DNA from: Alphaproteobacteria bacterium | Lineage (GTDB): Bacteria > Pseudomonadota > Alphaproteobacteria > UBA8366 | Direction: 5' to 3' | Assembly (NCBI GenBank): GCA_028281325.1 | Contig: JANQKC010000010.1 | Coordinates: forward strand, 186,001-250,000 | Length of the DNA: 64,000 nucleotides | Part shown: positions 1-64,000 of the stretch, one piece after another | How the letters are laid out: each line of letters opens with the position of its first letter | How positions within the stretch are numbered: the first letter of the stretch is position 1 | Program-made: the position numbers and the translations under genes | The notes under the pieces: generated by a model | Databases searched by the model: none | What the model was told of the DNA's origin: nothing | Seen by the model: the letters and a program-made list of their open reading frames with translations, nothing else

Positions 1-336
1 TCCGGCCATGTGAAAACCATCCACATGAACCAGACCGTCGAAGACGCGGCCCGGCGAGAGCTTTTCAAGACGATAAACATCTTCAAGCTCAGCGCCGCGA
101 CGCTTCGCGGCACCCTGGTGCCCGCATTGGAAGCCTCGATCAGCGCGGGCAAGACCTCCGCCTACGTGGAGCAAGTGCTGAAACACATGGTCGATGAGAG
201 GGGTCTTCGGCTGACGGCCGCCAACTGCGCCGATCTCAAATGGTTCGAGATCGATTCGGAGGACGATCTGCGAACCGCGGAGACGATTTTCCGGTCGCAA
301 GCGCCCGCTCAACTCGAAGCCCGAGCAACGCTCTAG
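1..336 (+). CDS. C-terminal part of a phosphonate-type nucleotidyltransferase (5' end outside window)
   Basis: The frame is open to the left edge, so the real start lies upstream; the GTG at 10 and ATG at 25 are internal. About 111 C-terminal residues are visible. The K-T-I-N-I-F-K-L segment near the start and the W-F-E-I-D-x-E-D-D-L segment near the end resemble the C-terminal part of MobA-like NTP transferases found in phosphonate operons (CTP:phosphonate or CTP:phosphocholine cytidylyltransferase, PntC type). These make a CDP-activated head group in the cytoplasm. The next gene, 37 bp on, is a CDP-alcohol phosphatidyltransferase, the expected consumer of such a product. The nucleotide-binding N-terminus is not visible, so substrate is inferred from context only. 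Confidence 0.6.
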   Translation, partial: SGHVKTIHMNQTVEDAARRELFKTINIFKLSAATLRGTLVPALEASISAGKTSAYVEQVLKHMVDERGLRLTAANCADLKWFEIDSEDDLRTAETIFRSQAPAQLEARATL

Positions 337-373
337 AGGGCCGATCCCACAGCGATAGTCCGGGAGGCATGAA

Positions 374-982
374 ATGGTACGCTATCTCTTCGATCCGGCA
401 AACGCGATTACCGCCGGCGGACTGTGCTGCTCCGCCCTCGCTATTCTGCTCGTGATTTCAGGGCACCCGGATATCGGCGTCGCCGCCGCGCTTTGGGCGC
501 TGTTGGCCGATCACCTCGACGGCGTCGTCGCCGGACGGACACGGAACCGTCTCCCCGAAACCGCGCGGATCGGAAAGAATCTCGATTCGCTCGCGGACCT
601 TGTCAGCGGCGCCGTGTTCCCGGCGATCGTGCTGATTCAGGTCAACGGTGCATCCTTGATTTCCCTTCCCATGGCCGCGCTTCTGATGCTCGCGGGCGCG
701 CTGCGCCTGAGCTACTTCAATAGTTTCGGTCTTTCCTCGGACGGCCGATTCACCGGCGTGCCGTTGTCGTACGACGTGCCGTTGCTGGCATTGTTGTTTC
801 TATTCGCGCCCCTCATGCCGGCGGACCTGTTCCCGACGATCCTCAGCACCTCCTTGCTGCTTCTCGCGGTTCTGCACGTGACGCCGCTTCGCGTGCCGCG
901 GACGAGCGGCGCGATGTATCTCGTCATCACGCTCTACAGCATAACGGCCTCGGCGATCCTTGCCGCGCGGGGAGTGTCGTGA
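374..982 (+). CDS. CDP-alcohol phosphatidyltransferase family membrane protein
   Basis: This 202-residue protein has about six hydrophobic segments. Residues 44-82 carry the family signature in a relaxed form: D-H-L-D-G-V-V-A, then a stretch ending G-K-N-L-D-S-L-A-D, which supplies the acidic metal ligands (DG...G-x3-D-x3-D). The spacing between the DG and G-x3-D parts is longer than the usual AR-x8-G. The family moves a phospho-alcohol from CDP-alcohol onto a lipid or polyol acceptor at the inner membrane. A GGGAGG ribosome site at 362-367 supports the ATG at 374. Lying directly after a phosphonate-type nucleotidyltransferase, it could attach a CDP-activated phosphonate to a lipid. That substrate is inference; the family assignment is firm. 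Confidence 0.8.
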   Translation: MVRYLFDPANAITAGGLCCSALAILLVISGHPDIGVAAALWALLADHLDGVVAGRTRNRLPETARIGKNLDSLADLVSGAVFPAIVLIQVNGASLISLPMAALLMLAGALRLSYFNSFGLSSDGRFTGVPLSYDVPLLALLFLFAPLMPADLFPTILSTSLLLLAVLHVTPLRVPRTSGAMYLVITLYSITASAILAARGVS

Positions 983-1057
983 TGCGCCGCCCGTCAATCC
1001 GTTACCGCGTCGACGTTCGCGGCCCTGTCCATATCACGCCAGCGAGGTAACCAAGGC

Positions 1058-2560
1058 ATGTCAACCCACCCACGCGACGCCCTCGGCCGGGAACCCGGTT
1101 GGATCTATCGCGACCTAAACGTCGAACCCATCATCAACTGCGCCGGCGTCCGCACCAATCACGGCGGCAGCAACCCATGTCCCGAGGTCCTGACGGCAAT
1201 CGCCGCGGCGGCCGAGGCGTTTGTAGATCTCGACGAACTTGCGGAAGGCGCGGGACAACGCCTGGCCGCACTCACGGGCGCCGAATGGGGCATGGTTACG
1301 GCGGGCACGGCGGCCGCCTTGGCGCTGGCCACCGCGGCCTGCATCGCCGGCAACGATCCGGAACGGATGCTCCGCCTGCCGAGAACGGACGGCATCCCCC
1401 ACCGCGTCGTCATGCCCGCCGGCCATCGCTTCGACTATGACAACGCGATCCAGATGACGGGCGCGGAAATCGTGACGGCCGACACGGCGGCGGCCTTGCT
1501 GGCGGCGCTCGACAATCAGGCGGTGATGGTCGCCATGCTTGGCCGGATGGACGCCGCATCCGATTTGCCGCTCGCCGAGATAGCGCCCCTCGCGCAACAG
1601 CGAGGCGTCCCCATCCTCGTCGACGCCGCCGGCCTCTCGCCCGCCAACCCCGACCCTTGGCTCGACCGCGGCGCCGATCTCGTCATCTACTCGGGCGGTA
1701 AATATCTTCGCGCGCCGCAATCCACCGGCCTGCTTTTGGGGAAGCGTCGGCTATGCGAAGCGGCTTGGCGGAACGGTCCGCCGCACCAGGCGTTCGGACG
1801 CCCCATGAAGGTGGGAAAGGAAGATATCGTCGGCGCGGTCGTGGCGCTCGAGCGCTGGCTGACCGCGGCGTCGGCATCGGCCGAACGGGCCGCCTGGGAA
1901 CCGCGCCTCCGCCGCATCGCCCGGGCCTTGTCGGACGTTCCCGGCGTTACGACAAAAATACAGCCGGCATCGGCCGCGGTAACGGCGCCACGGCTGCGCG
2001 TGTCGTGGGATGAAAGCGTGACGCCGGTGCGCTCCGCGACGCTGCGCAAGCGCCTCCTCGACGGGCGGCCGCGCATCCTGATCCATGATTTTTGGGCAAC
2101 GAAGACATCGATCTTGCTCGACCCGTTCAACCTGACCGACGCCGAGGTGGACATCGTCGCAAGCGCACTTGCCGCCGCGCTGACGTCATTCGAAGACCCG
2201 CCGCCGCCATCCGATGAGACGGATATCGACGTATCGGGCCAGTGGACCGCCACCGTGGATTTCCTGCATGGCAGCGCCGAACATCTGTTGGACCTGCGGC
2301 AAGACGGTCCGCGCCTTACCGGGTCGCATCGCGCCGGGCAGTCGCGCGGAGACATCGAAGGCCGGCTCTCAGGCAAGACGGCCACCTTCGTCGCCCGCCA
2401 CGCGAAACCGCCGATGACGGTGTTCTACAGCTTCACGGGGCGCTTCGACGACGGCTCCCTGACGGGGCGCATCCGGTTGGGCGCGGCCTCCGGCGAGCAT
2501 CTCGGTCCCGTCTTCATGGAGCAATTCGGCGAGGCCAGGTGGCGCGCCGGCCGCCGCTGA
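1058..2560 (+). CDS. SelA-like PLP enzyme with an extra C-terminal beta domain
   Basis: This is a 500-residue fold-type-I PLP protein of the SelA / D-glucosaminate-6-phosphate ammonia-lyase-like group. Residues 20-385 hold the PLP domain, including N-C-A-G-V-R-T-N-H-G-G near the N-terminus and V-D-A-A-G-L followed by I-Y-S-G-G-K-Y-L-R-A-P, whose lysine is the likely PLP anchor. Residues 390-500 form a second part rich in alternating polar and apolar residues (Q-W-T-A-T-V-D-F..., S-F-T-G-R-F-D-D-G-S-L-T-G-R) that reads like a small lipocalin-like barrel. Plus-strand neighbours are phosphonate or redox genes. Enzymes of this group catalyse eliminations on amino acids or amino sugars; the substrate here is unknown. 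A GAGG at 1044-1047 and AAGG at 1053-1056 precede the ATG. Confidence 0.7.
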   Translation: MSTHPRDALGREPGWIYRDLNVEPIINCAGVRTNHGGSNPCPEVLTAIAAAAEAFVDLDELAEGAGQRLAALTGAEWGMVTAGTAAALALATAACIAGNDPERMLRLPRTDGIPHRVVMPAGHRFDYDNAIQMTGAEIVTADTAAALLAALDNQAVMVAMLGRMDAASDLPLAEIAPLAQQRGVPILVDAAGLSPANPDPWLDRGADLVIYSGGKYLRAPQSTGLLLGKRRLCEAAWRNGPPHQAFGRPMKVGKEDIVGAVVALERWLTAASASAERAAWEPRLRRIARALSDVPGVTTKIQPASAAVTAPRLRVSWDESVTPVRSATLRKRLLDGRPRILIHDFWATKTSILLDPFNLTDAEVDIVASALAAALTSFEDPPPPSDETDIDVSGQWTATVDFLHGSAEHLLDLRQDGPRLTGSHRAGQSRGDIEGRLSGKTATFVARHAKPPMTVFYSFTGRFDDGSLTGRIRLGAASGEHLGPVFMEQFGEARWRAGRR

Positions 2561-2622
2561 CCAAAACGTCCCCGCCCATCGGCGGCACCATACGGAAACG
2601 ACGATCGCGAAGGGATTTAGAG

Positions 2623-3411
2623 ATGACTGAAACGACGACAACGAACCCTTTCCATCTCGGCGGCAAAGTAGCGCTTGTCGTGGGAGGATACGGCGCGCTC
2701 GGCAGTCGGATTTCGTGGGCCTTGGCAGCCGCCGGCGCCCGCGTCACCGTCTCCGGACGAAACGGCGACAAGGCTGAAACGCTTGCGGCGGACCTTTGCA
2801 ACGCGGGGCACGCCGCGCGCGGTCTCGCATTCGACGCGAACGCCGTTGTCGAAATCGACGCCGCCGTCGACGCCTTGGTGCGCCGCGAGGAGGCGATCGA
2901 CATTCTCGTGAACTGTCTCGGCATTCAACGCGAACAATCACTGCCGGAGATTACCGAGGACGCCTTCGACGCCCTCTACCGCACCAACCTCAAAGCCGCC
3001 CATTTTTTGGCGCAAGCCGCGGCGCGGCGTCAAATCGCCGCGCGTCGGGGCGGCAAGCAGGTCCATCTGCTCTCGATCCGCGCCCAGCTCGGCCTGCTCG
3101 GTCGGGGCTATTCCGCGTATTGCGCGACGAAGGGCGCCCAAGCGATGCTCATTAAGCAGCATGCCGCAGAACTGGCGCCGCACGACATCACCGTCAACGG
3201 AATCGCGCCGGCGTTGGTCCGGACCCACAAGAACGATTCGGCGCTTTCAAACCCGGAAACATACGACCGTACGGTCGCGCAATTTCCGCTGCGCAGGATC
3301 GCCGAACCCGAAGACATCGCCGGGGCCGCGCTTTTCTTCGCATCGCCGGCGTCGGACTTCGTGACCGGCCAGACGCTTTACATCGATGGCGGCGTCAGTT
3401 GCTGCCGCTAA
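2623..3411 (+). CDS. Short-chain dehydrogenase/reductase
   Basis: The 262-residue protein is a classical SDR. The cofactor loop is G-G-Y-G-A-L-G at 21-27 (first residue of TGxxxGxG changed to G), the N-C-L-G at 97-100 replaces NNAG, the catalytic Ser is 151, and Y-C-A-T-K is at 166-170. The end has the usual S-D-F-V-T-G-Q-T-L-Y-I-D-G-G-V. The start is the ATG at 2623; an upstream extension of the frame has no SDR similarity and overlaps the previous gene. It resembles 2-deoxy-gluconate 3-dehydrogenase/KduD-type sugar SDRs. In this operon it probably reduces or oxidises a hydroxy-phosphonate or sugar intermediate in the cytoplasm; this is inference from location. Confidence 0.85.
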   Translation: MTETTTTNPFHLGGKVALVVGGYGALGSRISWALAAAGARVTVSGRNGDKAETLAADLCNAGHAARGLAFDANAVVEIDAAVDALVRREEAIDILVNCLGIQREQSLPEITEDAFDALYRTNLKAAHFLAQAAARRQIAARRGGKQVHLLSIRAQLGLLGRGYSAYCATKGAQAMLIKQHAAELAPHDITVNGIAPALVRTHKNDSALSNPETYDRTVAQFPLRRIAEPEDIAGAALFFASPASDFVTGQTLYIDGGVSCCR

Positions 3412-3507
3412 CCCATGGATCACAAGCACGGCGGACGCGACGCCGTGAAGATTCGACCAGGCAGGCCGGCGGTCGGTTTGCCGAACCGGAAACCCAGGAA
3501 GGTAGCA

Positions 3508-4620
3508 ATGCGTGTCACAATTATCGGTGCAGGAATCGTCGGAGCGTCAATTGCCTATCATCTCGCGCAGCACGGCGTTTCGGTCGTACTTCTGGAAAAC
3601 GACCGCCCAGGCGGCGGAACGTCGGGCGCGACTTTCGCCTGCTTGAATATCTTCGGACACAGATCCGATAGCTTCTTCGATCTTCGGCTCAGGAGCATCC
3701 GCTATCTCGACACCCTTGCCGCCGAGATCGATGCCGTTGAGTTCGTCCACAAACCGGGCACCCTTCGCTGGGGCGAGTCCGACGGCGACTGGACCCGCCT
3801 TCATAGCGAGACGAAGCGGCTGGAGGACCGCGGGCTGCCATGCGAGTACCATTCCGCGGCGCAGGTCCGAGCCGAGTTGGAGCCCGCGCTCGACCTCTCC
3901 CGCCTGGACAACGACGTTATCCGGGTCCCGGAGGAAGGATGGCTCGACGCACCGCCGTTCATCGGAAAGTTACTGGCCGCCGCCCGGGCGGTCGGCGATG
4001 TCGAAACACGCGATGCGAAGGCGATCGATCTCGATTTTTCAGGTCCGGCCGTAAAAGTCGTTACGACGTCGGGGACGATCGATTCCGATCGCCTTGTTCT
4101 CGCCGCCGGGATCGATTCGATCGCGATGTGCGAACGGGTCGGCCACGCATTCCCGATCGAACGACACCCGGGCGTCATGCGTGTTTCCGCGCCGTCCGCG
4201 ACGCCGCTGCATCACGTCGTCTACGCAAGCGACATGCATCTTCGGCCGGACGGCGCGGGCCGCATCATGGCCGGCTTGGGCGACGCGCACCGGGCGGGCC
4301 CGACGCCGACGCAGAGTCAGGCCTCTCAAGAAGCATTGCGCATCGAAGAACTGGGCGATAGGTGGTTGCCGGGTTTTCGCGCCACGCCGGCGGAAGCGAT
4401 CCGGGTCGGCATACGCACGATTTGGCCGGACGACTTGCCGGTGGTCGGCTGGCTGCCGAACGCCAGCAACGCATATATCGCGGTCTATCACAGCGGCATC
4501 ACGCTTGCGCCATTGCTGGGACAGCTCTGCGCCCGCGAGATCGCCGGCGATGCGGCCGGTCAAGGCTTGGACTCGTACCGGCCCGACCGTTTCGACCAAG
4601 ACGTTCCGTCCGTCGCCTAG
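3508..4620 (+). CDS. FAD-dependent oxidoreductase, glycine oxidase/DadA family
   Basis: From the ATG at 3508, preceded by AGGAAGG at 3496-3502, the protein has 370 residues. It opens with a dinucleotide-binding fold (I-G-A-G-I-V-G-A-S-I-A at 5-15) and ends with the FAD-contacting region Y-I-A-V-Y-H-S-G-I-T-L-A-P of the DAO family. Members oxidise the C-N bond of amino acids or amines and release hydrogen peroxide. Such flavoenzymes occur in several phosphonate operons, where they act on 2-aminoethylphosphonate or its N-methyl derivatives. Lying last in this operon with phosphonate genes on both sides, it may deaminate an aminophosphonate. It ends 37 bp before the facing phnK gene. Confidence 0.8.
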   Translation: MRVTIIGAGIVGASIAYHLAQHGVSVVLLENDRPGGGTSGATFACLNIFGHRSDSFFDLRLRSIRYLDTLAAEIDAVEFVHKPGTLRWGESDGDWTRLHSETKRLEDRGLPCEYHSAAQVRAELEPALDLSRLDNDVIRVPEEGWLDAPPFIGKLLAAARAVGDVETRDAKAIDLDFSGPAVKVVTTSGTIDSDRLVLAAGIDSIAMCERVGHAFPIERHPGVMRVSAPSATPLHHVVYASDMHLRPDGAGRIMAGLGDAHRAGPTPTQSQASQEALRIEELGDRWLPGFRATPAEAIRVGIRTIWPDDLPVVGWLPNASNAYIAVYHSGITLAPLLGQLCAREIAGDAAGQGLDSYRPDRFDQDVPSVA

Positions 4621-4657
4621 GGCGCACCGCCGTCGGCGCCGGGACGCGGTTGCCCGG

Positions 4658-5434
4658 CTATACCGCCGGCACCGAGGAAACCAGCAGTTGGGTGTACGGT
4701 TCCGCGGGATCGTCGAGAACCTGGTCGGTCAGACCGCTTTCGAGGATGCGACCATGCCGCATCACGAGGATACGGTGCGACAGCAGGCGGGCGACCGAAA
4801 GATCATGGGTCACGATGACGACGGCGAGACCGAGTTCTTGGACAAGCCGTCGAATGAGATCGAGCAACCGCGCCTGCACGGAAACATCCAGCGCGGAGGT
4901 CGGCTCGTCCATGAACACAAGCCTGGGACGCATGACCAGGTTCCGGGCAATCTGTAACCGTTGGCGCATGCCGCCGGAAAAGACCTTCGGCGTTTGGTCG
5001 ATATACCGCGCGCCGATCTCGACCCGGTCGAGCCATTCCACGGCGGCGGTTCGGATACGGCCGAAATGGCGAACACCCGATACGATCAGTTGTTCGCCGA
5101 TATTGCCGCCGGCCGATACGTTCATGCGCAACCCTTCCGCCGGGTCTTGGCGCACGAAGCCCCACTCGCCGCCGATCAAGGCGTCGCGTTCCGCATCGTC
5201 CATGACGAACACGTCATGGGTTCGACCGTCCTCGGTACGATAGATCGCGCTGCCGGCGCTGGGTCGCATGTCGGACGCCAGGCACCGAAGCAGCGTGGAC
5301 TTGCCCGACCCCGATTCGCCCACGACGGCGAGAACCTCACCCTCATAGAGATCGAAGGCGATGTCCGCGCAGCCCATCGTCGCGCCGTAATGTTTCGTAA
5401 GTCCCCGAACCGACAGGAGCGGCGCATCGATCAT
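4658..5434 (-). CDS. phnK: C-P lyase associated ATP-binding protein PhnK
   Basis: A 258-residue ABC ATPase. Walker A G-E-S-G-S-G-K-S-T is at 39-47, the signature F-S-G-G-M-R-Q-R-L at 152-160 and Walker B L-V-F-M-D-E at 172-177, followed by S-A-L-D. The S-A-G-G-N-I-G-E-Q-L segment and the end L-D-D-P-A-E-P-Y-T-Q-L-L-V-S-S-V match PhnK rather than PhnL. PhnK docks on the PhnGHIJ core complex through PhnJ and is needed for phosphonate breakdown; it is not a transporter ATPase. It is last in the operon, 34 bp after phnM. phnL, usually next to phnK, is missing in the window. Confidence 0.93.
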   Translation of the reverse strand: MIDAPLLSVRGLTKHYGATMGCADIAFDLYEGEVLAVVGESGSGKSTLLRCLASDMRPSAGSAIYRTEDGRTHDVFVMDDAERDALIGGEWGFVRQDPAEGLRMNVSAGGNIGEQLIVSGVRHFGRIRTAAVEWLDRVEIGARYIDQTPKVFSGGMRQRLQIARNLVMRPRLVFMDEPTSALDVSVQARLLDLIRRLVQELGLAVVIVTHDLSVARLLSHRILVMRHGRILESGLTDQVLDDPAEPYTQLLVSSVPAV

Positions 5435-5468
5435 CGGGTTTCTCCTCCGCCTTTCCCGTTCATCGTTT

Positions 5469-6617
5469 TCAGTAGATGCGCCGACCGTTGCACCAGGACG
5501 ATTGAAGAACCGGTGGCCCGTCGCCGTTGAAAGCGACCTGAATAAGGTCGGCCCGGCGGCCGACTTCGATCACGCCACGATCCGTCATCCCGAAGGCCTC
5601 GGCCGGTGCCGTCGAGACCAGCCGCACCGCTTCGGGAAGCGACAATCCGATCGGATCGGCGACAAGGATCGCGACGGCATGCAGAAGGCTGGCGGGAATG
5701 TAGTCCGAACACAGCATCCCGAGTCGGCGCCGGACGGCAAGGTCGCGCATCGAAATATTCCCGCTATGCGACTTGCCCGCGACGAGATTGGGCGCGCCGC
5801 CGATCACCGGGACCCCGGCCTTTTCCGCAGCGTCCACCGCCTCCATGGTCAAGGGAAACTCCGCCACCGCCATCCCCAGGGCGACGCCCTCGTCGATATG
5901 CCACGCCTTGGTGTCGTCATGGTTGCCCCAGGGGATGCCGCGGCGCTGGCATTCGGCGGAAATCCGGCGGCGAATTCTCAGCAAATCCTCGCATGCCGGA
6001 ACCGCGCCGCTTTCGGCCCCAAGCTTCCGCTTCTCGGCCACCGAAGCGAAATGGGCGGGATCGCGGCGCGGGCTGTCTTCCAAAATCGACACGAACCGAA
6101 GGGCGGGATGGTCGAGATACGCTTCGACGTCATCGATCAGGGTCGCCTCCGCCAGATCGCATCGCAGATGCAGGACGTGCTCGGCGCGCAAAAGCGCCTG
6201 TTGCTCGGCCGCCTGCAATCCTTCGATCATTCTCGGCAATGCGATCCGCCGATCCGGCTTGCCAATGGCGCCGACGCACAAGGAATCGAAAACCGTCGTA
6301 ATGCCGGCGGCGACAATGACGGCGTCATGCGCAACGGCCGCCGTCACCGGGTTCCAAAAAACGCCTGGTCTCGGAATTGTGTGTTTCTCGAGATTGTCCG
6401 TATGAACGTCGACCAGCCCCGGCAACAGGAACGCGCCCTCCATGTCGACCGCGCCGGGCGCATTCCATCGTCCCTTGGCGATATCCGCGATCACACCATC
6501 GACGACGGTGACGCAGCCCAAGAACGATTCGTCGCGGCAAACGATTTGCGCATTGGAGAGGACGATTTCTTCCGACGCGCGACGCGCTACCGGCGGGCAT
6601 GGAGTCATAGCGGTCAT
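5469..6617 (-). CDS. phnM: Ribose 1-methylphosphonate 5-triphosphate diphosphatase PhnM
   Basis: This 382-residue amidohydrolase removes pyrophosphate from 5-triphospho-ribose-1-phosphonate, giving the substrate of PhnJ. Visible family marks are the metal-binding V-D-V-H-T-D-N-L-E-K-H near residue 70, H-L-R-C-D-L-A, G-N-H-D-D-T, G-A-P-N-L-V-A-G-K-S-H-S-G-N and C-S-D-Y-I-P-A-S-L-L. The D-H-S-P-G-Q-R-Q-F stretch of E. coli PhnM reads E-D-S-P-R-R-D-P-A-H-F here, and the segment after it is shorter. The ATG overlaps the phnJ stop by 4 nt (ATGA), so translation is coupled. The usual order places phnK and phnL between phnJ and phnM; here phnM comes first. Confidence 0.92.
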   Translation of the reverse strand: MTAMTPCPPVARRASEEIVLSNAQIVCRDESFLGCVTVVDGVIADIAKGRWNAPGAVDMEGAFLLPGLVDVHTDNLEKHTIPRPGVFWNPVTAAVAHDAVIVAAGITTVFDSLCVGAIGKPDRRIALPRMIEGLQAAEQQALLRAEHVLHLRCDLAEATLIDDVEAYLDHPALRFVSILEDSPRRDPAHFASVAEKRKLGAESGAVPACEDLLRIRRRISAECQRRGIPWGNHDDTKAWHIDEGVALGMAVAEFPLTMEAVDAAEKAGVPVIGGAPNLVAGKSHSGNISMRDLAVRRRLGMLCSDYIPASLLHAVAILVADPIGLSLPEAVRLVSTAPAEAFGMTDRGVIEVGRRADLIQVAFNGDGPPVLQSSWCNGRRIY

Positions 6618-7525
6618 TGTCCTGCACTCTCCTCTATCGCTCTATCCGTGACGGGCTCGTTCGGCCGGCGCTTGGCGCGCCGCCGCTCCTCGCAGTAGGA
6701 CGTGTCGGAACACGCGAAGACCCGATCGCCATCGTCGGTCACCCGCTCATCGAGAAAGGCGGAGGTCGACCCGCACAGATGACAACGCCCCTCCTGCGGC
6801 TCGACCGCGAAGGGATAGTCCTCCAAATCCAGACTGGTGACCGTCGTGAAGGGCGGAATGGCGTAGATCCGGTTCTCCCGTCCCGCGCTGAAGACAAGAA
6901 GCGCGCGATTACGGTGGAGTTTGGGATTGTCGAATTTCGGAATCGGCGACGGCGCCGCGACATACCGCCCATTCACCAGGACCGGATGATTGTAGGCCGT
7001 CGCGACGTTGCCGAACCGGGCGATGTCTTCATAGAGCTTCAGATAGAGAATGCTGTAATCGCCGGCCGCGTGAAGTTTCCGCGTCTCCGCCTCGGTCCGG
7101 ACAAGCGTGCGCATCGGTTCCGGCGACGGAACCTGAAAGACGAGAATCTGCTCTTCCGTAAGCGGATGCTCGGGTATTCGATGACGGGTTTGAATGATCG
7201 TCGCCTCGCGCGTCGACCGCGTCGTGCGAACCTTCGTCGTCCGCTTGAAGAAGCGCCGGATGCTCACCGCGTTCGTCGTGTCGTCCGCCCCTTGATCGAT
7301 CACCTTCAGCACATCCGATTGCCCAAGCAAGCTGGCGGTAAGCTGCATGCCGCCCGTGCCCCATCCATGCGGCAGCGGGATTTCGCGGCTTCCAAACGGC
7401 ACCTGAAATCCCGGGATCGCCACCGCCTTGAGGATGGTGCGTCGGATCATCTGCTTCGTGTCTTCGTCGAGATACGCGAAGTTGTAGACGTCGTCCTCAA
7501 GGAATTCGGTGTCGTCGCGCATCAT
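6614..7525 (-). CDS. phnJ: C-P lyase radical-SAM subunit PhnJ
   Basis: The 303-residue catalytic subunit cuts the C-P bond of 5-phospho-ribose-1-phosphonate using SAM and a 4Fe-4S cluster. Four cysteines lie at 248, 251, 272 and 278 (C-x2-C-x20-C-x5-C). E. coli has C241, C244, C266 and C272, so one residue is missing between the second and third. The A-I-P-G-F-Q-V-P-F motif gives G39, matching the glycyl-radical Gly32 of E. coli, and is followed by S-R-E-I-P-L-P-H-G-W-G-T-G-G. It overlaps phnI upstream and phnM downstream by 4 nt each, as expected for a stoichiometric core complex. All residues known to be needed are present. Confidence 0.95.
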   Translation of the reverse strand: MMRDDTEFLEDDVYNFAYLDEDTKQMIRRTILKAVAIPGFQVPFGSREIPLPHGWGTGGMQLTASLLGQSDVLKVIDQGADDTTNAVSIRRFFKRTTKVRTTRSTREATIIQTRHRIPEHPLTEEQILVFQVPSPEPMRTLVRTEAETRKLHAAGDYSILYLKLYEDIARFGNVATAYNHPVLVNGRYVAAPSPIPKFDNPKLHRNRALLVFSAGRENRIYAIPPFTTVTSLDLEDYPFAVEPQEGRCHLCGSTSAFLDERVTDDGDRVFACSDTSYCEERRRAKRRPNEPVTDRAIEESAGQ

Positions 7526-8646
7526 TCCGCCGCTTGCTCCTCTTGCTCGGCCCGGCTTCGCTCGTATTCCGCACGCCGACGCCGCAAGACCTGGATCTGC
7601 CCTTTGAAATCGACGTAATGCGGCAGCTTGAGGTGCTGGACCAATCCAGCGGAAGAGACGTTGTCGCAGTTCGCCAATACCAGCTCCTCGTCCTGCGTCG
7701 GGAGCAACGGCTCCTCCCCGAGTTCCTCCGCCCGGAGGCCGCGATCCAACAACGCGATGGAGATCGCCTTGCGCTCATTCTGGCCCAACACGAGGGCATA
7801 TCCACGGGTCAGGCGCGGCGGCGCATCGGGCACGTTGCCGGGCTGATGCACTGTCTGGCACTCGGTTACCGTGATTTCTCCGAGGGTAACGCTCAGGCCG
7901 ATTTCGGGGATCACGAAGGACACGGCGACTTCGCCAATGCGCAAGTCGGCGATGTAGGGATGGTTTCGACCGTAGCCGCGCAACGACGAGTATGCGAGGC
8001 AAAGCAGATAGCCTTCATCGCCGCGCGCGAGCGCCTGCAACCGCGTGTCCCGTTGCGCCGGAAAACTCAAAGGTTCGCGGGTAAGGTCGGCGACCTTTCC
8101 AGACGGATCGCCGCCGGGCAGCGGCTCCAACAGGTCTTCCGCGAGCAAGCCGCCGACCGACCGTTCGATGGCCGACGTGTCCGCCGCTTCATATGCCGTC
8201 GGATCCAGCGGCGCGTCATCGTCGTCACGGCATTCCTCGATCGGGTCTTGCCCGAGTTCGATAAACCGATGCACGTAATCGTAGGTCGGACCAAGAAACT
8301 GTCCGCCCGGCGGATCCTTGTAAATCGGCGCGACGCGTCGGCGAACCGCCATCTTGTCCGTGTCGAACGGCGCGCTGACACCGAAGCGCCGTAAGGTGGC
8401 GCGAAAGGCGCGAACGAGAAACGCGGCCTCCGCCAAGTCGCATTGCGACTGTTTGATCGCGAGAGCCGCCAATTCCCGATCGTAGAGCGACCCTTCGCTG
8501 ATCACGCGGTCGACGCCCAGGCCGAGCTGTTCGCGCACCTGGGCGGCGGACAGCTCCGGTACCGCGACATCTCCCCGTCGTTGTTCCGCAACGAGTTTAT
8601 GTGACGCTCGAATCGCGGCTTCGCCGCCCTTGATCACCGTCGACAC
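7522..8646 (-). CDS. phnI: C-P lyase core subunit PhnI
   Basis: The 374-residue protein starts V-I-K-G-G-E-A-A-I and contains Y-D-R-E-L-A-A-L-A-I-K-Q-S-Q-C-D-L-A-E-A-A-F and F-L-G-P-T-Y-D-Y-V-H-R, all typical of PhnI. PhnI, with PhnG, PhnH and PhnL, transfers a phosphonate onto ribose by displacing adenine from MgATP. It also forms the centre of the PhnGHIJ complex. PhnH ends 3 bp upstream and phnJ overlaps the 3' end by 4 nt. Length is normal for the family. The usual nucleosidase partner phnL is not seen in this window. Confidence 0.95.
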   Translation of the reverse strand: MSTVIKGGEAAIRASHKLVAEQRRGDVAVPELSAAQVREQLGLGVDRVISEGSLYDRELAALAIKQSQCDLAEAAFLVRAFRATLRRFGVSAPFDTDKMAVRRRVAPIYKDPPGGQFLGPTYDYVHRFIELGQDPIEECRDDDDAPLDPTAYEAADTSAIERSVGGLLAEDLLEPLPGGDPSGKVADLTREPLSFPAQRDTRLQALARGDEGYLLCLAYSSLRGYGRNHPYIADLRIGEVAVSFVIPEIGLSVTLGEITVTECQTVHQPGNVPDAPPRLTRGYALVLGQNERKAISIALLDRGLRAEELGEEPLLPTQDEELVLANCDNVSSAGLVQHLKLPHYVDFKGQIQVLRRRRAEYERSRAEQEEQAAE

Positions 8647-8649
8647 GGA

Positions 8650-9246
8650 CTAACGCCTCCCCACGGTTCGGGGCAAGGCGATAAGATCCCGCCCATCGGT
8701 CATGAGGAGATCCAGGCCGCGCGGAAACCCATCACGGTTCGCGTCCCATGCCGGCCAAAACCAATCGGGAAGACCCAATGGCCGAAGGACGACGGACGCT
8801 TCGATGCCCGGACCGCGCAGCGTTTCGGGCGGGCCGGCGCGGAGCGACCGCAGTTGCACCAGAAGCGTCGCGCTTCGGTCGGGCCGCAACGACGAGCCTT
8901 GGCGGAATTCATCGAACCGCGGCATAGAGACCGGATCACCGATCAGGACATAGTCCGCCCGGCGCGATTCGGATTCGAGCGGCGCGCTCGTGTGAAAGGC
9001 CAGGAAACGCCGAACCGACGCGGTGTCCAGATGCCGGTCCAACCAGACCGCCGTCTCCTGGTTCAGCAAAGTGAGCGCGATGGCCGCGGTCCATGGGAAA
9101 AGCGACGGGGGCGCATCGCATCCCGCGGGACATCGAACGATACGGCCCGGTCGGCTCATCGCCGTCAGCACGCTTCGGAACACCGCGTGGCTATCGGCGC
9201 CAAAATCCGAAAATCCCGTCACGAACTCCGATGCGGCTGACGACAC
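8650..9246 (-). CDS. phnH: C-P lyase subunit PhnH
   Basis: A 198-residue PhnH. The F-R-S-V-L-T-A-M-S-R-P-G-R segment near residue 25 and the end F-P-R-G-L-D-L-L-M-T-D-G-R-D-L-I-A-L-P-R-T are diagnostic. PhnH has a PLP-transferase-like fold without PLP and binds the PhnGIJ core; it is required for phosphonate use in E. coli. It starts 4 bp after phnG and ends 3 bp before phnI, so it belongs to one tightly packed transcript. Confidence 0.93.
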   Translation of the reverse strand: MSSAASEFVTGFSDFGADSHAVFRSVLTAMSRPGRIVRCPAGCDAPPSLFPWTAAIALTLLNQETAVWLDRHLDTASVRRFLAFHTSAPLESESRRADYVLIGDPVSMPRFDEFRQGSSLRPDRSATLLVQLRSLRAGPPETLRGPGIEASVVLRPLGLPDWFWPAWDANRDGFPRGLDLLMTDGRDLIALPRTVGRR

Positions 9247-9250
9247 GATG

Positions 9251-9727
9251 CTATTCCGTCACCGACATCGAAAAACTGACGCGGCTTTCCTGCGTCTTGG
9301 CGGCCGACGCCCGTTTTTCCGCCTCGTTTGCGCGCGCCAGCGTCTCGACGATCGTCCGCGCACGGACGCTCGCCGGGCCTGTCGTCTGCAACAGACCATC
9401 CAGCAGCGCGGCGATCATCGCATGGCGTTTGCTTCGACCCGGGACGTAAGCGACGCCCAACGGCCCATCGACCAACTGCACCGAGCAGCGGGTTACGGTC
9501 ATTTCGCCGCAATTGAACGGCGCGCCATTCGACGAAATCCTTCCCTGCAAGAGAATCGCGCCATGTTCCGGTTTCTTCAGCCACCTGAAATCCGGCTTCT
9601 GCTCAAGACCGTCCCATTGCTTGGACAACGCCGCCAGCGGCGACGACGCGAGAACCGACAACCACTGCGACCGGGCTTCGTCGCCGTTGGCCGTTTCCTG
9701 TCCCGGCGCGCCGACAAACTCATTCAT
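9251..9727 (-). CDS. phnG: C-P lyase subunit PhnG
   Basis: The 158-residue protein shows R-S-Q-W-L-S-V-L-A near the start and G-E-M-T-V-T-R-C-S-V-Q-L then G-V-A-Y-V-P-G-R-S-K-R-H-A in the middle, which mark PhnG, the small core subunit of C-P lyase. Its ATG lies inside the 3' end of the EEP hydrolase gene (8-nt overlap), so that hydrolase is first in the operon and is likely co-translated. An N-terminal extension of about 12 residues before the conserved part is unremarkable. Confidence 0.92.
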   Translation of the reverse strand: MNEFVGAPGQETANGDEARSQWLSVLASSPLAALSKQWDGLEQKPDFRWLKKPEHGAILLQGRISSNGAPFNCGEMTVTRCSVQLVDGPLGVAYVPGRSKRHAMIAALLDGLLQTTGPASVRARTIVETLARANEAEKRASAAKTQESRVSFSMSVTE

Positions 9728-10640
9728 CGTCCGCCTCCCGCAGCGTTACGAAAAGCGGTTGATGATCCGACCCATCGGCGTCGGCAAGAACGGTCGCGTC
9801 CGCAAGACGCCGGCCGAGGCGTTCGCTGAGGAAGCAATAATCGATGCGACGTCCGGTCCGGACGCCGAGACTGTCGTATCGCGTCACGCCATCCACCGCG
9901 GTATCGTCCGTCGATGCGCCCGCCCTTTGCTGGACGTCACGCCAAGCGTCCACGAACCGACCCCGAGGCGTTACCGGCCCATACCTTGGGTTCGTCTCTC
10001 CGACAATCATGCGATGCACCTCACTGTCGGGCTGACTATTGAAATCGCCAAGCAGCATCGCATCATCCGGCATGTCCGCCGGGCTGGCCTCGGCCGACCA
10101 AACCGGATCCGACGGGTGATGCCCCGACAGGACCGGGCCTTCGCGGCGGCATTCCTTGTGTATGTCGAGCAGTCTAGTCGCCTGGACGACGCGTTGTGCT
10201 TCCGAGAGATGGCATAAATGCGTGCAGTACACCCGCAACGACCCACCGGGCAGATCGATAACGGCCTCAAGGGCGCCACGCTGCATATCCAGCAGGTCCG
10301 ACGCGCCGTACCGCGGCAGCAAGTGATTGCGGATCGAGGAAATCGGAAAACGGGAAAGGATCATGTTGCCGAACTGCCGGCGACGTTCCGATTCCGGCGC
10401 ATCATTCCCGCCGGGCGGTTTCCGAAGGTCGACATTCGGTCCCCAAGCAACGAAATGATCGGTCATGTTGGATCGGAAGAACGCGACCTGATCCACGTTG
10501 TCGGTACGGTTCCAGTTCCGGTCGACTTCCTGCAACGCAACGATGTCCGCGTCCTCGATAACCGTCAGGATTCTAGATAAGTCGAGACGCCCATCGTACC
10601 CAACGCCGTAATGTATGTTGTAGGTCACGATTGTGATCAT
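9720..10640 (-). CDS. Endonuclease/exonuclease/phosphatase-family hydrolase heading the C-P lyase operon
   Basis: A 306-residue EEP-fold metal-dependent phosphodiesterase or phosphatase. Key residues are Asn8 in T-Y-N-I-H, Glu38 in L-Q-E-V-D, the G-D-F-N-S-Q-P-D-S-E loop, and Asp292-His293 in S-D-H-Q-P. No signal peptide is visible, so it is probably cytoplasmic. It is the first gene of the C-P lyase operon and overlaps phnG by 8 nt. phnP, which opens the cyclic ribose phosphate made by PhnJ, is absent here; this enzyme may do that job or may free phosphonates from diesters. The fold is firm, the role is inference. Confidence 0.82.
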   Translation of the reverse strand: MITIVTYNIHYGVGYDGRLDLSRILTVIEDADIVALQEVDRNWNRTDNVDQVAFFRSNMTDHFVAWGPNVDLRKPPGGNDAPESERRRQFGNMILSRFPISSIRNHLLPRYGASDLLDMQRGALEAVIDLPGGSLRVYCTHLCHLSEAQRVVQATRLLDIHKECRREGPVLSGHHPSDPVWSAEASPADMPDDAMLLGDFNSQPDSEVHRMIVGETNPRYGPVTPRGRFVDAWRDVQQRAGASTDDTAVDGVTRYDSLGVRTGRRIDYCFLSERLGRRLADATVLADADGSDHQPLFVTLREADDE

Positions 10641-10712
10641 TCGCTTTAACTGCCTCTGGTCCGCATCTGCGCTTCAACGCCGCGAACCCTGTCACGAGAG
10701 TATGAAAGTTAA

Positions 10713-10759
10713 ATGACAGCCCGGTCATCGGGATTGGACAATAAGGCAATTGATCCAAT
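10713..10759. promoter_or_regulatory. Candidate operator in the phnF / C-P lyase divergent promoter
   Basis: The 206-bp gap between the divergent genes holds two inverted repeats. ATGAC at 10713-10717 pairs with GTCAT at 10724-10728. ATTGGA at 10733-10738 plus CAAT at 10739-10742 pairs with ATTGATCCAAT at 10749-10759, with one bulged base. GntR/HutC-family regulators bind dyads of this kind. Which repeat binds the regulator is not known. Confidence 0.35.
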
Positions 10760-10846
10760 GATTTTTACCTTGCCCCCGAACCGGTTTCGGCTAATCAAGA
10801 AGGAAGCCGCGCGCCAAGCGGTCCATCGACAAGGACAGCATGAGCG

Positions 10847-11602
10847 ATGAACGAGCGAGACGAAAAGCACGATCCAGACAGGATGCGGCAGCCACGCTGG
10901 CGACAGATTCAACGTGCCCTGGAGGATGACATCCGCCGCGGCACGGTTGCGCCGGGCGAGCGGTTGCCGACGGAATCCGACCTGGCGAAACGGTTCGGCG
11001 TGCACCGGAACACGATTCGCCGGGCCATCGACCGGCTGCGGCAGAAAAACCTGATTCGCGTGGAACAAGGCAGCGGCACTTTCGTGCAGGAACGGTCGGT
11101 GGTGTATGCCGTCAGCCGCCGAAGTCGTCTGACAACCGTGTTGAAGAACAACAGGAACAGCCCGTCGCGCGAGATCTTGTCCAGCCACGATAGCACCGCG
11201 GATGAATCAACCGGCGCGGCCCTCTCGCTTCCGGTCGGATTTCCCGTCCTGCATATCGAAACCCTGCGTCGATTCGGCCAGCAGCCCGTCGCGGTAAGCA
11301 CCTATATTTACCCGTTGCCGCGCTTCAAAGGCATCGATCAGCGGATTCGAGAGACAGGCTCTATTACCATCGCGATGCGCACCTTCGGAGTGCACGACCT
11401 GCTGCGCAAGGACCTTCGCGTTCGGGCATCCACACCTTCGGCGAAAGACGCCAAGTTGCTTGGCGTCGGCCGGTCAAAGCCGCTCACCAACCTCATCAGC
11501 GTCAGCGTCGACGGAGACGATGCGCCGGTACAACTGACCCATACCCGGTTCATTTCGGCATGGCTGGACCTGTACTTCCAGTTCGAGGACCGGCCCCGGT
11601 AG
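10847..11602 (+). CDS. phnF: GntR/HutC-family transcriptional regulator, PhnF type
   Basis: The 251-residue protein has an N-terminal winged helix (residues 13-80; R-L-P-T-E-S-D-L-A-K-R-F-G-V-H-R-N-T-I-R-R-A-I) and a C-terminal UTRA ligand-binding domain (about 95-245). PhnF-type regulators repress phosphonate genes and release DNA when a small effector binds the UTRA domain. It is divergent from the EEP-phn operon and upstream of the ABC importer genes, so it may control both. AAGGA at 10831-10835 precedes the ATG. The name rests on position and family; effector and target sites are not known. Confidence 0.75.
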   Translation: MNERDEKHDPDRMRQPRWRQIQRALEDDIRRGTVAPGERLPTESDLAKRFGVHRNTIRRAIDRLRQKNLIRVEQGSGTFVQERSVVYAVSRRSRLTTVLKNNRNSPSREILSSHDSTADESTGAALSLPVGFPVLHIETLRRFGQQPVAVSTYIYPLPRFKGIDQRIRETGSITIAMRTFGVHDLLRKDLRVRASTPSAKDAKLLGVGRSKPLTNLISVSVDGDDAPVQLTHTRFISAWLDLYFQFEDRPR

Positions 11603-11812
11603 CTGCGTCCAAGGGATTACCCCCAAGGCGTTCGCACCGCCTTTTCGAGACAGATTCCGAGATAGCTTGGACGAATACTGCAGTCGTCCAAGCCGCTGTC
11701 ATGCGCCTTTAACAACCATCGGTCTTAATCGGGCGCATTATTCCAGCGAGTGATGCTTTGCCCCGATGGCAAGCCATCCCGAACACAGCACGGCAAACGG
11801 AGGGTCATATCC

Positions 11813-13114
11813 ATGCGTGTCACCAGTCTCATCTCAAAATCCGGCTTGTTGGCGGTGGCAGGTATGCTTGCCGTGCCCACGCTCGTGGCCGGGCCTAGCA
11901 CCGTCGTTCAAGCCGAACCTGTCACGATCGAGTTCGCGTACAGCCGACCGAACAACTACAAGAAAGTGGTCGAGGAAGTGGTGCAGCGGTTCGAGGCCGA
12001 AAACCCCGACATCCGCGTCAAGGTTCGCCCGGCGAGCCGCAACTACGAAACGCTGATCCAAGACCTGTTGCGGTCCGCGACCATCGGCCAGGATCTGCCG
12101 GACGTGGCCATGCACGGCCTTCACCGGGTCCGCCTTCTAGCCGATCGCGAACTGGTCGTGCCGATCGAACCCTTCATCAAGGCCGAGCCCGACTGGGATT
12201 CGCTCGGATTCGTGCCGGCAATGCAGAGACTGGGAAATCATCGAGACCGGAACTACGCCTTGTCTTTCGGCGTCTCGACGATGGTCATTCATTACAATGC
12301 CGACCTGGTCAAGAAGGCGGGGGGCAACCCGGAAAACCCGCCCACGACCTGGCCTGGGATCATCGATCTGGCAAAGCGGATCGACGCGCTGGGCGACGAC
12401 ACCCAAGGCATCTATTGGTACTACTACGAATCAAACAATAACTTCACGTTCCACACGCTGCTGCAAAGCTTCGGCGGCAGCATGATGTCCGCCAACGACA
12501 AGACGATCGCCTTCGATAGCCCCGCCGGCATGAAGGCGCTGCAACTCGTCGATGGGTTCGCCAAGGCCGGGATGATCGACATGCGGGACTCGCAGGCCAT
12601 GCAGTCCTTCGCCGCGGGCAAGCTCGGCATCTATCTGGCCTCGTCCTCCCGCATCGCCCGGATCACCCGTGGCGCGAAGGGCAAGTTCCGCTACGTCACC
12701 GGCCCGTTGCCGATACCCGTCGAAACCGCGTCCTTCCCCGCCGGCGGCGCCGGTCTGATGATGCACACGACCGACCCGGAAAAGCAGAAAGCGGCATGGA
12801 CCTTCATGAAATTCGCCGCCGGTTCGATCGGCCAAACGATCATGGCCAAGAACACCGGCTACATGCCCGGCAACGAAATCTCGATCAAGAGCCCGGATCT
12901 GCTCGCCACCTTCTATGCCCAAAACCCGAACTACCGAACGCCGCTCGATCAACGGTCGAGAATGACGCGCTTCTATACCTTCCCGGGAGAGAATTCGTTG
13001 AAGATTCCGACCGTGATCCGCGATCATCTACAGGCCGTCGTCAGTCAAAAACGTGCGCCCGAACAAGTCATGCCCGACATGGTGCAGGGCGTGCAAGCGC
13101 TGCTACCGAAGTAA
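11813..13114 (+). CDS. ABC importer substrate-binding protein, family 1 (UgpB/MalE-like)
   Basis: From the ATG at 11813 (GGAGGG at 11799-11804) the protein has 433 residues and begins with a signal peptide ending near V-V-Q-A-E-P. The mature part opens T-I-E-F-A-Y-S-R-P-N-N-Y-K-K-V-V-E-E-V-V-Q-R-F-E, typical of family-1 solute-binding proteins for sugars or glycerol-3-phosphate. It is periplasmic and hands ligand to the two permeases encoded at 15862-17657. The importer is not the phosphonate-specific PhnD type, which suggests a larger substrate such as a glyco- or glycerol-phosphonate; that is inference from the neighbours. A strong hairpin follows the stop codon. Confidence 0.88.
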   Translation: MRVTSLISKSGLLAVAGMLAVPTLVAGPSTVVQAEPVTIEFAYSRPNNYKKVVEEVVQRFEAENPDIRVKVRPASRNYETLIQDLLRSATIGQDLPDVAMHGLHRVRLLADRELVVPIEPFIKAEPDWDSLGFVPAMQRLGNHRDRNYALSFGVSTMVIHYNADLVKKAGGNPENPPTTWPGIIDLAKRIDALGDDTQGIYWYYYESNNNFTFHTLLQSFGGSMMSANDKTIAFDSPAGMKALQLVDGFAKAGMIDMRDSQAMQSFAAGKLGIYLASSSRIARITRGAKGKFRYVTGPLPIPVETASFPAGGAGLMMHTTDPEKQKAAWTFMKFAAGSIGQTIMAKNTGYMPGNEISIKSPDLLATFYAQNPNYRTPLDQRSRMTRFYTFPGENSLKIPTVIRDHLQAVVSQKRAPEQVMPDMVQGVQALLPK

Positions 13115-13134
13115 CACCCAGTTGGACACGGAAC

Positions 13135-13164
13135 CCGCCGGGGCGTGCTTGAACGCCCCGGCGG
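13135..13164 (+). terminator. GC-rich hairpin after the binding-protein gene
   Basis: CCGCCGGGGCG at 13135-13145 is perfectly complementary to CGCCCCGGCGG at 13154-13164, giving an 11-bp stem with an 8-nt loop. No T-run follows. Such hairpins after binding-protein genes often cause partial termination or protect the upstream mRNA, so that the binding protein is made in excess of the membrane parts. Confidence 0.6.
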
Positions 13165-13272
13165 TTCGGTCGAAAGGCCGGGCAGCGGTCCATTCTTCCA
13201 ACCCCAATCGCTCAATAAATACGGTGCCCCGCATCGCCCCCGGCGGCCCGCTCACGGAATGAACAGGTTCAA

Positions 13273-14526
13273 ATGACTGCGACGCAGCGAAAATTGGAAC
13301 GCCTTTGTTTCGGCTGGCACGGCCGCGAAGCCGGGTTCGACTTCCGGCCCGGCTTGGCCGGCGCGGCGGGATTGCCGCGCTCCAACGACAACGAGATCGG
13401 GGCGCTGGCGCATTTGCACAACCGGTCCGGCAACCGGGGCTATCTGGTAATCGGCGAAGCGACGATGCGCCTTTTCGATTGCGACCGCGACTTGAGCGCA
13501 TCGCTCGATCTGCGCCGCCTTCTGGAGTGGGAAGACCCCGAACGGCTCGCGGCCGCGATTAGCGCACGCTTCGACGCGCTGGTGCTTCCAATGGCATACG
13601 AAATCGCGCCCGGCTTTTCCTACGACCGGCTGGTGGTCTTCCTCGAAACCGTCACGCTGCCCGTCGTTACGCTCGGTCTTGGCATCCATTGCGATCCGGA
13701 CGACTCCATCGACCTGTTTCACCCGAGCGTCCGATCCTTGCTGCGCGTTCTCGATCGGCGCGCCGCCTTGTTCGGGGTGCGGGCGGAAACGACGCGATGC
13801 TGGTTGGAACGGCATGGTTTTCGGCAGGCCGTCGCGCTTGGCTGTCCAAGCCTGCATCTGTACCCGTCCACCGTCCAAGCCCTGGAAAAACAACCGCTCG
13901 ACATGAACGGATCGATCGCCACGGGAGGGTATCTGTTGCGCAACGATCAACGCGCACGCTGGCAATGCCAGTTGTTCGGCGATCACGACGCGACGTACAT
14001 CCTTCAGGATGAGCTGTTCACGTCGGACCATTTCCACGAAGACACGCCGATCATCAACGACGCCACGGGAACCGTGGACCGCACACTGATCGTCGACGCC
14101 GTGCAACGACGCATCGGCCTCGACCCGCCGTTTTCCCGATACGCCTATTTCCATGGACTGGATGCTTGGCGGCTGTGCTGCGCCTATCATGAACTCTACA
14201 TCGGCGATCGGTTTCATGGCGCCATCGTCGCGCTGCAAGTCGGCCGGCCCATCGCCCTCTTCACCAAGGACGTCCGCACCCGCGAGCTGTCGGCGTTCTA
14301 TGGAATCCCCACCGTGGAACTGGAGGACGTCTTTCATCACCCCTTGCGGGACGTCGTGTCCCATTCCCTCGACCAGCCTAGACGCCGCGAGTTTGTCGAA
14401 ACGTGGCATCAACGCCACCATCGCTTTCTAGACACGCTTCGCAGCGTGGGGCTGACATTCACGGCCGGGTCGGATCGCACGGCCCGGTCTTCCCGGTCGA
14501 ACCGCGAACCCGCTTTAAGCGCGTGA
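13273..14526 (+). CDS. Polysaccharide pyruvyl transferase family protein
   Basis: The 417-residue protein has the marks of the PF04230 family: N-R-G-Y-L-V-I-G-E-A near residue 55, a central G-V-R-A-E-T-T-R-C-W-L-E followed by A-L-G-C-P-S-L-H-L-Y-P, and a C-terminal I-G-D-R-F-H-G-A-I-V-A-L-Q-V-G-R-P, with the conserved histidine. Members add ketal pyruvate to sugars of surface glycans. It lies between the binding protein and the ATPase of an importer, an unusual place for such an enzyme. Its sugar may be the imported compound or a cell-surface glycan. The last 20 residues are Ser/Arg-rich and look disordered. Confidence 0.75.
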   Translation: MTATQRKLERLCFGWHGREAGFDFRPGLAGAAGLPRSNDNEIGALAHLHNRSGNRGYLVIGEATMRLFDCDRDLSASLDLRRLLEWEDPERLAAAISARFDALVLPMAYEIAPGFSYDRLVVFLETVTLPVVTLGLGIHCDPDDSIDLFHPSVRSLLRVLDRRAALFGVRAETTRCWLERHGFRQAVALGCPSLHLYPSTVQALEKQPLDMNGSIATGGYLLRNDQRARWQCQLFGDHDATYILQDELFTSDHFHEDTPIINDATGTVDRTLIVDAVQRRIGLDPPFSRYAYFHGLDAWRLCCAYHELYIGDRFHGAIVALQVGRPIALFTKDVRTRELSAFYGIPTVELEDVFHHPLRDVVSHSLDQPRRREFVETWHQRHHRFLDTLRSVGLTFTAGSDRTARSSRSNREPALSA

Positions 14527-14581
14527 CCGGCGGCGGCGCTTCACCCATTTGCCAGGTTTTACTCAAGAAAGGCCCAAAACA

Positions 14582-15865
14582 GTGGCTGGTGTTCGTCTAA
14601 AAGAAATCGCAAAGAGCTTTGGCGCGACGGACGTGCTCAAAGGGGTTTCACTCGATATTACGGCGGGCGGTTTTACCGCTCTTCTCGGCCCGTCGGGCTG
14701 CGGCAAGTCCACTCTCCTGCGCATCATCGCCGGCCTCGAAACGCAAGACGGCGGATCGGTCGTCATCGATGACCGGGCGGTCGACCGTCTTCGCCCGACG
14801 GCCCGCGACGTGGCGATGGTCTTCCAAACCTACGCGCTGTATCCGCACATGACGGTCGCGCAGAACATGGCGCTGCCGTTGAAGATGCGGCATATGACCT
14901 CCTGGCAACGGCTCCCGCTTCTCGGCGGGGCCGTGTTCGGAAACCGAAACATCCGGAACACCATCGACACTACCGTCCGGGAAGCGGCCGCGGCGCTTGA
15001 AATAAATCATCTACTCGACCGCAAACCCTCGGAACTGTCGGGTGGTCAGCGCCAACGGGTCGCGCTTGGCCGGGCCATGGTCCGCCGGCCCAAAGTATTC
15101 CTGATGGACGAGCCGCTTTCGAACCTCGACGCCAAGCTGCGCGTGCAAATGCGCGCCGAGATCAAGGAACTGCACCGCCAACTCGGCATCACGTTTATCT
15201 ATGTTACCCACGACCAGGCCGAAGCCATGACCATGGCCGACCAGGTGGCGGTGATGATGGACGGCGAATTGCTCCAGGTGGCGCCGCCGCGGACAATCTA
15301 CGCCGCGCCCGCCGACATCAAGGTGGCGACCTTCATCGGGTCGCCCCAGATCAACCTTCTGAGCGGCATATCCCGGCATGACGGCGCCGTCGACGTGCCG
15401 ACGGCGACACTGGCCCCGGGCGCGACGGCCCCGTCAGGCGCCAAGATCACGGTGGGCATGCGCCCGGAAAACCTTTCCCTCGCCGATGCGGCGGGCCCGG
15501 GAAACCTAACCGGCACGGTTCGCACGGTCGAGGATCTGGGCACCGATCTTTTCTTGCATCTCGAAATCCACGGCGCCGCGGACCTCGTCATCGTACGCGC
15601 GGACCCGGCCAGACGCGACGGATTGGGCCACGGCGCCACCGTCCACGTATCCCCGCGTCCGGACACGATGCTATTGTTCGACGCGAACGGCAAACGGCTT
15701 GCGCCGGCGACGACAAGACCCAACGGCGCAAACGGTGATGACGCCACCGGATCGGCCGGCATGCTGCCCGGCGCGCCGACGGTTCGACCCCTCCCCATCG
15801 CAAACGCCGCAAACCGCCCCAGGCGGCAAGATCCGACCGAGCCCATCGCAGAAAGCGTGGAATGA
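14582..15865 (+). CDS. ABC importer ATP-binding protein (UgpC/MsmK-like)
   Basis: This is the CUT1-type ATPase that energises the importer. Walker A G-P-S-G-C-G-K-S-T, signature L-S-G-G-Q-R-Q-R, Walker B V-F-L-M-D-E-P-L-S-N-L-D and the switch V-T-H-D-Q-A-E-A are all present, followed by a C-terminal TOBE/OB region. I prefer GTG at 14582 (AGAAAGG at 14566-14572) over a TTG at 14549; the protein is then 427 residues. It carries an insert of about 20 residues (M-T-S-W-Q-R-L-P-L-L-G-G-A-V-F-G) in the helical domain and a Pro/Ala-rich tail of some 50 residues, both longer than usual. It overlaps the first permease by 4 nt. Confidence 0.9.
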   Translation: MAGVRLKEIAKSFGATDVLKGVSLDITAGGFTALLGPSGCGKSTLLRIIAGLETQDGGSVVIDDRAVDRLRPTARDVAMVFQTYALYPHMTVAQNMALPLKMRHMTSWQRLPLLGGAVFGNRNIRNTIDTTVREAAAALEINHLLDRKPSELSGGQRQRVALGRAMVRRPKVFLMDEPLSNLDAKLRVQMRAEIKELHRQLGITFIYVTHDQAEAMTMADQVAVMMDGELLQVAPPRTIYAAPADIKVATFIGSPQINLLSGISRHDGAVDVPTATLAPGATAPSGAKITVGMRPENLSLADAAGPGNLTGTVRTVEDLGTDLFLHLEIHGAADLVIVRADPARRDGLGHGATVHVSPRPDTMLLFDANGKRLAPATTRPNGANGDDATGSAGMLPGAPTVRPLPIANAANRPRRQDPTEPIAESVE

Positions 15866-16821
15866 CCGTGACCGAAACCATAAGCAGCCCAACGCCGGAT
15901 CGCCGGCACGCCAATGCCGGGCGGGCGGCCGCGACAGGGGGCAGCCCGGCGCGCGCCGAGGCCGCGGCCGGATACGCGCTTGCGGCGCCCGCTTTCCTCT
16001 TGATCGTTCTTCTGGTCCTCGTACCGACGCTCGGAATCTTCGTTATCGCGGTCACCGACTGGCAGTTCGGCGAACGCTCGCTTGATTTCGTTGGCGTGCG
16101 GAACTTCGTCGACCTATTCGGCGACGCGACCTTTCGCGCGGCATTCTTCAACACCATGGCGTATGTCGCCGTGACCGTGCCCGGCACGACGATCCTCGGC
16201 CTGGCGATTGCCTTGCTGATCGAGAGCGGCCGGTCGCTTCGCGCTTTCTATCGCGCCGCGCATTTTCTGCCGGTGATGGCGACGCTCGCCGCCATGGCGA
16301 TCGCCTGGGAAGCGCTGCTTCATCCGACGATAGGCCTCGTCAACCAGGTGCTTGGCGATTTAGGGTTGGCGCGGCCGAACTGGCTTCGCGATACCAGCCT
16401 GGTGTTGCCGACACTGATGGTGATCGGAATCTGGCAGCAGCTCGGTCTCGCCATGGTGCTCTTCCTGGCCGGCCTGAAGGCCATCCCGCAGGACCTTTAC
16501 GATGCGGCCGACGTGGACGGCGCCGACGGCTGGCTTGACCGGCTCACGACGGTCACGCTGCCCATGCTCGGTCCGGTCACCATGTTCGTAACCATCATTA
16601 TGGCCCTCCGCGCCTTCGAGGTATTCGACACCGTGCGAATCCTGACCCATGGCGGGCCGGGCAACGCGTCGGAAACGCTGTTGCACACCCTCTATGTCGA
16701 GAGCTTCGAATATCTTCGTACCGGGTACGGCGCGGCCGTCACGCTGGTCTTCCTTCTTATCGTCATCGGCCTCACGCTGGTGCAGGCGCACGTCATGGAC
16801 AAGAGAGTGCACTACACATGA
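15862..16821 (+). CDS. ABC importer permease, MalF/UgpA type
   Basis: A 319-residue inner-membrane permease with six hydrophobic segments and the ATPase-contacting E-A-A loop in the form Y-D-A-A-D-V-D-G-A-D-G-W-L-D-R-L-T-T-V-T-L-P-M-L-G-P. A short, polar N-terminal tail of about 35 residues precedes the first helix. The ATG overlaps the stop of the ATPase gene and its own stop overlaps the next permease (4 nt each), so the three genes are translationally coupled. Confidence 0.9.
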   Translation: MTVTETISSPTPDRRHANAGRAAATGGSPARAEAAAGYALAAPAFLLIVLLVLVPTLGIFVIAVTDWQFGERSLDFVGVRNFVDLFGDATFRAAFFNTMAYVAVTVPGTTILGLAIALLIESGRSLRAFYRAAHFLPVMATLAAMAIAWEALLHPTIGLVNQVLGDLGLARPNWLRDTSLVLPTLMVIGIWQQLGLAMVLFLAGLKAIPQDLYDAADVDGADGWLDRLTTVTLPMLGPVTMFVTIIMALRAFEVFDTVRILTHGGPGNASETLLHTLYVESFEYLRTGYGAAVTLVFLLIVIGLTLVQAHVMDKRVHYT

Positions 16822-17657
16822 TCGGTCGTCTTGCCCCCGTCATCACGGCGGCTTTCGCCCGCCACGCCGTCCTTCTCGGCACCACCCTATTCATGGTCAT
16901 GCCGTTCGTGTGGATGGTCAGCCTCTCGTTCAAGTCGCCGGACGAATTCTTCCAAACGCGCTTCGGCCTGTGGCCGGAAACCTTCCATGGGATCGAAAAC
17001 TACACGCGGGCGCTTACGGAAGTGTCGCTTGCGCGGTTCATGGCGAACGGCGCGTTCGTCGCATTGTCCGTGCTGGTCCTGCAGATCCTTGTCGCGGCGC
17101 CATGCGCCTACGCGCTGGCCAAGCTCCGATTTCGGGGATCCGAGGCCCTGTTCGCGCTGGTGCTGATCGGATTGCTCATCCCGCAAGAGGTGCTTGGCCT
17201 GCCGCTGTTCATTCTGTTCCACCTGCTTGGCTTGCTCGACACCTATGCCGCGCTGATTCTCCCTTTTGCGGTATCGCCCTTCGCGATCTTTCTTCTGCGT
17301 CAGTTCTTCAAGACGGTTCCCGACGATATGATCCACGCCGCCAGGCTGGACGGCCTGTCGGAACTGGCGATCGTCTGGCGCATCATGGTGCCGACGGCGA
17401 TGCCCGCGCTCGCCGCCTTCGCGATCCTGTCGGTCATCTCGCGCTGGAACAATCTGTTCTGGCCATCGATCGCCATCAGTTCCGAGGAGTTGATGCCCCC
17501 GACGCTCGGCATCGTCTTTTTCCACAACGAAGAAGCCGGCAACGACTATGGGCCGCTGATGGCGGCCGCCACGCTCGTGGTCGCGCCGCTGATTGTCGCC
17601 TTTCTTGCCGCGCAGCGAAGATTCATCGAAGGCGTCACAATGACCAGTGTAAAGTGA
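16818..17657 (+). CDS. ABC importer permease, MalG/UgpE type
   Basis: The 279-residue partner permease starts with a hydrophobic helix and contains W-M-V-S-L-S-F-K-S-P-D-E near residue 35 and the coupling loop M-I-H-A-A-R-L-D-G-L-S-E-L-A-I-V-W-R-I-M-V-P near residue 175. With the preceding permease it forms the membrane channel. The gene ends 37 bp from the facing aminotransferase gene. Confidence 0.9.
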   Translation: MIGRLAPVITAAFARHAVLLGTTLFMVMPFVWMVSLSFKSPDEFFQTRFGLWPETFHGIENYTRALTEVSLARFMANGAFVALSVLVLQILVAAPCAYALAKLRFRGSEALFALVLIGLLIPQEVLGLPLFILFHLLGLLDTYAALILPFAVSPFAIFLLRQFFKTVPDDMIHAARLDGLSELAIVWRIMVPTAMPALAAFAILSVISRWNNLFWPSIAISSEELMPPTLGIVFFHNEEAGNDYGPLMAAATLVVAPLIVAFLAAQRRFIEGVTMTSVK

Positions 17658-17694
17658 TCGAGCGATCCGCGTTGCGGGGCCGGCGGGCGGCGGC

Positions 17695-18927
17695 TTAGAG
17701 GTCGCCCATGAACCCAGCGAACCTTGCCAACCCCTGGTGAAACTCGTCATCGCCACCGCAAAAGGAAATTCGAACCGCACAATCATCGCCGAACGCCGAA
17801 CCGGGCACGACCGCCACGCCCGTGCGGTCCAGCACGGCCTCCGCGAGCGCCGTCGAGGTCATCGATTCCCTGCCGTTCCGCCGACGACACAATCGCGTTA
17901 CATCCGCATAGAGGAAAAAACCGCCTTCCGGCCGAACGACATGCAAGCCCGGCACCGTCGCGAGCACGTCGAGGGCCCAATCGCGCCGGGCTTCGAGAGT
18001 ATCGAGAATCGCATCTTGATAGGCCCGGACCCCGGCCCGCAGACCACCCAACACGGCAAACTGGGCAAGCGAGTTCGGGTTCGAGGTCGTGTGACTTTGG
18101 AAGGCGTCCACCGCTTGCATGAGCGCCGGCGGTCCCGCCAGATAGCCCAAACGCCAACCGGGAAGCGCCAGCGATTTTGAAAAGGAATTGACGAGAACCA
18201 CATGCCGGTCGGCCCCTGCGACCGTGGTAAATGGGTAGCCGCGCGGCCGGCGATCGAACTGGTAGTCCGCGTATACCTCGTCGAAGACAAGCCAGATGCC
18301 GTTGTCCACCGCAACTTGCGTCAACGCCGCCACGGACTCCGGGGTCAGAACGGCGCCGGTCGGATTATTCGGCGTGTTTACGAGAATCACCTTGGTGGAC
18401 GGCGACAGCGCCGCGACGAGAGCCTTTTCACGGAGGCGATACCCGTCGTCGCGGGTGTCCACAAGGACCGGCTCACCGCCGGCGAGAATGACCTGTTCCG
18501 GAAACGACGTCCAATACGGCACGGGAATAACGACCTCGTCGCCGGGATCGATCAACGTCGAAATCACGTTGAACAACGCCTGCTTCGCGCCGGCGGTAAG
18601 CCCGATCATCGCCTCGCTCCAGTCCGTATCGGTCCGCTCCGACACCATGGCGGCGATGGTCTTGCGCAAGCGCGACAGTCCCAGCGTACCGGTGCTCGAA
18701 GCGTATGGCTGCCGGACCGCGTCCATCGCGGCCGCGCGAACGGCGTCGGGTGGCGCGAAACGCAATTCTCCGGTGGTCAGATCGAATATCCGGTCGCCCG
18801 ACGCCGCGCGCGCCTGCGCGCGCTGCTTCATCGCCAGCGTCTTGGAGGCGGAAACGCGCCGGCTTCGTCGGGCGATCCCAACGCCGGCGTCGACACGAGG
18901 AAACGATCTAACCGTCCCGTCCGTCAT
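17695..18927 (-). CDS. Aminotransferase class I/II, aspartate aminotransferase-like
   Basis: A 410-residue fold-type-I PLP enzyme. It shows the N-terminal G-E-L-R-F-A-P-P region, V-N-T-P-N-N-P-T-G-A, F-D-E-V-Y-A-D-Y and the PLP-lysine motif V-N-S-F-S-K-S-L-A-L-P-G-W-R-L-G-Y, with a C-terminal arginine motif near C-A-V-R-I-S-F. It is the closest of the three aminotransferases in this operon to the ordinary AspC group and keeps all standard motifs. It starts 18 bp after the second aminotransferase. A role in making or breaking an aminophosphonate is plausible from the PEP-mutase-like gene upstream, but unproven. Confidence 0.85.
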   Translation of the reverse strand: MTDGTVRSFPRVDAGVGIARRSRRVSASKTLAMKQRAQARAASGDRIFDLTTGELRFAPPDAVRAAAMDAVRQPYASSTGTLGLSRLRKTIAAMVSERTDTDWSEAMIGLTAGAKQALFNVISTLIDPGDEVVIPVPYWTSFPEQVILAGGEPVLVDTRDDGYRLREKALVAALSPSTKVILVNTPNNPTGAVLTPESVAALTQVAVDNGIWLVFDEVYADYQFDRRPRGYPFTTVAGADRHVVLVNSFSKSLALPGWRLGYLAGPPALMQAVDAFQSHTTSNPNSLAQFAVLGGLRAGVRAYQDAILDTLEARRDWALDVLATVPGLHVVRPEGGFFLYADVTRLCRRRNGRESMTSTALAEAVLDRTGVAVVPGSAFGDDCAVRISFCGGDDEFHQGLARFAGFMGDL

Positions 18928-18945
18928 CGCGATTTTCCGATCCGG

Positions 18946-20136
18946 TCATTGCGGCGCTCCGTGCGAAAGGACACGATCGAGAATCGACAGACCATCGATC
19001 ACCGCGGCGCGACGGGTCGGCGCGCCGAGACAGACCCTGACCGCCTCGGGCGGCGCGCAGGGCGGCACCGCGAAGGCGTCGCTCGACCCGACCAAGACGC
19101 CCGCTTCGCGGGCGGCGGCAACGAAGCCTTGCCGCGACCACGGTTCCGGCAAGCGAAGCCACAAATGCAGGGAACGCGGGTCCGTCTGGTAGGTCCAATT
19201 CCGAAGGGTCTCCGCCGCTGCCGCTTGTCTCGCCTGCGCTTCGTTTCGGACCTCTTCAAGCAGTTTCGCGGCATGCCCGTTACGGATCCAGAGCGAGACC
19301 ATCTCCGCGGATAGCGGCGCCGCCATCCAATGGGTCATGCGGAGCGTCGGACCGAAGGCGTCGATCGCGGCGGCCTCCGTCGGCGCAACGACCAGCGTGA
19401 CGCGAAGCTGGACGGCCAACGGTTTGGCCAGGCTGCACAGATACCAGGTAATGTCCGGCGCGAGAGCCGTCAGCGTTGCCGGCGGCCGGTCCGAGAAGAG
19501 GCCATAGGCATCATCCTCCAGCACCACGACGCCATGACGCCGCGCGATGTCCGCAATCTCACCCTGCCGCTGCACGGACATGTAGGTGGTCGTCGGGTTA
19601 TGGATCGTCGGCATGCAGTAGAGCGCCTTCGGCCGGCGATCCCGGCAGGCCTGCTCGAAGGCGTCCGGCAACAAACCGTCTTCATCCATCGGAACCCCGC
19701 GCAATTCCATTCCCAGCAACCGGGCCAGCGGTTTAACGGACGGATAGGTCAGTCCTTCGGTGAAAAGCAGCGCGCCCGGCCCAACGAGCCGCGACAACAG
19801 CATCAGCAACGCGCTTTGCGTGCCATGCGTCAGCACGACACGCGACGCGTCGGGCGCGCCGCCCAGCCGACGGGCGACCCATTGCGCCGCCGCGTCGCGG
19901 TCCGTATCGACGCCGGTGTATCGATGCGACCTGAACCTCGGCATTATTTCCGGCACGCGGCTCAGCGCAACCAAACCCGACCGGATGGTCTCGTCGCGCG
20001 CGGCGGGGACCGGCGGGATGTCTTGGTAGAAATCCACATGCGTGCCGCTCAAGGCGTCCAATCGAAGGGTATCGTCCGATCCCGGCGCCTCGTGGGCGGG
20101 AACCGAGGGAGCCGTGTCGATTTCCTTATCAAGCAT
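18946..20136 (-). CDS. Aminotransferase class I/II, resembling the catalytic part of MocR/2-aminoadipate enzymes
   Basis: The 396-residue protein has V-L-T-H-G-T-Q-S-A-L-L, Y-C-M-P-T-I-H-N-P-T-T-T, L-E-D-D-A-Y-G and C-S-L-A-K-P-L-A-V-Q-L-R, the last giving the PLP lysine. The P-x-x-Q-N-P-T motif of the group reads P-T-I-H-N-P-T here, and the usual P-G-L-R-x-G-Y after the lysine is changed to V-Q-L-R-V-T-L. It resembles MocR aminotransferase domains but has no winged helix. It shares layout and about the same motif order with the next gene upstream (20201-21337), suggesting an old duplication. Confidence 0.82.
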   Translation of the reverse strand: MLDKEIDTAPSVPAHEAPGSDDTLRLDALSGTHVDFYQDIPPVPAARDETIRSGLVALSRVPEIMPRFRSHRYTGVDTDRDAAAQWVARRLGGAPDASRVVLTHGTQSALLMLLSRLVGPGALLFTEGLTYPSVKPLARLLGMELRGVPMDEDGLLPDAFEQACRDRRPKALYCMPTIHNPTTTYMSVQRQGEIADIARRHGVVVLEDDAYGLFSDRPPATLTALAPDITWYLCSLAKPLAVQLRVTLVVAPTEAAAIDAFGPTLRMTHWMAAPLSAEMVSLWIRNGHAAKLLEEVRNEAQARQAAAAETLRNWTYQTDPRSLHLWLRLPEPWSRQGFVAAAREAGVLVGSSDAFAVPPCAPPEAVRVCLGAPTRRAAVIDGLSILDRVLSHGAPQ

Positions 20137-20200
20137 GTCGATCCTCGCTGTTGAAACAGGGCCCGCCGCCGGCCGCTCAAGCGGCTTCCGTCGACGGCGG

Positions 20201-21337
20201 CTACTTCTGCAGAAGCCGTCGGATCGCCGACAGCCCTTGCCGGAGTTCGTCTTGCGTCGCGGGGCTTCCGGTGCAGACCCGTACGGCGGGCGCGGCCGTC
20301 GACGGATCGATTGCGAACAAGGGGGATGGCCGGATCAGCACCCCGTCGTCCTGCGCCGCCTGCGCGAAGTCGCGCGCGTCCCGCCCTTCCGGCAGGTTCA
20401 GCCACACGTGCAGGGCGTCGTCGTTGACAATCATATCGGCGCCGTCGAGCGCGCGCCGCGCAATCGCTTGACGGTCCGACGCTTCGGCGCGGATCGCGTC
20501 CAGCACTCTCCTCGCGACGCCGTCGCGCACCCACCGGGACACCAAAGCCGCCTGTAACGGCGCGGGAAACCATGTCGACATGGTTCTGAAGCGTTCGAAC
20601 AAAGGCGCGACCGACTGCTCGCTCGGTCCGACCAGATATCCGATCCGCAGACCGGCGGCGACGCATTTTCCGTAGCCGGTGACAAACCAGGCGACGTCCG
20701 GCGCAATCGCCGCAAGCGGCGCCGGCGCGTCCCGCGGCAACAGGCCGTACACGTCGTCCTCGATGATCGAAAGGCCGTTCCGTCGCGCAACCTCGGCGAG
20801 CCGCCGCCGCCGGTCGAGCGGCATTGTCGCCGACGTCGGGTTCTGCAACGTCGGCATACAGAAGAGCGTGCGCGCGCCCGTTTCGCCGCAGACCTTATCG
20901 AGCGCGTCCGGGTCTATCCCATCCGCATCCATCGGCACGCCGACGCAGTCGATACCGAGCGTATCGGCGATCAAGCGTACGCCGTGATAGGTCAGCGCCT
21001 CCGTCAACAACACGCCGCCGGGCGGCACCAATTGCTTCAACAGCAGGAACGCCGCGTTTTGCGCGCCGTTCGTTACAAGAACGCGGCCCATGTCCGGGAC
21101 GGCGCCTAAGCGCTGTTGCATCCATGTACCGGCCACCGCGCGGTCCTCGACGGTCCCGCCAAATCGGTGATTGCGGATAAGACCCGTAAGGTCCTCGTCG
21201 CCGCCGATTTCAATCAGCGTCTTGCCGACCTCGTGTCCAAGAAACGCCGGCGTCGGCGGCGTTGTCCGGGTCAGGTTGATCACGTCATCGGTGGTTGTGC
21301 GATCCGGCGTCCGGTCTGACGGGGTGGCTATCGACAT
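20201..21337 (-). CDS. Aminotransferase class I/II, paralog of the neighbouring gene
   Basis: A 378-residue PLP protein with V-T-N-G-A-Q-N-A-A, F-C-M-P-T-L-Q-N-P-T-S-A-T, I-E-D-D-V-Y-G-L-L and G-Y-G-K-C-V-A-A-G-L-R-I-G-Y-L-V. The lysine motif has G-Y-G-K-C in place of the usual S-x-S-K-x. Like its downstream neighbour it lacks a DNA-binding domain. Its start overlaps the end of the PEP-mutase-like gene by 10 nt, so the two are coupled. Candidate reactions include transamination of a phosphonopyruvate-like keto acid; the substrate is not evident from sequence. Confidence 0.82.
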   Translation of the reverse strand: MSIATPSDRTPDRTTTDDVINLTRTTPPTPAFLGHEVGKTLIEIGGDEDLTGLIRNHRFGGTVEDRAVAGTWMQQRLGAVPDMGRVLVTNGAQNAAFLLLKQLVPPGGVLLTEALTYHGVRLIADTLGIDCVGVPMDADGIDPDALDKVCGETGARTLFCMPTLQNPTSATMPLDRRRRLAEVARRNGLSIIEDDVYGLLPRDAPAPLAAIAPDVAWFVTGYGKCVAAGLRIGYLVGPSEQSVAPLFERFRTMSTWFPAPLQAALVSRWVRDGVARRVLDAIRAEASDRQAIARRALDGADMIVNDDALHVWLNLPEGRDARDFAQAAQDDGVLIRPSPLFAIDPSTAAPAVRVCTGSPATQDELRQGLSAIRRLLQK

Positions 21338-22134
21338 GTCCGCTCCCGTCCCGCGCTTTCCGACACGGCATTCGGCACACGGCGCTGGGCCGCCATCAAC
21401 GGCGGGTTCGCATCCGCCCGGCTAATCACGGCCACTATCGACGGGAGGTCATACGCCGACAGGACCGACGGGCAGGCCGTCGGACCGAGAATCAGCGGCC
21501 AATCCGGCGGCCAGCGGCGCATGATGTCCGTCAACCCCGCGCGCCACAGACCGAGAGGCCGAATCCAAAGCGCGTCGGCGCCGGCCTCCATGGCGGCTTC
21601 AGCCGCGGCAAAGACTCTGTCCCGATCGCGCCGCGCGGATATCGGCGCGGCCAGCGGATCGACGGAGGCGATTAGGAAAAAGCCTTTTCCCGGCATCGCA
21701 TCGTGATTAGAGACCGGATAACGATAACCGGACTGGCGGCCCCTAACCGACCCGCAATCGTCGAGGCAAATACCGGCGACGCCCTCTCCGGCGAGCGCCC
21801 TGACGCAGGCGCTGGCATCGTCCGGATCGGCCTTCATGCCGGTGGCATCCACCAGGACCGGAATATCGACGACATGGCGTATGCAAAGAACGGCCGAGGC
21901 GACGTCCGCCCAGCGCACCCGACGCGCATGCCGACGCGCAAGCTTGTCCGCGATCGACCGGGCCGAGGCCCAGATACCATGGAACCCGGCGCTTTCGGCG
22001 ATCGCGGCGGAAAGCGGATCGTTCGCCGCCATCATGCGGGATAACTCTTCCGAACCGACCACTCGGCGAGCCTTGGCGGCCGCCGTAGCGATGGGATCCG
22101 CGTCCGCTACAGGATTGGTTTTCGTCGGATCCAT
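21328..22134 (-). CDS. PEP-mutase-like protein with altered active-site residues
   Basis: The 268-residue protein belongs to the PEP mutase/isocitrate lyase superfamily: A-A-N-D-P-L-S-A-A-I-A-E-S-A-G-F-H-G-I-W-A-S-A (36-58) matches the first beta-alpha unit. However, the usual D-I-D-T-G-F-G metal site reads V-D-A-T-G-M-K (D96 kept, second Asp replaced by T98). E-D-K-x-F-P-K reads L-D-D-C-G-S-V-R-G-R, and the later A-R-T/V-D/E motif reads I-A-S-V-D. The mutase and hydrolase residues are therefore mostly lost. It heads an operon of three aminotransferases in a phosphonate region. It may catalyse another reaction or be non-enzymatic. GAGGAG lies just upstream of the ATG. Confidence 0.7.
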   Translation of the reverse strand: MDPTKTNPVADADPIATAAAKARRVVGSEELSRMMAANDPLSAAIAESAGFHGIWASARSIADKLARRHARRVRWADVASAVLCIRHVVDIPVLVDATGMKADPDDASACVRALAGEGVAGICLDDCGSVRGRQSGYRYPVSNHDAMPGKGFFLIASVDPLAAPISARRDRDRVFAAAEAAMEAGADALWIRPLGLWRAGLTDIMRRWPPDWPLILGPTACPSVLSAYDLPSIVAVISRADANPPLMAAQRRVPNAVSESAGRERTCR

Positions 22135-22719
22135 CGATCGCTCCTCTATTGCACAAGAGGAGTTTTGACTTGAAAAAGAAAGTCGTCAATAAGACTAGGC
22201 CATATAATCTAAAATATAAATTTGATGTATTCTGTAATATATTATTTTTACTTTGCTTCCGAATATTCATTCCGCAAAAGTAAACAATTAGACAAATAAA
22301 TCCGCACTGCTTCGGGCAAGAGGGCCGCAGTGGAACATTGGCACGTTAAGAGGAGAGCCAAGGCCGCCCGGCGCCAAAGCCCATTGCGAAAGCAGTCTTG
22401 CGCTCCCCTTTTACGATAGCCTTACGAATGCCAGCATCAAGCGCGTACTCGAAAACGGGGCCAAGTTTATCCAAGAATAACAATCGTGCCGTCCGGCTGA
22501 TGCGGGCCGATTTCGCAATTCACAGGCCGGTTCAACTTGCTCTGACAGCGTCGCCTCCGGATGCGATGGGTGACCGTTGGGCGTCTTAGTTCCGCGATCC
22601 GGTTTGCGAGTATATTCTCGAGGCTATATCGACAGTTCATCACGAGGCGAGAATATGCCAGGTCCGGAGTCAACACGTCTGAGGCTCGCATGGGACCACC
22701 TACGCTGGAGGTTGCCGCA
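22135..22719. other. Intergenic gap with an AT-rich core
   Basis: No gene is supported here. About 22155-22305 is markedly AT-rich compared with its surroundings, including ATATAATCTAAAATATAAAT near 22201-22220. It probably holds the promoter of the minus-strand PEP-mutase-like operon. The remainder (22306-22719) has normal composition and only short frames; it leads into the SMR gene. The composition change may mark a recombination border. Confidence 0.5.
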
Positions 22720-23046
22720 ATGGCCTACATCTATCTGAGCGTCGCCATCCTATGCGAGGTTGTCGGCACGACAGCGCTAAAGCTATCCAACGGCTTCACG
22801 CTGCCGCTGCCCTCTCTGGTCACAGTAGTCAGTTACGTAACCGCCTTCTACCTGCTGAGTCTCTGCCTGAAAACCTTCTCCATCGGCTTTACATACGCGA
22901 TCTGGGCCGGTGTCGGGATCGCGCTGATCGCGGGCGTTGGCGTTTTATTCCTGGGGGAGAAGGCGGATCTGCCAGGACTGGTCGGAATCGGCCTGATCGT
23001 GGCTGGGGTCGTTGTGCTCAACGCATTCTCGCGCATGTCCGGCTAG
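22720..23046 (+). CDS. Small multidrug resistance (SMR) efflux protein, EmrE-like
   Basis: From the ATG at 22720 (TGGAGG at 22706-22711) the protein has 108 residues and four membrane helices, the normal SMR size. Y-I-Y-L-S-V-A-I-L-C-E-V-V-G-T-T-A-L-K supplies the essential helix-1 glutamate (residue 14). A-I-W-A-G-V-G-I holds the tryptophan typical of the multidrug rather than guanidinium subtype. It works as an antiparallel dimer exchanging protons for quaternary cations. Earlier in-frame starts would add 53 residues unlike the family. Confidence 0.9.
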   Translation: MAYIYLSVAILCEVVGTTALKLSNGFTLPLPSLVTVVSYVTAFYLLSLCLKTFSIGFTYAIWAGVGIALIAGVGVLFLGEKADLPGLVGIGLIVAGVVVLNAFSRMSG

Positions 23047-23188
23047 AGGCCCGCCGTATTGCAGCCTTTCCCGGCCGCGGCAGCACGAGACCGACACGGA
23101 TTGACCGGCGACCGTCCGAACCGCATAAGCTCGGGTCACCGGCTAAAACGGGGTAACGTGCACGCGGATGAACCGGCTCATACGCGAT

Positions 23189-23794
23189 CTAACGCGTAGG
23201 GCCCTCTTTCAATGCCTCAGGGTCTCTCGCATAGGACCATACCGACGCCGGCGGAAAGTTGCGCAACGTGAAGCCGGTTCTCTTGCCCACAAGACCCAGT
23301 TTCTTAGCGGGAATGGGCGAACCCAGTCCATGCGTAAGAACAAAGAAGGGACGGTTTCGAGGGAGCAAGGACACGATGGTTTCCACCAGACGCTTTTGCG
23401 CCTCAAGCGGCAGCAGCGTGACCGGCAGTTCGCAAACGACGCAGCCAACATTGCCGATTGCCGGCTGCGGCAATAGCTCCTTGATATCGAAGACCGAGCC
23501 TTCGAGAACGGTAACGGCCGGATAGGTCTTCCGGAGAAACTCCGCCATCACGCTGTCAATCTCGACGACCATCAACTTGTCGGCCGGCACCCCGGAAGAG
23601 AGGATCGCCTGCGTCACCGTTCCGGTGCCGCCGCCTATCTCGATGACATATTCGCCGTCGGCGCGGCGCACATGTGCGGCGATCAGGTCGCTTAGCGCCC
23701 GAGATGATGGAAATAGAGACCCTACTCTGGTCGGGTGTGCCAGAAAGCGGCGGAAGAAAAGACCCTTTGCCGTCCCTCCCTCAGATATTTCCAT
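23189..23794 (-). CDS. SAM-dependent methyltransferase, phospholipid N-methyltransferase (PmtA)-like
   Basis: A 201-residue class-I methyltransferase. F-F-R-R-F-L-A-H-P-T-R-V-G-S-L-F-P-S-S-R-A-L precedes the SAM motif V-I-E-I-G-G-G-T-G-T-V-T, and V-V-E-I-D marks motif II. This layout matches the PmtA/KsgA-like family that methylates phosphatidylethanolamine to phosphatidylcholine at the inner membrane. Some relatives act on ornithine lipids or other targets, so the substrate is likely but not certain. It stands alone, with no neighbour transcribed with it. Confidence 0.72.
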   Translation of the reverse strand: MEISEGGTAKGLFFRRFLAHPTRVGSLFPSSRALSDLIAAHVRRADGEYVIEIGGGTGTVTQAILSSGVPADKLMVVEIDSVMAEFLRKTYPAVTVLEGSVFDIKELLPQPAIGNVGCVVCELPVTLLPLEAQKRLVETIVSLLPRNRPFFVLTHGLGSPIPAKKLGLVGKRTGFTLRNFPPASVWSYARDPEALKEGPTR

Positions 23795-24012
23795 CGCGAT
23801 TACCCTATTCCTGTACGAGCGAGTTTTAACGAAGCTAAACGAAGAGATACCAGACTACGAACGCCCCACAGCAATAGGCGGAGTGTGGGGAGGGCTGCAA
23901 ACCAAAAATGATGCTAATGAAGGATTTAGGTCAAAAGCGGGCATCGAATTCGCAAACGGAGTGCTGTCAGTCCAATGCGGCCCAATCTCCAAAATGCCAT
24001 GCAATGACACTT

Positions 24013-24147
24013 TCAAGCGGCCAACAGACGCCACTCGGTCGCCTCGCCTTCGTGACCAACGGCCCGCGACAGGTAGTACGTCTCGCTATTGACCCGCACG
24101 AACACCTCGCCCAGGCGCCATCGCTTTTCCGGATTCCCCCGAACCAT
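24013..24147 (-). pseudogene. Remnant of an IS6-family-like transposase
   Basis: A short frame (about 44 residues) reads K-R-W-R-L-G-E-V-F-V-R-V-N, then S-E-T-Y-Y-L-S-R-A-V-G-H-E-G-E-A-T-E-W. It resembles the first catalytic-Asp region of IS6-type transposases (W-x-L-D-E-V-F-V-K-I-N-G...Y-L-W-R-A-V-D-H-E-G-E). The aspartate of L-D-E is changed to Gly, the second one (V-D-H) is also Gly, and a stop follows at once. No terminal repeats could be identified. The rest of the gap 23795-24304 shows nothing codable. Confidence 0.5.
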
Positions 24148-24304
24148 AACGCCACAACCCGACCGTCATTCAGAAAGTGTCGCCTGCCGGAGACGGTGAA
24201 AACACCAGTCTCCACGCCTACGAATGGGCGCCTATACCACCGCAATGCCGCAGACAATCGCGGGCAGCGAAATCCATATAACTTATTGATATTAAATAAA
24301 ATAG

Positions 24305-24378
24305 TGAAGCCGAGGGGGAGTCGAACCCCTGACCTCTACAATGCCATCGTAGCGCTCTCCCAACTGAGCTACGGTCCC
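24305..24378 (-). tRNA. tRNA-Ala (anticodon GGC), aberrant
   Basis: Reading the minus strand, the acceptor 5' arm is GGGACCG, the D arm is GCTC...GAGC, and the anticodon arm is CTACG-ATGGCAT-TGTAG with GGC at 34-36. The variable loop AGGTC is normal. The T arm is AGGGG-TTCGACTC-CCCCT, whose loop has 8 nt instead of 7. The 3' acceptor CGGCTTC pairs with GGGACCG only with two G-T pairs and an A-C mismatch, and no CCA follows (ACT). It could be a diverged functional tRNA or a decaying copy. Confidence 0.7.
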
Positions 24379-24559
24379 GATCCGTGTCCCAGCGTGGGAT
24401 GCGGTTCCTGCACGGCCTGAGACGCCGCCTGCTTGCTCTACAAGTTCCTTCCGAAAGGCCTGCGTTCGCACAATTGTCCACGGCGGCGGGAAACGTATAG
24501 TGTTTCCGATCACTGCAGCCAACCGTTGAGCAAAAGTCCCGGAAAAGGAGGCCAGCCAA

Positions 24560-25165
24560 ATGTCCGACCAACCGAAATCGTCCATTGCCCCGCCGGAAAA
24601 AAGGGCTGCGGCAATGGAAATGGTCCTCCGGCGCAACAGCGCGCTCCCCGACGGATTCGTACAGGAATTCACGGAGCATGCAGACGACGCGTGGGTCACT
24701 GCCAACGGCGCGCGGATGGTCGCCCGCGCGTGGAGCGAACCCGCGTTCCGCGAACGCATGCTCGCCGACGGCACAGGCGCCGCACGGGAGATGGGGTTCG
24801 ACTTTCCCGAGCATCACCGCCACCTCGTTGTGCTGGAGAACAAGCCGGACATCCACAACGTGATCGTCTGCACGCTGTGCTCTTGTACCGCTTACACCAT
24901 CATCGGCGCCGCGCCGGACTGGTACAAGGACCTGGACTACCGCGCCCGCGTCGTGCGCGAATCCCGCACGGTGCTGCGGGAGATGGGACTCGACTTGCCG
25001 GCCAGCACTGAGATCCGCGTCTGGGACACGACGGCGGACACCCGCTACATGGTGCTGCCCGAACAGCCGCCGGCCACGGAAGGCTGGCCCGCGGAGAAAC
25101 TCGCCGAGATCGTCACGCAGGATTCGATGATCGGCGCCTCGCGGCTCGAAGAGGTGAAAGGATAG
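24560..25165 (+). CDS. nthA: Nitrile hydratase alpha subunit
   Basis: The 201-residue protein converts nitriles to amides together with the beta subunit. The metal claw is V-C-T-L-C-S-C-T, with C104, C107, S108 and C109; two of these cysteines are oxidised in mature enzymes. T at the second claw position is typical of cobalt enzymes (C-T-L-C-S-C), whereas the following T and the later I-R-V-W-D-T-T-A-D-T-R-Y-M-V-L-P segment resemble iron enzymes. AAGGAGG at 24545-24551 sets the start. The beta gene begins 4 bp after the stop. No activator gene follows. Confidence 0.93.
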   Translation: MSDQPKSSIAPPEKRAAAMEMVLRRNSALPDGFVQEFTEHADDAWVTANGARMVARAWSEPAFRERMLADGTGAAREMGFDFPEHHRHLVVLENKPDIHNVIVCTLCSCTAYTIIGAAPDWYKDLDYRARVVRESRTVLREMGLDLPASTEIRVWDTTADTRYMVLPEQPPATEGWPAEKLAEIVTQDSMIGASRLEEVKG

Positions 25166-25169
25166 CGGC

Positions 25170-25784
25170 ATGGACAGCCTACACGACCTTGGCGGCAAGC
25201 AGGGCTTCAGCCGCGTGAAATTTCCCTCGGAACCGCACGACGAGACCTGGGAACCGCTGATCCGCGCGCTGTCGGCGTGGGCGCTGCGCAACCACATCTA
25301 CAACATGGACGAGTTTCGCCACGCCATCGAGCGCATGGCGCCGCGCTACTATATATCGGCGCCCTATTTCGAGCGTCACCTGACGGCGGTCGCGACGCTG
25401 ATGGTGGAGAAAGGCCTCACCACGGCGGAGGAACTCGAGGAACTGGCCGGCGGCGATTTCCCGCTGTCCGCGCCGATCGGTCCCGGCCGGATCGCAGCCC
25501 CGGCGCAGAGCTTCGCGATCGGGGAGACGGTGCGCGTCAAGAACGAATACGTTCCGGGCCACTTCCGCATGCCCGGCTATATCCGCGGCAAGACCGGCAC
25601 GGTGGTGAGCATATCGCCGCCCTACCCCTACCCCGACGCGGCCGCGCACAACATGCAGACCACGATGGAGCCGACTTACGACGTCCGCTTCCGCGCCCGC
25701 GACCTGTGGCCGGACAGTTGCGACGACGCCATGAACCATGTCGGCGTCTTCCAGAGCTATCTGGAGAAGGTCGAGCCGGCCTAA
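25170..25784 (+). CDS. nthB: Nitrile hydratase beta subunit
   Basis: The 204-residue subunit begins M-D-S-L-H-D-L-G-G-K-Q-G-F, the usual beta start, and carries the barrel segment F-A-I-G-E-T-V-R-V-K-N then H-F-R-M-P-G-Y-I-R-G-K-T-G-T-V. It pairs with NthA, supplying the substrate channel and arginines that hold the oxidised cysteines. AAGGA at 25157-25161 precedes the ATG. The genes end here: the next gene, metE, faces the other way. The maturation protein that usually follows nthB (an iron-type CobW-like activator or cobalt-type P14K) is missing. Confidence 0.93.
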   Translation: MDSLHDLGGKQGFSRVKFPSEPHDETWEPLIRALSAWALRNHIYNMDEFRHAIERMAPRYYISAPYFERHLTAVATLMVEKGLTTAEELEELAGGDFPLSAPIGPGRIAAPAQSFAIGETVRVKNEYVPGHFRMPGYIRGKTGTVVSISPPYPYPDAAAHNMQTTMEPTYDVRFRARDLWPDSCDDAMNHVGVFQSYLEKVEPA

Positions 25785-25886
25785 CGCAACGACACTCGGC
25801 GGCCGACGGATCGGTCTCGGCGATGCCGGGTAGACCCGATCGCGACTCGCCCGGGACGGCCCGATGCCGCCCCGGGAGCCGGTACC

Positions 25887-28166
25887 CTACGTGCCACTGT
25901 CGGCGGTACGCATCGCTTTCGCCGCGGTCACCATATGCGTCAACGACGCCTCGACCTCGGGCCATCCGCGCGTCTTGAGACCGCAGTCCGGATTGACCCA
26001 TATGTGTCGTGGCGGAATGACTGCTGCGGCTTTCTTGAGCAAGGCCTGCATCTCCTGCGTCGACGGCACCCGCGGCGAATGGATATCCCAAACGCCCGGA
26101 CCGATTTCGTTGGGATATTTGAAATCGACGAACGCATCGAGCAGTTCCATGTCGGAACGCGAGGTCTCGATCGAGATCACATCCGCGTCGAGCGCGGCGA
26201 TCGAGTCGATGATGTCGTTGAATTCCGAATAGCACATATGGGTGTGAATCTGCGTCGTGTCGGAGACGCCCGAGGCGGCAAGCTGGAAACAGTCAACGGC
26301 CCAACTGAGATAAGCGTCCCAGTCCGACTGGCGGAGGGGTAGGCCCTCGCGGAAGGCGGGCTCGTCAATCTGGATCATGCGGATGCCCGCCTTTTCAAGA
26401 TCCTGAACCTCGTCCCGAATTGCGAGCCCGATCTGCTTACAAGTCTCGGAACGCGGTTGATCGTCGCGCACGAAGGACCATTGCAGGATCGTGACCGGTC
26501 CGGTCAGCATCCCCTTCACCGGCCGTTCCGTCAGCGACTGCGCAAACCGCGCCCAACGCACCGTCATTGGCGCGGGACGCGATACGTCACCGAAAATCAC
26601 GGGCGGCTTCACGTAGCGCGACCCATAGGATTGCACCCAGCCGTGTTGCGTGAAGGCGTAGCCCTCCAGCAGCTCACCGAAATACTCGACCATGTCGTTT
26701 CGCTCGAACTCGCCATGGACAAGCACATCCAGCCCGAGCGCCTCCTGCCGGCGAATGGTCTTCGTCGTCTCCTGTTCCAAGAACGTTTCATAGGCGTCCG
26801 TATCCATGTCGCCGCGCCGAAAGGCCGCGCGCGCCTTGCGGATCTCCGGTGTCTGTGGGAAGGAGCCAATCGTCGTCGTTGGAAACGGCGGCAACTGCAT
26901 GGCCGTCGGCTGAACCTTGCGCCGCTCCGCGAAGGCGCTGTTGCGCGTGAAATCGTCCTTCGCGAGGCCGGAGAGCCGTTCCGCAACAGCCTTATTGTGG
27001 ATGCGGGGGGATTTCCGGCGCGCGTCGGCCGCCGCGTCGCTTGCGGCAAAAGCCTCAGCGACTGCGTTCTTCCCCTTTTCGATCGCGGTAACGAGCGTGG
27101 CGACCTCCACGAGTTTCTGCTTCGAGAACGCCATCCAGGATCTAAGTTCGTCGTCAAGCCGGGTCTCGCCGTCGAGGTCGACCGGCGTATGAAGCAGAGA
27201 GCAGGACGGCGCGACCTGCACCCGGTCGGCGCCGAGTGCCGCGACGGCACGCTCGACGACGGCAAGGCAAGCGCTCAGATCGGCGCGCCAGATGTTGCGC
27301 CCGTCGATGACTCCGATCGACAGGGTCTTGTCCGGACCGAGCGCTTGGCAGACGTCGTCGAGCTGATCCGGCGCCCGGACGAGGTCAATGTGCAGCCCAG
27401 CCACGGGCAATCCCGCCGCAACGCCGACATTTTCGCGCAGGGCCTCGAAATAGGTCGCGAGCATGATGTCAACGCCGGTATCCGCGAGCGCGTCATAGGC
27501 AGCGCCTAGCGCACTGCGCTGGGCGTCCGAAAGGTCGAGCGCGAGGACCGGTTCGTCCATCTGGACCCAATCCGCGCCGGCGTCCTTCAACCGGCCGAGC
27601 AGGTCACAGTAGACGGGAAGCACGCGGCCGAGCAACGACAGCGGGTCCAGCCCAGGATCCTTCGCCTTACCGAGCGCGAGATAGGTAACCGGGCCGAGGA
27701 GCACCGGACGTGTGTGCATGCCGAGCGCCTTGGCCGCCTTGAACTCGTCCACAGCCTTCGACGTGCCCAACGCGAAGCGCTGGTCCTCATGAAATTCGGG
27801 AACGATGTAATGGTAGTTGGTGTCGAACCACTTGGTCATCTCCATCGCCGGCGCGTCCTTGGTGCCGCGCGCCATCGCGAAATAGATATCGAGGCCGACT
27901 GAGCCGCCGTCATGGCCAAAGCGCGGCGGAACAGCGCCGAGTGCGGCGGTCATGTCGAGAACCTGGTCGTAAAACGAGAAGTCGTTCGACGGAATGATAT
28001 CGATGCCCGCCTCTTTCTGGAGCGTCCAGTGCCGTTCACGCAGCTCGGCGGCGGCGGCATCGAGGGCCGTGGCATCGATCTCTCCCTTCCAGTATGCTTC
28101 CGTGGCCTTCTTCAATTCACGGCGTGCCCCGATGCGGGGAAAGCCCAGATTGGCGGAGCGGGTCAT
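25887..28166 (-). CDS. metE: Cobalamin-independent methionine synthase MetE
   Basis: A full-length 759-residue protein. It transfers methyl from 5-methyltetrahydropteroyl-triglutamate to homocysteine without B12. The two TIM barrels are present, and the zinc ligands are visible in H-T-H-M-C-Y-S-E-F and in N-P-D-C-G-L-K-T-R (C728). The start M-T-R-S-A-N-L-G-F-P-R-I-G matches the family exactly. GAAAGGA lies just upstream. A cobalamin riboswitch 549 bp upstream on the same strand implies repression when B12 is plentiful, as expected where a B12-dependent MetH is also encoded. Confidence 0.97.
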   Translation of the reverse strand: MTRSANLGFPRIGARRELKKATEAYWKGEIDATALDAAAAELRERHWTLQKEAGIDIIPSNDFSFYDQVLDMTAALGAVPPRFGHDGGSVGLDIYFAMARGTKDAPAMEMTKWFDTNYHYIVPEFHEDQRFALGTSKAVDEFKAAKALGMHTRPVLLGPVTYLALGKAKDPGLDPLSLLGRVLPVYCDLLGRLKDAGADWVQMDEPVLALDLSDAQRSALGAAYDALADTGVDIMLATYFEALRENVGVAAGLPVAGLHIDLVRAPDQLDDVCQALGPDKTLSIGVIDGRNIWRADLSACLAVVERAVAALGADRVQVAPSCSLLHTPVDLDGETRLDDELRSWMAFSKQKLVEVATLVTAIEKGKNAVAEAFAASDAAADARRKSPRIHNKAVAERLSGLAKDDFTRNSAFAERRKVQPTAMQLPPFPTTTIGSFPQTPEIRKARAAFRRGDMDTDAYETFLEQETTKTIRRQEALGLDVLVHGEFERNDMVEYFGELLEGYAFTQHGWVQSYGSRYVKPPVIFGDVSRPAPMTVRWARFAQSLTERPVKGMLTGPVTILQWSFVRDDQPRSETCKQIGLAIRDEVQDLEKAGIRMIQIDEPAFREGLPLRQSDWDAYLSWAVDCFQLAASGVSDTTQIHTHMCYSEFNDIIDSIAALDADVISIETSRSDMELLDAFVDFKYPNEIGPGVWDIHSPRVPSTQEMQALLKKAAAVIPPRHIWVNPDCGLKTRGWPEVEASLTHMVTAAKAMRTADSGT

Positions 28167-28183
28167 GGTTTTCCTTTCTCTGT

Positions 28184-28585
28184 TCAGTCTTCAAATGTGT
28201 CGGAGTCATCCGCGGTCTCCGGCGGTTGCCGGTGATGGCGGGCAGTAAAAACAAGGAGGTCGAGAAGCCGACGCTGGCGAATCGACAGTCCGTGGGGTGA
28301 AGCGGGCGCGAGGCGGAAGAGCAACGAGCGGGCTGCGACCGGCGGTTCGATCGCGGGCGGGAGCATCGCGAGCCAGGCAAGCAGAATCGTCTCCGGCGCG
28401 TCCGCGGTGTCGCGGCACTCCCGGAAGTATCGCTCTACAAGCGAGCCTGGATCGTCACAGCGCGCATGCTGCGGGTCTTGATCCTCGGATGCGTTCTTCA
28501 GGCCGACTTTCGAAGGGCCACAATCCGCATCATCGAAGGTCTGATCGCTGCAGCTCGCTCGCGAGACGCGTCGCGGCGGCCACAC
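28184..28585 (-). CDS. Hypothetical protein between the B12 riboswitch and metE
   Basis: A 133-codon frame ending 17 bp before metE. I do not recognise it. The C-terminal 80 residues (S-L-V-E-R-Y-F-R-E-C...L-L-A-W-L-A-M-L-P-P...R-Q-R-R-L-L-D-L-L) have balanced, helical composition and gene-like codon choice. The first 45 residues look less protein-like, so the real start may be internal and the first GTG (28585) is doubtful. Being in the metE leader transcript, it would be co-regulated by B12. Confidence 0.5.
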   Translation of the reverse strand: MWPPRRVSRASCSDQTFDDADCGPSKVGLKNASEDQDPQHARCDDPGSLVERYFRECRDTADAPETILLAWLAMLPPAIEPPVAARSLLFRLAPASPHGLSIRQRRLLDLLVFTARHHRQPPETADDSDTFED

Positions 28586-28586
28586 C

Positions 28587-28664
28587 TCAGGTGACCCGGT
28601 CGATCTTTTCGAAGCTCGTTTGGAAACGGTCGGACGCGGTGGCGCCCAGCAGACGATTGGTCAT
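28587..28664 (-). CDS. 25-residue leader ORF downstream of the cobalamin riboswitch
   Basis: A 25-codon ORF (begins M-T-N-R-L-L-G-A-T, ends K-I-D-R-V-T) has a very strong ribosome site (GGAGGAGGG, 6 to 14 nt before the ATG). The sequence just upstream can fold as CCGAC-loop-GTCGG next to that site, so its access could be set by the riboswitch. The stop lies 1 nt before the first possible start of the next ORF. It may be a coding leader rather than a functional peptide. Confidence 0.45.
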   Translation of the reverse strand: MTNRLLGATASDRFQTSFEKIDRVT

Positions 28665-28714
28665 CGCTCTCCCTCCTCCGACGCACCCCGGTCGGCTGAC
28701 AAGTGGACATGAGC

Positions 28715-28900
28715 GACGGTAGGTCTCCTGGCTTGCGGGCCTGGGGTCGCTTGCCTTCCCAGGACATCGGCGTAGCCGTCGTCCCAGTGGCTTTTCAGCG
28801 CCCTTCACCGCCTACAGTTGCGGGGGCAGCTTCGGACTGGCGTGCCGCATGACACGGCAACGCGCACCGAATTCCCTGTTATGCCCTTGCGGGCACCGTC
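28715..28900 (-). ncRNA. Cobalamin (B12) riboswitch
   Basis: On the minus strand the element opens GACGGTGCCCGCAAGGG, then AGGGAA, then the B12-box region GCTGCCCCCGCAACTGTA, GCCACTGGG, GGGAAGGC and finally GCAAGCCAGGAGACCTACC. The 5' GACGGT (28900-28895) pairs with ACCGTC (28720-28715) to form P1. These are the core conserved segments of the adenosylcobalamin family. It lies upstream of metE and should turn the transcript off when B12 is bound. Confidence 0.95.
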
Positions 28901-29418
28901 GTAAATCATTTACCGTTCTCAGCACAGGCCTGTCAAGGCCGCACCGCACGGTCACTGCGGTATGCGTGCCTGGCCTGCCAATGGACGGAGGATCCGGTGG
29001 TCTGCGGGCTCAAGACGATCACGCCCGCCAGCGTGGAAACTCGAAGGCAATGCCGGGCAAAGGCGCCGGCAATGCGCTGTGCCGAGGACAAGGCCTCGTC
29101 ATTCGCCTCCCGGGCCTGGAGCCACAGGAGATGGGCGTCACGCGCCGCAAGCTCACCCGCCTGCCGCACGCCTGGGTCGACCAGCGGCGAGTGCGGGGCT
29201 TCATGGCCTGACAGTTAAACCAATCAGACCAACATCGCCGGAAAAGCTATGGACACCGGAACCGGCCGACAGAGACGAAGGGCCGTTTGCGCCCGGAGAC
29301 CGCCCCCATCCGCGTCTCCGAGCCACAAAATGAAGACTCCGGGCGCGAACGCGTTCTACCCAGACATCCCTTTTCCGCATCTACAAGAGGGCTCGCCCGA
29401 AGGTTTGGAACGAACGAA
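28901..29418. other. Intergenic gap upstream of the riboswitch
   Basis: No gene is supported over these 518 bp. A 78-codon minus-strand frame (29169-28933) has fairly protein-like composition (A-R-D-A-H-L-L-W-L-Q-A-R-E-A-N) but no family I recognise and no clear ribosome site. The promoter of the riboswitch transcript must lie close to 28901-28960. Confidence 0.5.
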
Positions 29419-30555
29419 TCACAACGTAGCCATGGCATAGCCCAAGTGATTGTCCCAACGGCGTTCGGGGTTTGACTTGGACAGGACCGCAATGCCGCCC
29501 GAACGCGCATTGACAAGTCGCAAGACACCGTCCCCCCCGGCGATGAGGAATTCATCGGCCTGCACCGTCGGCGCGACGCCGGACGCATCCGTGGCCTTCG
29601 TACATCCATGATACGCGCCCGCCTTTATATCCCATACCGTGACAATATGGCCGCGGGGACTGGTGGCCGCCACGAATCGTCCACCCGCATCGAACGCAAC
29701 GCTGCCAATGTAGTGACGCATGCGCCGTGCGACTTCCGCCGGCGCCTGCAACAACCGGACCGTGCCGCCCGCCTTGTGTAAGGCGACAAGCGGCACCTGC
29801 TTGCGGCGGTCGCCCTCATACTGCATGCCGATGGCGACAAGGCCCGACGCGTTCACGTCGATATGCCGGATCGACAGCTTATGAAAGGAGTCGCCAAGCC
29901 GTACCGTTTCGAGCGGACGACCGGTATCGACGTCCAAATAGGTCAGATTGGGCGCCATGCTCGCCACGTTGAGCTTTGCCCGTCCATAGTCGGGATGTGT
30001 CCGGATTCCGCCGTTCGCGACGACCAGCGACCTGCCATCCACAGACAGCCGGACTTCATGCGGCCCGATCCCATGACTCTGCCATTCGCCGACACGCCGA
30101 TAACCGTCCGCGCAATCGTAGAGTCCGATCACGCCATGGCCGCTCTCGTAATCGTTCTCGGTCGCAAACAGCATGCCGCCATCGCGCGAGAACGCACCGT
30201 GCCCGCAGAAATGCCGGTCCGGCGGCGACTCGATCCGATGACGCACTGCCCCATCGGAAGTTTGCACGACAACCGCAAAGGTTCCCGGCCGCCGCGCGAA
30301 AACAACCAGTTCGCGGCGGCTCGGATGAACGGCGAAGCCGTGCCCGCGCCCCGGCAGCGCTGCCATGAACCGCATTTCCCCACGCCCGTCGACACCGGCG
30401 ACCGTGTACCGTCGGTCCAAGTCCACGGCGCAGCTTACGAACACCCCCCGGTCTTCGACGCGCTTACCGCCATGGGCAAAAGCGGGCGGGCCAACCACCG
30501 CGCAGCCGGCACCCGCCAGAAAAGCCCGGCGCCCCATGCGCATGTCAGTCGCCAT
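29419..30555 (-). CDS. DUF1513 periplasmic protein of the iron-related imelysin operon
   Basis: The 378-residue protein starts near M-A-T-D-M-R-M-G-R-R-A-F-L-A-G-A-G-C-A-V-V-G, a twin-arginine-like signal (single R-R), and continues as a beta-propeller-like sequence (repeated V-A-x-x-D/G-x-R...V-V strands; H-x-x-x-H-G-F-A-V-H-P) typical of DUF1513. These proteins occur with imelysins and DUF1111 di-haem proteins in iron-regulated operons; their function is not known. Start choice is open: ATG 30555 overlaps the previous gene by 11 nt, ATG 30543 begins 1 nt after its stop. Confidence 0.8.
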   Translation of the reverse strand: MATDMRMGRRAFLAGAGCAVVGPPAFAHGGKRVEDRGVFVSCAVDLDRRYTVAGVDGRGEMRFMAALPGRGHGFAVHPSRRELVVFARRPGTFAVVVQTSDGAVRHRIESPPDRHFCGHGAFSRDGGMLFATENDYESGHGVIGLYDCADGYRRVGEWQSHGIGPHEVRLSVDGRSLVVANGGIRTHPDYGRAKLNVASMAPNLTYLDVDTGRPLETVRLGDSFHKLSIRHIDVNASGLVAIGMQYEGDRRKQVPLVALHKAGGTVRLLQAPAEVARRMRHYIGSVAFDAGGRFVAATSPRGHIVTVWDIKAGAYHGCTKATDASGVAPTVQADEFLIAGGDGVLRLVNARSGGIAVLSKSNPERRWDNHLGYAMATL

Positions 30556-31636
30556 CCATGGCGTTGAATCCGGCGACGAGACCCACCTCTGACGCCACGG
30601 GCCCCGCAATGAGCAAGTGCAGATCTTTCAGTTGCTCCCGCAAGGTTTCAACCTGCTTGCGGGCGACCGGGTCTGTGACGGCATCGTAGAGTGGCCGGTC
30701 GATGGTCTGCGCTAGCGCCACCGCTTCCTTGAAGGATTTGCGCAAGCCATCATCAAGCGGTCCGGCGCCATTTGCTGTGAGAAGGTCGCCAAAACCGCCC
30801 GGCGACTCGTACAGGGCCTGCGCGGTTTTCAAATTGGCGCGAATATTGTCGAGCGAGTGACGGCTTCGCCAGCTTTCGGCGCGTTTAGGCCGGGCGCCGT
30901 CCAGCGATTTGCCGAGCGGCCGCGACAACTTGACCAGGATGACCGCGTCGAGCCCGCCGACCAAGCTTTTGAGGAATTGCGTTGACGCTTCTTTCGCGTC
31001 CGCAAAATTTTCGTTCCCATCCGCGGCGGTCATCACCTTGTCCCGAAAACCGCCGGGTTTGGTCCAGTCGTCGCGTATCTGCGCCGCCAACGTTGCCTGG
31101 AACCGCGCGATCGCTAGGGCAAGGGCACAGGCGTATCGATCACGGGCGGCGGGCGACGTCGATGCAATCTTCTCACCGTGGTCGAAGATGATCCGCTCGT
31201 AGGCGGTGAGGTTTTGCAGCGCGACGCTTCTCCCGCGAAGGCCGCCCGCCGCGACCAGGGCCGGATCTTGCGCCTTCAACGCGCGCCGGATCTGACGCGC
31301 CGCGGTGCCGCGCTTGTCGGGCCAAAACTGTATCCGCGATACGCGGCCGCCCAAAGTCACGGGTCCGATCGCAATCGGTTGCGCGCGTTGCCAGGCCGCC
31401 ATGGCCGTTCGATAGGCCCCCTTGGCGTCGGCAAGCGTTGCGGATGTCGGCGTGGTGCAGAAAGTCTGTGTCGTCTTGACCAAATCGGTCATGGCGTTCG
31501 CCATGCCCATGTAAGCCGGCAGGACGACCCCATCCGTCAGCGATTGATTGAGCAACCGATAGTCCGGTTGCGCCCGAACCGGGCTCGTTGCCACGACTGC
31601 GACACAGAAGATGATCGAGACGAAGGCGACCCTCAT
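30545..31636 (-). CDS. Imelysin-family periplasmic protein
   Basis: The ATG at 31636 follows the previous stop by 4 nt and starts a signal peptide (M-R-V-A-F-V-S-I-I-F-C-V-A-V-V-A-T-S-P-V-R-A-Q) on a 363-residue protein. W-Q-R-A-Q-P-I-A-I-G-P-V and L-T-A-Y-E-R-I-I-F are imelysin features. Imelysin-like proteins are periplasmic or outer-membrane proteins with a bihelical fold, often iron-regulated, some proposed to bind or help take up iron. A second, more distant imelysin lies at 33194-34450. Confidence 0.82.
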   Translation of the reverse strand: MRVAFVSIIFCVAVVATSPVRAQPDYRLLNQSLTDGVVLPAYMGMANAMTDLVKTTQTFCTTPTSATLADAKGAYRTAMAAWQRAQPIAIGPVTLGGRVSRIQFWPDKRGTAARQIRRALKAQDPALVAAGGLRGRSVALQNLTAYERIIFDHGEKIASTSPAARDRYACALALAIARFQATLAAQIRDDWTKPGGFRDKVMTAADGNENFADAKEASTQFLKSLVGGLDAVILVKLSRPLGKSLDGARPKRAESWRSRHSLDNIRANLKTAQALYESPGGFGDLLTANGAGPLDDGLRKSFKEAVALAQTIDRPLYDAVTDPVARKQVETLREQLKDLHLLIAGPVASEVGLVAGFNAMDGD

Positions 31637-31640
31637 CGAT

Positions 31641-33122
31641 TTACAACGACCTGAGAAACGCCAGCAATGCATTCCGGTCCGCCTTCGACATCGACTTGAA
31701 CGCATCTCGCGTGGCTTCCGCCTCGCCACCATGCCATAGGATTGCCTCCGTCAGGTTACGGGCGCGGCCGTCGTGCAGGAAAAACGTGTGGCGGCTGACC
31801 CTTTCGGTAAAACCGATTCCCCATAAGGGCGGGGTCCGCCACTCGCGCCCTGTCGCGACGCCCTCGGGGCGATTGTCGGCCAGGCCCTCGCCCATGTCAT
31901 GTAACAAGAGGTCGGTATACGGCCAGATCAACTGGCCCGCCAATGCGGGCACGGCATAGTCGCGCCGCGTGGCGAATTTCGGCGTATGACAACTGGCGCA
32001 ACCGGTTTCATAAAACAGTTTCTTGCCGCGCAGCACGGTCGCGTCGCCCGCCTTGCGCCGGGCCGGCACCGCGAGGTTTCGGGTATAGAACAGCAACACA
32101 TCCATCGCAGCGGCGCCGATTTCGAGGTTGGCGTGTTGCGGGGAGTCGCCGTGGGGGCCGGCGCGGCACTTCTTCTGCGCCGCGGTGCAGTCGCCCCAGG
32201 CGTCGGGCGCGAGCGGACTGGAAATGCCGATGTCGCCACTGAACGCGCCGGCGCTTTGTTCCATGAGGGTCGGCTTTCCCGCCTTCCAGCCAAAGCGGCC
32301 GAGCATAACTCGTTTGTGTTCGACGCTCCACACGCGGTTGGGACGACCCGATATGCCATCGCCATCCGCATCGTCGGGATCGGCGCCGGCGAGAATGTCT
32401 TCTTCCGCAATCGCCTCCAACAGGCCCAGCCCGATCATCTGCGGCGCCACGCGCGGGCTGAGCATGGCCTTCGGATGCATTGGACCATACCCGAGGTCGG
32501 CGACGCTATACGTCGGCTTGCGAAGCGATACCGTCGTGCCGTCGCCGAGCTTGACGGGCACTTCCTCGTACTCGATGACCATGCGACCTTCCGCCTTGTG
32601 GCCGGGCGCCGCCAAGTCCTGAAGCTGGCCGCCATATGTCGGTTCCGGGATGACACTGTCCCGATAGGTCGCGAGGCGCTTTCGTTCCGCCTCTGTCTGG
32701 GGTGGTATCGACAGACGAAGGAACATCGACACCGCGCTGTCCGCCGCATTCGCCGGGGGGTGCCCCCTGCCATCCTTGAGATGGCACCGTTGGCAGGACC
32801 GGGCGTTATAGAGCGGGCCTAAACCATCCACCGCCTGGGTCGAGGACGGGGAACTAACCCAAATCCGCTTGAACAGGCCGTTGCCAACGAAGAAATCAGC
32901 ACGGTCCTCGAACGAGAGGTTTTCCGAGGGCTGCGAAAACGCCTCGCGGCCAAAGCGTTTGCGGTTCGTTGCCGAACCCCCGGGCAAGGTCTCCCATTTT
33001 TCGGCTTTGGAGAAGTCGCTGGTTGGCGCCAGGATCGCCGCCCGTTGTGTGGAGCCCGTAGCGGCGATGACGACAACTGGCAGCATGCATGTCGCTAAAC
33101 CCGCCGCCAACCAGCACTTCAA
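31641..33122 (-). CDS. Di-haem c-type cytochrome, DUF1111 family
   Basis: A 493-residue exported protein with a signal peptide (M-K-C-W-L-A-A-G-L-A-T-C-M-L-P-V-V-V-I-A-A-T). Two haem-attachment motifs are visible: C-Q-R-C-H near residue 113 in R-S-C-Q-R-C-H-L-K-D-G-R-G, and C-A-S-C-H near 376 in E-T-G-C-A-S-C-H-T-P-K. D-P-D-D-A-D-G-D-G-I-S-G-R-P-N forms an acidic Ca-binding-like loop. This is the DUF1111 di-haem oxidoreductase group, distantly related to MauG. It probably oxidises or reduces something in the periplasm as part of the iron operon; no substrate is known. It ends 4 nt before the next gene. Confidence 0.87.
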   Translation of the reverse strand: MKCWLAAGLATCMLPVVVIAATGSTQRAAILAPTSDFSKAEKWETLPGGSATNRKRFGREAFSQPSENLSFEDRADFFVGNGLFKRIWVSSPSSTQAVDGLGPLYNARSCQRCHLKDGRGHPPANAADSAVSMFLRLSIPPQTEAERKRLATYRDSVIPEPTYGGQLQDLAAPGHKAEGRMVIEYEEVPVKLGDGTTVSLRKPTYSVADLGYGPMHPKAMLSPRVAPQMIGLGLLEAIAEEDILAGADPDDADGDGISGRPNRVWSVEHKRVMLGRFGWKAGKPTLMEQSAGAFSGDIGISSPLAPDAWGDCTAAQKKCRAGPHGDSPQHANLEIGAAAMDVLLFYTRNLAVPARRKAGDATVLRGKKLFYETGCASCHTPKFATRRDYAVPALAGQLIWPYTDLLLHDMGEGLADNRPEGVATGREWRTPPLWGIGFTERVSRHTFFLHDGRARNLTEAILWHGGEAEATRDAFKSMSKADRNALLAFLRSL

Positions 33123-33193
33123 CGTGAACTTCGGTAACAGTGGTTTCTCCTAGTATCTTTCGGCCGAACGGCCATACGTTCCGCCAGCCGGCT

Positions 33194-34450
33194 TTATTTG
33201 AACACGGCGGATGGATTGTCCAAGCTGTCCGATCCTTCGAATTCCAGCGATCCAATATCGAGCGCGGCGATGACCTTCTCGATCGACTTCGTCTGGTCGA
33301 GCAAGGCGTCGATCGCGTTCTGAACCATCTTGTTGCCGGACGCATTGCCTTCGCCAATCATTTGATCGTAGGACATTTTTCCATTTTCGGCCGACTGCCG
33401 TATGACATCCAGGGTCCCGAGGGCCGCCTCAAGCTTCCCGCGCATTTCAGTATCCAGATCCGGCGTCTTCGCTTTTATGAGATCGCTGAGCGACGTCCCG
33501 TCGACGACATCCCCACTAATGCGCTTATAGCGCCCAAGATAAACATTACGGATGCCGACCTGGTTGAAGTAGTGGGAGTTATGCGTGTTGTCCGAGAAGC
33601 AGTCATGCTCTTCCTCCGGATCATGCAGCAAAAGACCGAGCTTCATGCGTTCACCGGCAAGCTCGCCATAGGACAGGCTGCCCATACCCTTCAACATGAC
33701 CGCGAGCCCTTGCGTCGGCTGCCCGTCTTCCAGCGCCTTTCGAGCGGCGCCGCCGGCCTTCCAATTCGCAACCATCTCTTCAAGGTCGGCGATCAAAAGC
33801 GATGTCGCTGCTTGGAGGTATTCACCCCGACGCTGGCAATTGCCGCCGGTGCAATCCTTGCCGCGCGCGAAATCCGTCCACGGCCGGGCTCCGGCGCCCG
33901 GCTCCGTGCCATTCAGGTCTTGCCCCCAAAGAAGGAACTCGACGGCGTGATAGCCCGTCGCGACATTCGCCTCGACATCGTCGATTTCATGCAACGACCG
34001 AATCAGCTTGGCGTCGATCACACTGGCGTCGGTTTTCTTGCCGCTCACCAGCAAGACAGGATTGGCGATCACGTTCGCCGTGTAAAACGAGTTCTCCTCG
34101 CTGTCCTTGCCGTAACTGGCGTCGACATAGTCGATCAAGCCCTCATCCAACGGCCAGGCATTCACCTTGCCTTCCCAGTCGTCGACGATGGTATTGCCGA
34201 ACCGGTAAACCTCGCTCTGCTGATAGGGAACACGCGCGGCCAGCCACGCCTGCTTCGCCGCCTCCTGGGTCTCAGCGCTGGGTTGTTTCAAGAACTTGTT
34301 TATCGAGGTTTGCATCTGGCGCGCCGTCGTCAGCGAATCCTCGTAAATGGCCAACGCAATATCGGAATATGTCTTCAGGACAGCATTCTTGTCAGCGGCT
34401 TGCGCCGGCGCGGCCAGTGACAACGCAGCCGCAACAACCAACCATCTCAT
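33194..34450 (-). CDS. Imelysin-family protein, IrpA-like
   Basis: The 418-residue protein starts with a clear signal peptide (cleavage near A-Q-A-A-D). It contains the imelysin G-x-H-x-x-E motif as G-Y-H-A-V-E-F-L-L-W-G-Q-D-L, and I-D-Y-V and C-F-S-D-N-T-H-N-S-H-Y segments typical of the IrpA subgroup of iron-regulated outer-membrane or periplasmic proteins. It is first in a four-gene minus-strand operon (imelysin, DUF1111, imelysin, DUF1513). A Fur-box-like palindrome lies 169 bp upstream at 34619-34633, consistent with induction under iron limitation. Confidence 0.87.
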   Translation of the reverse strand: MRWLVVAAALSLAAPAQAADKNAVLKTYSDIALAIYEDSLTTARQMQTSINKFLKQPSAETQEAAKQAWLAARVPYQQSEVYRFGNTIVDDWEGKVNAWPLDEGLIDYVDASYGKDSEENSFYTANVIANPVLLVSGKKTDASVIDAKLIRSLHEIDDVEANVATGYHAVEFLLWGQDLNGTEPGAGARPWTDFARGKDCTGGNCQRRGEYLQAATSLLIADLEEMVANWKAGGAARKALEDGQPTQGLAVMLKGMGSLSYGELAGERMKLGLLLHDPEEEHDCFSDNTHNSHYFNQVGIRNVYLGRYKRISGDVVDGTSLSDLIKAKTPDLDTEMRGKLEAALGTLDVIRQSAENGKMSYDQMIGEGNASGNKMVQNAIDALLDQTKSIEKVIAALDIGSLEFEGSDSLDNPSAVFK

Positions 34451-34618
34451 ATTTCGTCACTCCAAATTTCTATGATGTTCCGTCGATCCACCGGTCCGTT
34501 GAGAGCGAACCTAGCCGTCCTGAACCGCGGGCGCGCCCAGGCGTGCGACATATCTGGCTCCGGAAAGAATACTAGCCCCGGAACGACGAACCGGATGGTA
34601 TCAAGACAAAAATGCAAT

Positions 34619-34633
34619 TGCAAATCATTATCA
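34619..34633. promoter_or_regulatory. Fur-box-like palindrome, imelysin operon
   Basis: TGCAAAT-C-ATTATCA: half-sites TGCAAAT and TGATAAT (on the opposite strand) in the 7-1-7 layout of Fur boxes; the right half equals the E. coli half-site TGATAAT. Confidence 0.7.
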
Positions 34634-34872
34634 AGCATGCTGGCGAAACACGTCTTTCGCGCTTCGATTGTAAACCTCGGCGCAAACAAAGCTTATCTAC
34701 ACAGCGTTGCCCTTGAAAACCGGCATAACCATACCGTTCCGCGGTGCGCCCGCGCTCCGAAGACGGAAAATAAGGAATCCTTGAACCCGGAACACACGTA
34801 TCCGGGCGCATCGGCCGACGGGCGGCAGTTTGCCGCATGCCGCAGTCACCGCCCAATCTCCGGGTCCATGGT

Positions 34873-34887
34873 TGCGAATGATTCGCA
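34873..34887. promoter_or_regulatory. Fur-box-like palindrome, first sigma gene
   Basis: TGCGAAT-G-ATTCGCA is a perfect 7-1-7 palindrome 117 bp before the sigma ATG at 35005. It is a GC-rich form of TGATAAT-n-ATTATCA and is identical to the site at 57753. Confidence 0.75.
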
Positions 34888-35004
34888 GTTTTCCTACAGT
34901 GGCATCGTACCGGCCCAGCCGGCGATACCGGCGCCGTCCCTCAATTTGCCTTCATCCCCTCTTTTCTCGCCGCCCCTTAGGATACGTACAATTCGGCAAT
35001 CCTC

Positions 35005-35523
35005 ATGACGCAGCGGACCTTCGAGACCCTGGCCCAGGCCGTCGAGGCGTATTACGAGGAGCTGCGCCGCTTCGTTCGGCGCCGGACGGGGTCCGCGGTT
35101 CTCGCCGACGACGTGGTGCAGGAGACCTGGATTCGCGCCAAAGCGACCAAAGCCGAAATGCCCAACAACGCGCGGGCTTATCTTTACCGCATTGCAGGAA
35201 ATCTCGCCGTCGATCACCTCCGGCGGGTTAGCGCACAGGAGAAAACCGTCGTCGACGCGGGGGCGACCGAGCAAGTCGCATGCCCGTTTCCCGCTCCCGA
35301 CGTGGCGCTTGCGTCGCGGCAAGAACTGGCCATCTTGACCGAAGCGATCGAAACGCTGCCGCGGAAATGCCGTACCGTGTTTCTTCTTTATCGCGGACAC
35401 GGCCTCACGATGCGCGAAATCGCCGAGCGGCTCGACATTTCCGAAAAGACGGTCGAGAAACATATTGCGCGCGCCATGGTGCATTGCCGGCGGCGGTTAA
35501 GAGAGGCAGGGCGTAATGTCTGA
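35005..35523 (+). CDS. ECF sigma factor, FecI-like (module 1)
   Basis: The 172-residue protein has region 2 (Y-Y-E-E-L-R-R-F-V-R-R-R-T-G...A-D-D-V-V-Q-E-T-W-I-R) and region 4 (L-P-R-K-C-R-T-V-F-L-L-Y-R-G-H-G-L-T-M-R-E-I-A-E-R-L-D-I-S-E-K-T-V-E-K-H). FecI-type sigmas are held by FecR until a loaded receptor signals, then start transcription of the receptor operon. The fecR gene follows 78 bp on, and the receptor after that. A perfect Fur-box-like site upstream predicts iron repression. Confidence 0.92.
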   Translation: MTQRTFETLAQAVEAYYEELRRFVRRRTGSAVLADDVVQETWIRAKATKAEMPNNARAYLYRIAGNLAVDHLRRVSAQEKTVVDAGATEQVACPFPAPDVALASRQELAILTEAIETLPRKCRTVFLLYRGHGLTMREIAERLDISEKTVEKHIARAMVHCRRRLREAGRNV

Positions 35524-35601
35524 ATCGGCATGCGGTTTAACGCTCTGCCCGCCCGGGACGAACCGACAGTGCGACGCGTTGTTGGATAGTGGGAATCCGG
35601 C

Positions 35602-36615
35602 ATGACAAACGATCGAACAACGGAACCGCGGGACACGCTCTCCGATGCGATGTTGCTCGACGCCGCAGCCTGGCACGCGCGCCTAAACGACGCCGATGCG
35701 AATCCGGCTGAATCCGCGGCACGGCGGACGGAGTTTAATCAATGGCTGCAGACGGACCCGCGTCATCCGAATGCCTTCGCGGAGACGGACAGCCTGTGGC
35801 GCGCGCTCGAAGCCCCTGCTGCGGACATTGTTTCCCGCTCCACATCTGGATCCGGGGAGAACCGGCGTGGGAGAAAACAAGGCTCTCCCTTGAGGCGGCG
35901 CATGGCTGCGGTCGCGGCCTGCCTGTTTCTCGCCGCCACCGTGGGCGTCATCGGGCAGGACGATCTACTCCTTCAACTTCGCAGCGACCATGTTTCGGAT
36001 GTTGGCGAACGCGTGCCCCTGGCACTCCAGGACGGTAGCGAAATCACGCTCAACACCGACTCCGCCATCGCGGTGAGTTTCGGTCCGGACCGGCGCGTCG
36101 TCCGCCTTCTCAAAGGTCAGGCCTGGTTCGACGTCGTGCAGGACGAAGACCGCCCGTTTCATGTCGAAACTCCGGTCGGCGCCGTTCACGTCACGGGCAC
36201 GCGTTTCGACGTTCGGCTCGACGGCGACACCGCTCTGGTAAGCCTGACGAAAGGACGGGTCGCTCTATCGACCAAACCCGATGTGCCGGAATCGCCGCCC
36301 CTCGTGCTGACGCCGGGACTACAGGCGCGTGTCTCCGCCAACGAGATTTCCAACGCGACGCCGTTCGACAAAACGGCGGTGACCGCATGGCTGCGCGGGC
36401 AACTCGTCTTTTACGACACCCCGCTCATACAGGTCGTCACGGAGTTAAACCGCTACCGGAAGGGACGGATCGTCGTGATAAACGAGGAGCTCGAGACTCT
36501 TCGAATCAGCGGCGTCTTCCGAACCGACGACAGCGAGTTGGCGCTTTCCGCAATCGCCGGGACGCTTCCGCTGCGGATCATCAGACTTACCGACTACTTG
36601 GTTCTTCTTCGTTAA
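35602..36615 (+). CDS. FecR-type anti-sigma/signal transducer (module 1)
   Basis: The 337-residue protein has an N-terminal sigma-binding domain (DUF4880; A-A-A-W-H-A-R-L-N-D...F-N-Q-W-L-Q-T-D-P-R-H-P-N-A-F-A-E, residues 20-66), one membrane helix (about 101-118), and a periplasmic FecR domain (G-E-R-V-P-L-A-L-Q-D-G-S-E-I-T-L-N-T-D-S, L-L-K-G-Q-A-W-F-D-V). The C-terminal L-R-I-S-G-V-F-R-T-D-D part would contact the receptor STN domain. It relays occupancy of the receptor at 36733 to the sigma at 35005. Confidence 0.93.
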   Translation: MTNDRTTEPRDTLSDAMLLDAAAWHARLNDADANPAESAARRTEFNQWLQTDPRHPNAFAETDSLWRALEAPAADIVSRSTSGSGENRRGRKQGSPLRRRMAAVAACLFLAATVGVIGQDDLLLQLRSDHVSDVGERVPLALQDGSEITLNTDSAIAVSFGPDRRVVRLLKGQAWFDVVQDEDRPFHVETPVGAVHVTGTRFDVRLDGDTALVSLTKGRVALSTKPDVPESPPLVLTPGLQARVSANEISNATPFDKTAVTAWLRGQLVFYDTPLIQVVTELNRYRKGRIVVINEELETLRISGVFRTDDSELALSAIAGTLPLRIIRLTDYLVLLR

Positions 36616-36618
36616 ACC

Positions 36619-36640
36619 CGGACGATTTTTTTGCGTCGGA
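36619..36640. promoter_or_regulatory. Candidate sigma-dependent promoter element, module 1 receptor
   Basis: GGACGATTTTTTTGCG lies about 95 bp before the receptor start. Related G/C-A-A-plus-T-run blocks occur upstream of the other three receptors. FecI-type promoters have A/T-run -35 regions, so this is a plausible recognition element. Confidence 0.35.
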
Positions 36641-36678
36641 CTGGGGGATTCCTCTTCGGAAATCGGTCATAGAAAATA

Positions 36679-36693
36679 TGCGAATGCTTCGCA
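36679..36693. promoter_or_regulatory. Fur-box-like palindrome, module 1 receptor
   Basis: TGCGAAT-G-CTTCGCA is a 7-1-7 palindrome with one mismatch, 39 bp before the receptor ATG and downstream of the candidate sigma element, where a bound repressor would block transcription. Confidence 0.65.
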
Positions 36694-36732
36694 CTCGCAT
36701 AATGAACATCACACCGGACCGCAGGGGCAACG

Positions 36733-39168
36733 ATGAAAGAACTCGGAATAGACCGCGAAGCAAACTGGCGCACTTTCCCAAAATGGCAGATTACCGCCGT
36801 TTCTATATTGCTCTTGATGCACGTGTTGCCGGCCGCCGCACAGGATGGCGACCGCACGGCGAATGCCGCGAAGGCAAACGCCGATAGCACCATGGCGCAA
36901 GCCGAACAACGCTACAGCTTTGACATCGCGCCGAAGCCCTTACCGCAGGCAATCGCTGAATTCTCGGCGGTTACGGGACTGCAGGTTCTGTACACGGAAC
37001 AATCGACCTTCGGCCGAACCGCCCCGGCCTTAAAAGGTACATTTACCGCCGGCGATGCGCTTCGGCGCCTGCTGGCGGGGAGCGGCCTCGTGGGTCGGTT
37101 CACGTCCCCCACCGCGGTCACGCTCGGACGCCCCGGCTCGCAAAGCGCCGATGGTCCATTCGAACTCGGTCCGATAACCGTCGAGGGCGGTCAGGAAAGC
37201 GCCTATGGCCCGGTAACCGGCTACAAGGCCGACCGTTCGGCTTCCGCGACCAAGACCGATACGCCCATCATAAACGTACCGCAGTCGATTCAAGTCGTGC
37301 CGCGCGAGGTGATCGACGATCAGAGAGCGACGACCCTGGCCGATATCGCCAAGAATATCAGCGGCGTGCAAGCGGCCGGCACGTTCGGAAACCGGGCCGA
37401 GGCTTTGCGCATCCGCGGTTTCGAGCAATTCGCCTTTACGACGGACGGGCTGCCGAGCAGCCAGTTTTTCGGCGACGAGAGTTTCCTCGACCTGGCGAAT
37501 GTCGAGCGCGTAGAGGTCGTCAAAGGTCCTGCGTCGGTGATCTACGGGCAAAGCGACCCCGGCGGCCGCGTGAACTTGATAACCAAGAAGCCATTGGACA
37601 AGCCGTACTACGCCGCGGAGGTAACGGCAGGCAGCTTCGGTTTTGTCCGGCCGACCATCGATCTCTCGACGCCCCTGACGGAGAACAAAGCGGTCAAGTT
37701 CCGCATCAACGCAGCCTATCAGCGCGATGACAGCTTCCGCGACTTTTTCGTCGCTTCGGAACGGAAGTTCTTTGCGCCCACGGGAACGTTGGAGATTTCC
37801 TCCGATACGCGGCTGACAGTGAGCGGTCAGTATTTTGAGCAAGACAACCAATTCGACCGGGGAATTGTGGCCCTCGGCGAGGGTGTGGCCAATTTGCCGA
37901 ACAGTCGCTATCTCGGCGAGAAATTCTCCACCTTCGAGGCGGACCAGATCCGTGTCCAATATCTCCTGGAGCATGATTTCAACGATGCATGGAGCGTCCG
38001 GAACTCAGCCCGCATCGTGACGGGGTCGGCGTCGCGTTTCAGCGCCGATCCTCGGGGCCTTCTTCCCGACAACCGCAGCCTTCGCCGCCGCGCCCTGACC
38101 CAGGAGAGCGATAACAACGAATACCGTTTTCAGAACGACATTCTCGGCAAGATCGGCGGCGGCCTTATCCGTCACGACATTCTGATCGGGGTCGAGGCGG
38201 CGCGGTCCGAGCGCAAGGTCCAGTTCGCGACCGCCGCCTTGGCGCCGATAGATATCTTCAATCCCGTTTACGGCGCGACACCGGGACCTTTCGGCGCGCC
38301 CAGCATTGTCGATAACCGCATCAACCTTGTCGGCGTTTACCTGCAGGACCAAATCTCCATCGGGGATCATTGGCATATTTTGGCCGGCGGCCGGTTCGAC
38401 TACGCCAAGCTCCGCAGCGAGTCGGGCGGTTCGGTGCTCAAACCGACCGAGCGGGATTTCTCGCCGCGCGCCGGCGTCGTATTCAAGCCGATCGAAACCA
38501 TTTCGCTATACGGAAGCTATGCGCAATCCTTTACGCCCGAAACCGGATCGACGTTCGACGGCACGCCCTTTAAGCCGGAAACCGGCGAACAGTTCGAGTT
38601 GGGGGTCAAGGCGGAGTTCTTCGACGGTCGGCTGTCGGCGACCGCCGCCGTATATCAGCTAACCCGCCAGAACGTCACGACCTCGGATCCCAACAATCCG
38701 GGTTTCTCGTTGCAAACCGGCGAGCAAAGAAGCCGTGGTCTCGAACTTGATATCACCGGCGAGATCATGCCGGGCTGGAAAGTCATCGCGTCCGGCGCGC
38801 TGATCGAAGCGGAGATTACGGAAGACAATAACTTCGACCCCGGCAACCGGCTCAACAACGTTCCGGAAATCAGCGGCAGCCTGTGGACCACGTATGAGTT
38901 CCAGCAAGGAACCCTTAGAGGCCTCGGATTCGGCGCAGGGATTTTCGCAGTCGGCGAACGCGAGGGCGACCTGGCAAACACATTCAAGGCCGACGGCTAT
39001 ATCCGCACCGATGCCATGGTCTCTTACACCTACAAAGAGAAAATCAAAGCGCAGCTCAACATCGAAAATCTCTTTGACGTCGACTACATCGAAGCGCCGC
39101 GCAGCCGCAACGAAATATACCCGGGCGCGCCGCTAACCGTGCTCGGTACGATTTCGATCAAACTCTGA
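36733..39168 (+). CDS. TonB-dependent siderophore receptor with STN signalling domain (module 1)
   Basis: The 811-residue outer-membrane receptor has a signal peptide (residues 1-36, ending V-L-P-A-A-A-Q) and an STN domain at 56-125 (S-F-D-I-A-P-K-P-L-P-Q-A-I-A-E-F). Then come a TonB-box-like L-G-P-I-T-V-E-G, a plug with V-K-G-P-A-S-V-I-Y-G-Q-S-D-P-G-G-R-V-N, and a 22-strand-type barrel. The plug motifs are those of hydroxamate-type receptors (FhuE/FoxA/FpvA). The last residue is Leu rather than Phe or Trp. It probably forms an operon with the PepSY protein 36 bp downstream. Confidence 0.93.
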   Translation: MKELGIDREANWRTFPKWQITAVSILLLMHVLPAAAQDGDRTANAAKANADSTMAQAEQRYSFDIAPKPLPQAIAEFSAVTGLQVLYTEQSTFGRTAPALKGTFTAGDALRRLLAGSGLVGRFTSPTAVTLGRPGSQSADGPFELGPITVEGGQESAYGPVTGYKADRSASATKTDTPIINVPQSIQVVPREVIDDQRATTLADIAKNISGVQAAGTFGNRAEALRIRGFEQFAFTTDGLPSSQFFGDESFLDLANVERVEVVKGPASVIYGQSDPGGRVNLITKKPLDKPYYAAEVTAGSFGFVRPTIDLSTPLTENKAVKFRINAAYQRDDSFRDFFVASERKFFAPTGTLEISSDTRLTVSGQYFEQDNQFDRGIVALGEGVANLPNSRYLGEKFSTFEADQIRVQYLLEHDFNDAWSVRNSARIVTGSASRFSADPRGLLPDNRSLRRRALTQESDNNEYRFQNDILGKIGGGLIRHDILIGVEAARSERKVQFATAALAPIDIFNPVYGATPGPFGAPSIVDNRINLVGVYLQDQISIGDHWHILAGGRFDYAKLRSESGGSVLKPTERDFSPRAGVVFKPIETISLYGSYAQSFTPETGSTFDGTPFKPETGEQFELGVKAEFFDGRLSATAAVYQLTRQNVTTSDPNNPGFSLQTGEQRSRGLELDITGEIMPGWKVIASGALIEAEITEDNNFDPGNRLNNVPEISGSLWTTYEFQQGTLRGLGFGAGIFAVGEREGDLANTFKADGYIRTDAMVSYTYKEKIKAQLNIENLFDVDYIEAPRSRNEIYPGAPLTVLGTISIKL

Positions 39169-39204
39169 TATGTCCTGTCGGCGCCATGACCGGGAGCCGT
39201 CCGC

Positions 39205-40587
39205 ATGACGAAGACGCGGACGTGGTTTCGCATCCACAGCTTTACGGGCATCATTACCGGCCTGCTGCTTTTCGTCATTTGCTGGAGCGGCACGATCGCG
39301 ACGATCTCTCATGAAATCGATTGGCTGGTCACGCCCGAAGCCCGGGCGCAACCGGGTTCGGTGAAAAAAAGTTGGGGCGACATGACGGCCGCGGTGCAAA
39401 CGGCCTATCCGGACGCCGAAATCCTATCGGTCATGGCGCCGTTATACGACCGCTCGTCGGCCATCGTTCTCGTTAACCTGCCGGACCAACGGCTCGTTCG
39501 TATCTATGTCGACCCTTATTCTGGGCAGATTAACGGCAGGTACAGCTATTTGAACGTGCAGCGGTTCTTCCGCAGTTTCCATCGTTCGATTTTCTTGCCG
39601 ACGGGCATCGGGACCATATTCGTATCGCTGTTCTCCGTTACCATGCTGGCCTCGCTCGTCGCCGCCCTCTACTTCTATAAGCGCTGGTGGACACGCTTCT
39701 TCCGATTCAAGAACGGAACCGGGCGCTTGTTCTGGAGTGAACTGCATAAATCCGCGGGCCTTTGGAGCATCTGGTTCATCGTCGTGATCGGGGCGACCGG
39801 CGTCTGGTACGGCTTCGAACGGCTGCGGTTCGACATCGGAGACGGCATCATCTCCTATGTCGGGCCGGCCGATGTTTCGGTTCGAGAATTCCCCAAGGCC
39901 CGCACGCAGCCCGGCGGCTCTGATTTACCGCTCGACCGCCTCTTGGAGAAGGTTCGAACGGCTCGCCCGGATCTCGACATAAAAAGCGTTCGCCTGCGCA
40001 AGCATGTGCTCAGCGCTCACGGCCAAGCGGGGCATTTTCTGGTCCGCGACCGCGCCAACCAGATCGCGCTGGACGCCCGTAGCGGCGAGGTTCTGTACAA
40101 TCATGCCGCTTCGGATCTCCCGCCGTACTGGCGCTGGTCGGACACGGCGGACCCGCTTCATTTCGGCGACTTCGGCGGATTGGCGAGCAAGCTTGTCTGG
40201 TTCTTCTTCGGTCTTGTTCTTAGTGGGCTTATCCTGACCGGCACCTGGCTGCACGCACATCGCCTGGCGCGAGACCGCCCCCGCGCCCGATGGCCCGGAA
40301 CCGCCGCGGCGTGCGTCGTTTCACTCATCGTGATTGCCGCTTCGGCGCCGCTCGGGATTCAAGGCGCACGGGAATCCCTGGGCCCGACGATCGAGGGCGT
40401 CAAACATCTGCCAACGCTTGCACCGGGTGTGAAATACGTGATCTTCGGATGGATTGCATTGACACTCGCGATCATAGCTTCTTGGATGTTTCTTCTTTGG
40501 CGACCGCAAACGGTGTTAAGAAAACCGGAATCCGATCAAGCGCCAGTTCGGATGGGTCGGGCGGCCGCAAACCGAAAAGGACGATGA
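39205..40587 (+). CDS. PepSY-TM family inner-membrane protein (module 1)
   Basis: The 460-residue protein begins R-T-W-F-R-I-H-S-F-T-G-I-I-T-G-L-L-L-F-V-I-C-W-S-G-T, the classical first helix of the PepSY-TM family, and has four main membrane segments with a large periplasmic part between helices 1 and 2. Conserved histidines (H12, H25-like positions in R-I-H-S and S-H-E-I-D, E-L-H-K-S) could hold haem. Relatives FoxB and FpvG take part in reducing iron from ferric siderophores at the inner membrane. Position right after a receptor fits this role, which is inferred. Confidence 0.85.
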   Translation: MTKTRTWFRIHSFTGIITGLLLFVICWSGTIATISHEIDWLVTPEARAQPGSVKKSWGDMTAAVQTAYPDAEILSVMAPLYDRSSAIVLVNLPDQRLVRIYVDPYSGQINGRYSYLNVQRFFRSFHRSIFLPTGIGTIFVSLFSVTMLASLVAALYFYKRWWTRFFRFKNGTGRLFWSELHKSAGLWSIWFIVVIGATGVWYGFERLRFDIGDGIISYVGPADVSVREFPKARTQPGGSDLPLDRLLEKVRTARPDLDIKSVRLRKHVLSAHGQAGHFLVRDRANQIALDARSGEVLYNHAASDLPPYWRWSDTADPLHFGDFGGLASKLVWFFFGLVLSGLILTGTWLHAHRLARDRPRARWPGTAAACVVSLIVIAASAPLGIQGARESLGPTIEGVKHLPTLAPGVKYVIFGWIALTLAIIASWMFLLWRPQTVLRKPESDQAPVRMGRAAANRKGR

Positions 40588-40594
40588 CGATCCG

Positions 40595-41017
40595 ATGCAA
40601 GCCAAAAAATACGCGGCAGCACTCCTTCTGTCGCTCTTGGCGTTAGCCCCCGCGGCACACGCCGATGCGCCCAAGATCCGTGTCGAGTTAAACAAGCTTG
40701 AGCCGCGCGAGAAGGACTGCCGCGCCTATCTGGTTATCGAAAACCGCACGCCGCACGTCTTCACCAGTTTGAAATTCGATCTGGTGATGTTCGGCGCCGA
40801 CGGCGTGGTGGCCAAGCGGCTTGCCGTCGAGACCGCGCCCCTGCCCACCGGCAAAACGAGTCTCAAAGTCTTCACCATCGTTGACGTGAAATGCGACAGC
40901 CTCGGCCGGATGCTCCTTAACGACGTAATGGCATGCGGAACCGCTTCCGGGCCGGTTGAAGACTGCCAAACCCTCGTCACGCCATCTGCCCGCGGAAACG
41001 TCTCCTTCATCAAGTAA
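40595..41017 (+). CDS. Small periplasmic protein following the PepSY gene
   Basis: A 140-residue protein with a signal peptide (M-Q-A-K-K-Y-A-A-A-L-L-L-S-L-L-A-L-A-P-A-A-H-A). The mature part (R-V-E-L-N-K-L-E-P-R-E-K-D-C-R-A-Y-L-V-I-E-N...L-L-N-D-V-M-A-C) looks like a single beta-sandwich with four cysteines that could make disulfides. I recall similar unnamed proteins next to PepSY/receptor pairs in Alphaproteobacteria; no function is known. It starts 7 bp after the PepSY stop, so it is in the same operon. Confidence 0.72.
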   Translation: MQAKKYAAALLLSLLALAPAAHADAPKIRVELNKLEPREKDCRAYLVIENRTPHVFTSLKFDLVMFGADGVVAKRLAVETAPLPTGKTSLKVFTIVDVKCDSLGRMLLNDVMACGTASGPVEDCQTLVTPSARGNVSFIK

Positions 41018-41076
41018 GATTGCAGCTTCCCCGCTCCGACCAAGCCGCCCGTCATGCATCGGGGCGCCAACGGGTT

Positions 41077-41096
41077 AGCAGGCTGCTGAAAAAGTC
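41077..41096. mobile_element. Possible insertion-sequence terminal repeat remnant
   Basis: AGCAGGCTGCTGAAAAAGTC resembles the terminal repeats of IS1182/IS4-type elements. The following 60 bp (CCTCATGGTTCGAAACGGCG...CCTCCTCGCCATAAGG) read like an element's subterminal region. No partner end or transposase is visible, so it would be a relic or a small non-autonomous copy. Confidence 0.35.
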
Positions 41097-41278
41097 TTGG
41101 TCTATGGGTCCTCATGGTTCGAAACGGCGCTATCGCGCCTCCTCGCCATAAGGCCTTTATTTGTTTTCCTTATCCTGCGGAAGGCCGGTAGGCCCGTCTC
41201 GAAAGACAAAAACAACCTTTCCCGTAGCCTGTTAGACCGCTCGCGACAGTTCAATGCATCAGCCATCGGGAATCCAAT

Positions 41279-41293
41279 TGCGAGTCATTCGCA
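41279..41293. promoter_or_regulatory. Fur-box-like palindrome, module 2 sigma
   Basis: TGCGAGT-C-ATTCGCA is a 7-1-7 palindrome with one mismatch, 60 bp before the GTG start of the sigma gene. Confidence 0.65.
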
Positions 41294-41353
41294 TTTAGGC
41301 TAGGAAATTGTCAGCGAGACTATGGTGCTGATCCTAAGAATACTGGATTCCCG

Positions 41354-41848
41354 GTGCGGCAAAGCGATGTTCAACGCTTCTATTCATTGCATGGTCGAGA
41401 GCTTAAACGCTTTCTGACCCAGCGGCTCAACTGTGCCGATACCGCCGCCGATCTCACGCAAGAAGCCTTCCTAAGGCTGTTGCGCCGCGGCGCAACGGCA
41501 ACCATAGAAAACCCACGGGCGTATCTGTATCGGATTGCGGCAAATCTGGCCCAAGATCATTTTCGTCATGCATCCCGACAACCGCCGACTATCGACAACG
41601 ATCAAGAAGCGGTAGCGGACGGGATGCCAAGCCCGGAGAGAACCCTGCTGGCGAAGGATGAGGTCCGCCGGCTGGAACAAGCGATCCGTGACTTGCCGGC
41701 ACGCCAACGCGAGGTTCTGCTGTTGCACAAGATCCGCGGGTTCAGTTATGCGGAGATTGCTGAAGAACTGGGGATTTCCAAGAATACCGTCATGGTGCAT
41801 ATGGGGCGCGCGCTGGCGAATTGCCGCGACCGGCTCGCACAGGACTGA
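41354..41848 (+). CDS. ECF sigma factor, FecI-like (module 2)
   Basis: A 164-residue sigma starting at GTG 41354. Region 2 (F-Y-S-L-H-G-R-E-L-K-R-F-L-T-Q-R-L...T-A-A-D-L-T-Q-E-A-F-L-R) and region 4 (L-P-A-R-Q-R-E-V-L-L-L-H-K-I-R-G-F-S-Y-A-E-I-A-E-E-L-G-I-S-K-N-T-V-M-V-H) are complete. Its fecR starts 111 bp downstream, then comes a receptor. The gap to fecR is the longest of the four modules. Confidence 0.92.
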   Translation: MRQSDVQRFYSLHGRELKRFLTQRLNCADTAADLTQEAFLRLLRRGATATIENPRAYLYRIAANLAQDHFRHASRQPPTIDNDQEAVADGMPSPERTLLAKDEVRRLEQAIRDLPARQREVLLLHKIRGFSYAEIAEELGISKNTVMVHMGRALANCRDRLAQD

Positions 41849-41959
41849 CACTTCAATTATCGTTGCTTGTAATGGCGCCGCCCTGCGCCGCCGTCTTAAT
41901 CTTCGACGATCCGACATACCGCACGACACAGCAACGAAGCACGAACCGGCTCTCTCCCG

Positions 41960-42928
41960 ATGAATGACACGACGGACTCAACCGCCAAGGACGCCGCGAC
42001 GGAATGGTTTGTCCGAATGCGCGACGCGCCGGTTTCGGATGCCAGTTACGCCGCTTTCCAGGCGTGGCTTAACGAAGACCCCGCCCATGCGGAAGCCTAT
42101 GCCGACCTCGAAAAGATATGGGTCGGCTTGGACCAGATCGATCCGGCGGAAGCCGCGGCCGTGGACCTGCCAACGACCGAACCCCGCGTATTGCCCGGCA
42201 GACGGCAAAGCCTTCGCTGGATGTCGCTGGCCGCGTCCATTGCGCTGATCGGCGGCATCGCCGGGGTCGCCACGGATTGGTCCGCCGTCCTGGCGGAATA
42301 TCGGACGACGCCGGGCGAACAGCGCCGTGTCCTTCTAAGCGACGGCACGACGCTTCACTTGAATACCGCAACGGCCATATCTACCGAATTCACGGCAACC
42401 CGTCGCGGCGCAACCGTGCATAGCGGCGAAGCGTATTTCGAGGTAGCGCGCGATCCGAACCGACCGTTTTCCGTCACGGCCGGGTTGGCGGAGATTACGG
42501 TTTTGGGCACTGCGTTCTCGGTCAAACACGTGGGCGATTCCGTCGACGTCGTCGTAACGAAAAACAGGGTCGAGGTGTCCGACCCCGAGCGGACAAGAAA
42601 GGTCGTCCGCGCGGGCCAGACGGTCCGGGTCGCCAATGGCGCGGTCGGCGCGGTCGCAACCTCAAACGACTTTTCGTCGCTGGCGTGGCGGCAGGGGCGT
42701 CTCGTCTTCGAGGGGGTTCCGCTGGGCCAGGTTCTGGTGGAGTTGGAGCGCTACCGGCACGGCCGTATTGTGATCACCGACGCCTCGATTCAATCCCTTC
42801 CCGTGACCGGCTCGTTCGCCATCAGCCGGGGCGATGCGATCCTCGACGCCTTGGAAAAAACTTTGCCCGTGCGACTGACGCGTTTGACCGATCTTCTCGT
42901 TCTCGTGTCTCGAGAGCCCGCCCGATGA
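41960..42928 (+). CDS. FecR-type anti-sigma/signal transducer (module 2)
   Basis: The 322-residue protein has the DUF4880 head (A-A-T-E-W-F-V-R-M-R-D...F-Q-A-W-L-N-E-D-P-A-H-A-E-A-Y-A-D), a membrane helix near 90-107, and a periplasmic FecR domain (P-G-E-Q-R-R-V-L-L-S-D-G-T-T-L-H-L-N-T-A-T, H-S-G-E-A-Y-F-E-V). The C-terminal L-P-V-T-G-S-F-A-I-S-R-G-D-A-I-L segment resembles the STN-contacting end. It works between the sigma at 41354 and the receptor at 43070. Confidence 0.93.
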   Translation: MNDTTDSTAKDAATEWFVRMRDAPVSDASYAAFQAWLNEDPAHAEAYADLEKIWVGLDQIDPAEAAAVDLPTTEPRVLPGRRQSLRWMSLAASIALIGGIAGVATDWSAVLAEYRTTPGEQRRVLLSDGTTLHLNTATAISTEFTATRRGATVHSGEAYFEVARDPNRPFSVTAGLAEITVLGTAFSVKHVGDSVDVVVTKNRVEVSDPERTRKVVRAGQTVRVANGAVGAVATSNDFSSLAWRQGRLVFEGVPLGQVLVELERYRHGRIVITDASIQSLPVTGSFAISRGDAILDALEKTLPVRLTRLTDLLVLVSREPAR

Positions 42929-42949
42929 CAATGCCGCGGCCAGCGCTGC

Positions 42950-42968
42950 GGCAAAATTTTTTCCTGCG
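42950..42968. promoter_or_regulatory. Candidate sigma-dependent promoter element, module 2 receptor
   Basis: GGCAAAATTTTTTCCTGCG lies about 100 bp before the receptor GTG. It shares the GGCAAA start with the element at 55915-55934 and the T-run/GCG part with those at 36619 and 59884. Confidence 0.4.
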
Positions 42969-43012
42969 TTTGTAATGGTGCCGCTTTCCTGCGTCGTCTG
43001 ATTCACTGTGTA

Positions 43013-43033
43013 TGCGATTGAGACGCATTCGCG
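43013..43033. promoter_or_regulatory. Degenerate Fur-box-like dyads, module 2 receptor
   Basis: TGCGATT-G-AGACGCA (43013-43027) and, 6 bp on, a second dyad ending ATTCGCG overlap, as Fur boxes often do. The first differs from TGCGAAT-n-ATTCGCA at three positions, so it is weak. Confidence 0.4.
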
Positions 43034-43069
43034 AAACAATCCAATAACAAACGAAACCAGGGGCCAGCG

Positions 43070-45424
43070 GTGAAAACTCTATCAAATATCAAGGCATTCG
43101 GTATCTTGTTCAGCCTGTGCACCATCGGCATCTTCGGATCGCTGCCGGGGTATGCGCAAGACGCCAACGTTCAGCGGTTTGCGATCACGTCGCAGCCGCT
43201 TTCATCGGCCTTACTCAAGTTTGCGGACCAGTCGGGCTTGGATGTCGTATATGACACCCGCCTTGCACAGGACAAAACAACCGGCGGCGTCGAGGGGGAC
43301 TACACCTCGGAACAAGCCTTGCGAAAGCTTCTCGCGGACACCAGGCTGCGACACCGCTACACGAACACGACCACGGTGACCCTTGAGCAGATGGCGGCGA
43401 ACGCGCAAACCGCGCCCGACACACCGGTCTCGCTGGACCCGATCACCGTGTATGGCGCGCGCACCACGCAAACGCTCGACGACGTCACGTCGAGTGTCGG
43501 CATCGTAACCGACGATGACATCGACAAACGGGAACTTCGGAGTTTCCGTGATTCCTTCCGCGTGCTTGGCAATGTGCGGGACACGGACTTCAACGACGCG
43601 GGGTTCATCATCCGCGGCATCAGTTCGGAAGGACTGACGCCGGGCGGCGCGCCGCTCGCCAGCTTCTACATCGACGGGGTGCAGCAGACGGTGCAGGGCA
43701 CGCGGCGGGGCGCGCGAGGCCTTTGGGACGTGGAGCAGGTCGAAGTGTATCGCGGTCCGCAATCGACGCTTGCCGGCCGGGCCGCGCTCGCCGGCGCGAT
43801 CTATCTCAAAACCAAGGATCCAACTTACGACTACGAAGTGTCCGGCCGCGGCACCTTCGGCTCCGAAGACACCGTCGAAGGCGCCGCGATGGCGAACATC
43901 CCGCTTGTCGAGAACCAGCTGGCGCTGCGGGTCGTCGGCGAGTATCAGCGCAGCGAAAGCGATCTCAACTATCCCACATACACACGCTTCGACCGGTTCG
44001 ACGACTTCACCGAGAACGAGTTCTTCTCCCTCCGCGGCAAGGTCCTGATCGAACCGGACAGCTTGCCCGACACACGGGGGTTACTGACCTATTCCTACTC
44101 CGAGGATGCGCCCGATTCGCGCGATATCGGCGGGCCGGCGCTCGGCTTCGACTTCGATGAAAAACGGGGCGACTTCAACACGCCGAACTTTGCCGAGGTG
44201 CGGCGAACCACGGTTCACAATCTCGGCGCCGAACTGACGCACGACATACGCAGCGGCCTTACGGTTACGTCACAGACCGGCTATTCCCGTTCCGACACCG
44301 ACCGGCCCTCGATCAACGCCGGAACCGCCGGCGAGACCGATATCGTCACCGGCGATTTCATTCAGGACTTGGTGACCCAGGAAATCCGGCTGAACTATTC
44401 CGGCGGCCGCATCGACGCCACGTTCGGTCTGTACGGGGCTTATGAAAAAGAAGACGCTGGATTCTTGCGTCCGGATTTCTTCGGCTTCGCCTCGGATGTC
44501 AGCGAAACGGAACAAGAAACCTGGAACGGCGCCGTATTCGGCGAAACGACCTTCGAATTCTATCCCAGTTGGAAGATCGTCGGCGGCGGACGGTGGGACT
44601 ACACCAAACAGGAGGGCTCCAGCTTCTTCTCGCGAAACGGCGTCGCGACGACCGATTTCTCCTTCTCCCGCACGGAAAACGCCTTTCTGCCCAAGTTCGG
44701 CCTAATAAAGGAGTTCGGGCCGAGTCAAACGGTCGGTTTCACGGTCCAACGCGGCTTCCGGGCAGGCGGTTCGGGCGTTCAGCGCTCGACGGGACGCGTA
44801 TTCGATTTCGACCCCGAATTCGCGTGGAATTACGAGCTTTCCTACAAGGGCAACCTGCTGGACAACCGGCTTAGGCTTTCCGCAAACGCCTTCTATCTCG
44901 ATCTGACCGACCAGCAAATCGAAAGGCTGGAGGACCCCCTCGACCCGGCCTCGACCGTTACGGCGAACGCCGCCGAATCCCGTGCCTTCGGCTTCGAAGT
45001 GGAAGCGCAGGCGTCAGTAACGAAAGAACTGTCCAGCTTCATCTCGATCGGCTTCGTCGACACGAAGTTCGAGGATTTTGCGATCGCGGGTGGAAGCGAC
45101 CTGTCCGGCGAATCATTCCCGCAGGCGCCGAAGTGGAACGTCGCCGCCGGCGCTTTCTACCAACACGCGTCCGGCGTGTTCGTCGGCGCGGACGTCGAAT
45201 ATACCGATGACTTCAACGCGCGCATCGGACAGCCGCCGCAGGACCGGGTCAACAGCTTCTTCCTTGCCAACGCCCAGGTCGGCTTCCGCTACGAGGAGTA
45301 CAAGGCAACGCTTTTCGCGAAAAACCTGTTCGACAACGAGTATTTTCTGTTCGCCGATAACGACATCGCATCGACCCTCGGTCGGGGCCGCTTCGTTGGG
45401 TTCTCGCTCGAAGCAGCCTTCTGA
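43070..45424 (+). CDS. TonB-dependent receptor with STN signalling domain (module 2)
   Basis: The 784-residue receptor starts at GTG 43070 with an AGGGG-like ribosome site. A signal peptide ends near P-G-Y-A-Q-D; the STN domain is at 33-105 (F-A-I-T-S-Q-P-L-S-S-A-L-L-K-F-A-D-Q-S-G). TonB-box-like L-D-P-I-T-V-Y-G precedes a plug with V-E-V-Y-R-G-P-Q-S-T-L-A-G-R-A-A-L-A-G-A-I-Y. It ends in Phe. The plug lacks the G-Q-x-x-P-G-G motif of the other three receptors, so it is from another subfamily and probably recognises a different ligand. A serine hydrolase gene follows within 30 bp. Confidence 0.92.
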   Translation: MKTLSNIKAFGILFSLCTIGIFGSLPGYAQDANVQRFAITSQPLSSALLKFADQSGLDVVYDTRLAQDKTTGGVEGDYTSEQALRKLLADTRLRHRYTNTTTVTLEQMAANAQTAPDTPVSLDPITVYGARTTQTLDDVTSSVGIVTDDDIDKRELRSFRDSFRVLGNVRDTDFNDAGFIIRGISSEGLTPGGAPLASFYIDGVQQTVQGTRRGARGLWDVEQVEVYRGPQSTLAGRAALAGAIYLKTKDPTYDYEVSGRGTFGSEDTVEGAAMANIPLVENQLALRVVGEYQRSESDLNYPTYTRFDRFDDFTENEFFSLRGKVLIEPDSLPDTRGLLTYSYSEDAPDSRDIGGPALGFDFDEKRGDFNTPNFAEVRRTTVHNLGAELTHDIRSGLTVTSQTGYSRSDTDRPSINAGTAGETDIVTGDFIQDLVTQEIRLNYSGGRIDATFGLYGAYEKEDAGFLRPDFFGFASDVSETEQETWNGAVFGETTFEFYPSWKIVGGGRWDYTKQEGSSFFSRNGVATTDFSFSRTENAFLPKFGLIKEFGPSQTVGFTVQRGFRAGGSGVQRSTGRVFDFDPEFAWNYELSYKGNLLDNRLRLSANAFYLDLTDQQIERLEDPLDPASTVTANAAESRAFGFEVEAQASVTKELSSFISIGFVDTKFEDFAIAGGSDLSGESFPQAPKWNVAAGAFYQHASGVFVGADVEYTDDFNARIGQPPQDRVNSFFLANAQVGFRYEEYKATLFAKNLFDNEYFLFADNDIASTLGRGRFVGFSLEAAF

Positions 45425-45450
45425 CCGCCGCAACCATGTTCAGGGGGACT

Positions 45451-47301
45451 ATGCTCACCGTGGCGTCGATCATCATCGGCGCCACGGTGCTTACCGGCGC
45501 GGGTAAGGCCGATGAGATCCGCGTGCTTCATACGGAACTATTGGCGATCGCAAAACAGAACGGCATCCGAGGCGGCGCCTATGCGATCATCGAGGACGGC
45601 AAGATCATCGCGACGCGGGCGTTCGGATACGCCGACGCGGCGGAAAGCCGCCCGGTCACGCCGGAAACCCTGTTTCAAGCGGGCTCGATTTCCAAGACCG
45701 TAACCTCTTTAGTCGCCTTGTCATCGGTCGAGCGGGGCCGCATCGCGTTGGACACAAAGGTCTCCACGCTTCTCCCGGACGCCGGCATTGAAAATCGATG
45801 GCGCGATGATACGCCGCTTCACCTCGTTCATCTGCTCGAACACACGGGCGGCTTGCCAGGTTCGAGTTACTTCGAGACGGCCCAACAGGGGCCGAATCTC
45901 TCGCCATCGGACTTTATGGCGCGAAGCCGCGGACGCCTGACGCTGCGATGGCCACCGGGCCGATACTATTCCTACGCCAATGCGGGCCATACCATTGCGG
46001 CGCGCATGCTTGAGGTGGCAAGCGGGCGAGACTTCGACACGCTTGCGAAAGACCAGGTGTTTGCCCCGCTCGGCATGACAACCGCCTCTTTCCGCACGCA
46101 CGGACCCGACACCGCCGGCCGGTCGGACAGTTTCACTGCGGACGGCAGCCGCGCGCCGAAATGGCCGATGGCGGTGCGGCCGTCCGGGGCACTGGTTGCA
46201 AGCATTGCGGATATGGCGCGGTTGGCGCTTTTTCTGGCAACCGAAGGATCCTCTGTCGCCAACGCGCCGGTATCAGTCGCCGGCCTACGACGCATGCGTC
46301 AAGGAGAAGCATCCCTTCCGGCCCGCCATGGATATCGATATTCCTATGGCCTTGGCATGTTCGCCTTTATTGCCGCCAACCGGGTTTTCTGGGGCCATTG
46401 GGGAAAGACGGAAGGGTTTCTCGCAACCCTGGGCGTGCTGCCCGACCGGCGCAGCGGCTTCGTTCTGCTTTCCAACACCTCGAACCGCCGAGGCATGACC
46501 GCGATGCGGGAGCGGCTCGGCGAGTTTACCGGACGAGACCATGCCGCACCTGCGGCCCTGGCGTCGGCCGCGGCGTCAACCCGGCGGAACCTAACGGGCC
46601 TCTATGTGCCGTTTACACACGACATGGCCATCCGACGTTGGCTTTTTGCGGTGCTGCAAGCCGTCGTCGTGAACGACGGGACCGACGGGTTGCGACTCCG
46701 ATCCGTTCTGCCGTTCGGCGGCACATCAAATCTGACGCCGGTGTCCGACCGGTTCTATCGCAGCGAAGGATTTCCGATCGCGACGCATCTGTTCCTCGAA
46801 AAGAACGGGGAAACCGTCTTATTCGGCGACGGCCAGGAGACCTACCGCCAACTCCGCAAAGCCGAAGCGCTCCTTTTCCGCGCAGGATTGATATTGGCGC
46901 CGACCGCCATAGTCTTAAGCATCCTTTTCGCCGCCGTCGTGGCAGCGCGGAGGTTCTTTTTCGGCACGCAAAACAACGCCGATACCGTCTTCCTGTGCTT
47001 CGCCGCCGCCGGCGCGGGGCTTCTCGTTCTCCTAACGCTTTTCGCGTTCTTCGGCGTCGCGGGGCCGCTGCACGATCTCATACGTCTCGGCGAACCAAGT
47101 TTTCAATCGTTGACGCTGCTCGCGCTCAGCATCGTCTGGCCCGGGGCTCTACTCCTTGGGATCGCACTTCTTGTCCGGCGGTGGCGCGGCATGTCGTTTT
47201 ACCGGCGGTCCTTCGGACTGATGCTTGCCGTCATCTACCTTTCCATCGCGGGCACGCTGGCGTGGGTGGATTGGTTACCGCTGGTCACGTGGCGCGCGTA
47301 A
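45451..47301 (+). CDS. Membrane-anchored serine hydrolase (class C beta-lactamase fold) of the receptor operon
   Basis: AGGGGG at 45442-45447 favours the ATG at 45451, giving 616 residues; an ATG at 45436 lacks a ribosome site. A signal peptide leads into a periplasmic beta-lactamase-like domain with S-x-x-K as A-G-S-I-S-K, Y-x-N as Y-S-Y-A-N, and a late G-H-W-G. After about residue 460 there are four membrane helices. The family hydrolyses esters, peptides or amides. Being co-transcribed with a receptor that has no PepSY partner, it may split the imported ligand to free iron; this is inference. Confidence 0.82.
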   Translation: MLTVASIIIGATVLTGAGKADEIRVLHTELLAIAKQNGIRGGAYAIIEDGKIIATRAFGYADAAESRPVTPETLFQAGSISKTVTSLVALSSVERGRIALDTKVSTLLPDAGIENRWRDDTPLHLVHLLEHTGGLPGSSYFETAQQGPNLSPSDFMARSRGRLTLRWPPGRYYSYANAGHTIAARMLEVASGRDFDTLAKDQVFAPLGMTTASFRTHGPDTAGRSDSFTADGSRAPKWPMAVRPSGALVASIADMARLALFLATEGSSVANAPVSVAGLRRMRQGEASLPARHGYRYSYGLGMFAFIAANRVFWGHWGKTEGFLATLGVLPDRRSGFVLLSNTSNRRGMTAMRERLGEFTGRDHAAPAALASAAASTRRNLTGLYVPFTHDMAIRRWLFAVLQAVVVNDGTDGLRLRSVLPFGGTSNLTPVSDRFYRSEGFPIATHLFLEKNGETVLFGDGQETYRQLRKAEALLFRAGLILAPTAIVLSILFAAVVAARRFFFGTQNNADTVFLCFAAAGAGLLVLLTLFAFFGVAGPLHDLIRLGEPSFQSLTLLALSIVWPGALLLGIALLVRRWRGMSFYRRSFGLMLAVIYLSIAGTLAWVDWLPLVTWRA

Positions 47302-48402
47302 CGCCTCGATGATGCGTTTGCCAACGATCGTGGCCGGCGCGCGTTTGTCCGCGAGGTTCGACAGGTTGCACAAGACGACGACGGACAGGTCGAGACGGGG
47401 TATCCAGGCGAGAAAGCTCGAAAAGCCGGGGACGTCGCCGGCGTGGCCGATCGCGTCACCATACCGGGCGACGTGAAATCCATAGTCGAAGCCCGGCGCG
47501 ACTGTTTCAAAATCATGGAGTGCGGCGCGGCTCTTCTTACTCAGTGTCGTGCCAGCCGCCAGCGGCTTCGTCAGCACCAGAAGATCGCCCAACAGGGCAT
47601 TCATATTGCCAGCCGCGCCCGCCCAGGACGCGCTGAAATCCGTCGCATCGAAGAAAACCTCGCCATACTCGATCGCGCCCGCCCGCGCACCGAAGCGGTA
47701 GCCGCGCAGGTCGGCATCCGGGAATTCCGCATTCACGGGTATAACCGGAGTCGAAACCCCGAAGCGACGGCGGATGCGGCTATCGATGGCGTCCGACACC
47801 GGACCGCCGGTCACCGATTCGACCGCCTGCGCCAACAGAATCGTATTGGCATTCGAATAGGAAAACGTCGCATTGGGAACGACGGACGCCGCATGGCGCC
47901 GCAAGATTGCCATGATATCGGCGACCGTGCGCTCAACGCCCGGGTTCGCGTTAAGGCGCATCCGGAACGCCGGGTCGGCCAACGGATTGAACAGACCGCT
48001 CCGATGCCGCCCAAGCATCCGAAGCGTAATGGCGTCGCCATGCGGCACGCCGGCGACATATTTCGACACCGGATCGTCGAGACGAAGCCGGCCTTCATCG
48101 ACAAGCTGCAACACCACCGTCGCCACAACCAGCTTCGCGACGCTTCCGATCCGCATCGTGTGATCGCGTTTCAACGGGGCCCCGGTTTTCAGGTTCGAGG
48201 CGCCGAACGCACGCCGCCTTGATTCACCGGAGCCCACCGCCATACCGACGAGCATGCCCGGCAATCCTTGCCCTTTCAGCGCCTCGAATTCTCGCCCGGC
48301 CGCAGCTTCGGCGCGATCGAACAACACGCCGGAATCCATACCCTGCGCCATCGCCGAAGGGGTGAACATTGCAAGAAAGACGACAAAACAGCGCAACCGC
48401 AT
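47275..48402 (-). CDS. Secreted serine hydrolase, class C beta-lactamase fold
   Basis: From ATG 48402 the protein has 375 residues with a signal peptide (M-R-L-R-C-F-V-V-F-L-A-M-F-T-P-S-A-M-A-Q). Catalytic motifs are S-V-A-K (S-x-x-K), Y-S-N-A-N (Y-x-N) and I-G-H-A-G (H-x-G). It lacks the C-terminal helices of the facing hydrolase, and their 3' ends overlap by 27 bp, so the two are convergent. It probably shares a divergent regulatory region with exbB. A role in processing a siderophore or peptide in the periplasm is possible. Confidence 0.82.
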   Translation of the reverse strand: MRLRCFVVFLAMFTPSAMAQGMDSGVLFDRAEAAAGREFEALKGQGLPGMLVGMAVGSGESRRRAFGASNLKTGAPLKRDHTMRIGSVAKLVVATVVLQLVDEGRLRLDDPVSKYVAGVPHGDAITLRMLGRHRSGLFNPLADPAFRMRLNANPGVERTVADIMAILRRHAASVVPNATFSYSNANTILLAQAVESVTGGPVSDAIDSRIRRRFGVSTPVIPVNAEFPDADLRGYRFGARAGAIEYGEVFFDATDFSASWAGAAGNMNALLGDLLVLTKPLAAGTTLSKKSRAALHDFETVAPGFDYGFHVARYGDAIGHAGDVPGFSSFLAWIPRLDLSVVVLCNLSNLADKRAPATIVGKRIIEALRAPRDQR

Positions 48403-48508
48403 GCTGACACTTCCTCCAATAAGTCTGCCGTCCCACATCTCGCGGCCCCGTCTACGAAAGACACTAGGGATAAGCCATCGGAGAGGCCAAATCCCAGCGG
48501 ATAATTGT

Positions 48509-48523
48509 TGAAAATGCTTCGCA
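48509..48523. promoter_or_regulatory. Fur-box-like palindrome, exbB operon and secreted hydrolase
   Basis: TGAAAAT-G-CTTCGCA fits the 7-1-7 layout (half-sites TGAAAAT and TGCGAAG) in the gap between the divergent hydrolase and exbB genes, 71 bp before exbB. Confidence 0.55.
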
Positions 48524-48593
48524 ATCGCGATAATAGCACCTTAGCAAAAATAACGCTGCGACGCTCGGCATCGCGCGATCAGGAGCCTCCCGA

Positions 48594-49343
48594 ATGAATG
48601 AGACGCCGCCCTCCCTCGACGATAACGCCCTGGCCCAAGATGCATCCCAGGGAATCGCGACACAAATTATAGAGTTCCTGCAGGTTGGCGGGCCCGTCGT
48701 GATAATCCTCATCGGCATGTCGGTCATCGCAATGACGGTGGTGTTTGTTAAGCTCTGGGCGTTCGCGCAGATCAAAATCAACGACCGACGGACCGGTCGG
48801 CAGGCGTTGCATCTTTTCCGCGCCGGGCGGGTTGCCGAGGCATTGGCCTTGACCGCATCGGCGCGGAACCCGGTCGCGCAGGTGCTGGCCCGCACCATCC
48901 GCGGCCAGCAGCGCGGCATCCCCGAACCCCGCATCCGCGAGGAAGTCCAACGCTACGGCGGAGACGTTCTGGAGTCCTTGCGCAGCGGTTTTCGGACACT
49001 CGAAGTGGTGGCGTCCTTGGCTCCGCTTCTCGGCCTCTTCGGCACCGTCCTCGGCATGATCCAGGCGTTCCAGCAAATGGAAGCGGCCGGCAGCCAAGTC
49101 AACCCCGCCATCCTTTCCGGCGGCATCTGGCAAGCGCTGCTGACCACGGCCGTCGGACTTGCCGTCGCCATTCCCGTCGTCGCGATCCTCAACTGGCTCG
49201 AACGGACCGTGGACGGCCTCGCCCACGAGATGGACAGCGTGGTCACGCAGGCCTTTACCGAAGACTTGTCAGCAGACCAACAAGCACGGGAGACCGAAGG
49301 CGGTGGAAACGCCAGCTTACGCACCACGCCCGCCCGCGCTTAA
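48594..49343 (+). CDS. exbB: ExbB-type TonB energy-transducing proton channel
   Basis: The 249-residue protein has three membrane helices: one at about 28-50, and two in the C-terminal half (S-L-A-P-L-L-G-L-F-G-T-V-L-G-M-I-Q-A-F and A-L-L-T-T-A-V-G-L-A-V-A-I-P-V-V-A-I). It belongs to the MotA/TolQ/ExbB family and forms the pentameric channel that powers TonB for the four receptors here. Unlike TolQ it sits with exbD and tonB genes. The exbD GTG start lies inside its 3' end (41-nt overlap). Confidence 0.92.
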   Translation: MNETPPSLDDNALAQDASQGIATQIIEFLQVGGPVVIILIGMSVIAMTVVFVKLWAFAQIKINDRRTGRQALHLFRAGRVAEALALTASARNPVAQVLARTIRGQQRGIPEPRIREEVQRYGGDVLESLRSGFRTLEVVASLAPLLGLFGTVLGMIQAFQQMEAAGSQVNPAILSGGIWQALLTTAVGLAVAIPVVAILNWLERTVDGLAHEMDSVVTQAFTEDLSADQQARETEGGGNASLRTTPARA

Positions 49344-49725
49344 GCGCGGGCGACGGCGCGCACTGATCAGCCTCACGCCGTTGATCGACGTGGTTTTTAT
49401 CCTGCTCATCTTCTTCATGCTCGCGTCGAGCTATCTCGACTGGCGCGCGATCGATTTGAATTCACCGGCAAAGGCGGCGACCGGCGCTTCGGCCGAGGGC
49501 GCGTTGTTGGTGGAAATCCAAAGCGACGGGCTCCGCCTCGCGGCTGAGGAACTGTCGCTCGACGCGCTGGCCCTACGCGTGGCCGCCCGCCTTAGGGAAA
49601 AACCGAACCAACGCGTTCTGATCAAGCCGGCCGACGGCGTGTCGGTGCAAAGCACGGTGGACGTGCTTGACCGTCTCAAGGCGGCGGGAGCCGCGAATAT
49701 GTCGCTCATGCGCGGCGGGCAGTAG
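49303..49725 (+). CDS. exbD: ExbD-type protein, first copy
   Basis: I place the start at GTG 49303 (GAAGG at 49296-49300), inside exbB, because longer frames read exbB sequence out of frame. The 140-residue protein has a cytoplasmic head, one membrane helix L-T-P-L-I-D-V-V-F-I-L-L-I-F-F-M-L-A-S-S with the proton-binding Asp, and a periplasmic part. It couples proton flow through ExbB to TonB. Confidence 0.9.
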   Translation: METPAYAPRPPALKRGRRRALISLTPLIDVVFILLIFFMLASSYLDWRAIDLNSPAKAATGASAEGALLVEIQSDGLRLAAEELSLDALALRVAARLREKPNQRVLIKPADGVSVQSTVDVLDRLKAAGAANMSLMRGGQ

Positions 49726-49732
49726 AGCGGCG

Positions 49733-50152
49733 ATGCACTTTCAGCAACCCCGACCGAAGAACGACGACGAACGCATTCTGCCGCTCATTAATGTGGTTTT
49801 TCTGCTGCTGATATTCTTCATGCTGGCGGGAAAGCTGTCGTCATCCGATCCGTTCACGATCGCGCCGCCGCGATCGGCCAGCGAAGCATTCGTCGACGCG
49901 CACGACTTGGTGATTGCACTGGGAGCCCAAGGGCAGCTCGCCTTCGACGGCGCGCTACTCGATGAAGCGTCACTGAAGCAGGCGGTCGCCGACCGAATAA
50001 AAGACGAGACGTCACTGCGAATCTGGCTGAAGGCGGACAGCCAGAGCGACGCCACGCAACTTATCACCGTTATGGAACTCCTGGAGGCGGCGGGCGTCGA
50101 CCGGCTCAAACTCCTCACAGTGCCCGCGCCCATGGAGGGGACGGCAGGATGA
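49733..50152 (+). CDS. ExbD-type protein, second copy
   Basis: From ATG 49733 (AGAGCGG just upstream) the protein has 139 residues: a short head, a helix beginning L-P-L-I-N-V-V-F-L-L-L-I-F-F-M-L, and a periplasmic domain. Where the first copy has the essential Asp (L-I-D-V-V-F), this one has Asn (L-I-N-V-V-F), so it may be unable to carry protons and act as a partner subunit. It overlaps tonB by 4 nt. Confidence 0.88.
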   Translation: MHFQQPRPKNDDERILPLINVVFLLLIFFMLAGKLSSSDPFTIAPPRSASEAFVDAHDLVIALGAQGQLAFDGALLDEASLKQAVADRIKDETSLRIWLKADSQSDATQLITVMELLEAAGVDRLKLLTVPAPMEGTAG

Positions 50153-51051
50153 CCGTGCGCCGCCGGCAATGGACCGTTTCGCTGCTGCTCGCCGTTGGCG
50201 TCCACTTTCTGGGCGCGGCGGCGGTCTTCTGGCAAGAGCCAGTCGACGGGGCCAAGAGCGCCGGGATCGGCGGAATCGAGATCGCTCTCGGTCCGTCGGG
50301 CGGCGCGCCGGGCAGCGTCGCAGCGGCGGTGCCGGAACCGGCAGCGGAAGAAGCGCCCCCGGAAGACGCGCCGGACGAGACGCCACCGCTGGAGACCGCA
50401 GCGGAACCAGTCGAGCCCGAGGAACGGACCGAAACGCCGATGGAAACAGTGCCGATTGCCGAACCCGTTCCGACCCCAACCGAGGAAGCAGTGCCAATCG
50501 AACAGGAGGTTGCCACGGCCGTCGCCACGCCGCCCCCGCCGCCAAAACGAAAGCCAGCGCCGAAAAAACCGGTACGCAAGGACGTGAAACCCAAACCGGT
50601 CGTGAAATCCGCGCCGCCGGTGGAACGCCCCATCGAGCAGACCGAAGCGGAAAAGACCGCCGTCGCCCCGTCGATCGCCGGCGCCGCCGGCAAAGCGGGC
50701 GCTTTTGACAGTCCGAACGCCGGAAGTTCCGCCGATGACGCCAGCGCGGGGGGCATGGCGGGCGCGGCGGCGGACTACATGTCACTGCTGCAAGCATGGC
50801 TCGAGAAGCACAAGGAGTATCCGCGACGCGCGCGGTCGCGCCGGCAGGAAGGCACCGCGCTGCTCTACTTCGTCATGAACCGGGAAGGCGACGTGATCGA
50901 GTACAAGCTCAACAAGAGCTCGGGATACTCCCTCCTCGACCGCGAAGTCCTGGCGATGATCAAACGCGCCCAGCCGCTGCCGAGATTTCCCGACGACATG
51001 AGCAAGGAGAAGATGGAACTGGTCGTCCCCGTCCAGTTCTTCATACGGTGA
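50149..51051 (+). CDS. tonB: TonB-family energy transducer
   Basis: A 300-residue protein with an N-terminal membrane helix (residues 8-28), a long Pro/Glu/Lys-rich spacer (about 60-170, with P-P-P-P-P-K-R-K-P-A-P-K-K-P), and a C-terminal TonB domain. The latter contains Y-P-R-R-A-R-S-R-R-Q-E-G-T-A and S-S-G-Y-S-L-L-D-R-E-V. It spans the periplasm and touches receptor TonB boxes. It is the last of four coupled genes, and the only tonB in the window. Confidence 0.93.
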   Translation: MTVRRRQWTVSLLLAVGVHFLGAAAVFWQEPVDGAKSAGIGGIEIALGPSGGAPGSVAAAVPEPAAEEAPPEDAPDETPPLETAAEPVEPEERTETPMETVPIAEPVPTPTEEAVPIEQEVATAVATPPPPPKRKPAPKKPVRKDVKPKPVVKSAPPVERPIEQTEAEKTAVAPSIAGAAGKAGAFDSPNAGSSADDASAGGMAGAAADYMSLLQAWLEKHKEYPRRARSRRQEGTALLYFVMNREGDVIEYKLNKSSGYSLLDREVLAMIKRAQPLPRFPDDMSKEKMELVVPVQFFIR

Positions 51052-51177
51052 CGGGCGTATCTCCCGCATTCCGCCGAGTTGGACGGACGGCTGCCACCCC
51101 AATGCAAGCGCGACGAACAATACCTCTGTCGGCACGAGACTTGTCGCCGTTCCGTCCGGCCTCCGTGCCGATGGAGT

Positions 51178-51453
51178 TCAGCGTTGACGGACGACAGCGA
51201 GACTCATCGCGACAGCGGGAATCGCGACCGTCGCAAGGCCGGCCCACACAACAACCCCGACTGACACGCCCCATGCGGCGCAGCAATACCAAACGGACAG
51301 CCCGAGCACACCCCACCCGAACAGACCGAAGGCCCGACACCTACAGGGCGTCGATCCAAGATGAAAGTGGTCCGTGACGTGTTTCGTCATCGACATCGAC
51401 AGCGCGGCGAATCCAGCATAGCAAAGCGAGAAGGCGAGCAAGCCAACCATCAA
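51178..51453 (-). CDS. DUF3325-type small membrane protein
   Basis: A 91-residue protein with three hydrophobic stretches (L-L-A-F-S-L-C-Y-A-G-F, F-G-L-F-G-W-G-V-L-G-L-S-V-W-Y, V-G-V-V-V-W-A-G-L-A-T-V). DUF3325 proteins sit at the end of siderophore receptor/PepSY operons; no function is established. The start overlaps the stop of the DUF3649 gene by 4 nt, so it belongs to this operon. It ends 126 bp from the facing tonB gene. Confidence 0.75.
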   Translation of the reverse strand: MMVGLLAFSLCYAGFAALSMSMTKHVTDHFHLGSTPCRCRAFGLFGWGVLGLSVWYCCAAWGVSVGVVVWAGLATVAIPAVAMSLAVVRQR

Positions 51454-51758
51454 AGAACGGCCGATACGCTAGATGCGCCGATGATCAGGCCACACGGTAT
51501 TGCCAACAGCAAGAGGCCGGTCCACGCGCGAAGCGCCGAACGAGCGTGAAACACCCCCATGATGACCACGGCGTATATCAGGAAACTGGCGATCGTCGAC
51601 GCCAAGACCGATTCGGCTTGACCAACGCCGACCCACGGCAGCGCCAAGGACAAGGCAAGCGTCACCAGCGCGGTCAGGGCGTATCCGCCAATGACGGCGG
51701 CCAGAATCCGCGATCCCAAGGGTAGAAGCTGACGCAGGAGTAGAAGATATCTCATCAC
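51450..51758 (-). CDS. DUF3649-type small membrane protein
   Basis: A 102-residue protein with three membrane helices (from A-A-V-I-G-G-Y-A-L-T-A-L-V, then F-L-I-Y-A-V-V-I-M-G-V-F-H-A, then L-L-L-L-A-I-P-C-G-L-I-I-G). DUF3649 proteins co-occur with PepSY and TonB receptors in iron uptake operons. It overlaps both neighbours by 4 nt. Together with the PepSY and DUF3325 proteins it might form an inner-membrane reductase complex; this is inference. Confidence 0.8.
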   Translation of the reverse strand: MMRYLLLLRQLLPLGSRILAAVIGGYALTALVTLALSLALPWVGVGQAESVLASTIASFLIYAVVIMGVFHARSALRAWTGLLLLAIPCGLIIGASSVSAVL

Positions 51759-53368
51759 CGGCGTGATACCGCTTTGTTCCGCGAAGCGGTCGATGCGTCC
51801 GTCACCCGCCTCACATCCGGGGGCTTACGCCCGCGTCGAATTACGCAAACAACAAGACCGAAGAACAGAGCCGCCGCAAGGGTCGACAAATCAAAGCCAA
51901 CGAATATCCAGTCCTTATCTAAGATTGATCCGATCAGTCCACGATCCGTGGTCAATGCGCTTAGGACGGGAAGCAATCCGTAAGCAGCGGCGGCGAAACC
52001 GCAGAGTTCGATCCATGCGCGGTCGCGCGGTCGCCAGATGGCGTAGATGTATGTCAGACCCCAGGTCAGAAACATGACATGGACCTCCCAGGCGGCGCGA
52101 TTCCCCATGCCGATCGGCAGCAAGCGGTTCGCCCAGAAATAGGCTGCGACGCCCACCGGCAAGCCGATAATCGTCCCGAGATTCAACACATCGACGGCGG
52201 CCCTGCCAAACCGCGCCGGTTCGTTTTCCGCAAGCTTGGCATTGCGTTTCTTCGACCAGAGCAGAAGCCCCGTCGCGATCATCGCCGTACCGGAAAGGCC
52301 CGCCAGTACATAGAGGAAGCGCAAGAACGGTCCCGCAAACAAACCCTCGTGAAGCCCGAGCATGACCTGCTCGAATCGACCGGCGGCCGTTCCCGCAGTC
52401 GGCCCCGCGCTCAAGAAATCACCGGTAACGCCGTCGAACGACAGCGTCGTGGCGACCCGCCGAATACCGCTTTGTCGGGCATAAAAGTGGATTTGAGAAT
52501 TGGCGCGGCCTGGGCTCTCGATTCGAACCAAGGCGATTTCGCCGCCGCCCCATCTCTCCTCGAACGAGGTCAGCACTATCTCCAGCGAAACCATCTCGGC
52601 TGTCGGCGCCTTGACGCCCGGCGAGATTTTCACCTGTCCCGATGTCTCCGCGTAGAACCGGTCCCTGGTCTCGCCTTTCGGAAAAAGGGCGTCGACCGCG
52701 AAGGGGTTATAGGTGAACATGAAAAAGATCAGCCCGGACCAGGTGATCATGAGATGGAACGGCAGCGCCGAAACGCCCAATAAATTGTGTCCGTCGAGCC
52801 AGCTGCGATGGCCCTTGCCCGGGCGAAACGTGAAGAAGTCTCTGAATAGTCTCCTGTGAACGATCACGCCGCTGATGATCGCAACCAGCATGAACATAGT
52901 GCATATGCCAACGATTCGGATCGCCCAGTCATACGGCATGTAATGCAGCCTGTAATGCATCGCATATAGCGTATGGCCGCCACCCGTTTCACGGATGGTG
53001 CCGCTAAAAGCCTCGCCGGTCGAGGGGTCGAGCGATTGCCGGGTGAACTTGCCGAGGCGTCGATCGCCCGTCGGCCAAACCCGCCACCCAACGGAAAACT
53101 CTCCGCTTCGCGAAGCCGTTGGTAAGAAGATGTACCAGTTCTGAACGGCGCCTGCCTCGCGCGCGAGCCGGTCCAGCGCCTTCGGCAGGAGCGTCGAGGC
53201 CGTCGGCGTCGACGACGCCATCGGTTGCTCCGGCTTCATCCATCGGTCGATCTCATGGTGCACGTAACCGATGGTGCCGGTCAGAAAAATGAAGTACAGC
53301 AGCCATCCGACAAGCAGGCCGCCCCACGTATGCACCAACGCCATCGACTGTCGAAAGGAAGCTCTCAT
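51755..53368 (-). CDS. PepSY-TM family inner-membrane protein (module 3)
   Basis: The 537-residue protein starts A-L-V-H-T-W-G-G-L-L-V-G-W-L-L-Y-F-I-F-L-T-G-T and has a PepSY-like periplasmic part, with H-Y-R-L-H-Y and a D-G-H-N-L-L-G-V segment before the middle helices. It has more helices near the C-terminus than the module 1 protein and is of the larger FpvG/PiuB-like type. It follows the module 3 receptor by 40 bp and is coupled to the DUF3649 gene. A role in ferric-siderophore reduction is inferred from relatives. Confidence 0.87.
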   Translation of the reverse strand: MRASFRQSMALVHTWGGLLVGWLLYFIFLTGTIGYVHHEIDRWMKPEQPMASSTPTASTLLPKALDRLAREAGAVQNWYIFLPTASRSGEFSVGWRVWPTGDRRLGKFTRQSLDPSTGEAFSGTIRETGGGHTLYAMHYRLHYMPYDWAIRIVGICTMFMLVAIISGVIVHRRLFRDFFTFRPGKGHRSWLDGHNLLGVSALPFHLMITWSGLIFFMFTYNPFAVDALFPKGETRDRFYAETSGQVKISPGVKAPTAEMVSLEIVLTSFEERWGGGEIALVRIESPGRANSQIHFYARQSGIRRVATTLSFDGVTGDFLSAGPTAGTAAGRFEQVMLGLHEGLFAGPFLRFLYVLAGLSGTAMIATGLLLWSKKRNAKLAENEPARFGRAAVDVLNLGTIIGLPVGVAAYFWANRLLPIGMGNRAAWEVHVMFLTWGLTYIYAIWRPRDRAWIELCGFAAAAYGLLPVLSALTTDRGLIGSILDKDWIFVGFDLSTLAAALFFGLVVCVIRRGRKPPDVRRVTDASTASRNKAVSRR

Positions 53369-53408
53369 CCGCAGTCCAGACGATCGGGTCCGTCGCGACC
53401 CTGTTTCA

Positions 53409-55802
53409 CTAGAACGTTGCGCGAAGCGTGAGAGAAATGGCCCGCGGCTCGCCGGGGAATGTGCTCCGGAAGGTGTCTCCGCTCGTGCTCGCGTTCACGT
53501 AGTAGCGTTTGTCCGCGATATTCTTGACATTGAGCTGCGCGTGCATTGTGTCGGTGATGCGGTAGCCGAGAAATGCGTCAAATGTCGTATAACTCGGCAG
53601 GGACAACGAGTTGGAATCGTTCAAGACACGTTTGCCCGTGTAGAAGACGCCGCCCCCAAGGGTCCAACTGTCAAGATCGCCGGGCAACTGATAGGTCGCC
53701 CACAAGCTTGCCGTATGCTGCACGGATCCGGAAAGTTGATTGCCAACGATGGTTTCGTCCGTGTCTTCCGTGACCTCCGAATCGAGCACCGTAACTTGAG
53801 CCAGGATATTCAGTCCCGGATAGAGTTCTCCCGTCGCTTCCAACTCGACGCCTTGGACCTCGACCTCGCCGGTTAGAACATCGAAGCCTGGGTTCGCCGG
53901 ATCATCCACCACGATATTGCTCTTGGTAAGGGAGAACAGCGCCGCGGTGGTGGTGAGCCGGCCGTCGAACCATCCCTGCTTATAGCCGATCTCGAATTGC
54001 TCGCCCTTGGATGGATCCGCAACGCCACCGCCCAATATGTCGACGTCCCAATTCGGCTCGAAGGAGGTTGAATAACTGAAATAGAGCAATGAACTCTGGG
54101 TCGGCGCATAGGTTAGGGCGCCGTTCGGCGAGGTCCGGCGGATTTCTTCGGACGTCTCATCGTTTTTCAGAATATCGTGGCGGACCCCGACTTGAAGGCC
54201 GAAACCGGCGCCCAAATCGATGCTATCCTGAACGAAAAACCCATAAGCGCTGCTTTCCTCGGTCGAAGCTCCGTTCGGATTGGCCGGTATCGTCGTTGCC
54301 GTAAGCTGTGGGCTGAAAACCGAGACGTTTGGCAGGTTCACGTTCAGAAACGGCGTGTCCGTCGACGCGAACCGATAGAAATCCGCGCCGACAACAAGAT
54401 CATGCTCGATACCGAAAGTATCAACAGCGCCGCTGATGTCCGCTCGCGCGGTGATCGAGTCGCGCTCGGAATCAAGGCGCTGGAAAAGGCGGCGGGTAGT
54501 CTCGCTCCCGTCGGGGGTCAAACCACGGAGCGAAATAAAATTGTTGTCGCGGATGAGCTTATCTTGCCCGAACCGAGCTCGGAATTGCCAATCGGCCCAG
54601 AGTTTCTGCAATAACTCAATTGAGTATCGGTACTCTTCCAGGTCATATTCCAAATTCGCGTCGCCGTAGAATGCACTGTCGGGCAACGCATCCGCGGACT
54701 CCAAGCGAGTGGGATCCGGCACCGGCCATCCCGGATTCGCCAATCGTTCGGTCTTCTGATAATCGCCCGCCACATTCAATATCGTGCTTGAGGTGATGTC
54801 CCAGCTTATCGCGCCGGAAACGCCCCGGCGCAGCGGATCGACCTCGTCGGTAAACGCGCCGCCGCTTTCGAAGCCCGCCGTCAACCGATAACGGAGCGTC
54901 TTGCCCTCATCGAGCGGCCCGGTCAGATCGATGGCCCCCTTGTAGAGGTCGAAACTGCCGGCGGTGAGTTCCATGCCGTATCGCGCTTCGTCGAGCGGCT
55001 TTTTCGTCACGTAATTGATGAAACCGCCGGGCGTCGACTGCCCGAAATCAATGGCATTTGGTCCCTTGATCACTTCGACGCGCTCGATGTTGTACAAGGC
55101 GGGGTCCGACTGATGGGGGAACCGATAGCCGTCCCGCAGATAGGTCCGTGAATTGTCGGCGTCGATGCCGCGCAACTGGAACCGTTGGTAGGTTCCCTGG
55201 AAATCGTTCACACGACTGACGCCGCTCACGTTACGCAGCACGTCCACTTCGTTGGCGGGCTGCTGGTCTTCCAGGATGGATCGCGTGATCACGCTGACCG
55301 AACGCGGTGTCTCAAGGCGGGTTTGCCCCAACCGATTGCCTTGTATGACGGACGTGCTCGCATCATAGCTACGGTCGGATGTTTCGCCCTCGACCCGAAT
55401 GGGGTCAAGTTGAATGGCGCCGTCGTCGGCCGCCAAATCCACCAGCGCAACCATCGAGCCGTTGAGGCGGTAGGAGTTGCCGGTTCCGGCGAGAAGCGTC
55501 CCAATCGCCCGCCGCCAGGTCATCTCACCCGCAACCGGAGCGCTGCGTTTCCCGGCCACAAGGGCGGCATCGGCCGTCGTTTGAAAACCGGCCTGACGCC
55601 CGAATTCGACGAGCGCACTCGCGAGGGGTTGTGCCGGAATGTTGAAACGCCGCGTCTCGACCCGCGTCTCCGTCGTTTGCTCCGCTTGAGCTTGCGCCGG
55701 CATGACCGGTGCAGTTGCGGCCATCGCCGCGCATACGACCACGGCGAGGCGGCAGCGTTTGATCATCATGGATTCACGGCTTCGCGTATTCGTATCGGAC
55801 AT
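53409..55802 (-). CDS. TonB-dependent siderophore receptor with STN signalling domain (module 3)
   Basis: The 797-residue receptor has a signal peptide (I-K-R-C-R-L-A-V-V-V-C-A-A-M-A-A-T-A-P-V-M-P-A-Q-A) and STN domain (R-R-F-N-I-P-A-Q-P-L-A-S-A-L-V-E-F-G-R-Q). A box-like L-D-P-I-R-V-E-G and a plug with V-I-K-G-P-N-A-I-D-F-G-Q-S-T-P-G-G-F-I-N follow. It ends R-A-T-F. A later start at 55769 or 55766 is possible, as the first 11 residues are polar. The motifs suggest a ferrichrome/hydroxamate-type ligand, but the ligand cannot be named. Confidence 0.92.
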   Translation of the reverse strand: MSDTNTRSRESMMIKRCRLAVVVCAAMAATAPVMPAQAQAEQTTETRVETRRFNIPAQPLASALVEFGRQAGFQTTADAALVAGKRSAPVAGEMTWRRAIGTLLAGTGNSYRLNGSMVALVDLAADDGAIQLDPIRVEGETSDRSYDASTSVIQGNRLGQTRLETPRSVSVITRSILEDQQPANEVDVLRNVSGVSRVNDFQGTYQRFQLRGIDADNSRTYLRDGYRFPHQSDPALYNIERVEVIKGPNAIDFGQSTPGGFINYVTKKPLDEARYGMELTAGSFDLYKGAIDLTGPLDEGKTLRYRLTAGFESGGAFTDEVDPLRRGVSGAISWDITSSTILNVAGDYQKTERLANPGWPVPDPTRLESADALPDSAFYGDANLEYDLEEYRYSIELLQKLWADWQFRARFGQDKLIRDNNFISLRGLTPDGSETTRRLFQRLDSERDSITARADISGAVDTFGIEHDLVVGADFYRFASTDTPFLNVNLPNVSVFSPQLTATTIPANPNGASTEESSAYGFFVQDSIDLGAGFGLQVGVRHDILKNDETSEEIRRTSPNGALTYAPTQSSLLYFSYSTSFEPNWDVDILGGGVADPSKGEQFEIGYKQGWFDGRLTTTAALFSLTKSNIVVDDPANPGFDVLTGEVEVQGVELEATGELYPGLNILAQVTVLDSEVTEDTDETIVGNQLSGSVQHTASLWATYQLPGDLDSWTLGGGVFYTGKRVLNDSNSLSLPSYTTFDAFLGYRITDTMHAQLNVKNIADKRYYVNASTSGDTFRSTFPGEPRAISLTLRATF

Positions 55803-55914
55803 TGCTGAGGACCCACCATTTCCATATTCCAGTCGATGGGATCGTCAGCCGCCCAAATGCCGCGCAATACCGATCCCTATACCCTGGACGGATGGAGCGG
55901 TGAAGTTTCCAATA

Positions 55915-55934
55915 GCAGCAGAGAATTTTTTGCC
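55915..55934 (-). promoter_or_regulatory. Candidate sigma-dependent promoter element, module 3 receptor
   Basis: On the minus strand, GGCAAAAAATTCTCTGCTGC lies about 113 bp before the receptor start. It shares GGCAAAA and the spacing to the start codon with 42950-42968. A second possibility downstream is GGAAAC with CGTC 15 bp later (about 55887-55907). Confidence 0.35.
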
Positions 55935-55977
55935 TGGTGTACCGGCCGATAAGGTTGATCTGTTAACAGCCGGGCTT

Positions 55978-57018
55978 TTATTCAGCGGTGATAATGGTCA
56001 ACCATGGGGAAACCTGCCACAACACCGCGTTGTGGGATGCGGCAAGGTCGCGCAGCGTCTTTTCCGGATCTGCGAGATCGTAGAGGCCACTGACTCGTTT
56101 CTCGGCAAAGGCATGGTTCCAGACGATAATTGCACCGTCATAATAGGGACGAAGGTCATCGACGATCTCGCCGATGGGACGGTCGTAGGCAATCAATTCA
56201 CCCCGCACCCAATCCCCGATCTGATCCAGTGAGGCGTCACCGCGCCGAGCACCCGTTGCACTTACTTCAATCCAATCGCCGGACACGAGTTCTTCGTTCG
56301 TCGGTGTCGGTGTCGTCGTATCCTCGACGCGAACGCGACCGCTCGTCACCGCAACGGTTGTCCCCTTTTTCCCGTAATCCACCTCGAACGCCGTCCCGAG
56401 TACGGTAACCACCACTTCCCCGGCGCGAACCTCAAAGGGCCGTGACGACTCGGGGACCACATCGAAGTAGGCTTGACCTTCGATCAGACGAATGCGGCGC
56501 GATCCGCCGGTCAGCGAAACGTCGATCGCGCTAAGCGGCGCCAAATGCACGCGGCTGCCATCGTCAAGCGCAACGATACGCCGTTCCGCGGTGGCCGTCG
56601 CGTAGTCCGCCTGCATCCTGACAACCGTGTCGGGCAGTCGAAATGCGACGATTCCGACGATCAAAACCACGGCGGCGGCGATCCCCGACAGGCGGGCGAG
56701 AGACTTACGCGTCGGCCGCTCTCTCGTTGGCGGCGCCGGCTTTTGCAAACGTGGCTCGTCTTCTCCAGGGCGAACCCCGGCGTCGCGGCCGGTTTGCGCG
56801 CGTCGCCGCGCGTCCGCCGCCATACCGACAAGCCCATAGGCGCGGTTGGTCCGCACCCAAATCTCTTCGTGCAAGGGACTCGCCGACCGCCACAGGTCTA
56901 ATTGGGCGCGAAGTCCCGCGTCGTCCGGCGCTTCTGATAGGCGGACAAGCCATTGGGCCGCCTCCTCTTCCACGCGGTCGCGCGCCTCCGCCGACAAGTC
57001 ATCCGGCAAATTTGTCAT
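55978..57018 (-). CDS. FecR-type anti-sigma/signal transducer (module 3)
   Basis: The 346-residue protein has the N-terminal sigma-binding domain (A-A-Q-W-L-V-R-L-S-E-A-P-D...L-D-L-W-R-S-A-S-P-L-H-E), a helix near 112-132 and the periplasmic FecR domain (A-E-R-R-I-V-A-L-D-D-G-S-R-V-H-L-A-P, L-I-E-G-Q-A-Y-F-D-V, V-L-G-T-A-F-E-V). The ending L-Y-D-L-A-D-P-E-K-T-L resembles the receptor-contacting part. It lies between its sigma and its receptor on the same strand. Confidence 0.93.
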   Translation of the reverse strand: MTNLPDDLSAEARDRVEEEAAQWLVRLSEAPDDAGLRAQLDLWRSASPLHEEIWVRTNRAYGLVGMAADARRRAQTGRDAGVRPGEDEPRLQKPAPPTRERPTRKSLARLSGIAAAVVLIVGIVAFRLPDTVVRMQADYATATAERRIVALDDGSRVHLAPLSAIDVSLTGGSRRIRLIEGQAYFDVVPESSRPFEVRAGEVVVTVLGTAFEVDYGKKGTTVAVTSGRVRVEDTTTPTPTNEELVSGDWIEVSATGARRGDASLDQIGDWVRGELIAYDRPIGEIVDDLRPYYDGAIIVWNHAFAEKRVSGLYDLADPEKTLRDLAASHNAVLWQVSPWLTIITAE

Positions 57019-57183
57019 TAGGCTCTCTTCGGTAGCTCCGCTTCGGTGTAAGCGATGCTTACACCGAAGCGCAACACCACAGCCAAATTCAACGAAACAT
57101 CAACCCATAGACGAATGGAGGCACGCCTTTTCCAACAGAAACCTCTGTGGTGCCGGGCATCCACAGCAAACATATAGAACAGA

Positions 57184-57681
57184 CTACAGCGCGCGCTGGC
57201 AATGGCGCACGCCCTCGACCACCAGGACTTGGGCCATGGAAACCGAGATGCCGAGATGCGCGGCGATTTCTCTCAATGTGCACCCTTGAATGCGATGCAT
57301 CTCCAGGGCGGTGCGGGTGCGTTCCGGCAGTTGCGCCATGGCGGCGGCGACCCGATCGAGTTCCTGGCGCGCGATGATTTCGTCTTCCGGCGACGGTTTG
57401 CTTTCGGCGACGGTCTCGACGAGATCCGCGGTGGCTGTTTTGATAAGACGGTTCTCAAAGCTCCGACGGCGGTGTCCGTCAACCGCGAGGTTGCGGACGA
57501 TGCGATAGAGATAACGCACCGGCTCCTCCAGAAGTCGCTCCGCCGCCGCCTTGCGAAACCGGAAGAAAGCCTCCTGAACCACATCTTCCGCGCGCTCGAC
57601 ATCTCCAAGGATGCTGTTTGCGTAGTGGATGAGCTTGCCCCGATGGGCGACATAGACAGCCAAGAGTTCGTCGTTCGGCAC
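57184..57681 (-). CDS. ECF sigma factor, FecI-like (module 3)
   Basis: Regions 2 (Y-V-A-H-R-G-K-L-I-H-Y-A-N-S-I-L-G-D-V-E-R-A-E-D-V-V-Q-E-A-F-F-R) and 4 (L-P-E-R-T-R-T-A-L-E-M-H-R-I-Q-G-C-T-L-R-E-I-A-A-H-L-G-I-S-V-S-M-A) are complete. The open frame extends to 57807, but a perfect Fur-box-like site at 57753-57767 lies inside that extension and residues before the GTG at 57681 are unlike the family. I therefore choose GTG 57681 (165 residues). Confidence 0.85.
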   Translation of the reverse strand: MPNDELLAVYVAHRGKLIHYANSILGDVERAEDVVQEAFFRFRKAAAERLLEEPVRYLYRIVRNLAVDGHRRRSFENRLIKTATADLVETVAESKPSPEDEIIARQELDRVAAAMAQLPERTRTALEMHRIQGCTLREIAAHLGISVSMAQVLVVEGVRHCQRAL

Positions 57682-58177
57682 GCTTTTCCGGGTCGCCTCT
57701 TGATGTTGTCGCGAGAAACCTTCTGGTGCGTGGACAGCCCAGACCGCATCGTTGCGAATGATTCGCATTATTATTGCATGCTGTTGACTTGGCAATCGGA
57801 AAGGCATCGCCGCAGATAGTCGCGATGTTTTATGTTGAAATTGCGACTTAGTTTCATCATAAGTTTAGCGTCAGTTCAAGTTGGGGTCGGCGAAAACTCT
57901 TGCCGTTCATATGTGACCCTTAGCGCGAGCCTCGCCGAGAGGAGAAGCCATGTTTATCGTGATGAACCATTTCCGGATGTGCACGGGACATGCTCAAGCG
58001 TTCGAGATTGATTGGCGGACCGTCAGGCACACAGGGATACCGGATAGAACAATGGGTTCCATTTCGACCCTCCGCCGTTCGAAGGCTTCGATATCGTGTT
58101 GAGCGCGGGAGAAGCCGCAACATAACCGGCCGCGAGACGGAACTTGGTGGGGAGGCCCGCTCGGGGCGTGGGCAAGA
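57682..58177. other. Divergent regulatory gap between modules 3 and 4
   Basis: With the sigma start at 57681 this 496-bp gap holds the Fur-box-like site at 57753-57767. It also has an AT-rich stretch near 57825-57875 that may be promoter sequence for either side. No further gene is seen. Confidence 0.5.
57753..57767. promoter_or_regulatory. Fur-box-like palindrome, module 3 sigma
   Basis: TGCGAAT-G-ATTCGCA, a perfect 7-1-7 palindrome identical to the one at 34873-34887. It lies 72 bp before the preferred GTG start of the module 3 sigma gene. Confidence 0.75.
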
Positions 58178-58717
58178 ATGCGAGACTCGGTGCTACTGGA
58201 AACTTATCGAGAGTACGAGTGGGAGCTGCTGCGGTTTCTCGCCGGCCGGCTCGGGTGCGCCAGCCTCGCTTCCGACATCGCACACGACCTCTACGTCAAG
58301 CTGCTCCAGGCCAAGGAGCACCCGCCGATCCGCGACCGCCGCAACTATCTGTTCAGCATGGCAGCCAACCTGGCGACCGACCATCTGCGCGTCGAGTCAC
58401 GCCGCAGGGAAATCCTCGCCGACGCCGACGGACTGGTGTGGCGGCGAGACGACGAGTTGACGCCGGAACGCCACGCCATGGCGCGAGCCGAATTCGACTA
58501 TCTGAAAGCGGCGATCGCCAAGCTTCCGCCACGTTGCCGGCAGGTGTTCTACCTCAGCCGCTTCAAGGGGCAGACGCAGGCGGAGATTGCCGAAAAGCTT
58601 GGGATCGGACTGACCACGGTTTACAAGGACCTGAAGACAGCGATTGCCGCGATGATCGAAGCGCGCCGGCGGTTCCGCGCCGCCGTTTCACCGGACGAGG
58701 AGCAAGAAAAGACATGA
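58178..58717 (+). CDS. ECF sigma factor, FecI-like (module 4)
   Basis: A 179-residue sigma with region 2 (Y-E-W-E-L-L-R-F-L-A-G-R-L-G...A-S-D-I-A-H-D-L-Y-V-K-L) and region 4 (L-P-P-R-C-R-Q-V-F-Y-L-S-R-F-K-G-Q-T-Q-A-E-I-A-E-K-L-G-I-G-L-T-T-V-Y-K-D-L). No strong ribosome site precedes the ATG. Unlike the other three sigmas, I see no convincing Fur-box-like site just upstream. Its TGA overlaps the start of a 34-codon ORF by 4 nt. Confidence 0.9.
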   Translation: MRDSVLLETYREYEWELLRFLAGRLGCASLASDIAHDLYVKLLQAKEHPPIRDRRNYLFSMAANLATDHLRVESRRREILADADGLVWRRDDELTPERHAMARAEFDYLKAAIAKLPPRCRQVFYLSRFKGQTQAEIAEKLGIGLTTVYKDLKTAIAAMIEARRRFRAAVSPDEEQEKT

Positions 58718-58818
58718 GCTCACTCGTCTACAGTGTGGAAACGGCGCGCCGGGCCCGCTTCCGGTTCGCAAACCCTGTCTCGGCCAAACTTTACTACGAT
58801 CTCGCCGTATTCGAATGA
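58714..58818 (+). CDS. 34-residue ORF coupled to both the sigma and fecR genes
   Basis: The ORF begins at the ATG of ATGA shared with the sigma stop and ends with TGA overlapping the fecR ATG (ATGATG), so each junction overlaps by 4 nt. The peptide begins M-S-S-L-V-Y-S-V-E-T-A and ends A-K-L-Y-Y-D-L-A-V-F-E, with four Arg among residues 12-18. It has no signal or membrane segment and no family I know. It may be a small regulator of the sigma or FecR, or may exist mainly to link their translation. Confidence 0.5.
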   Translation: MSSLVYSVETARRARFRFANPVSAKLYYDLAVFE

Positions 58819-59843
58819 TGACGGAGCCGATAGATCAACGCGCACGGGCCGCCGCCGTCGAGGAGGACGCGCAGGACTGGTTCCTTCGTTTCGTCTCGGG
58901 CGACGCGTCGGAACAGGACCTCGACTCGTTCCTCGCGTGGCGCGACGCCGATCCAAGTCATCGCGCCGCCTATGAAGAAATTCGCGACCTCTGGAACGAC
59001 ATCGACGGGTTCGAGGCCGCCTTCGCGCCGACCAACCGGGCGGCCGCCGTACACAACGCGCCCGTCCGCGCGGCCTTATCGACGGCGCGGGTGCGGCGGC
59101 AAAGCCGTCAACGAACCGGTTTTAGGCGCGGCGGGATTGCGGCCGGTCTCGCCGCGGCCTGTTTGGCGCTGCTGGTCGTCTTTGCCGGCGACGTGCCGAC
59201 GCGCGTCATGGCGGATCATCGCACGGGCGTCGGCGAGCAGGCCGAGGTCCGCCTGCCCGATGGGTCGACCGCCTATCTCAACACCGACACGGCCCTCTCA
59301 ATCGAATACGTCGATAACGGCAGACACATCTCGCTTCTTCGCGGCGAAGCCTGGTTCGACGTGGCGAAAGACCCAAGGCGTCCTTTCTTCGTGCTAGCCC
59401 TCGGGGGCCGCACAACGGCGACCGGCACGGCCTTCGCGGTGCGGGACCGGGGCGAAATCGCGACGGTCACGGTAACCGACGGATCGGTCGCGGTTTCGTC
59501 GCCGGCATCGGACGCCGAATCACGCCTTTTGATCGCCGCCGGCGAGCGCGTCAGTTACGCAAAAGGCGGCGCGCCAGGACCGGTGGGCGAGGCCGATATC
59601 GTGTCCACGACCGCATGGCGCAAGGGAATGATCGTTATCGACGGCCTGCCGCTCGACCGGGCAATCCAGGAAATCGACCGATATCTGCCGGGCAGAGTAC
59701 TTTTAGTCGCCGATACGTCGGCGTTCGAACCGGTGACGGCGCGCCTCTCGCTCCGGACGCTCAATAGCGGCCTCGAAGCGCTGGCCGCAACGCACGGGCT
59801 CGCCGTCATACAAGTCGCGGGCTACCTGACGATCGTCCACTGA
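58815..59843 (+). CDS. FecR-type anti-sigma/signal transducer (module 4)
   Basis: The 342-residue protein has the sigma-binding head (D-A-Q-D-W-F-L-R-F-V-S-G-D-A-S...F-L-A-W-R-D-A-D-P-S-H-R-A-A-Y-E-E), a helix near 114-131 (I-A-A-G-L-A-A-A-C-L-A-L-L-V-V-F-A-G) and a periplasmic FecR domain (V-R-L-P-D-G-S-T-A-Y-L-N-T-D-T, R-G-E-A-W-F-D-V). It starts inside the stop codon of the 34-residue ORF. It links the sigma at 58178 with the receptor at 59995. Confidence 0.92.
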   Translation: MMTEPIDQRARAAAVEEDAQDWFLRFVSGDASEQDLDSFLAWRDADPSHRAAYEEIRDLWNDIDGFEAAFAPTNRAAAVHNAPVRAALSTARVRRQSRQRTGFRRGGIAAGLAAACLALLVVFAGDVPTRVMADHRTGVGEQAEVRLPDGSTAYLNTDTALSIEYVDNGRHISLLRGEAWFDVAKDPRRPFFVLALGGRTTATGTAFAVRDRGEIATVTVTDGSVAVSSPASDAESRLLIAAGERVSYAKGGAPGPVGEADIVSTTAWRKGMIVIDGLPLDRAIQEIDRYLPGRVLLVADTSAFEPVTARLSLRTLNSGLEALAATHGLAVIQVAGYLTIVH

Positions 59844-59883
59844 GGCTCCAGCGGCAAGAAACACTGAAAAACCGAACCGACGC

Positions 59884-59902
59884 GGCAACGGTTTTTGCGG
59901 CG
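59884..59902. promoter_or_regulatory. Candidate sigma-dependent promoter element, module 4 receptor
   Basis: GGCAACGGTTTTTGCGGCG, 92 bp before the receptor ATG, followed 6 bp on by CGTC, a typical -10 core of FecI-type sigmas. It resembles the block at 36619-36640. Confidence 0.4.
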
Positions 59903-59930
59903 CCACTCGTCTACTTAAAAGGAACATTAT

Positions 59931-59951
59931 CGCGAATGCGTCGCATTCGCG
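59931..59951. promoter_or_regulatory. Overlapping Fur-box-like dyads, module 4 receptor
   Basis: CGCGAAT-G-CGTCGCA (59931-59945) and TGCGTCG-C-ATTCGCG (59937-59951) are related 7-1-7 dyads shifted by 6 bp, together a longer palindrome around CGAATGCGTCGCATTCG. They lie 44 bp before the receptor ATG. Confidence 0.6.
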
Positions 59952-59994
59952 TAATTTTCTATTGATAATCAATGTGGTGACGGGAGCAGGAAGA

Positions 59995-62490
59995 ATGGCG
60001 TCGAAAACAAGCATCCGCGGGCGTGGCTCGATCAACGGTGGACACCGCCAGGGCGGCCGAAATCTGGAGAGGATCGCACAAGCGGGCCGTCGCATGGCCG
60101 GGAGCGCCATCGCCGGTCTCGCGATCGGCGTGGTCGTCAGTATCCTGGCGCCGGTCGCCGCGGCGGATCCAGGGTCGGCTCTTTCCGTTGCTCAGAACAC
60201 CGAGACACAACGGTTTTCCATCGAGGCGCAGCCGCTCGCGGCGGCGTTGGACCGCTTCTCGGAACAATCGCGGATTTCCTTCGCCTATAAAACGAGCGAC
60301 CTGTCCGGACTTCGGTCTCCCGGCGTATCGGGGTCGTTCACATCGGCAGATGCGCTCCAACGCCTTCTTGCCGGCACCGGCGTCACCTTCAGTTTCACCG
60401 ATCCGAAGACGGTAACGCTCCAGCGCAGCGCGGCGCAAAAGCAAGAAGGCATAATGGAGCTTGGCCCGATCACCGTCGAAGGGCAATCCGAGAGCGCGGT
60501 CGGCCCGGTCGACGGATACGTGGCCCGGCGCAGCCTAACCGGTACAAAGACGAACACGCCGCTGATCGAGATTCCGCAGTCGATTTCCGTGATCACGCGG
60601 GACCAGATCGATGCCCTGTCGGCCGACACGTTGAACGAAGCATTGCGTTACACGCCTGGTGTCACGGGCGAGGTGTTCGGCAATGACAGCCGCGTCGACT
60701 TTCTGCAGCATCGCGGCTTCGACGAGAATGGCACCGGCGTGTACCGGGACGGCCTGCAGCTCCGCTCGACGGCGTTTGCGGAATTCCGCCCGGAACTCTA
60801 CGGCGCGCAACGCGCCGAAGTCCTGCGCGGCCCGGCGTCGGCGGTCTACGGGCAGGCAACGCCCGGCGGCGTGATCAACGTCGTCACCAAACGTCCGCCG
60901 ACGGATTTCTTCTCCGAGGTTAAAGTGGAAGTCGGCAACTTCGACTACAAGGCCGGCATGTTCGATATCGGCGGGCCGATAGCCGGCAGCGAAAAAGTGT
61001 CGGTCCGTTTGACCGGTCTCGCCCGCGACGGTGAAACCCAGATCGATTTCATCGACGACGACGGCCAGTATATCGCCCCGGCGGTGACCTTGCGGCCGAC
61101 CAAGGATACGACGTTTACCGTCCTGTCCCACTATCAGCGGGACCGCACCGGCGCCACCAACCAATTCTTGCCGGCGTCAGGCACGCTGGACTTCAACCCG
61201 AACGGGGTCATTCCCACGAGCCGTTTTACCGGCGAGACCGATTTCGACACGTTCGACAGGGACGCTTTCGCAATCGGGTATCTGCTCGAGCACCAGTTCA
61301 ACAAGACCTTCACCGTCCGGCAAAACGCGCGCTACGACTATCTCGACACCAAGTTCGTTACCGCCTTCGGCGGCGGCTTGCAGGCGGACCAGCGAACGTT
61401 GAACCGCTTCGCCTTTGAGGCCATCGGCAAGACCGATCTCTATACCGTCGACAGTCAACTCCAGGCGTCATTCGTCACCGGCCCCGCGGCGCACACGCTG
61501 CTCTTCGGGATCGATTATCAACGCTTCGACGTGGACGACATCCAGAAGTTCGGCTCGGCGCCGTCGCTGGACGTGTTCGATCCGGTCTATGGCGCGGCCG
61601 TTTCGGCGCCACCCACGACCACCGACCTGAACATCACGCAAGACCAGATCGGCGTTTATCTGCAAGAGCAAGTCAAACTCTACGACAAGCTCGTGCTCGC
61701 GCTAGGCGGCCGGCAGGACATCGTCATGTCCGACCGGAAGAACAACCTGAACAATACCGAGACCGAGCAGGACGACAACGAGTTCAGCTATCGGGTCGGA
61801 CTGGTCTATCTGACAGATTTCGGCGTGGCCCCCTATGCCACCTATGCACGGTCGTTTCTGCCGATCATCGGCGCCGACGTCAACGGCAACGCATTCGAAC
61901 CGGAAACTGGCGCGTTGTGGGAGATGGGCCTCAAGTACCAGCCAAAGGGTTCGAACACGTCGGTGACGCTGTCCGTCTTCGATCTGACGCGTCAGAACGT
62001 TCTAACGCCCGATCCGAGCAATCCTGTGAACCAGGTTCAGACGGGCGAGGTTCGCGCGCGCGGCGTCGAATTGGAAGCCGTCGCCAGCTTCGACTTCGGC
62101 TTGGATATGATCGCCAGCTATTCCTATCAAGACGTGGAAGTCACCAAGAGCAACCGCGGCGACGAAGGCAACCGACCGGCCACGGTGCCGGCGCATCTGC
62201 TCGGGATTTGGGGCGACTACACTGTTCCCGACGGCATGTTCGGCGGCTTGGGCTTCGGCGCAGGCGTCCGCTACAAGGGATCGACCTTCGGTGACGCGGC
62301 GAACACTTTCAAGGTGGATGACTATGTCCTGGTCGATGCGGCCGTCCACTACGACTGGCGGGGCCTCACCGTCGCCATAAACGCGGAGAATATCTTCGAC
62401 AACCGGCACGTCGCGTCGTGCAGCAGCGCGAACGCGTGCTTCTACGGAACCGACCGCACGGTAATCGGTAGCGTGCGCTATCGCTGGTGA
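59995..62490 (+). CDS. TonB-dependent siderophore receptor with STN signalling domain (module 4)
   Basis: The ATG at 59995 has a purine-rich GGAGCAGGAAG just upstream; a TTG at 59962 is a weaker choice. The 831-residue receptor has a long, basic N-terminal leader (signal helix about residues 35-58) and an STN domain (R-F-S-I-E-A-Q-P-L-A-A-A-L-D-R-F-S-E-Q). TonB-box-like L-G-P-I-T-V-E-G and a plug with L-R-G-P-A-S-A-V-Y-G-Q-A-T-P-G-G-V-I-N follow. It ends V-R-Y-R-W. Near the end C-S-S-A-N-A-C may form a disulfide. The plug is of the siderophore type. Confidence 0.93.
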   Translation: MASKTSIRGRGSINGGHRQGGRNLERIAQAGRRMAGSAIAGLAIGVVVSILAPVAAADPGSALSVAQNTETQRFSIEAQPLAAALDRFSEQSRISFAYKTSDLSGLRSPGVSGSFTSADALQRLLAGTGVTFSFTDPKTVTLQRSAAQKQEGIMELGPITVEGQSESAVGPVDGYVARRSLTGTKTNTPLIEIPQSISVITRDQIDALSADTLNEALRYTPGVTGEVFGNDSRVDFLQHRGFDENGTGVYRDGLQLRSTAFAEFRPELYGAQRAEVLRGPASAVYGQATPGGVINVVTKRPPTDFFSEVKVEVGNFDYKAGMFDIGGPIAGSEKVSVRLTGLARDGETQIDFIDDDGQYIAPAVTLRPTKDTTFTVLSHYQRDRTGATNQFLPASGTLDFNPNGVIPTSRFTGETDFDTFDRDAFAIGYLLEHQFNKTFTVRQNARYDYLDTKFVTAFGGGLQADQRTLNRFAFEAIGKTDLYTVDSQLQASFVTGPAAHTLLFGIDYQRFDVDDIQKFGSAPSLDVFDPVYGAAVSAPPTTTDLNITQDQIGVYLQEQVKLYDKLVLALGGRQDIVMSDRKNNLNNTETEQDDNEFSYRVGLVYLTDFGVAPYATYARSFLPIIGADVNGNAFEPETGALWEMGLKYQPKGSNTSVTLSVFDLTRQNVLTPDPSNPVNQVQTGEVRARGVELEAVASFDFGLDMIASYSYQDVEVTKSNRGDEGNRPATVPAHLLGIWGDYTVPDGMFGGLGFGAGVRYKGSTFGDAANTFKVDDYVLVDAAVHYDWRGLTVAINAENIFDNRHVASCSSANACFYGTDRTVIGSVRYRW

Positions 62491-62555
62491 TGATCGTGCG
62501 AACGCGTCATGCATCCGCTGACGAACTTAGACCGGAATCGATCGGGAACACGTGA

Positions 62556-62849
62556 ATGGAACAGGGAAAGAGGAAACGCAGAGCGATTGTCATACGCTGG
62601 ATCCTGGCCGGGCCGGTCACCCTGGCGGTCGCCGTCGCCGTGATGGCAACGATGCCGCTGTGGTTTCCACAAGGGGCCGCCGGAATCGACCATCTGATCC
62701 TGCCGCTGATCCTGTTCCCGGCGCTCTGGGCCGTGGCCTTTTTTTATGCGTGCCTGGCTGAAAATCTCACCCGCGCGGGCGTCATCCTTATAGGTCTGCT
62801 GATCGTCAACGCCGCCACGGCCGGCTGGGCCGTTTGGGGCGCAGCATGA
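62556..62849 (+). CDS. Small membrane protein between receptor and PepSY gene
   Basis: A 97-residue protein with three helices after a basic start (M-E-Q-G-K-R-K-R-R-A-I): about 14-31, 44-65 and 73-95. No named family is recognised. It lies 65 bp after the receptor and 40 bp before the PepSY gene, in the place where other operons have DUF3649-type small proteins, so it may be a partner of the PepSY protein. Confidence 0.65.
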   Translation: MEQGKRKRRAIVIRWILAGPVTLAVAVAVMATMPLWFPQGAAGIDHLILPLILFPALWAVAFFYACLAENLTRAGVILIGLLIVNAATAGWAVWGAA

Positions 62850-62889
62850 CCGGAACGCCTCACGCGGCGACGAGGGAAGGCAACCGATA

Positions 62890-64000
62890 ATGGCGTTGTC
62901 GCAAGTCCGAACGAAACGCTTGGTGGCGATCCACGGCTGGTCCGGCGTGATCTTGGGTCTGCTGCTCTACGTCGTCATCTTGACCGGCGCCGTGGCCGTC
63001 TTTTCCTTCGAGATCGGCAGCTGGTCGGCAAGTGGCACGAAGTCGGCCGAACCCTTTGCGCGGCCGTTCGACGAAACGCTTCGTCGACTCGCGGAAAGCG
63101 TGCCGGCCACATACCACGATGACATCAGCGTCTTCCCCAACTCGGCCGGGCACATCGTGGCCTTCCTCCACACCCATACGACAAATGCCGAGGGCGACCC
63201 CGACGAGAAGGGCGTCCTGTTCGAGGTGCATCCGAAGACCCACGCGATCTTGGCGCAGCGCGAAGGCTTCGCCTCGGAAATCTTCGGCGTCGACCCTTGG
63301 AGCGCCCTGGACGAGTTTCTGGTCGAACTGCACGTCAACCTGCACCTGCCCGACCCCTGGGGTCTCTACGCGACCGGCATTCTCGGCTTGTTGATGCTGG
63401 CTTCGGCGATTTCCGGGATCCTGATCCATCGCCATCTGATCCAGGACCTGTTCGTCGCGCCGCGCCTGTCCAGCCGGCTGCTGAACGCACGCGATCGGCA
63501 CAATCTCGCGGGGACGTGGTCGCTGCCCTTCGCTTTCGTCTTGGCCTTCACCGGAGCCTACCTTAGCTTTGCGCTTTCGCTCGGGCTGCCGACAATCGGC
63601 GCGGTGGCCTTCGGCGGCGACCAAGTCGCCTTGATCGAACGGCTTATCGGCGTACGCGAGGCCGAAGACCCGACGACGGCGCCCTTGGCCAACATCGACG
63701 GCATGTTGGCGGCCTCTGCCGAGGCGGGCGGCACCGCGCCGCGCGGATTTATCGTGCGGCACTGGGGCCGGGCCGATGCCACCGTGACGGTCTCTCATTT
63801 GCCGGCCGAGGGCGATCTGACCGCCGCGCAGCAGCTATTCGACGGTCCGAGCGGCCGCCATCTTGGGCCGAAGCCGGGTATCGGCACCAAGCCGTCGGCG
63901 GGGAGCACGATTTTGGGGCTCATCTTCCCGCTGCACTTCGGCAACTTCGCCGGAGTCCTTTCGCGCACGGTCTGGTTCGCGCTCGGTCTGGTCTCCTGCT
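62890..64000 (+). CDS. PepSY-TM family inner-membrane protein (module 4; 3' end outside window)
   Basis: The frame begins at ATG 62890 with M-A-L-S-Q-V-R-T-K-R-L-V-A-I-H-G-W-S-G-V-I-L-G-L-L-L-Y-V-V-I-L-T-G and stays open to the right edge; 370 codons are visible. Other helices include L-Y-A-T-G-I-L-G-L-L-M-L-A-S-A-I-S-G-I-L-I-H-R-H and R-D-R-H-N-L-A-G-T-W-S-L-P-F-A-F-V-L-A-F-T-G-A. The histidines in I-H-G-W, H-V-N-L-H, I-H-R-H and R-H-N could bind haem, as proposed for siderophore reductases of this family. It is the third PepSY-TM gene in the window. Confidence 0.87.
   Translation, partial: MALSQVRTKRLVAIHGWSGVILGLLLYVVILTGAVAVFSFEIGSWSASGTKSAEPFARPFDETLRRLAESVPATYHDDISVFPNSAGHIVAFLHTHTTNAEGDPDEKGVLFEVHPKTHAILAQREGFASEIFGVDPWSALDEFLVELHVNLHLPDPWGLYATGILGLLMLASAISGILIHRHLIQDLFVAPRLSSRLLNARDRHNLAGTWSLPFAFVLAFTGAYLSFALSLGLPTIGAVAFGGDQVALIERLIGVREAEDPTTAPLANIDGMLAASAEAGGTAPRGFIVRHWGRADATVTVSHLPAEGDLTAAQQLFDGPSGRHLGPKPGIGTKPSAGSTILGLIFPLHFGNFAGVLSRTVWFALGLVSC

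Follow-up and report, generated by a model that had tools for sequence, protein, structure and literature searches.

The window analysed here, a stretch of 64,000 nucleotides of alphaproteobacterial DNA, carries a FecI-type ECF sigma factor gene followed by a short open reading frame (ORF), a gene for the anti-sigma regulator FecR and a gene for a TonB-dependent siderophore receptor (Table 1). Domains were assigned from Pfam matches above the cut-offs, and the order of an ECF sigma factor with regions 2 and 4, FecR and a receptor with an STN domain is that of a FecI/FecR/TonB-receptor surface-signalling cassette. The ORF is locked to its neighbours by two ATGA tetranucleotides. At 58714-58717, the TGA stop of the sigma gene and the start of the ORF share 4 nt, and at 58815-58818 the TGA stop of the ORF and the start of fecR do the same. 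This double overlap, claimed in the original prediction, is present in the sequence, and the gaps between sigma and fecR that were given for the other three modules of the window (78, 111 and 165 nt) agree as well. At 53409-62490, two sigma-fecR-receptor cassettes stand back to back and run in opposite directions, with 370 bp between their sigma genes (57807 and 58178), and the genome has about ten such cassettes.

Table 1. Genes and sequence elements of the cassette, with positions in the window
Feature	Position	Strand	Remarks
FecI-type ECF sigma factor gene	58178..58717	+	Pfam Sigma70_r2, r4 and r4_2 matches
Predicted -35 of fecR promoter, GCAAGA	58702..58707	+	Within the last sigma codons; GCAA spacing as at the receptor
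34-codon ORF between sigma and fecR	58714..58818	+	Reading MSSLVYSVETARRARFRFANPVSAKLYYDLAVFE
Predicted ECF -10 of fecR promoter, CGTCTA	58725..58730	+	Within CACTCGTCTAC, 58721-58731; ORF codons 4-6
FecR anti-sigma regulator gene	58815..59843	+	Pfam FecR and DUF4880
Predicted -35 of receptor promoter, GCAACG	59885..59890	+	
Predicted -10 of receptor promoter, second copy of CACTCGTCTAC	59904..59914	+	
Palindrome GCGAATGCGTCGCATTCGC, taken to be Fur-box-like	59932..59950	+	Upstream of the receptor gene
TonB-dependent siderophore receptor gene with STN signalling domain	59962..62490	+	

The ORF is less singular than was claimed. All three other modules have a short ORF that begins close to the sigma stop and ends close to the start of fecR: a 29-codon ATG ORF in the 78-nt gap (start -8, end +4), a 51-codon ORF in the 165-nt gap and a 31-codon ORF in the 111-nt gap that ends near fecR. 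In the module with the 78-nt gap (35523-35602), the ATG ORF bridges sigma to fecR. The focal ORF is the last part of a long open frame that runs out of phase through the sigma gene and has no stop codon over the 592 nt before the sigma stop. The double 4-nt overlap is seen in 4 of 44 long-gap cassettes, compared to 2.0 expected from shuffles, and is not by itself beyond chance.

A promoter-like element common to the gap and the receptor upstream region

The strongest feature of the interval, missed in the original prediction, is a promoter-like element that it shares with the receptor gene. The 11-mer CACTCGTCTAC has exactly two copies in the whole 5.1-Mb genome, one in the ORF and one in the upstream region of the receptor gene, and the distance from GCAA to CGTC is 23 nt in both places; the agreement at the -35 in the focal gap comprises 4 nt only. 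In having a promoter-like element common to the anti-sigma gene and the receptor gene, the cassette agrees with an autoregulated anti-sigma of the HasI/HasS type. Orthologs retain CTCGTCTAT at the predicted -10 site, those at 65% sigma identity having CCCGCTCGTCTAT / CCCACTCGTCTAT in the same position, and they have CACCGG equally spaced in the gap and in the receptor promoter. The sigma-fecR gaps of relatives contain a recurrent CGTCTTAT/CGTCCTA-like string, a candidate -10 that has the form of an ECF element. Another module has its own sequence pair (TTGTAATGGCGCCGC...CGTCTTAATC vs TTGTAATGGTGCCGC...CGTCTGATTC), as does a further one (TTGGAAAAGGC...CTCCATTCGTCTATGG vs TTGGAAACTTC...CTCCATCCGTCCAGGG). 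A sigma-70 promoter scan of 57600-60200 returned no site in the sigma-fecR gap, its sole site being located at 57767-57795 on the minus strand.

Gaps and receptor upstream regions are paired by module, each resembling its own partner more than those of other modules, with a permutation p of 5e-5 in 28 cassettes and an exact p of 8/40320 in eight cassettes of the focal genome. The pattern CGTC[CT][AT] is found in 19 of the 28 gaps of this first set (2.6 expected) and in 1 of 19 gapless cassettes (0.8 expected). It was picked after the first set had been viewed and was hence retested on two later sets. The hold-out gaps contain it in 8 of 17 cases, against 1.18 expected and with 0 of 500 shuffles as high, and no enrichment is seen in the hold-out at the sigma end or at the beginning of fecR. 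The third set has it in 12 of 42 gaps (2.4 expected), the short-gap cassettes of the same set in 4 of 56 (2.9 expected). Two cassettes, L129 and L140, have the variant CGTCATAGC, which is missed by the pattern and also matches their receptor promoters.

A predicted sigma-driven promoter of fecR

From these sequence comparisons, the sigma-fecR interval is probably a promoter from which the cognate FecI-type sigma factor transcribes fecR, where we infer both the working of the promoter and the identity of the sigma factor that would use it. When the receptor signals, the freed sigma factor would switch on the receptor gene together with fecR, such that the FecR brake is topped up along with the receptor; replenishment of FecR at each activation would then allow for a fast shut-off. 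Transcripts from the fecR promoter would be expected to begin at about 58736-58740. Since the ATG of the ORF (58714) lies between the predicted -35 and -10, such transcripts would start after it and could not carry the start codon, and the ORF would occur solely on read-through mRNA from sigma.

Palindromes of the form GCGAATG..T.GCATT, which we take to be Fur-box-like, are found at 34874, 36680, 41271, 43014, 57754 and 59932, close to sigma and receptor genes in the iron cassettes of the window, and their count is reached by 0 of 100 shuffles. The sigma-fecR gaps were found to contain no such palindrome, which would leave sigma as the sole driver of fecR.

Some observations speak against a fecR promoter. 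The module with the 78-nt gap, in the same window, lacks a recognisable CGTC-type element as well as cognate pairing with its receptor promoter. Gapless cassettes also show a weaker residual pairing signal (p 0.015 and 0.003), which probably reflects shared genome composition. Finally, the putative transcription start site (TSS) mapped upstream of fecR in Sinorhizobium meliloti speaks in favour of a fecR promoter, but its authors recognised no promoter motif there (PMC6180224).

Alternative readings of the short ORF

One alternative is that the ORF, whatever its sequence, serves as a translational bridge on a read-through sigma-fecR mRNA, with ribosomes that end sigma restarting at the overlapping ATG, crossing the gap and restarting at fecR. 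Brake and sigma factor would thereby be kept in ratio, as proposed in the original prediction, and the reading is compatible with a promoter in the same place. It is favoured by an excess of bridging ATG ORFs among the gaps of the near set (found in 15 of 44 vs 7.75 expected, reached by 0 of 200 shuffles) and by a depletion of stops in the frame that closes at the fecR start (22 vs 46.6 expected), the other frames being undepleted with 49 and 56. The depletion is seen in set 1 (z -2.8), in set 2 (z -2.75) and for the near cassettes (z -3.9). In the focal genome, the fecR-start frame is open in 7 of 8 long gaps compared to 2.5 expected, none of the 8 gapped fecR genes is preceded by a Shine-Dalgarno-like motif, and the frame is kept in L127 and L128 even as these diverge. 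However, 42-43 more distant cassettes, set apart beforehand as a replication, show no depletion (z about +0.5). Some of the open frames of the focal genome lack an ATG or GTG start close to the sigma stop, coding-like GC periodicity was not found across the gaps, and the exact double overlap is, as noted, not in excess. Open and closed frames were not clearly divided by a split on the Shine-Dalgarno motif. The depletion of stops may be peculiar to the near lineages or else a statistical accident. A sequence-independent bridge is possible, though somewhat less likely than not, and may accompany the promoter. A composite history, in which a sigma-activated fecR promoter came to lie between sigma and fecR in this lineage and short bridging ORFs of arbitrary sequence restored the translational overlap that was lost, such that the interval acts as promoter DNA for one transcript and as a ribosome bridge on the other, appears rather unlikely.

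It is improbable that the ORF arose by chance alone in a GC-rich spacer that contributes to neither transcription nor translation. In favour of chance, the double overlap is within expectation, the long out-of-phase frame runs through sigma, no Rfam family was found at the locus and folding of the junction gave no RNA structure (z +1.06). Yet the genome-unique 11-mer shared with the receptor promoter and the motif enrichment in three cassette sets show that the spacer is not inert.

The original prediction also suggested that the ORF encodes a small modulator of sigma or FecR. The 34-residue peptide has no family match in Pfam or NCBIfam. A class-wide search recovered sigma orthologs at 65-66% identity in two genomes (G177 and G358), in which the ORFs from the same ATGA read MTAPLVYSVNTSPTRPSSPLRCQPE and MMIPLVYCMNATPIRHSSTRRCQPE. 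Searches of genus, family and order around G177 gained one usable cassette (G424) and no nearer ortholog, and no conserved ORF peptide was found among the genomes of the ortholog search (G177, G358, G043, G037 and G424). When the two nearest orthologs are compared, the ORF differs by 11 nonsynonymous and 2 synonymous changes, a pN/pS of 1.82 based on one ortholog pair and 13 substitutions, as compared to 0.08 for sigma and 0.42 for fecR in the same pair. Purifying selection on the peptide was thus not found in this pair, and the bias towards synonymous change in relatives that had been proposed as a check is reversed. A point in favour of a small protein is the tripeptide LVY, which is present in the sigma-stop ORFs of four homologous cassettes (focal, L127, L128 and L091). 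In the first three, however, LVY is the translation of the DNA motif CTCGTCTA(C/T), and in L091 this motif lies in a different frame; moreover, the lengths of the four ORFs are 34, 25, 25 and 39 codons and their C-termini are unrelated. These data point away from the ORF as a conserved protein, and a functional peptide that modulates sigma or FecR, with an unconserved sequence and substitutions that favour amino-acid change, is highly unlikely.

Comparison with known systems

The predicted fecR promoter has its closest counterpart in Serratia marcescens, where HasI activates hasS and a fast shut-off by replenished anti-sigma factor has been argued for HasS (PMC9249621). As in HasI/HasS/HasR, the anti-sigma gene would have its own promoter for the cognate sigma factor, with a sequence common to the receptor promoter. 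The two differ in promoter sequence, with TTTACGGGTTT in the -35 region in Serratia and a CGTC -10 here; furthermore, the element predicted here lies within the 3´ end of sigma and a short ORF and accompanies a siderophore-type receptor. According to a recent review, activation of the anti-sigma gene by an iron-uptake sigma factor is confined to HasI, and the fecIR genes of Escherichia coli form a single transcript that is not autoregulated (PMC9249621). The present cassette resembles E. coli FecI/FecR/FecA in its sigma-FecR-TonB receptor composition and in the FecR/DUF4880 domain organisation, and differs in the additional promoter predicted for fecR. It shares with fecI/fecR of S. meliloti (SMc04203/SMc04204) the alphaproteobacterial cassette and, there, the putative TSS upstream of fecR; the difference lies in the promoter element, predicted here and not recognised there, and a change of fecR upon FecI overexpression is not listed in the table of that study (PMC6180224). 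Autoregulation was not reported for HemI of Stenotrophomonas maltophilia (PMC12772443). With its predicted fecR promoter for the cognate sigma factor, the interval would be a variant of the HasI/hasS arrangement, one that appears to recur widely among FecI/FecR cassettes with a gap.

Judging by the shared element, activation of fecR by sigma may be common in alphaproteobacteria in which a gap parts sigma from fecR. If true, many iron-uptake switches would gain negative feedback, and a simple sequence rule would predict where fecR is sigma-driven. The case would also illustrate how short out-of-frame ORFs in GC-rich operons can overlie promoters.

One further observation concerns L129 (1360-5431, G177:C3), a second cassette of G177 that is 46% identical. 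Its receptor reading frame is split across two overlapping frames, and one in-frame TAA is listed for its sigma match.
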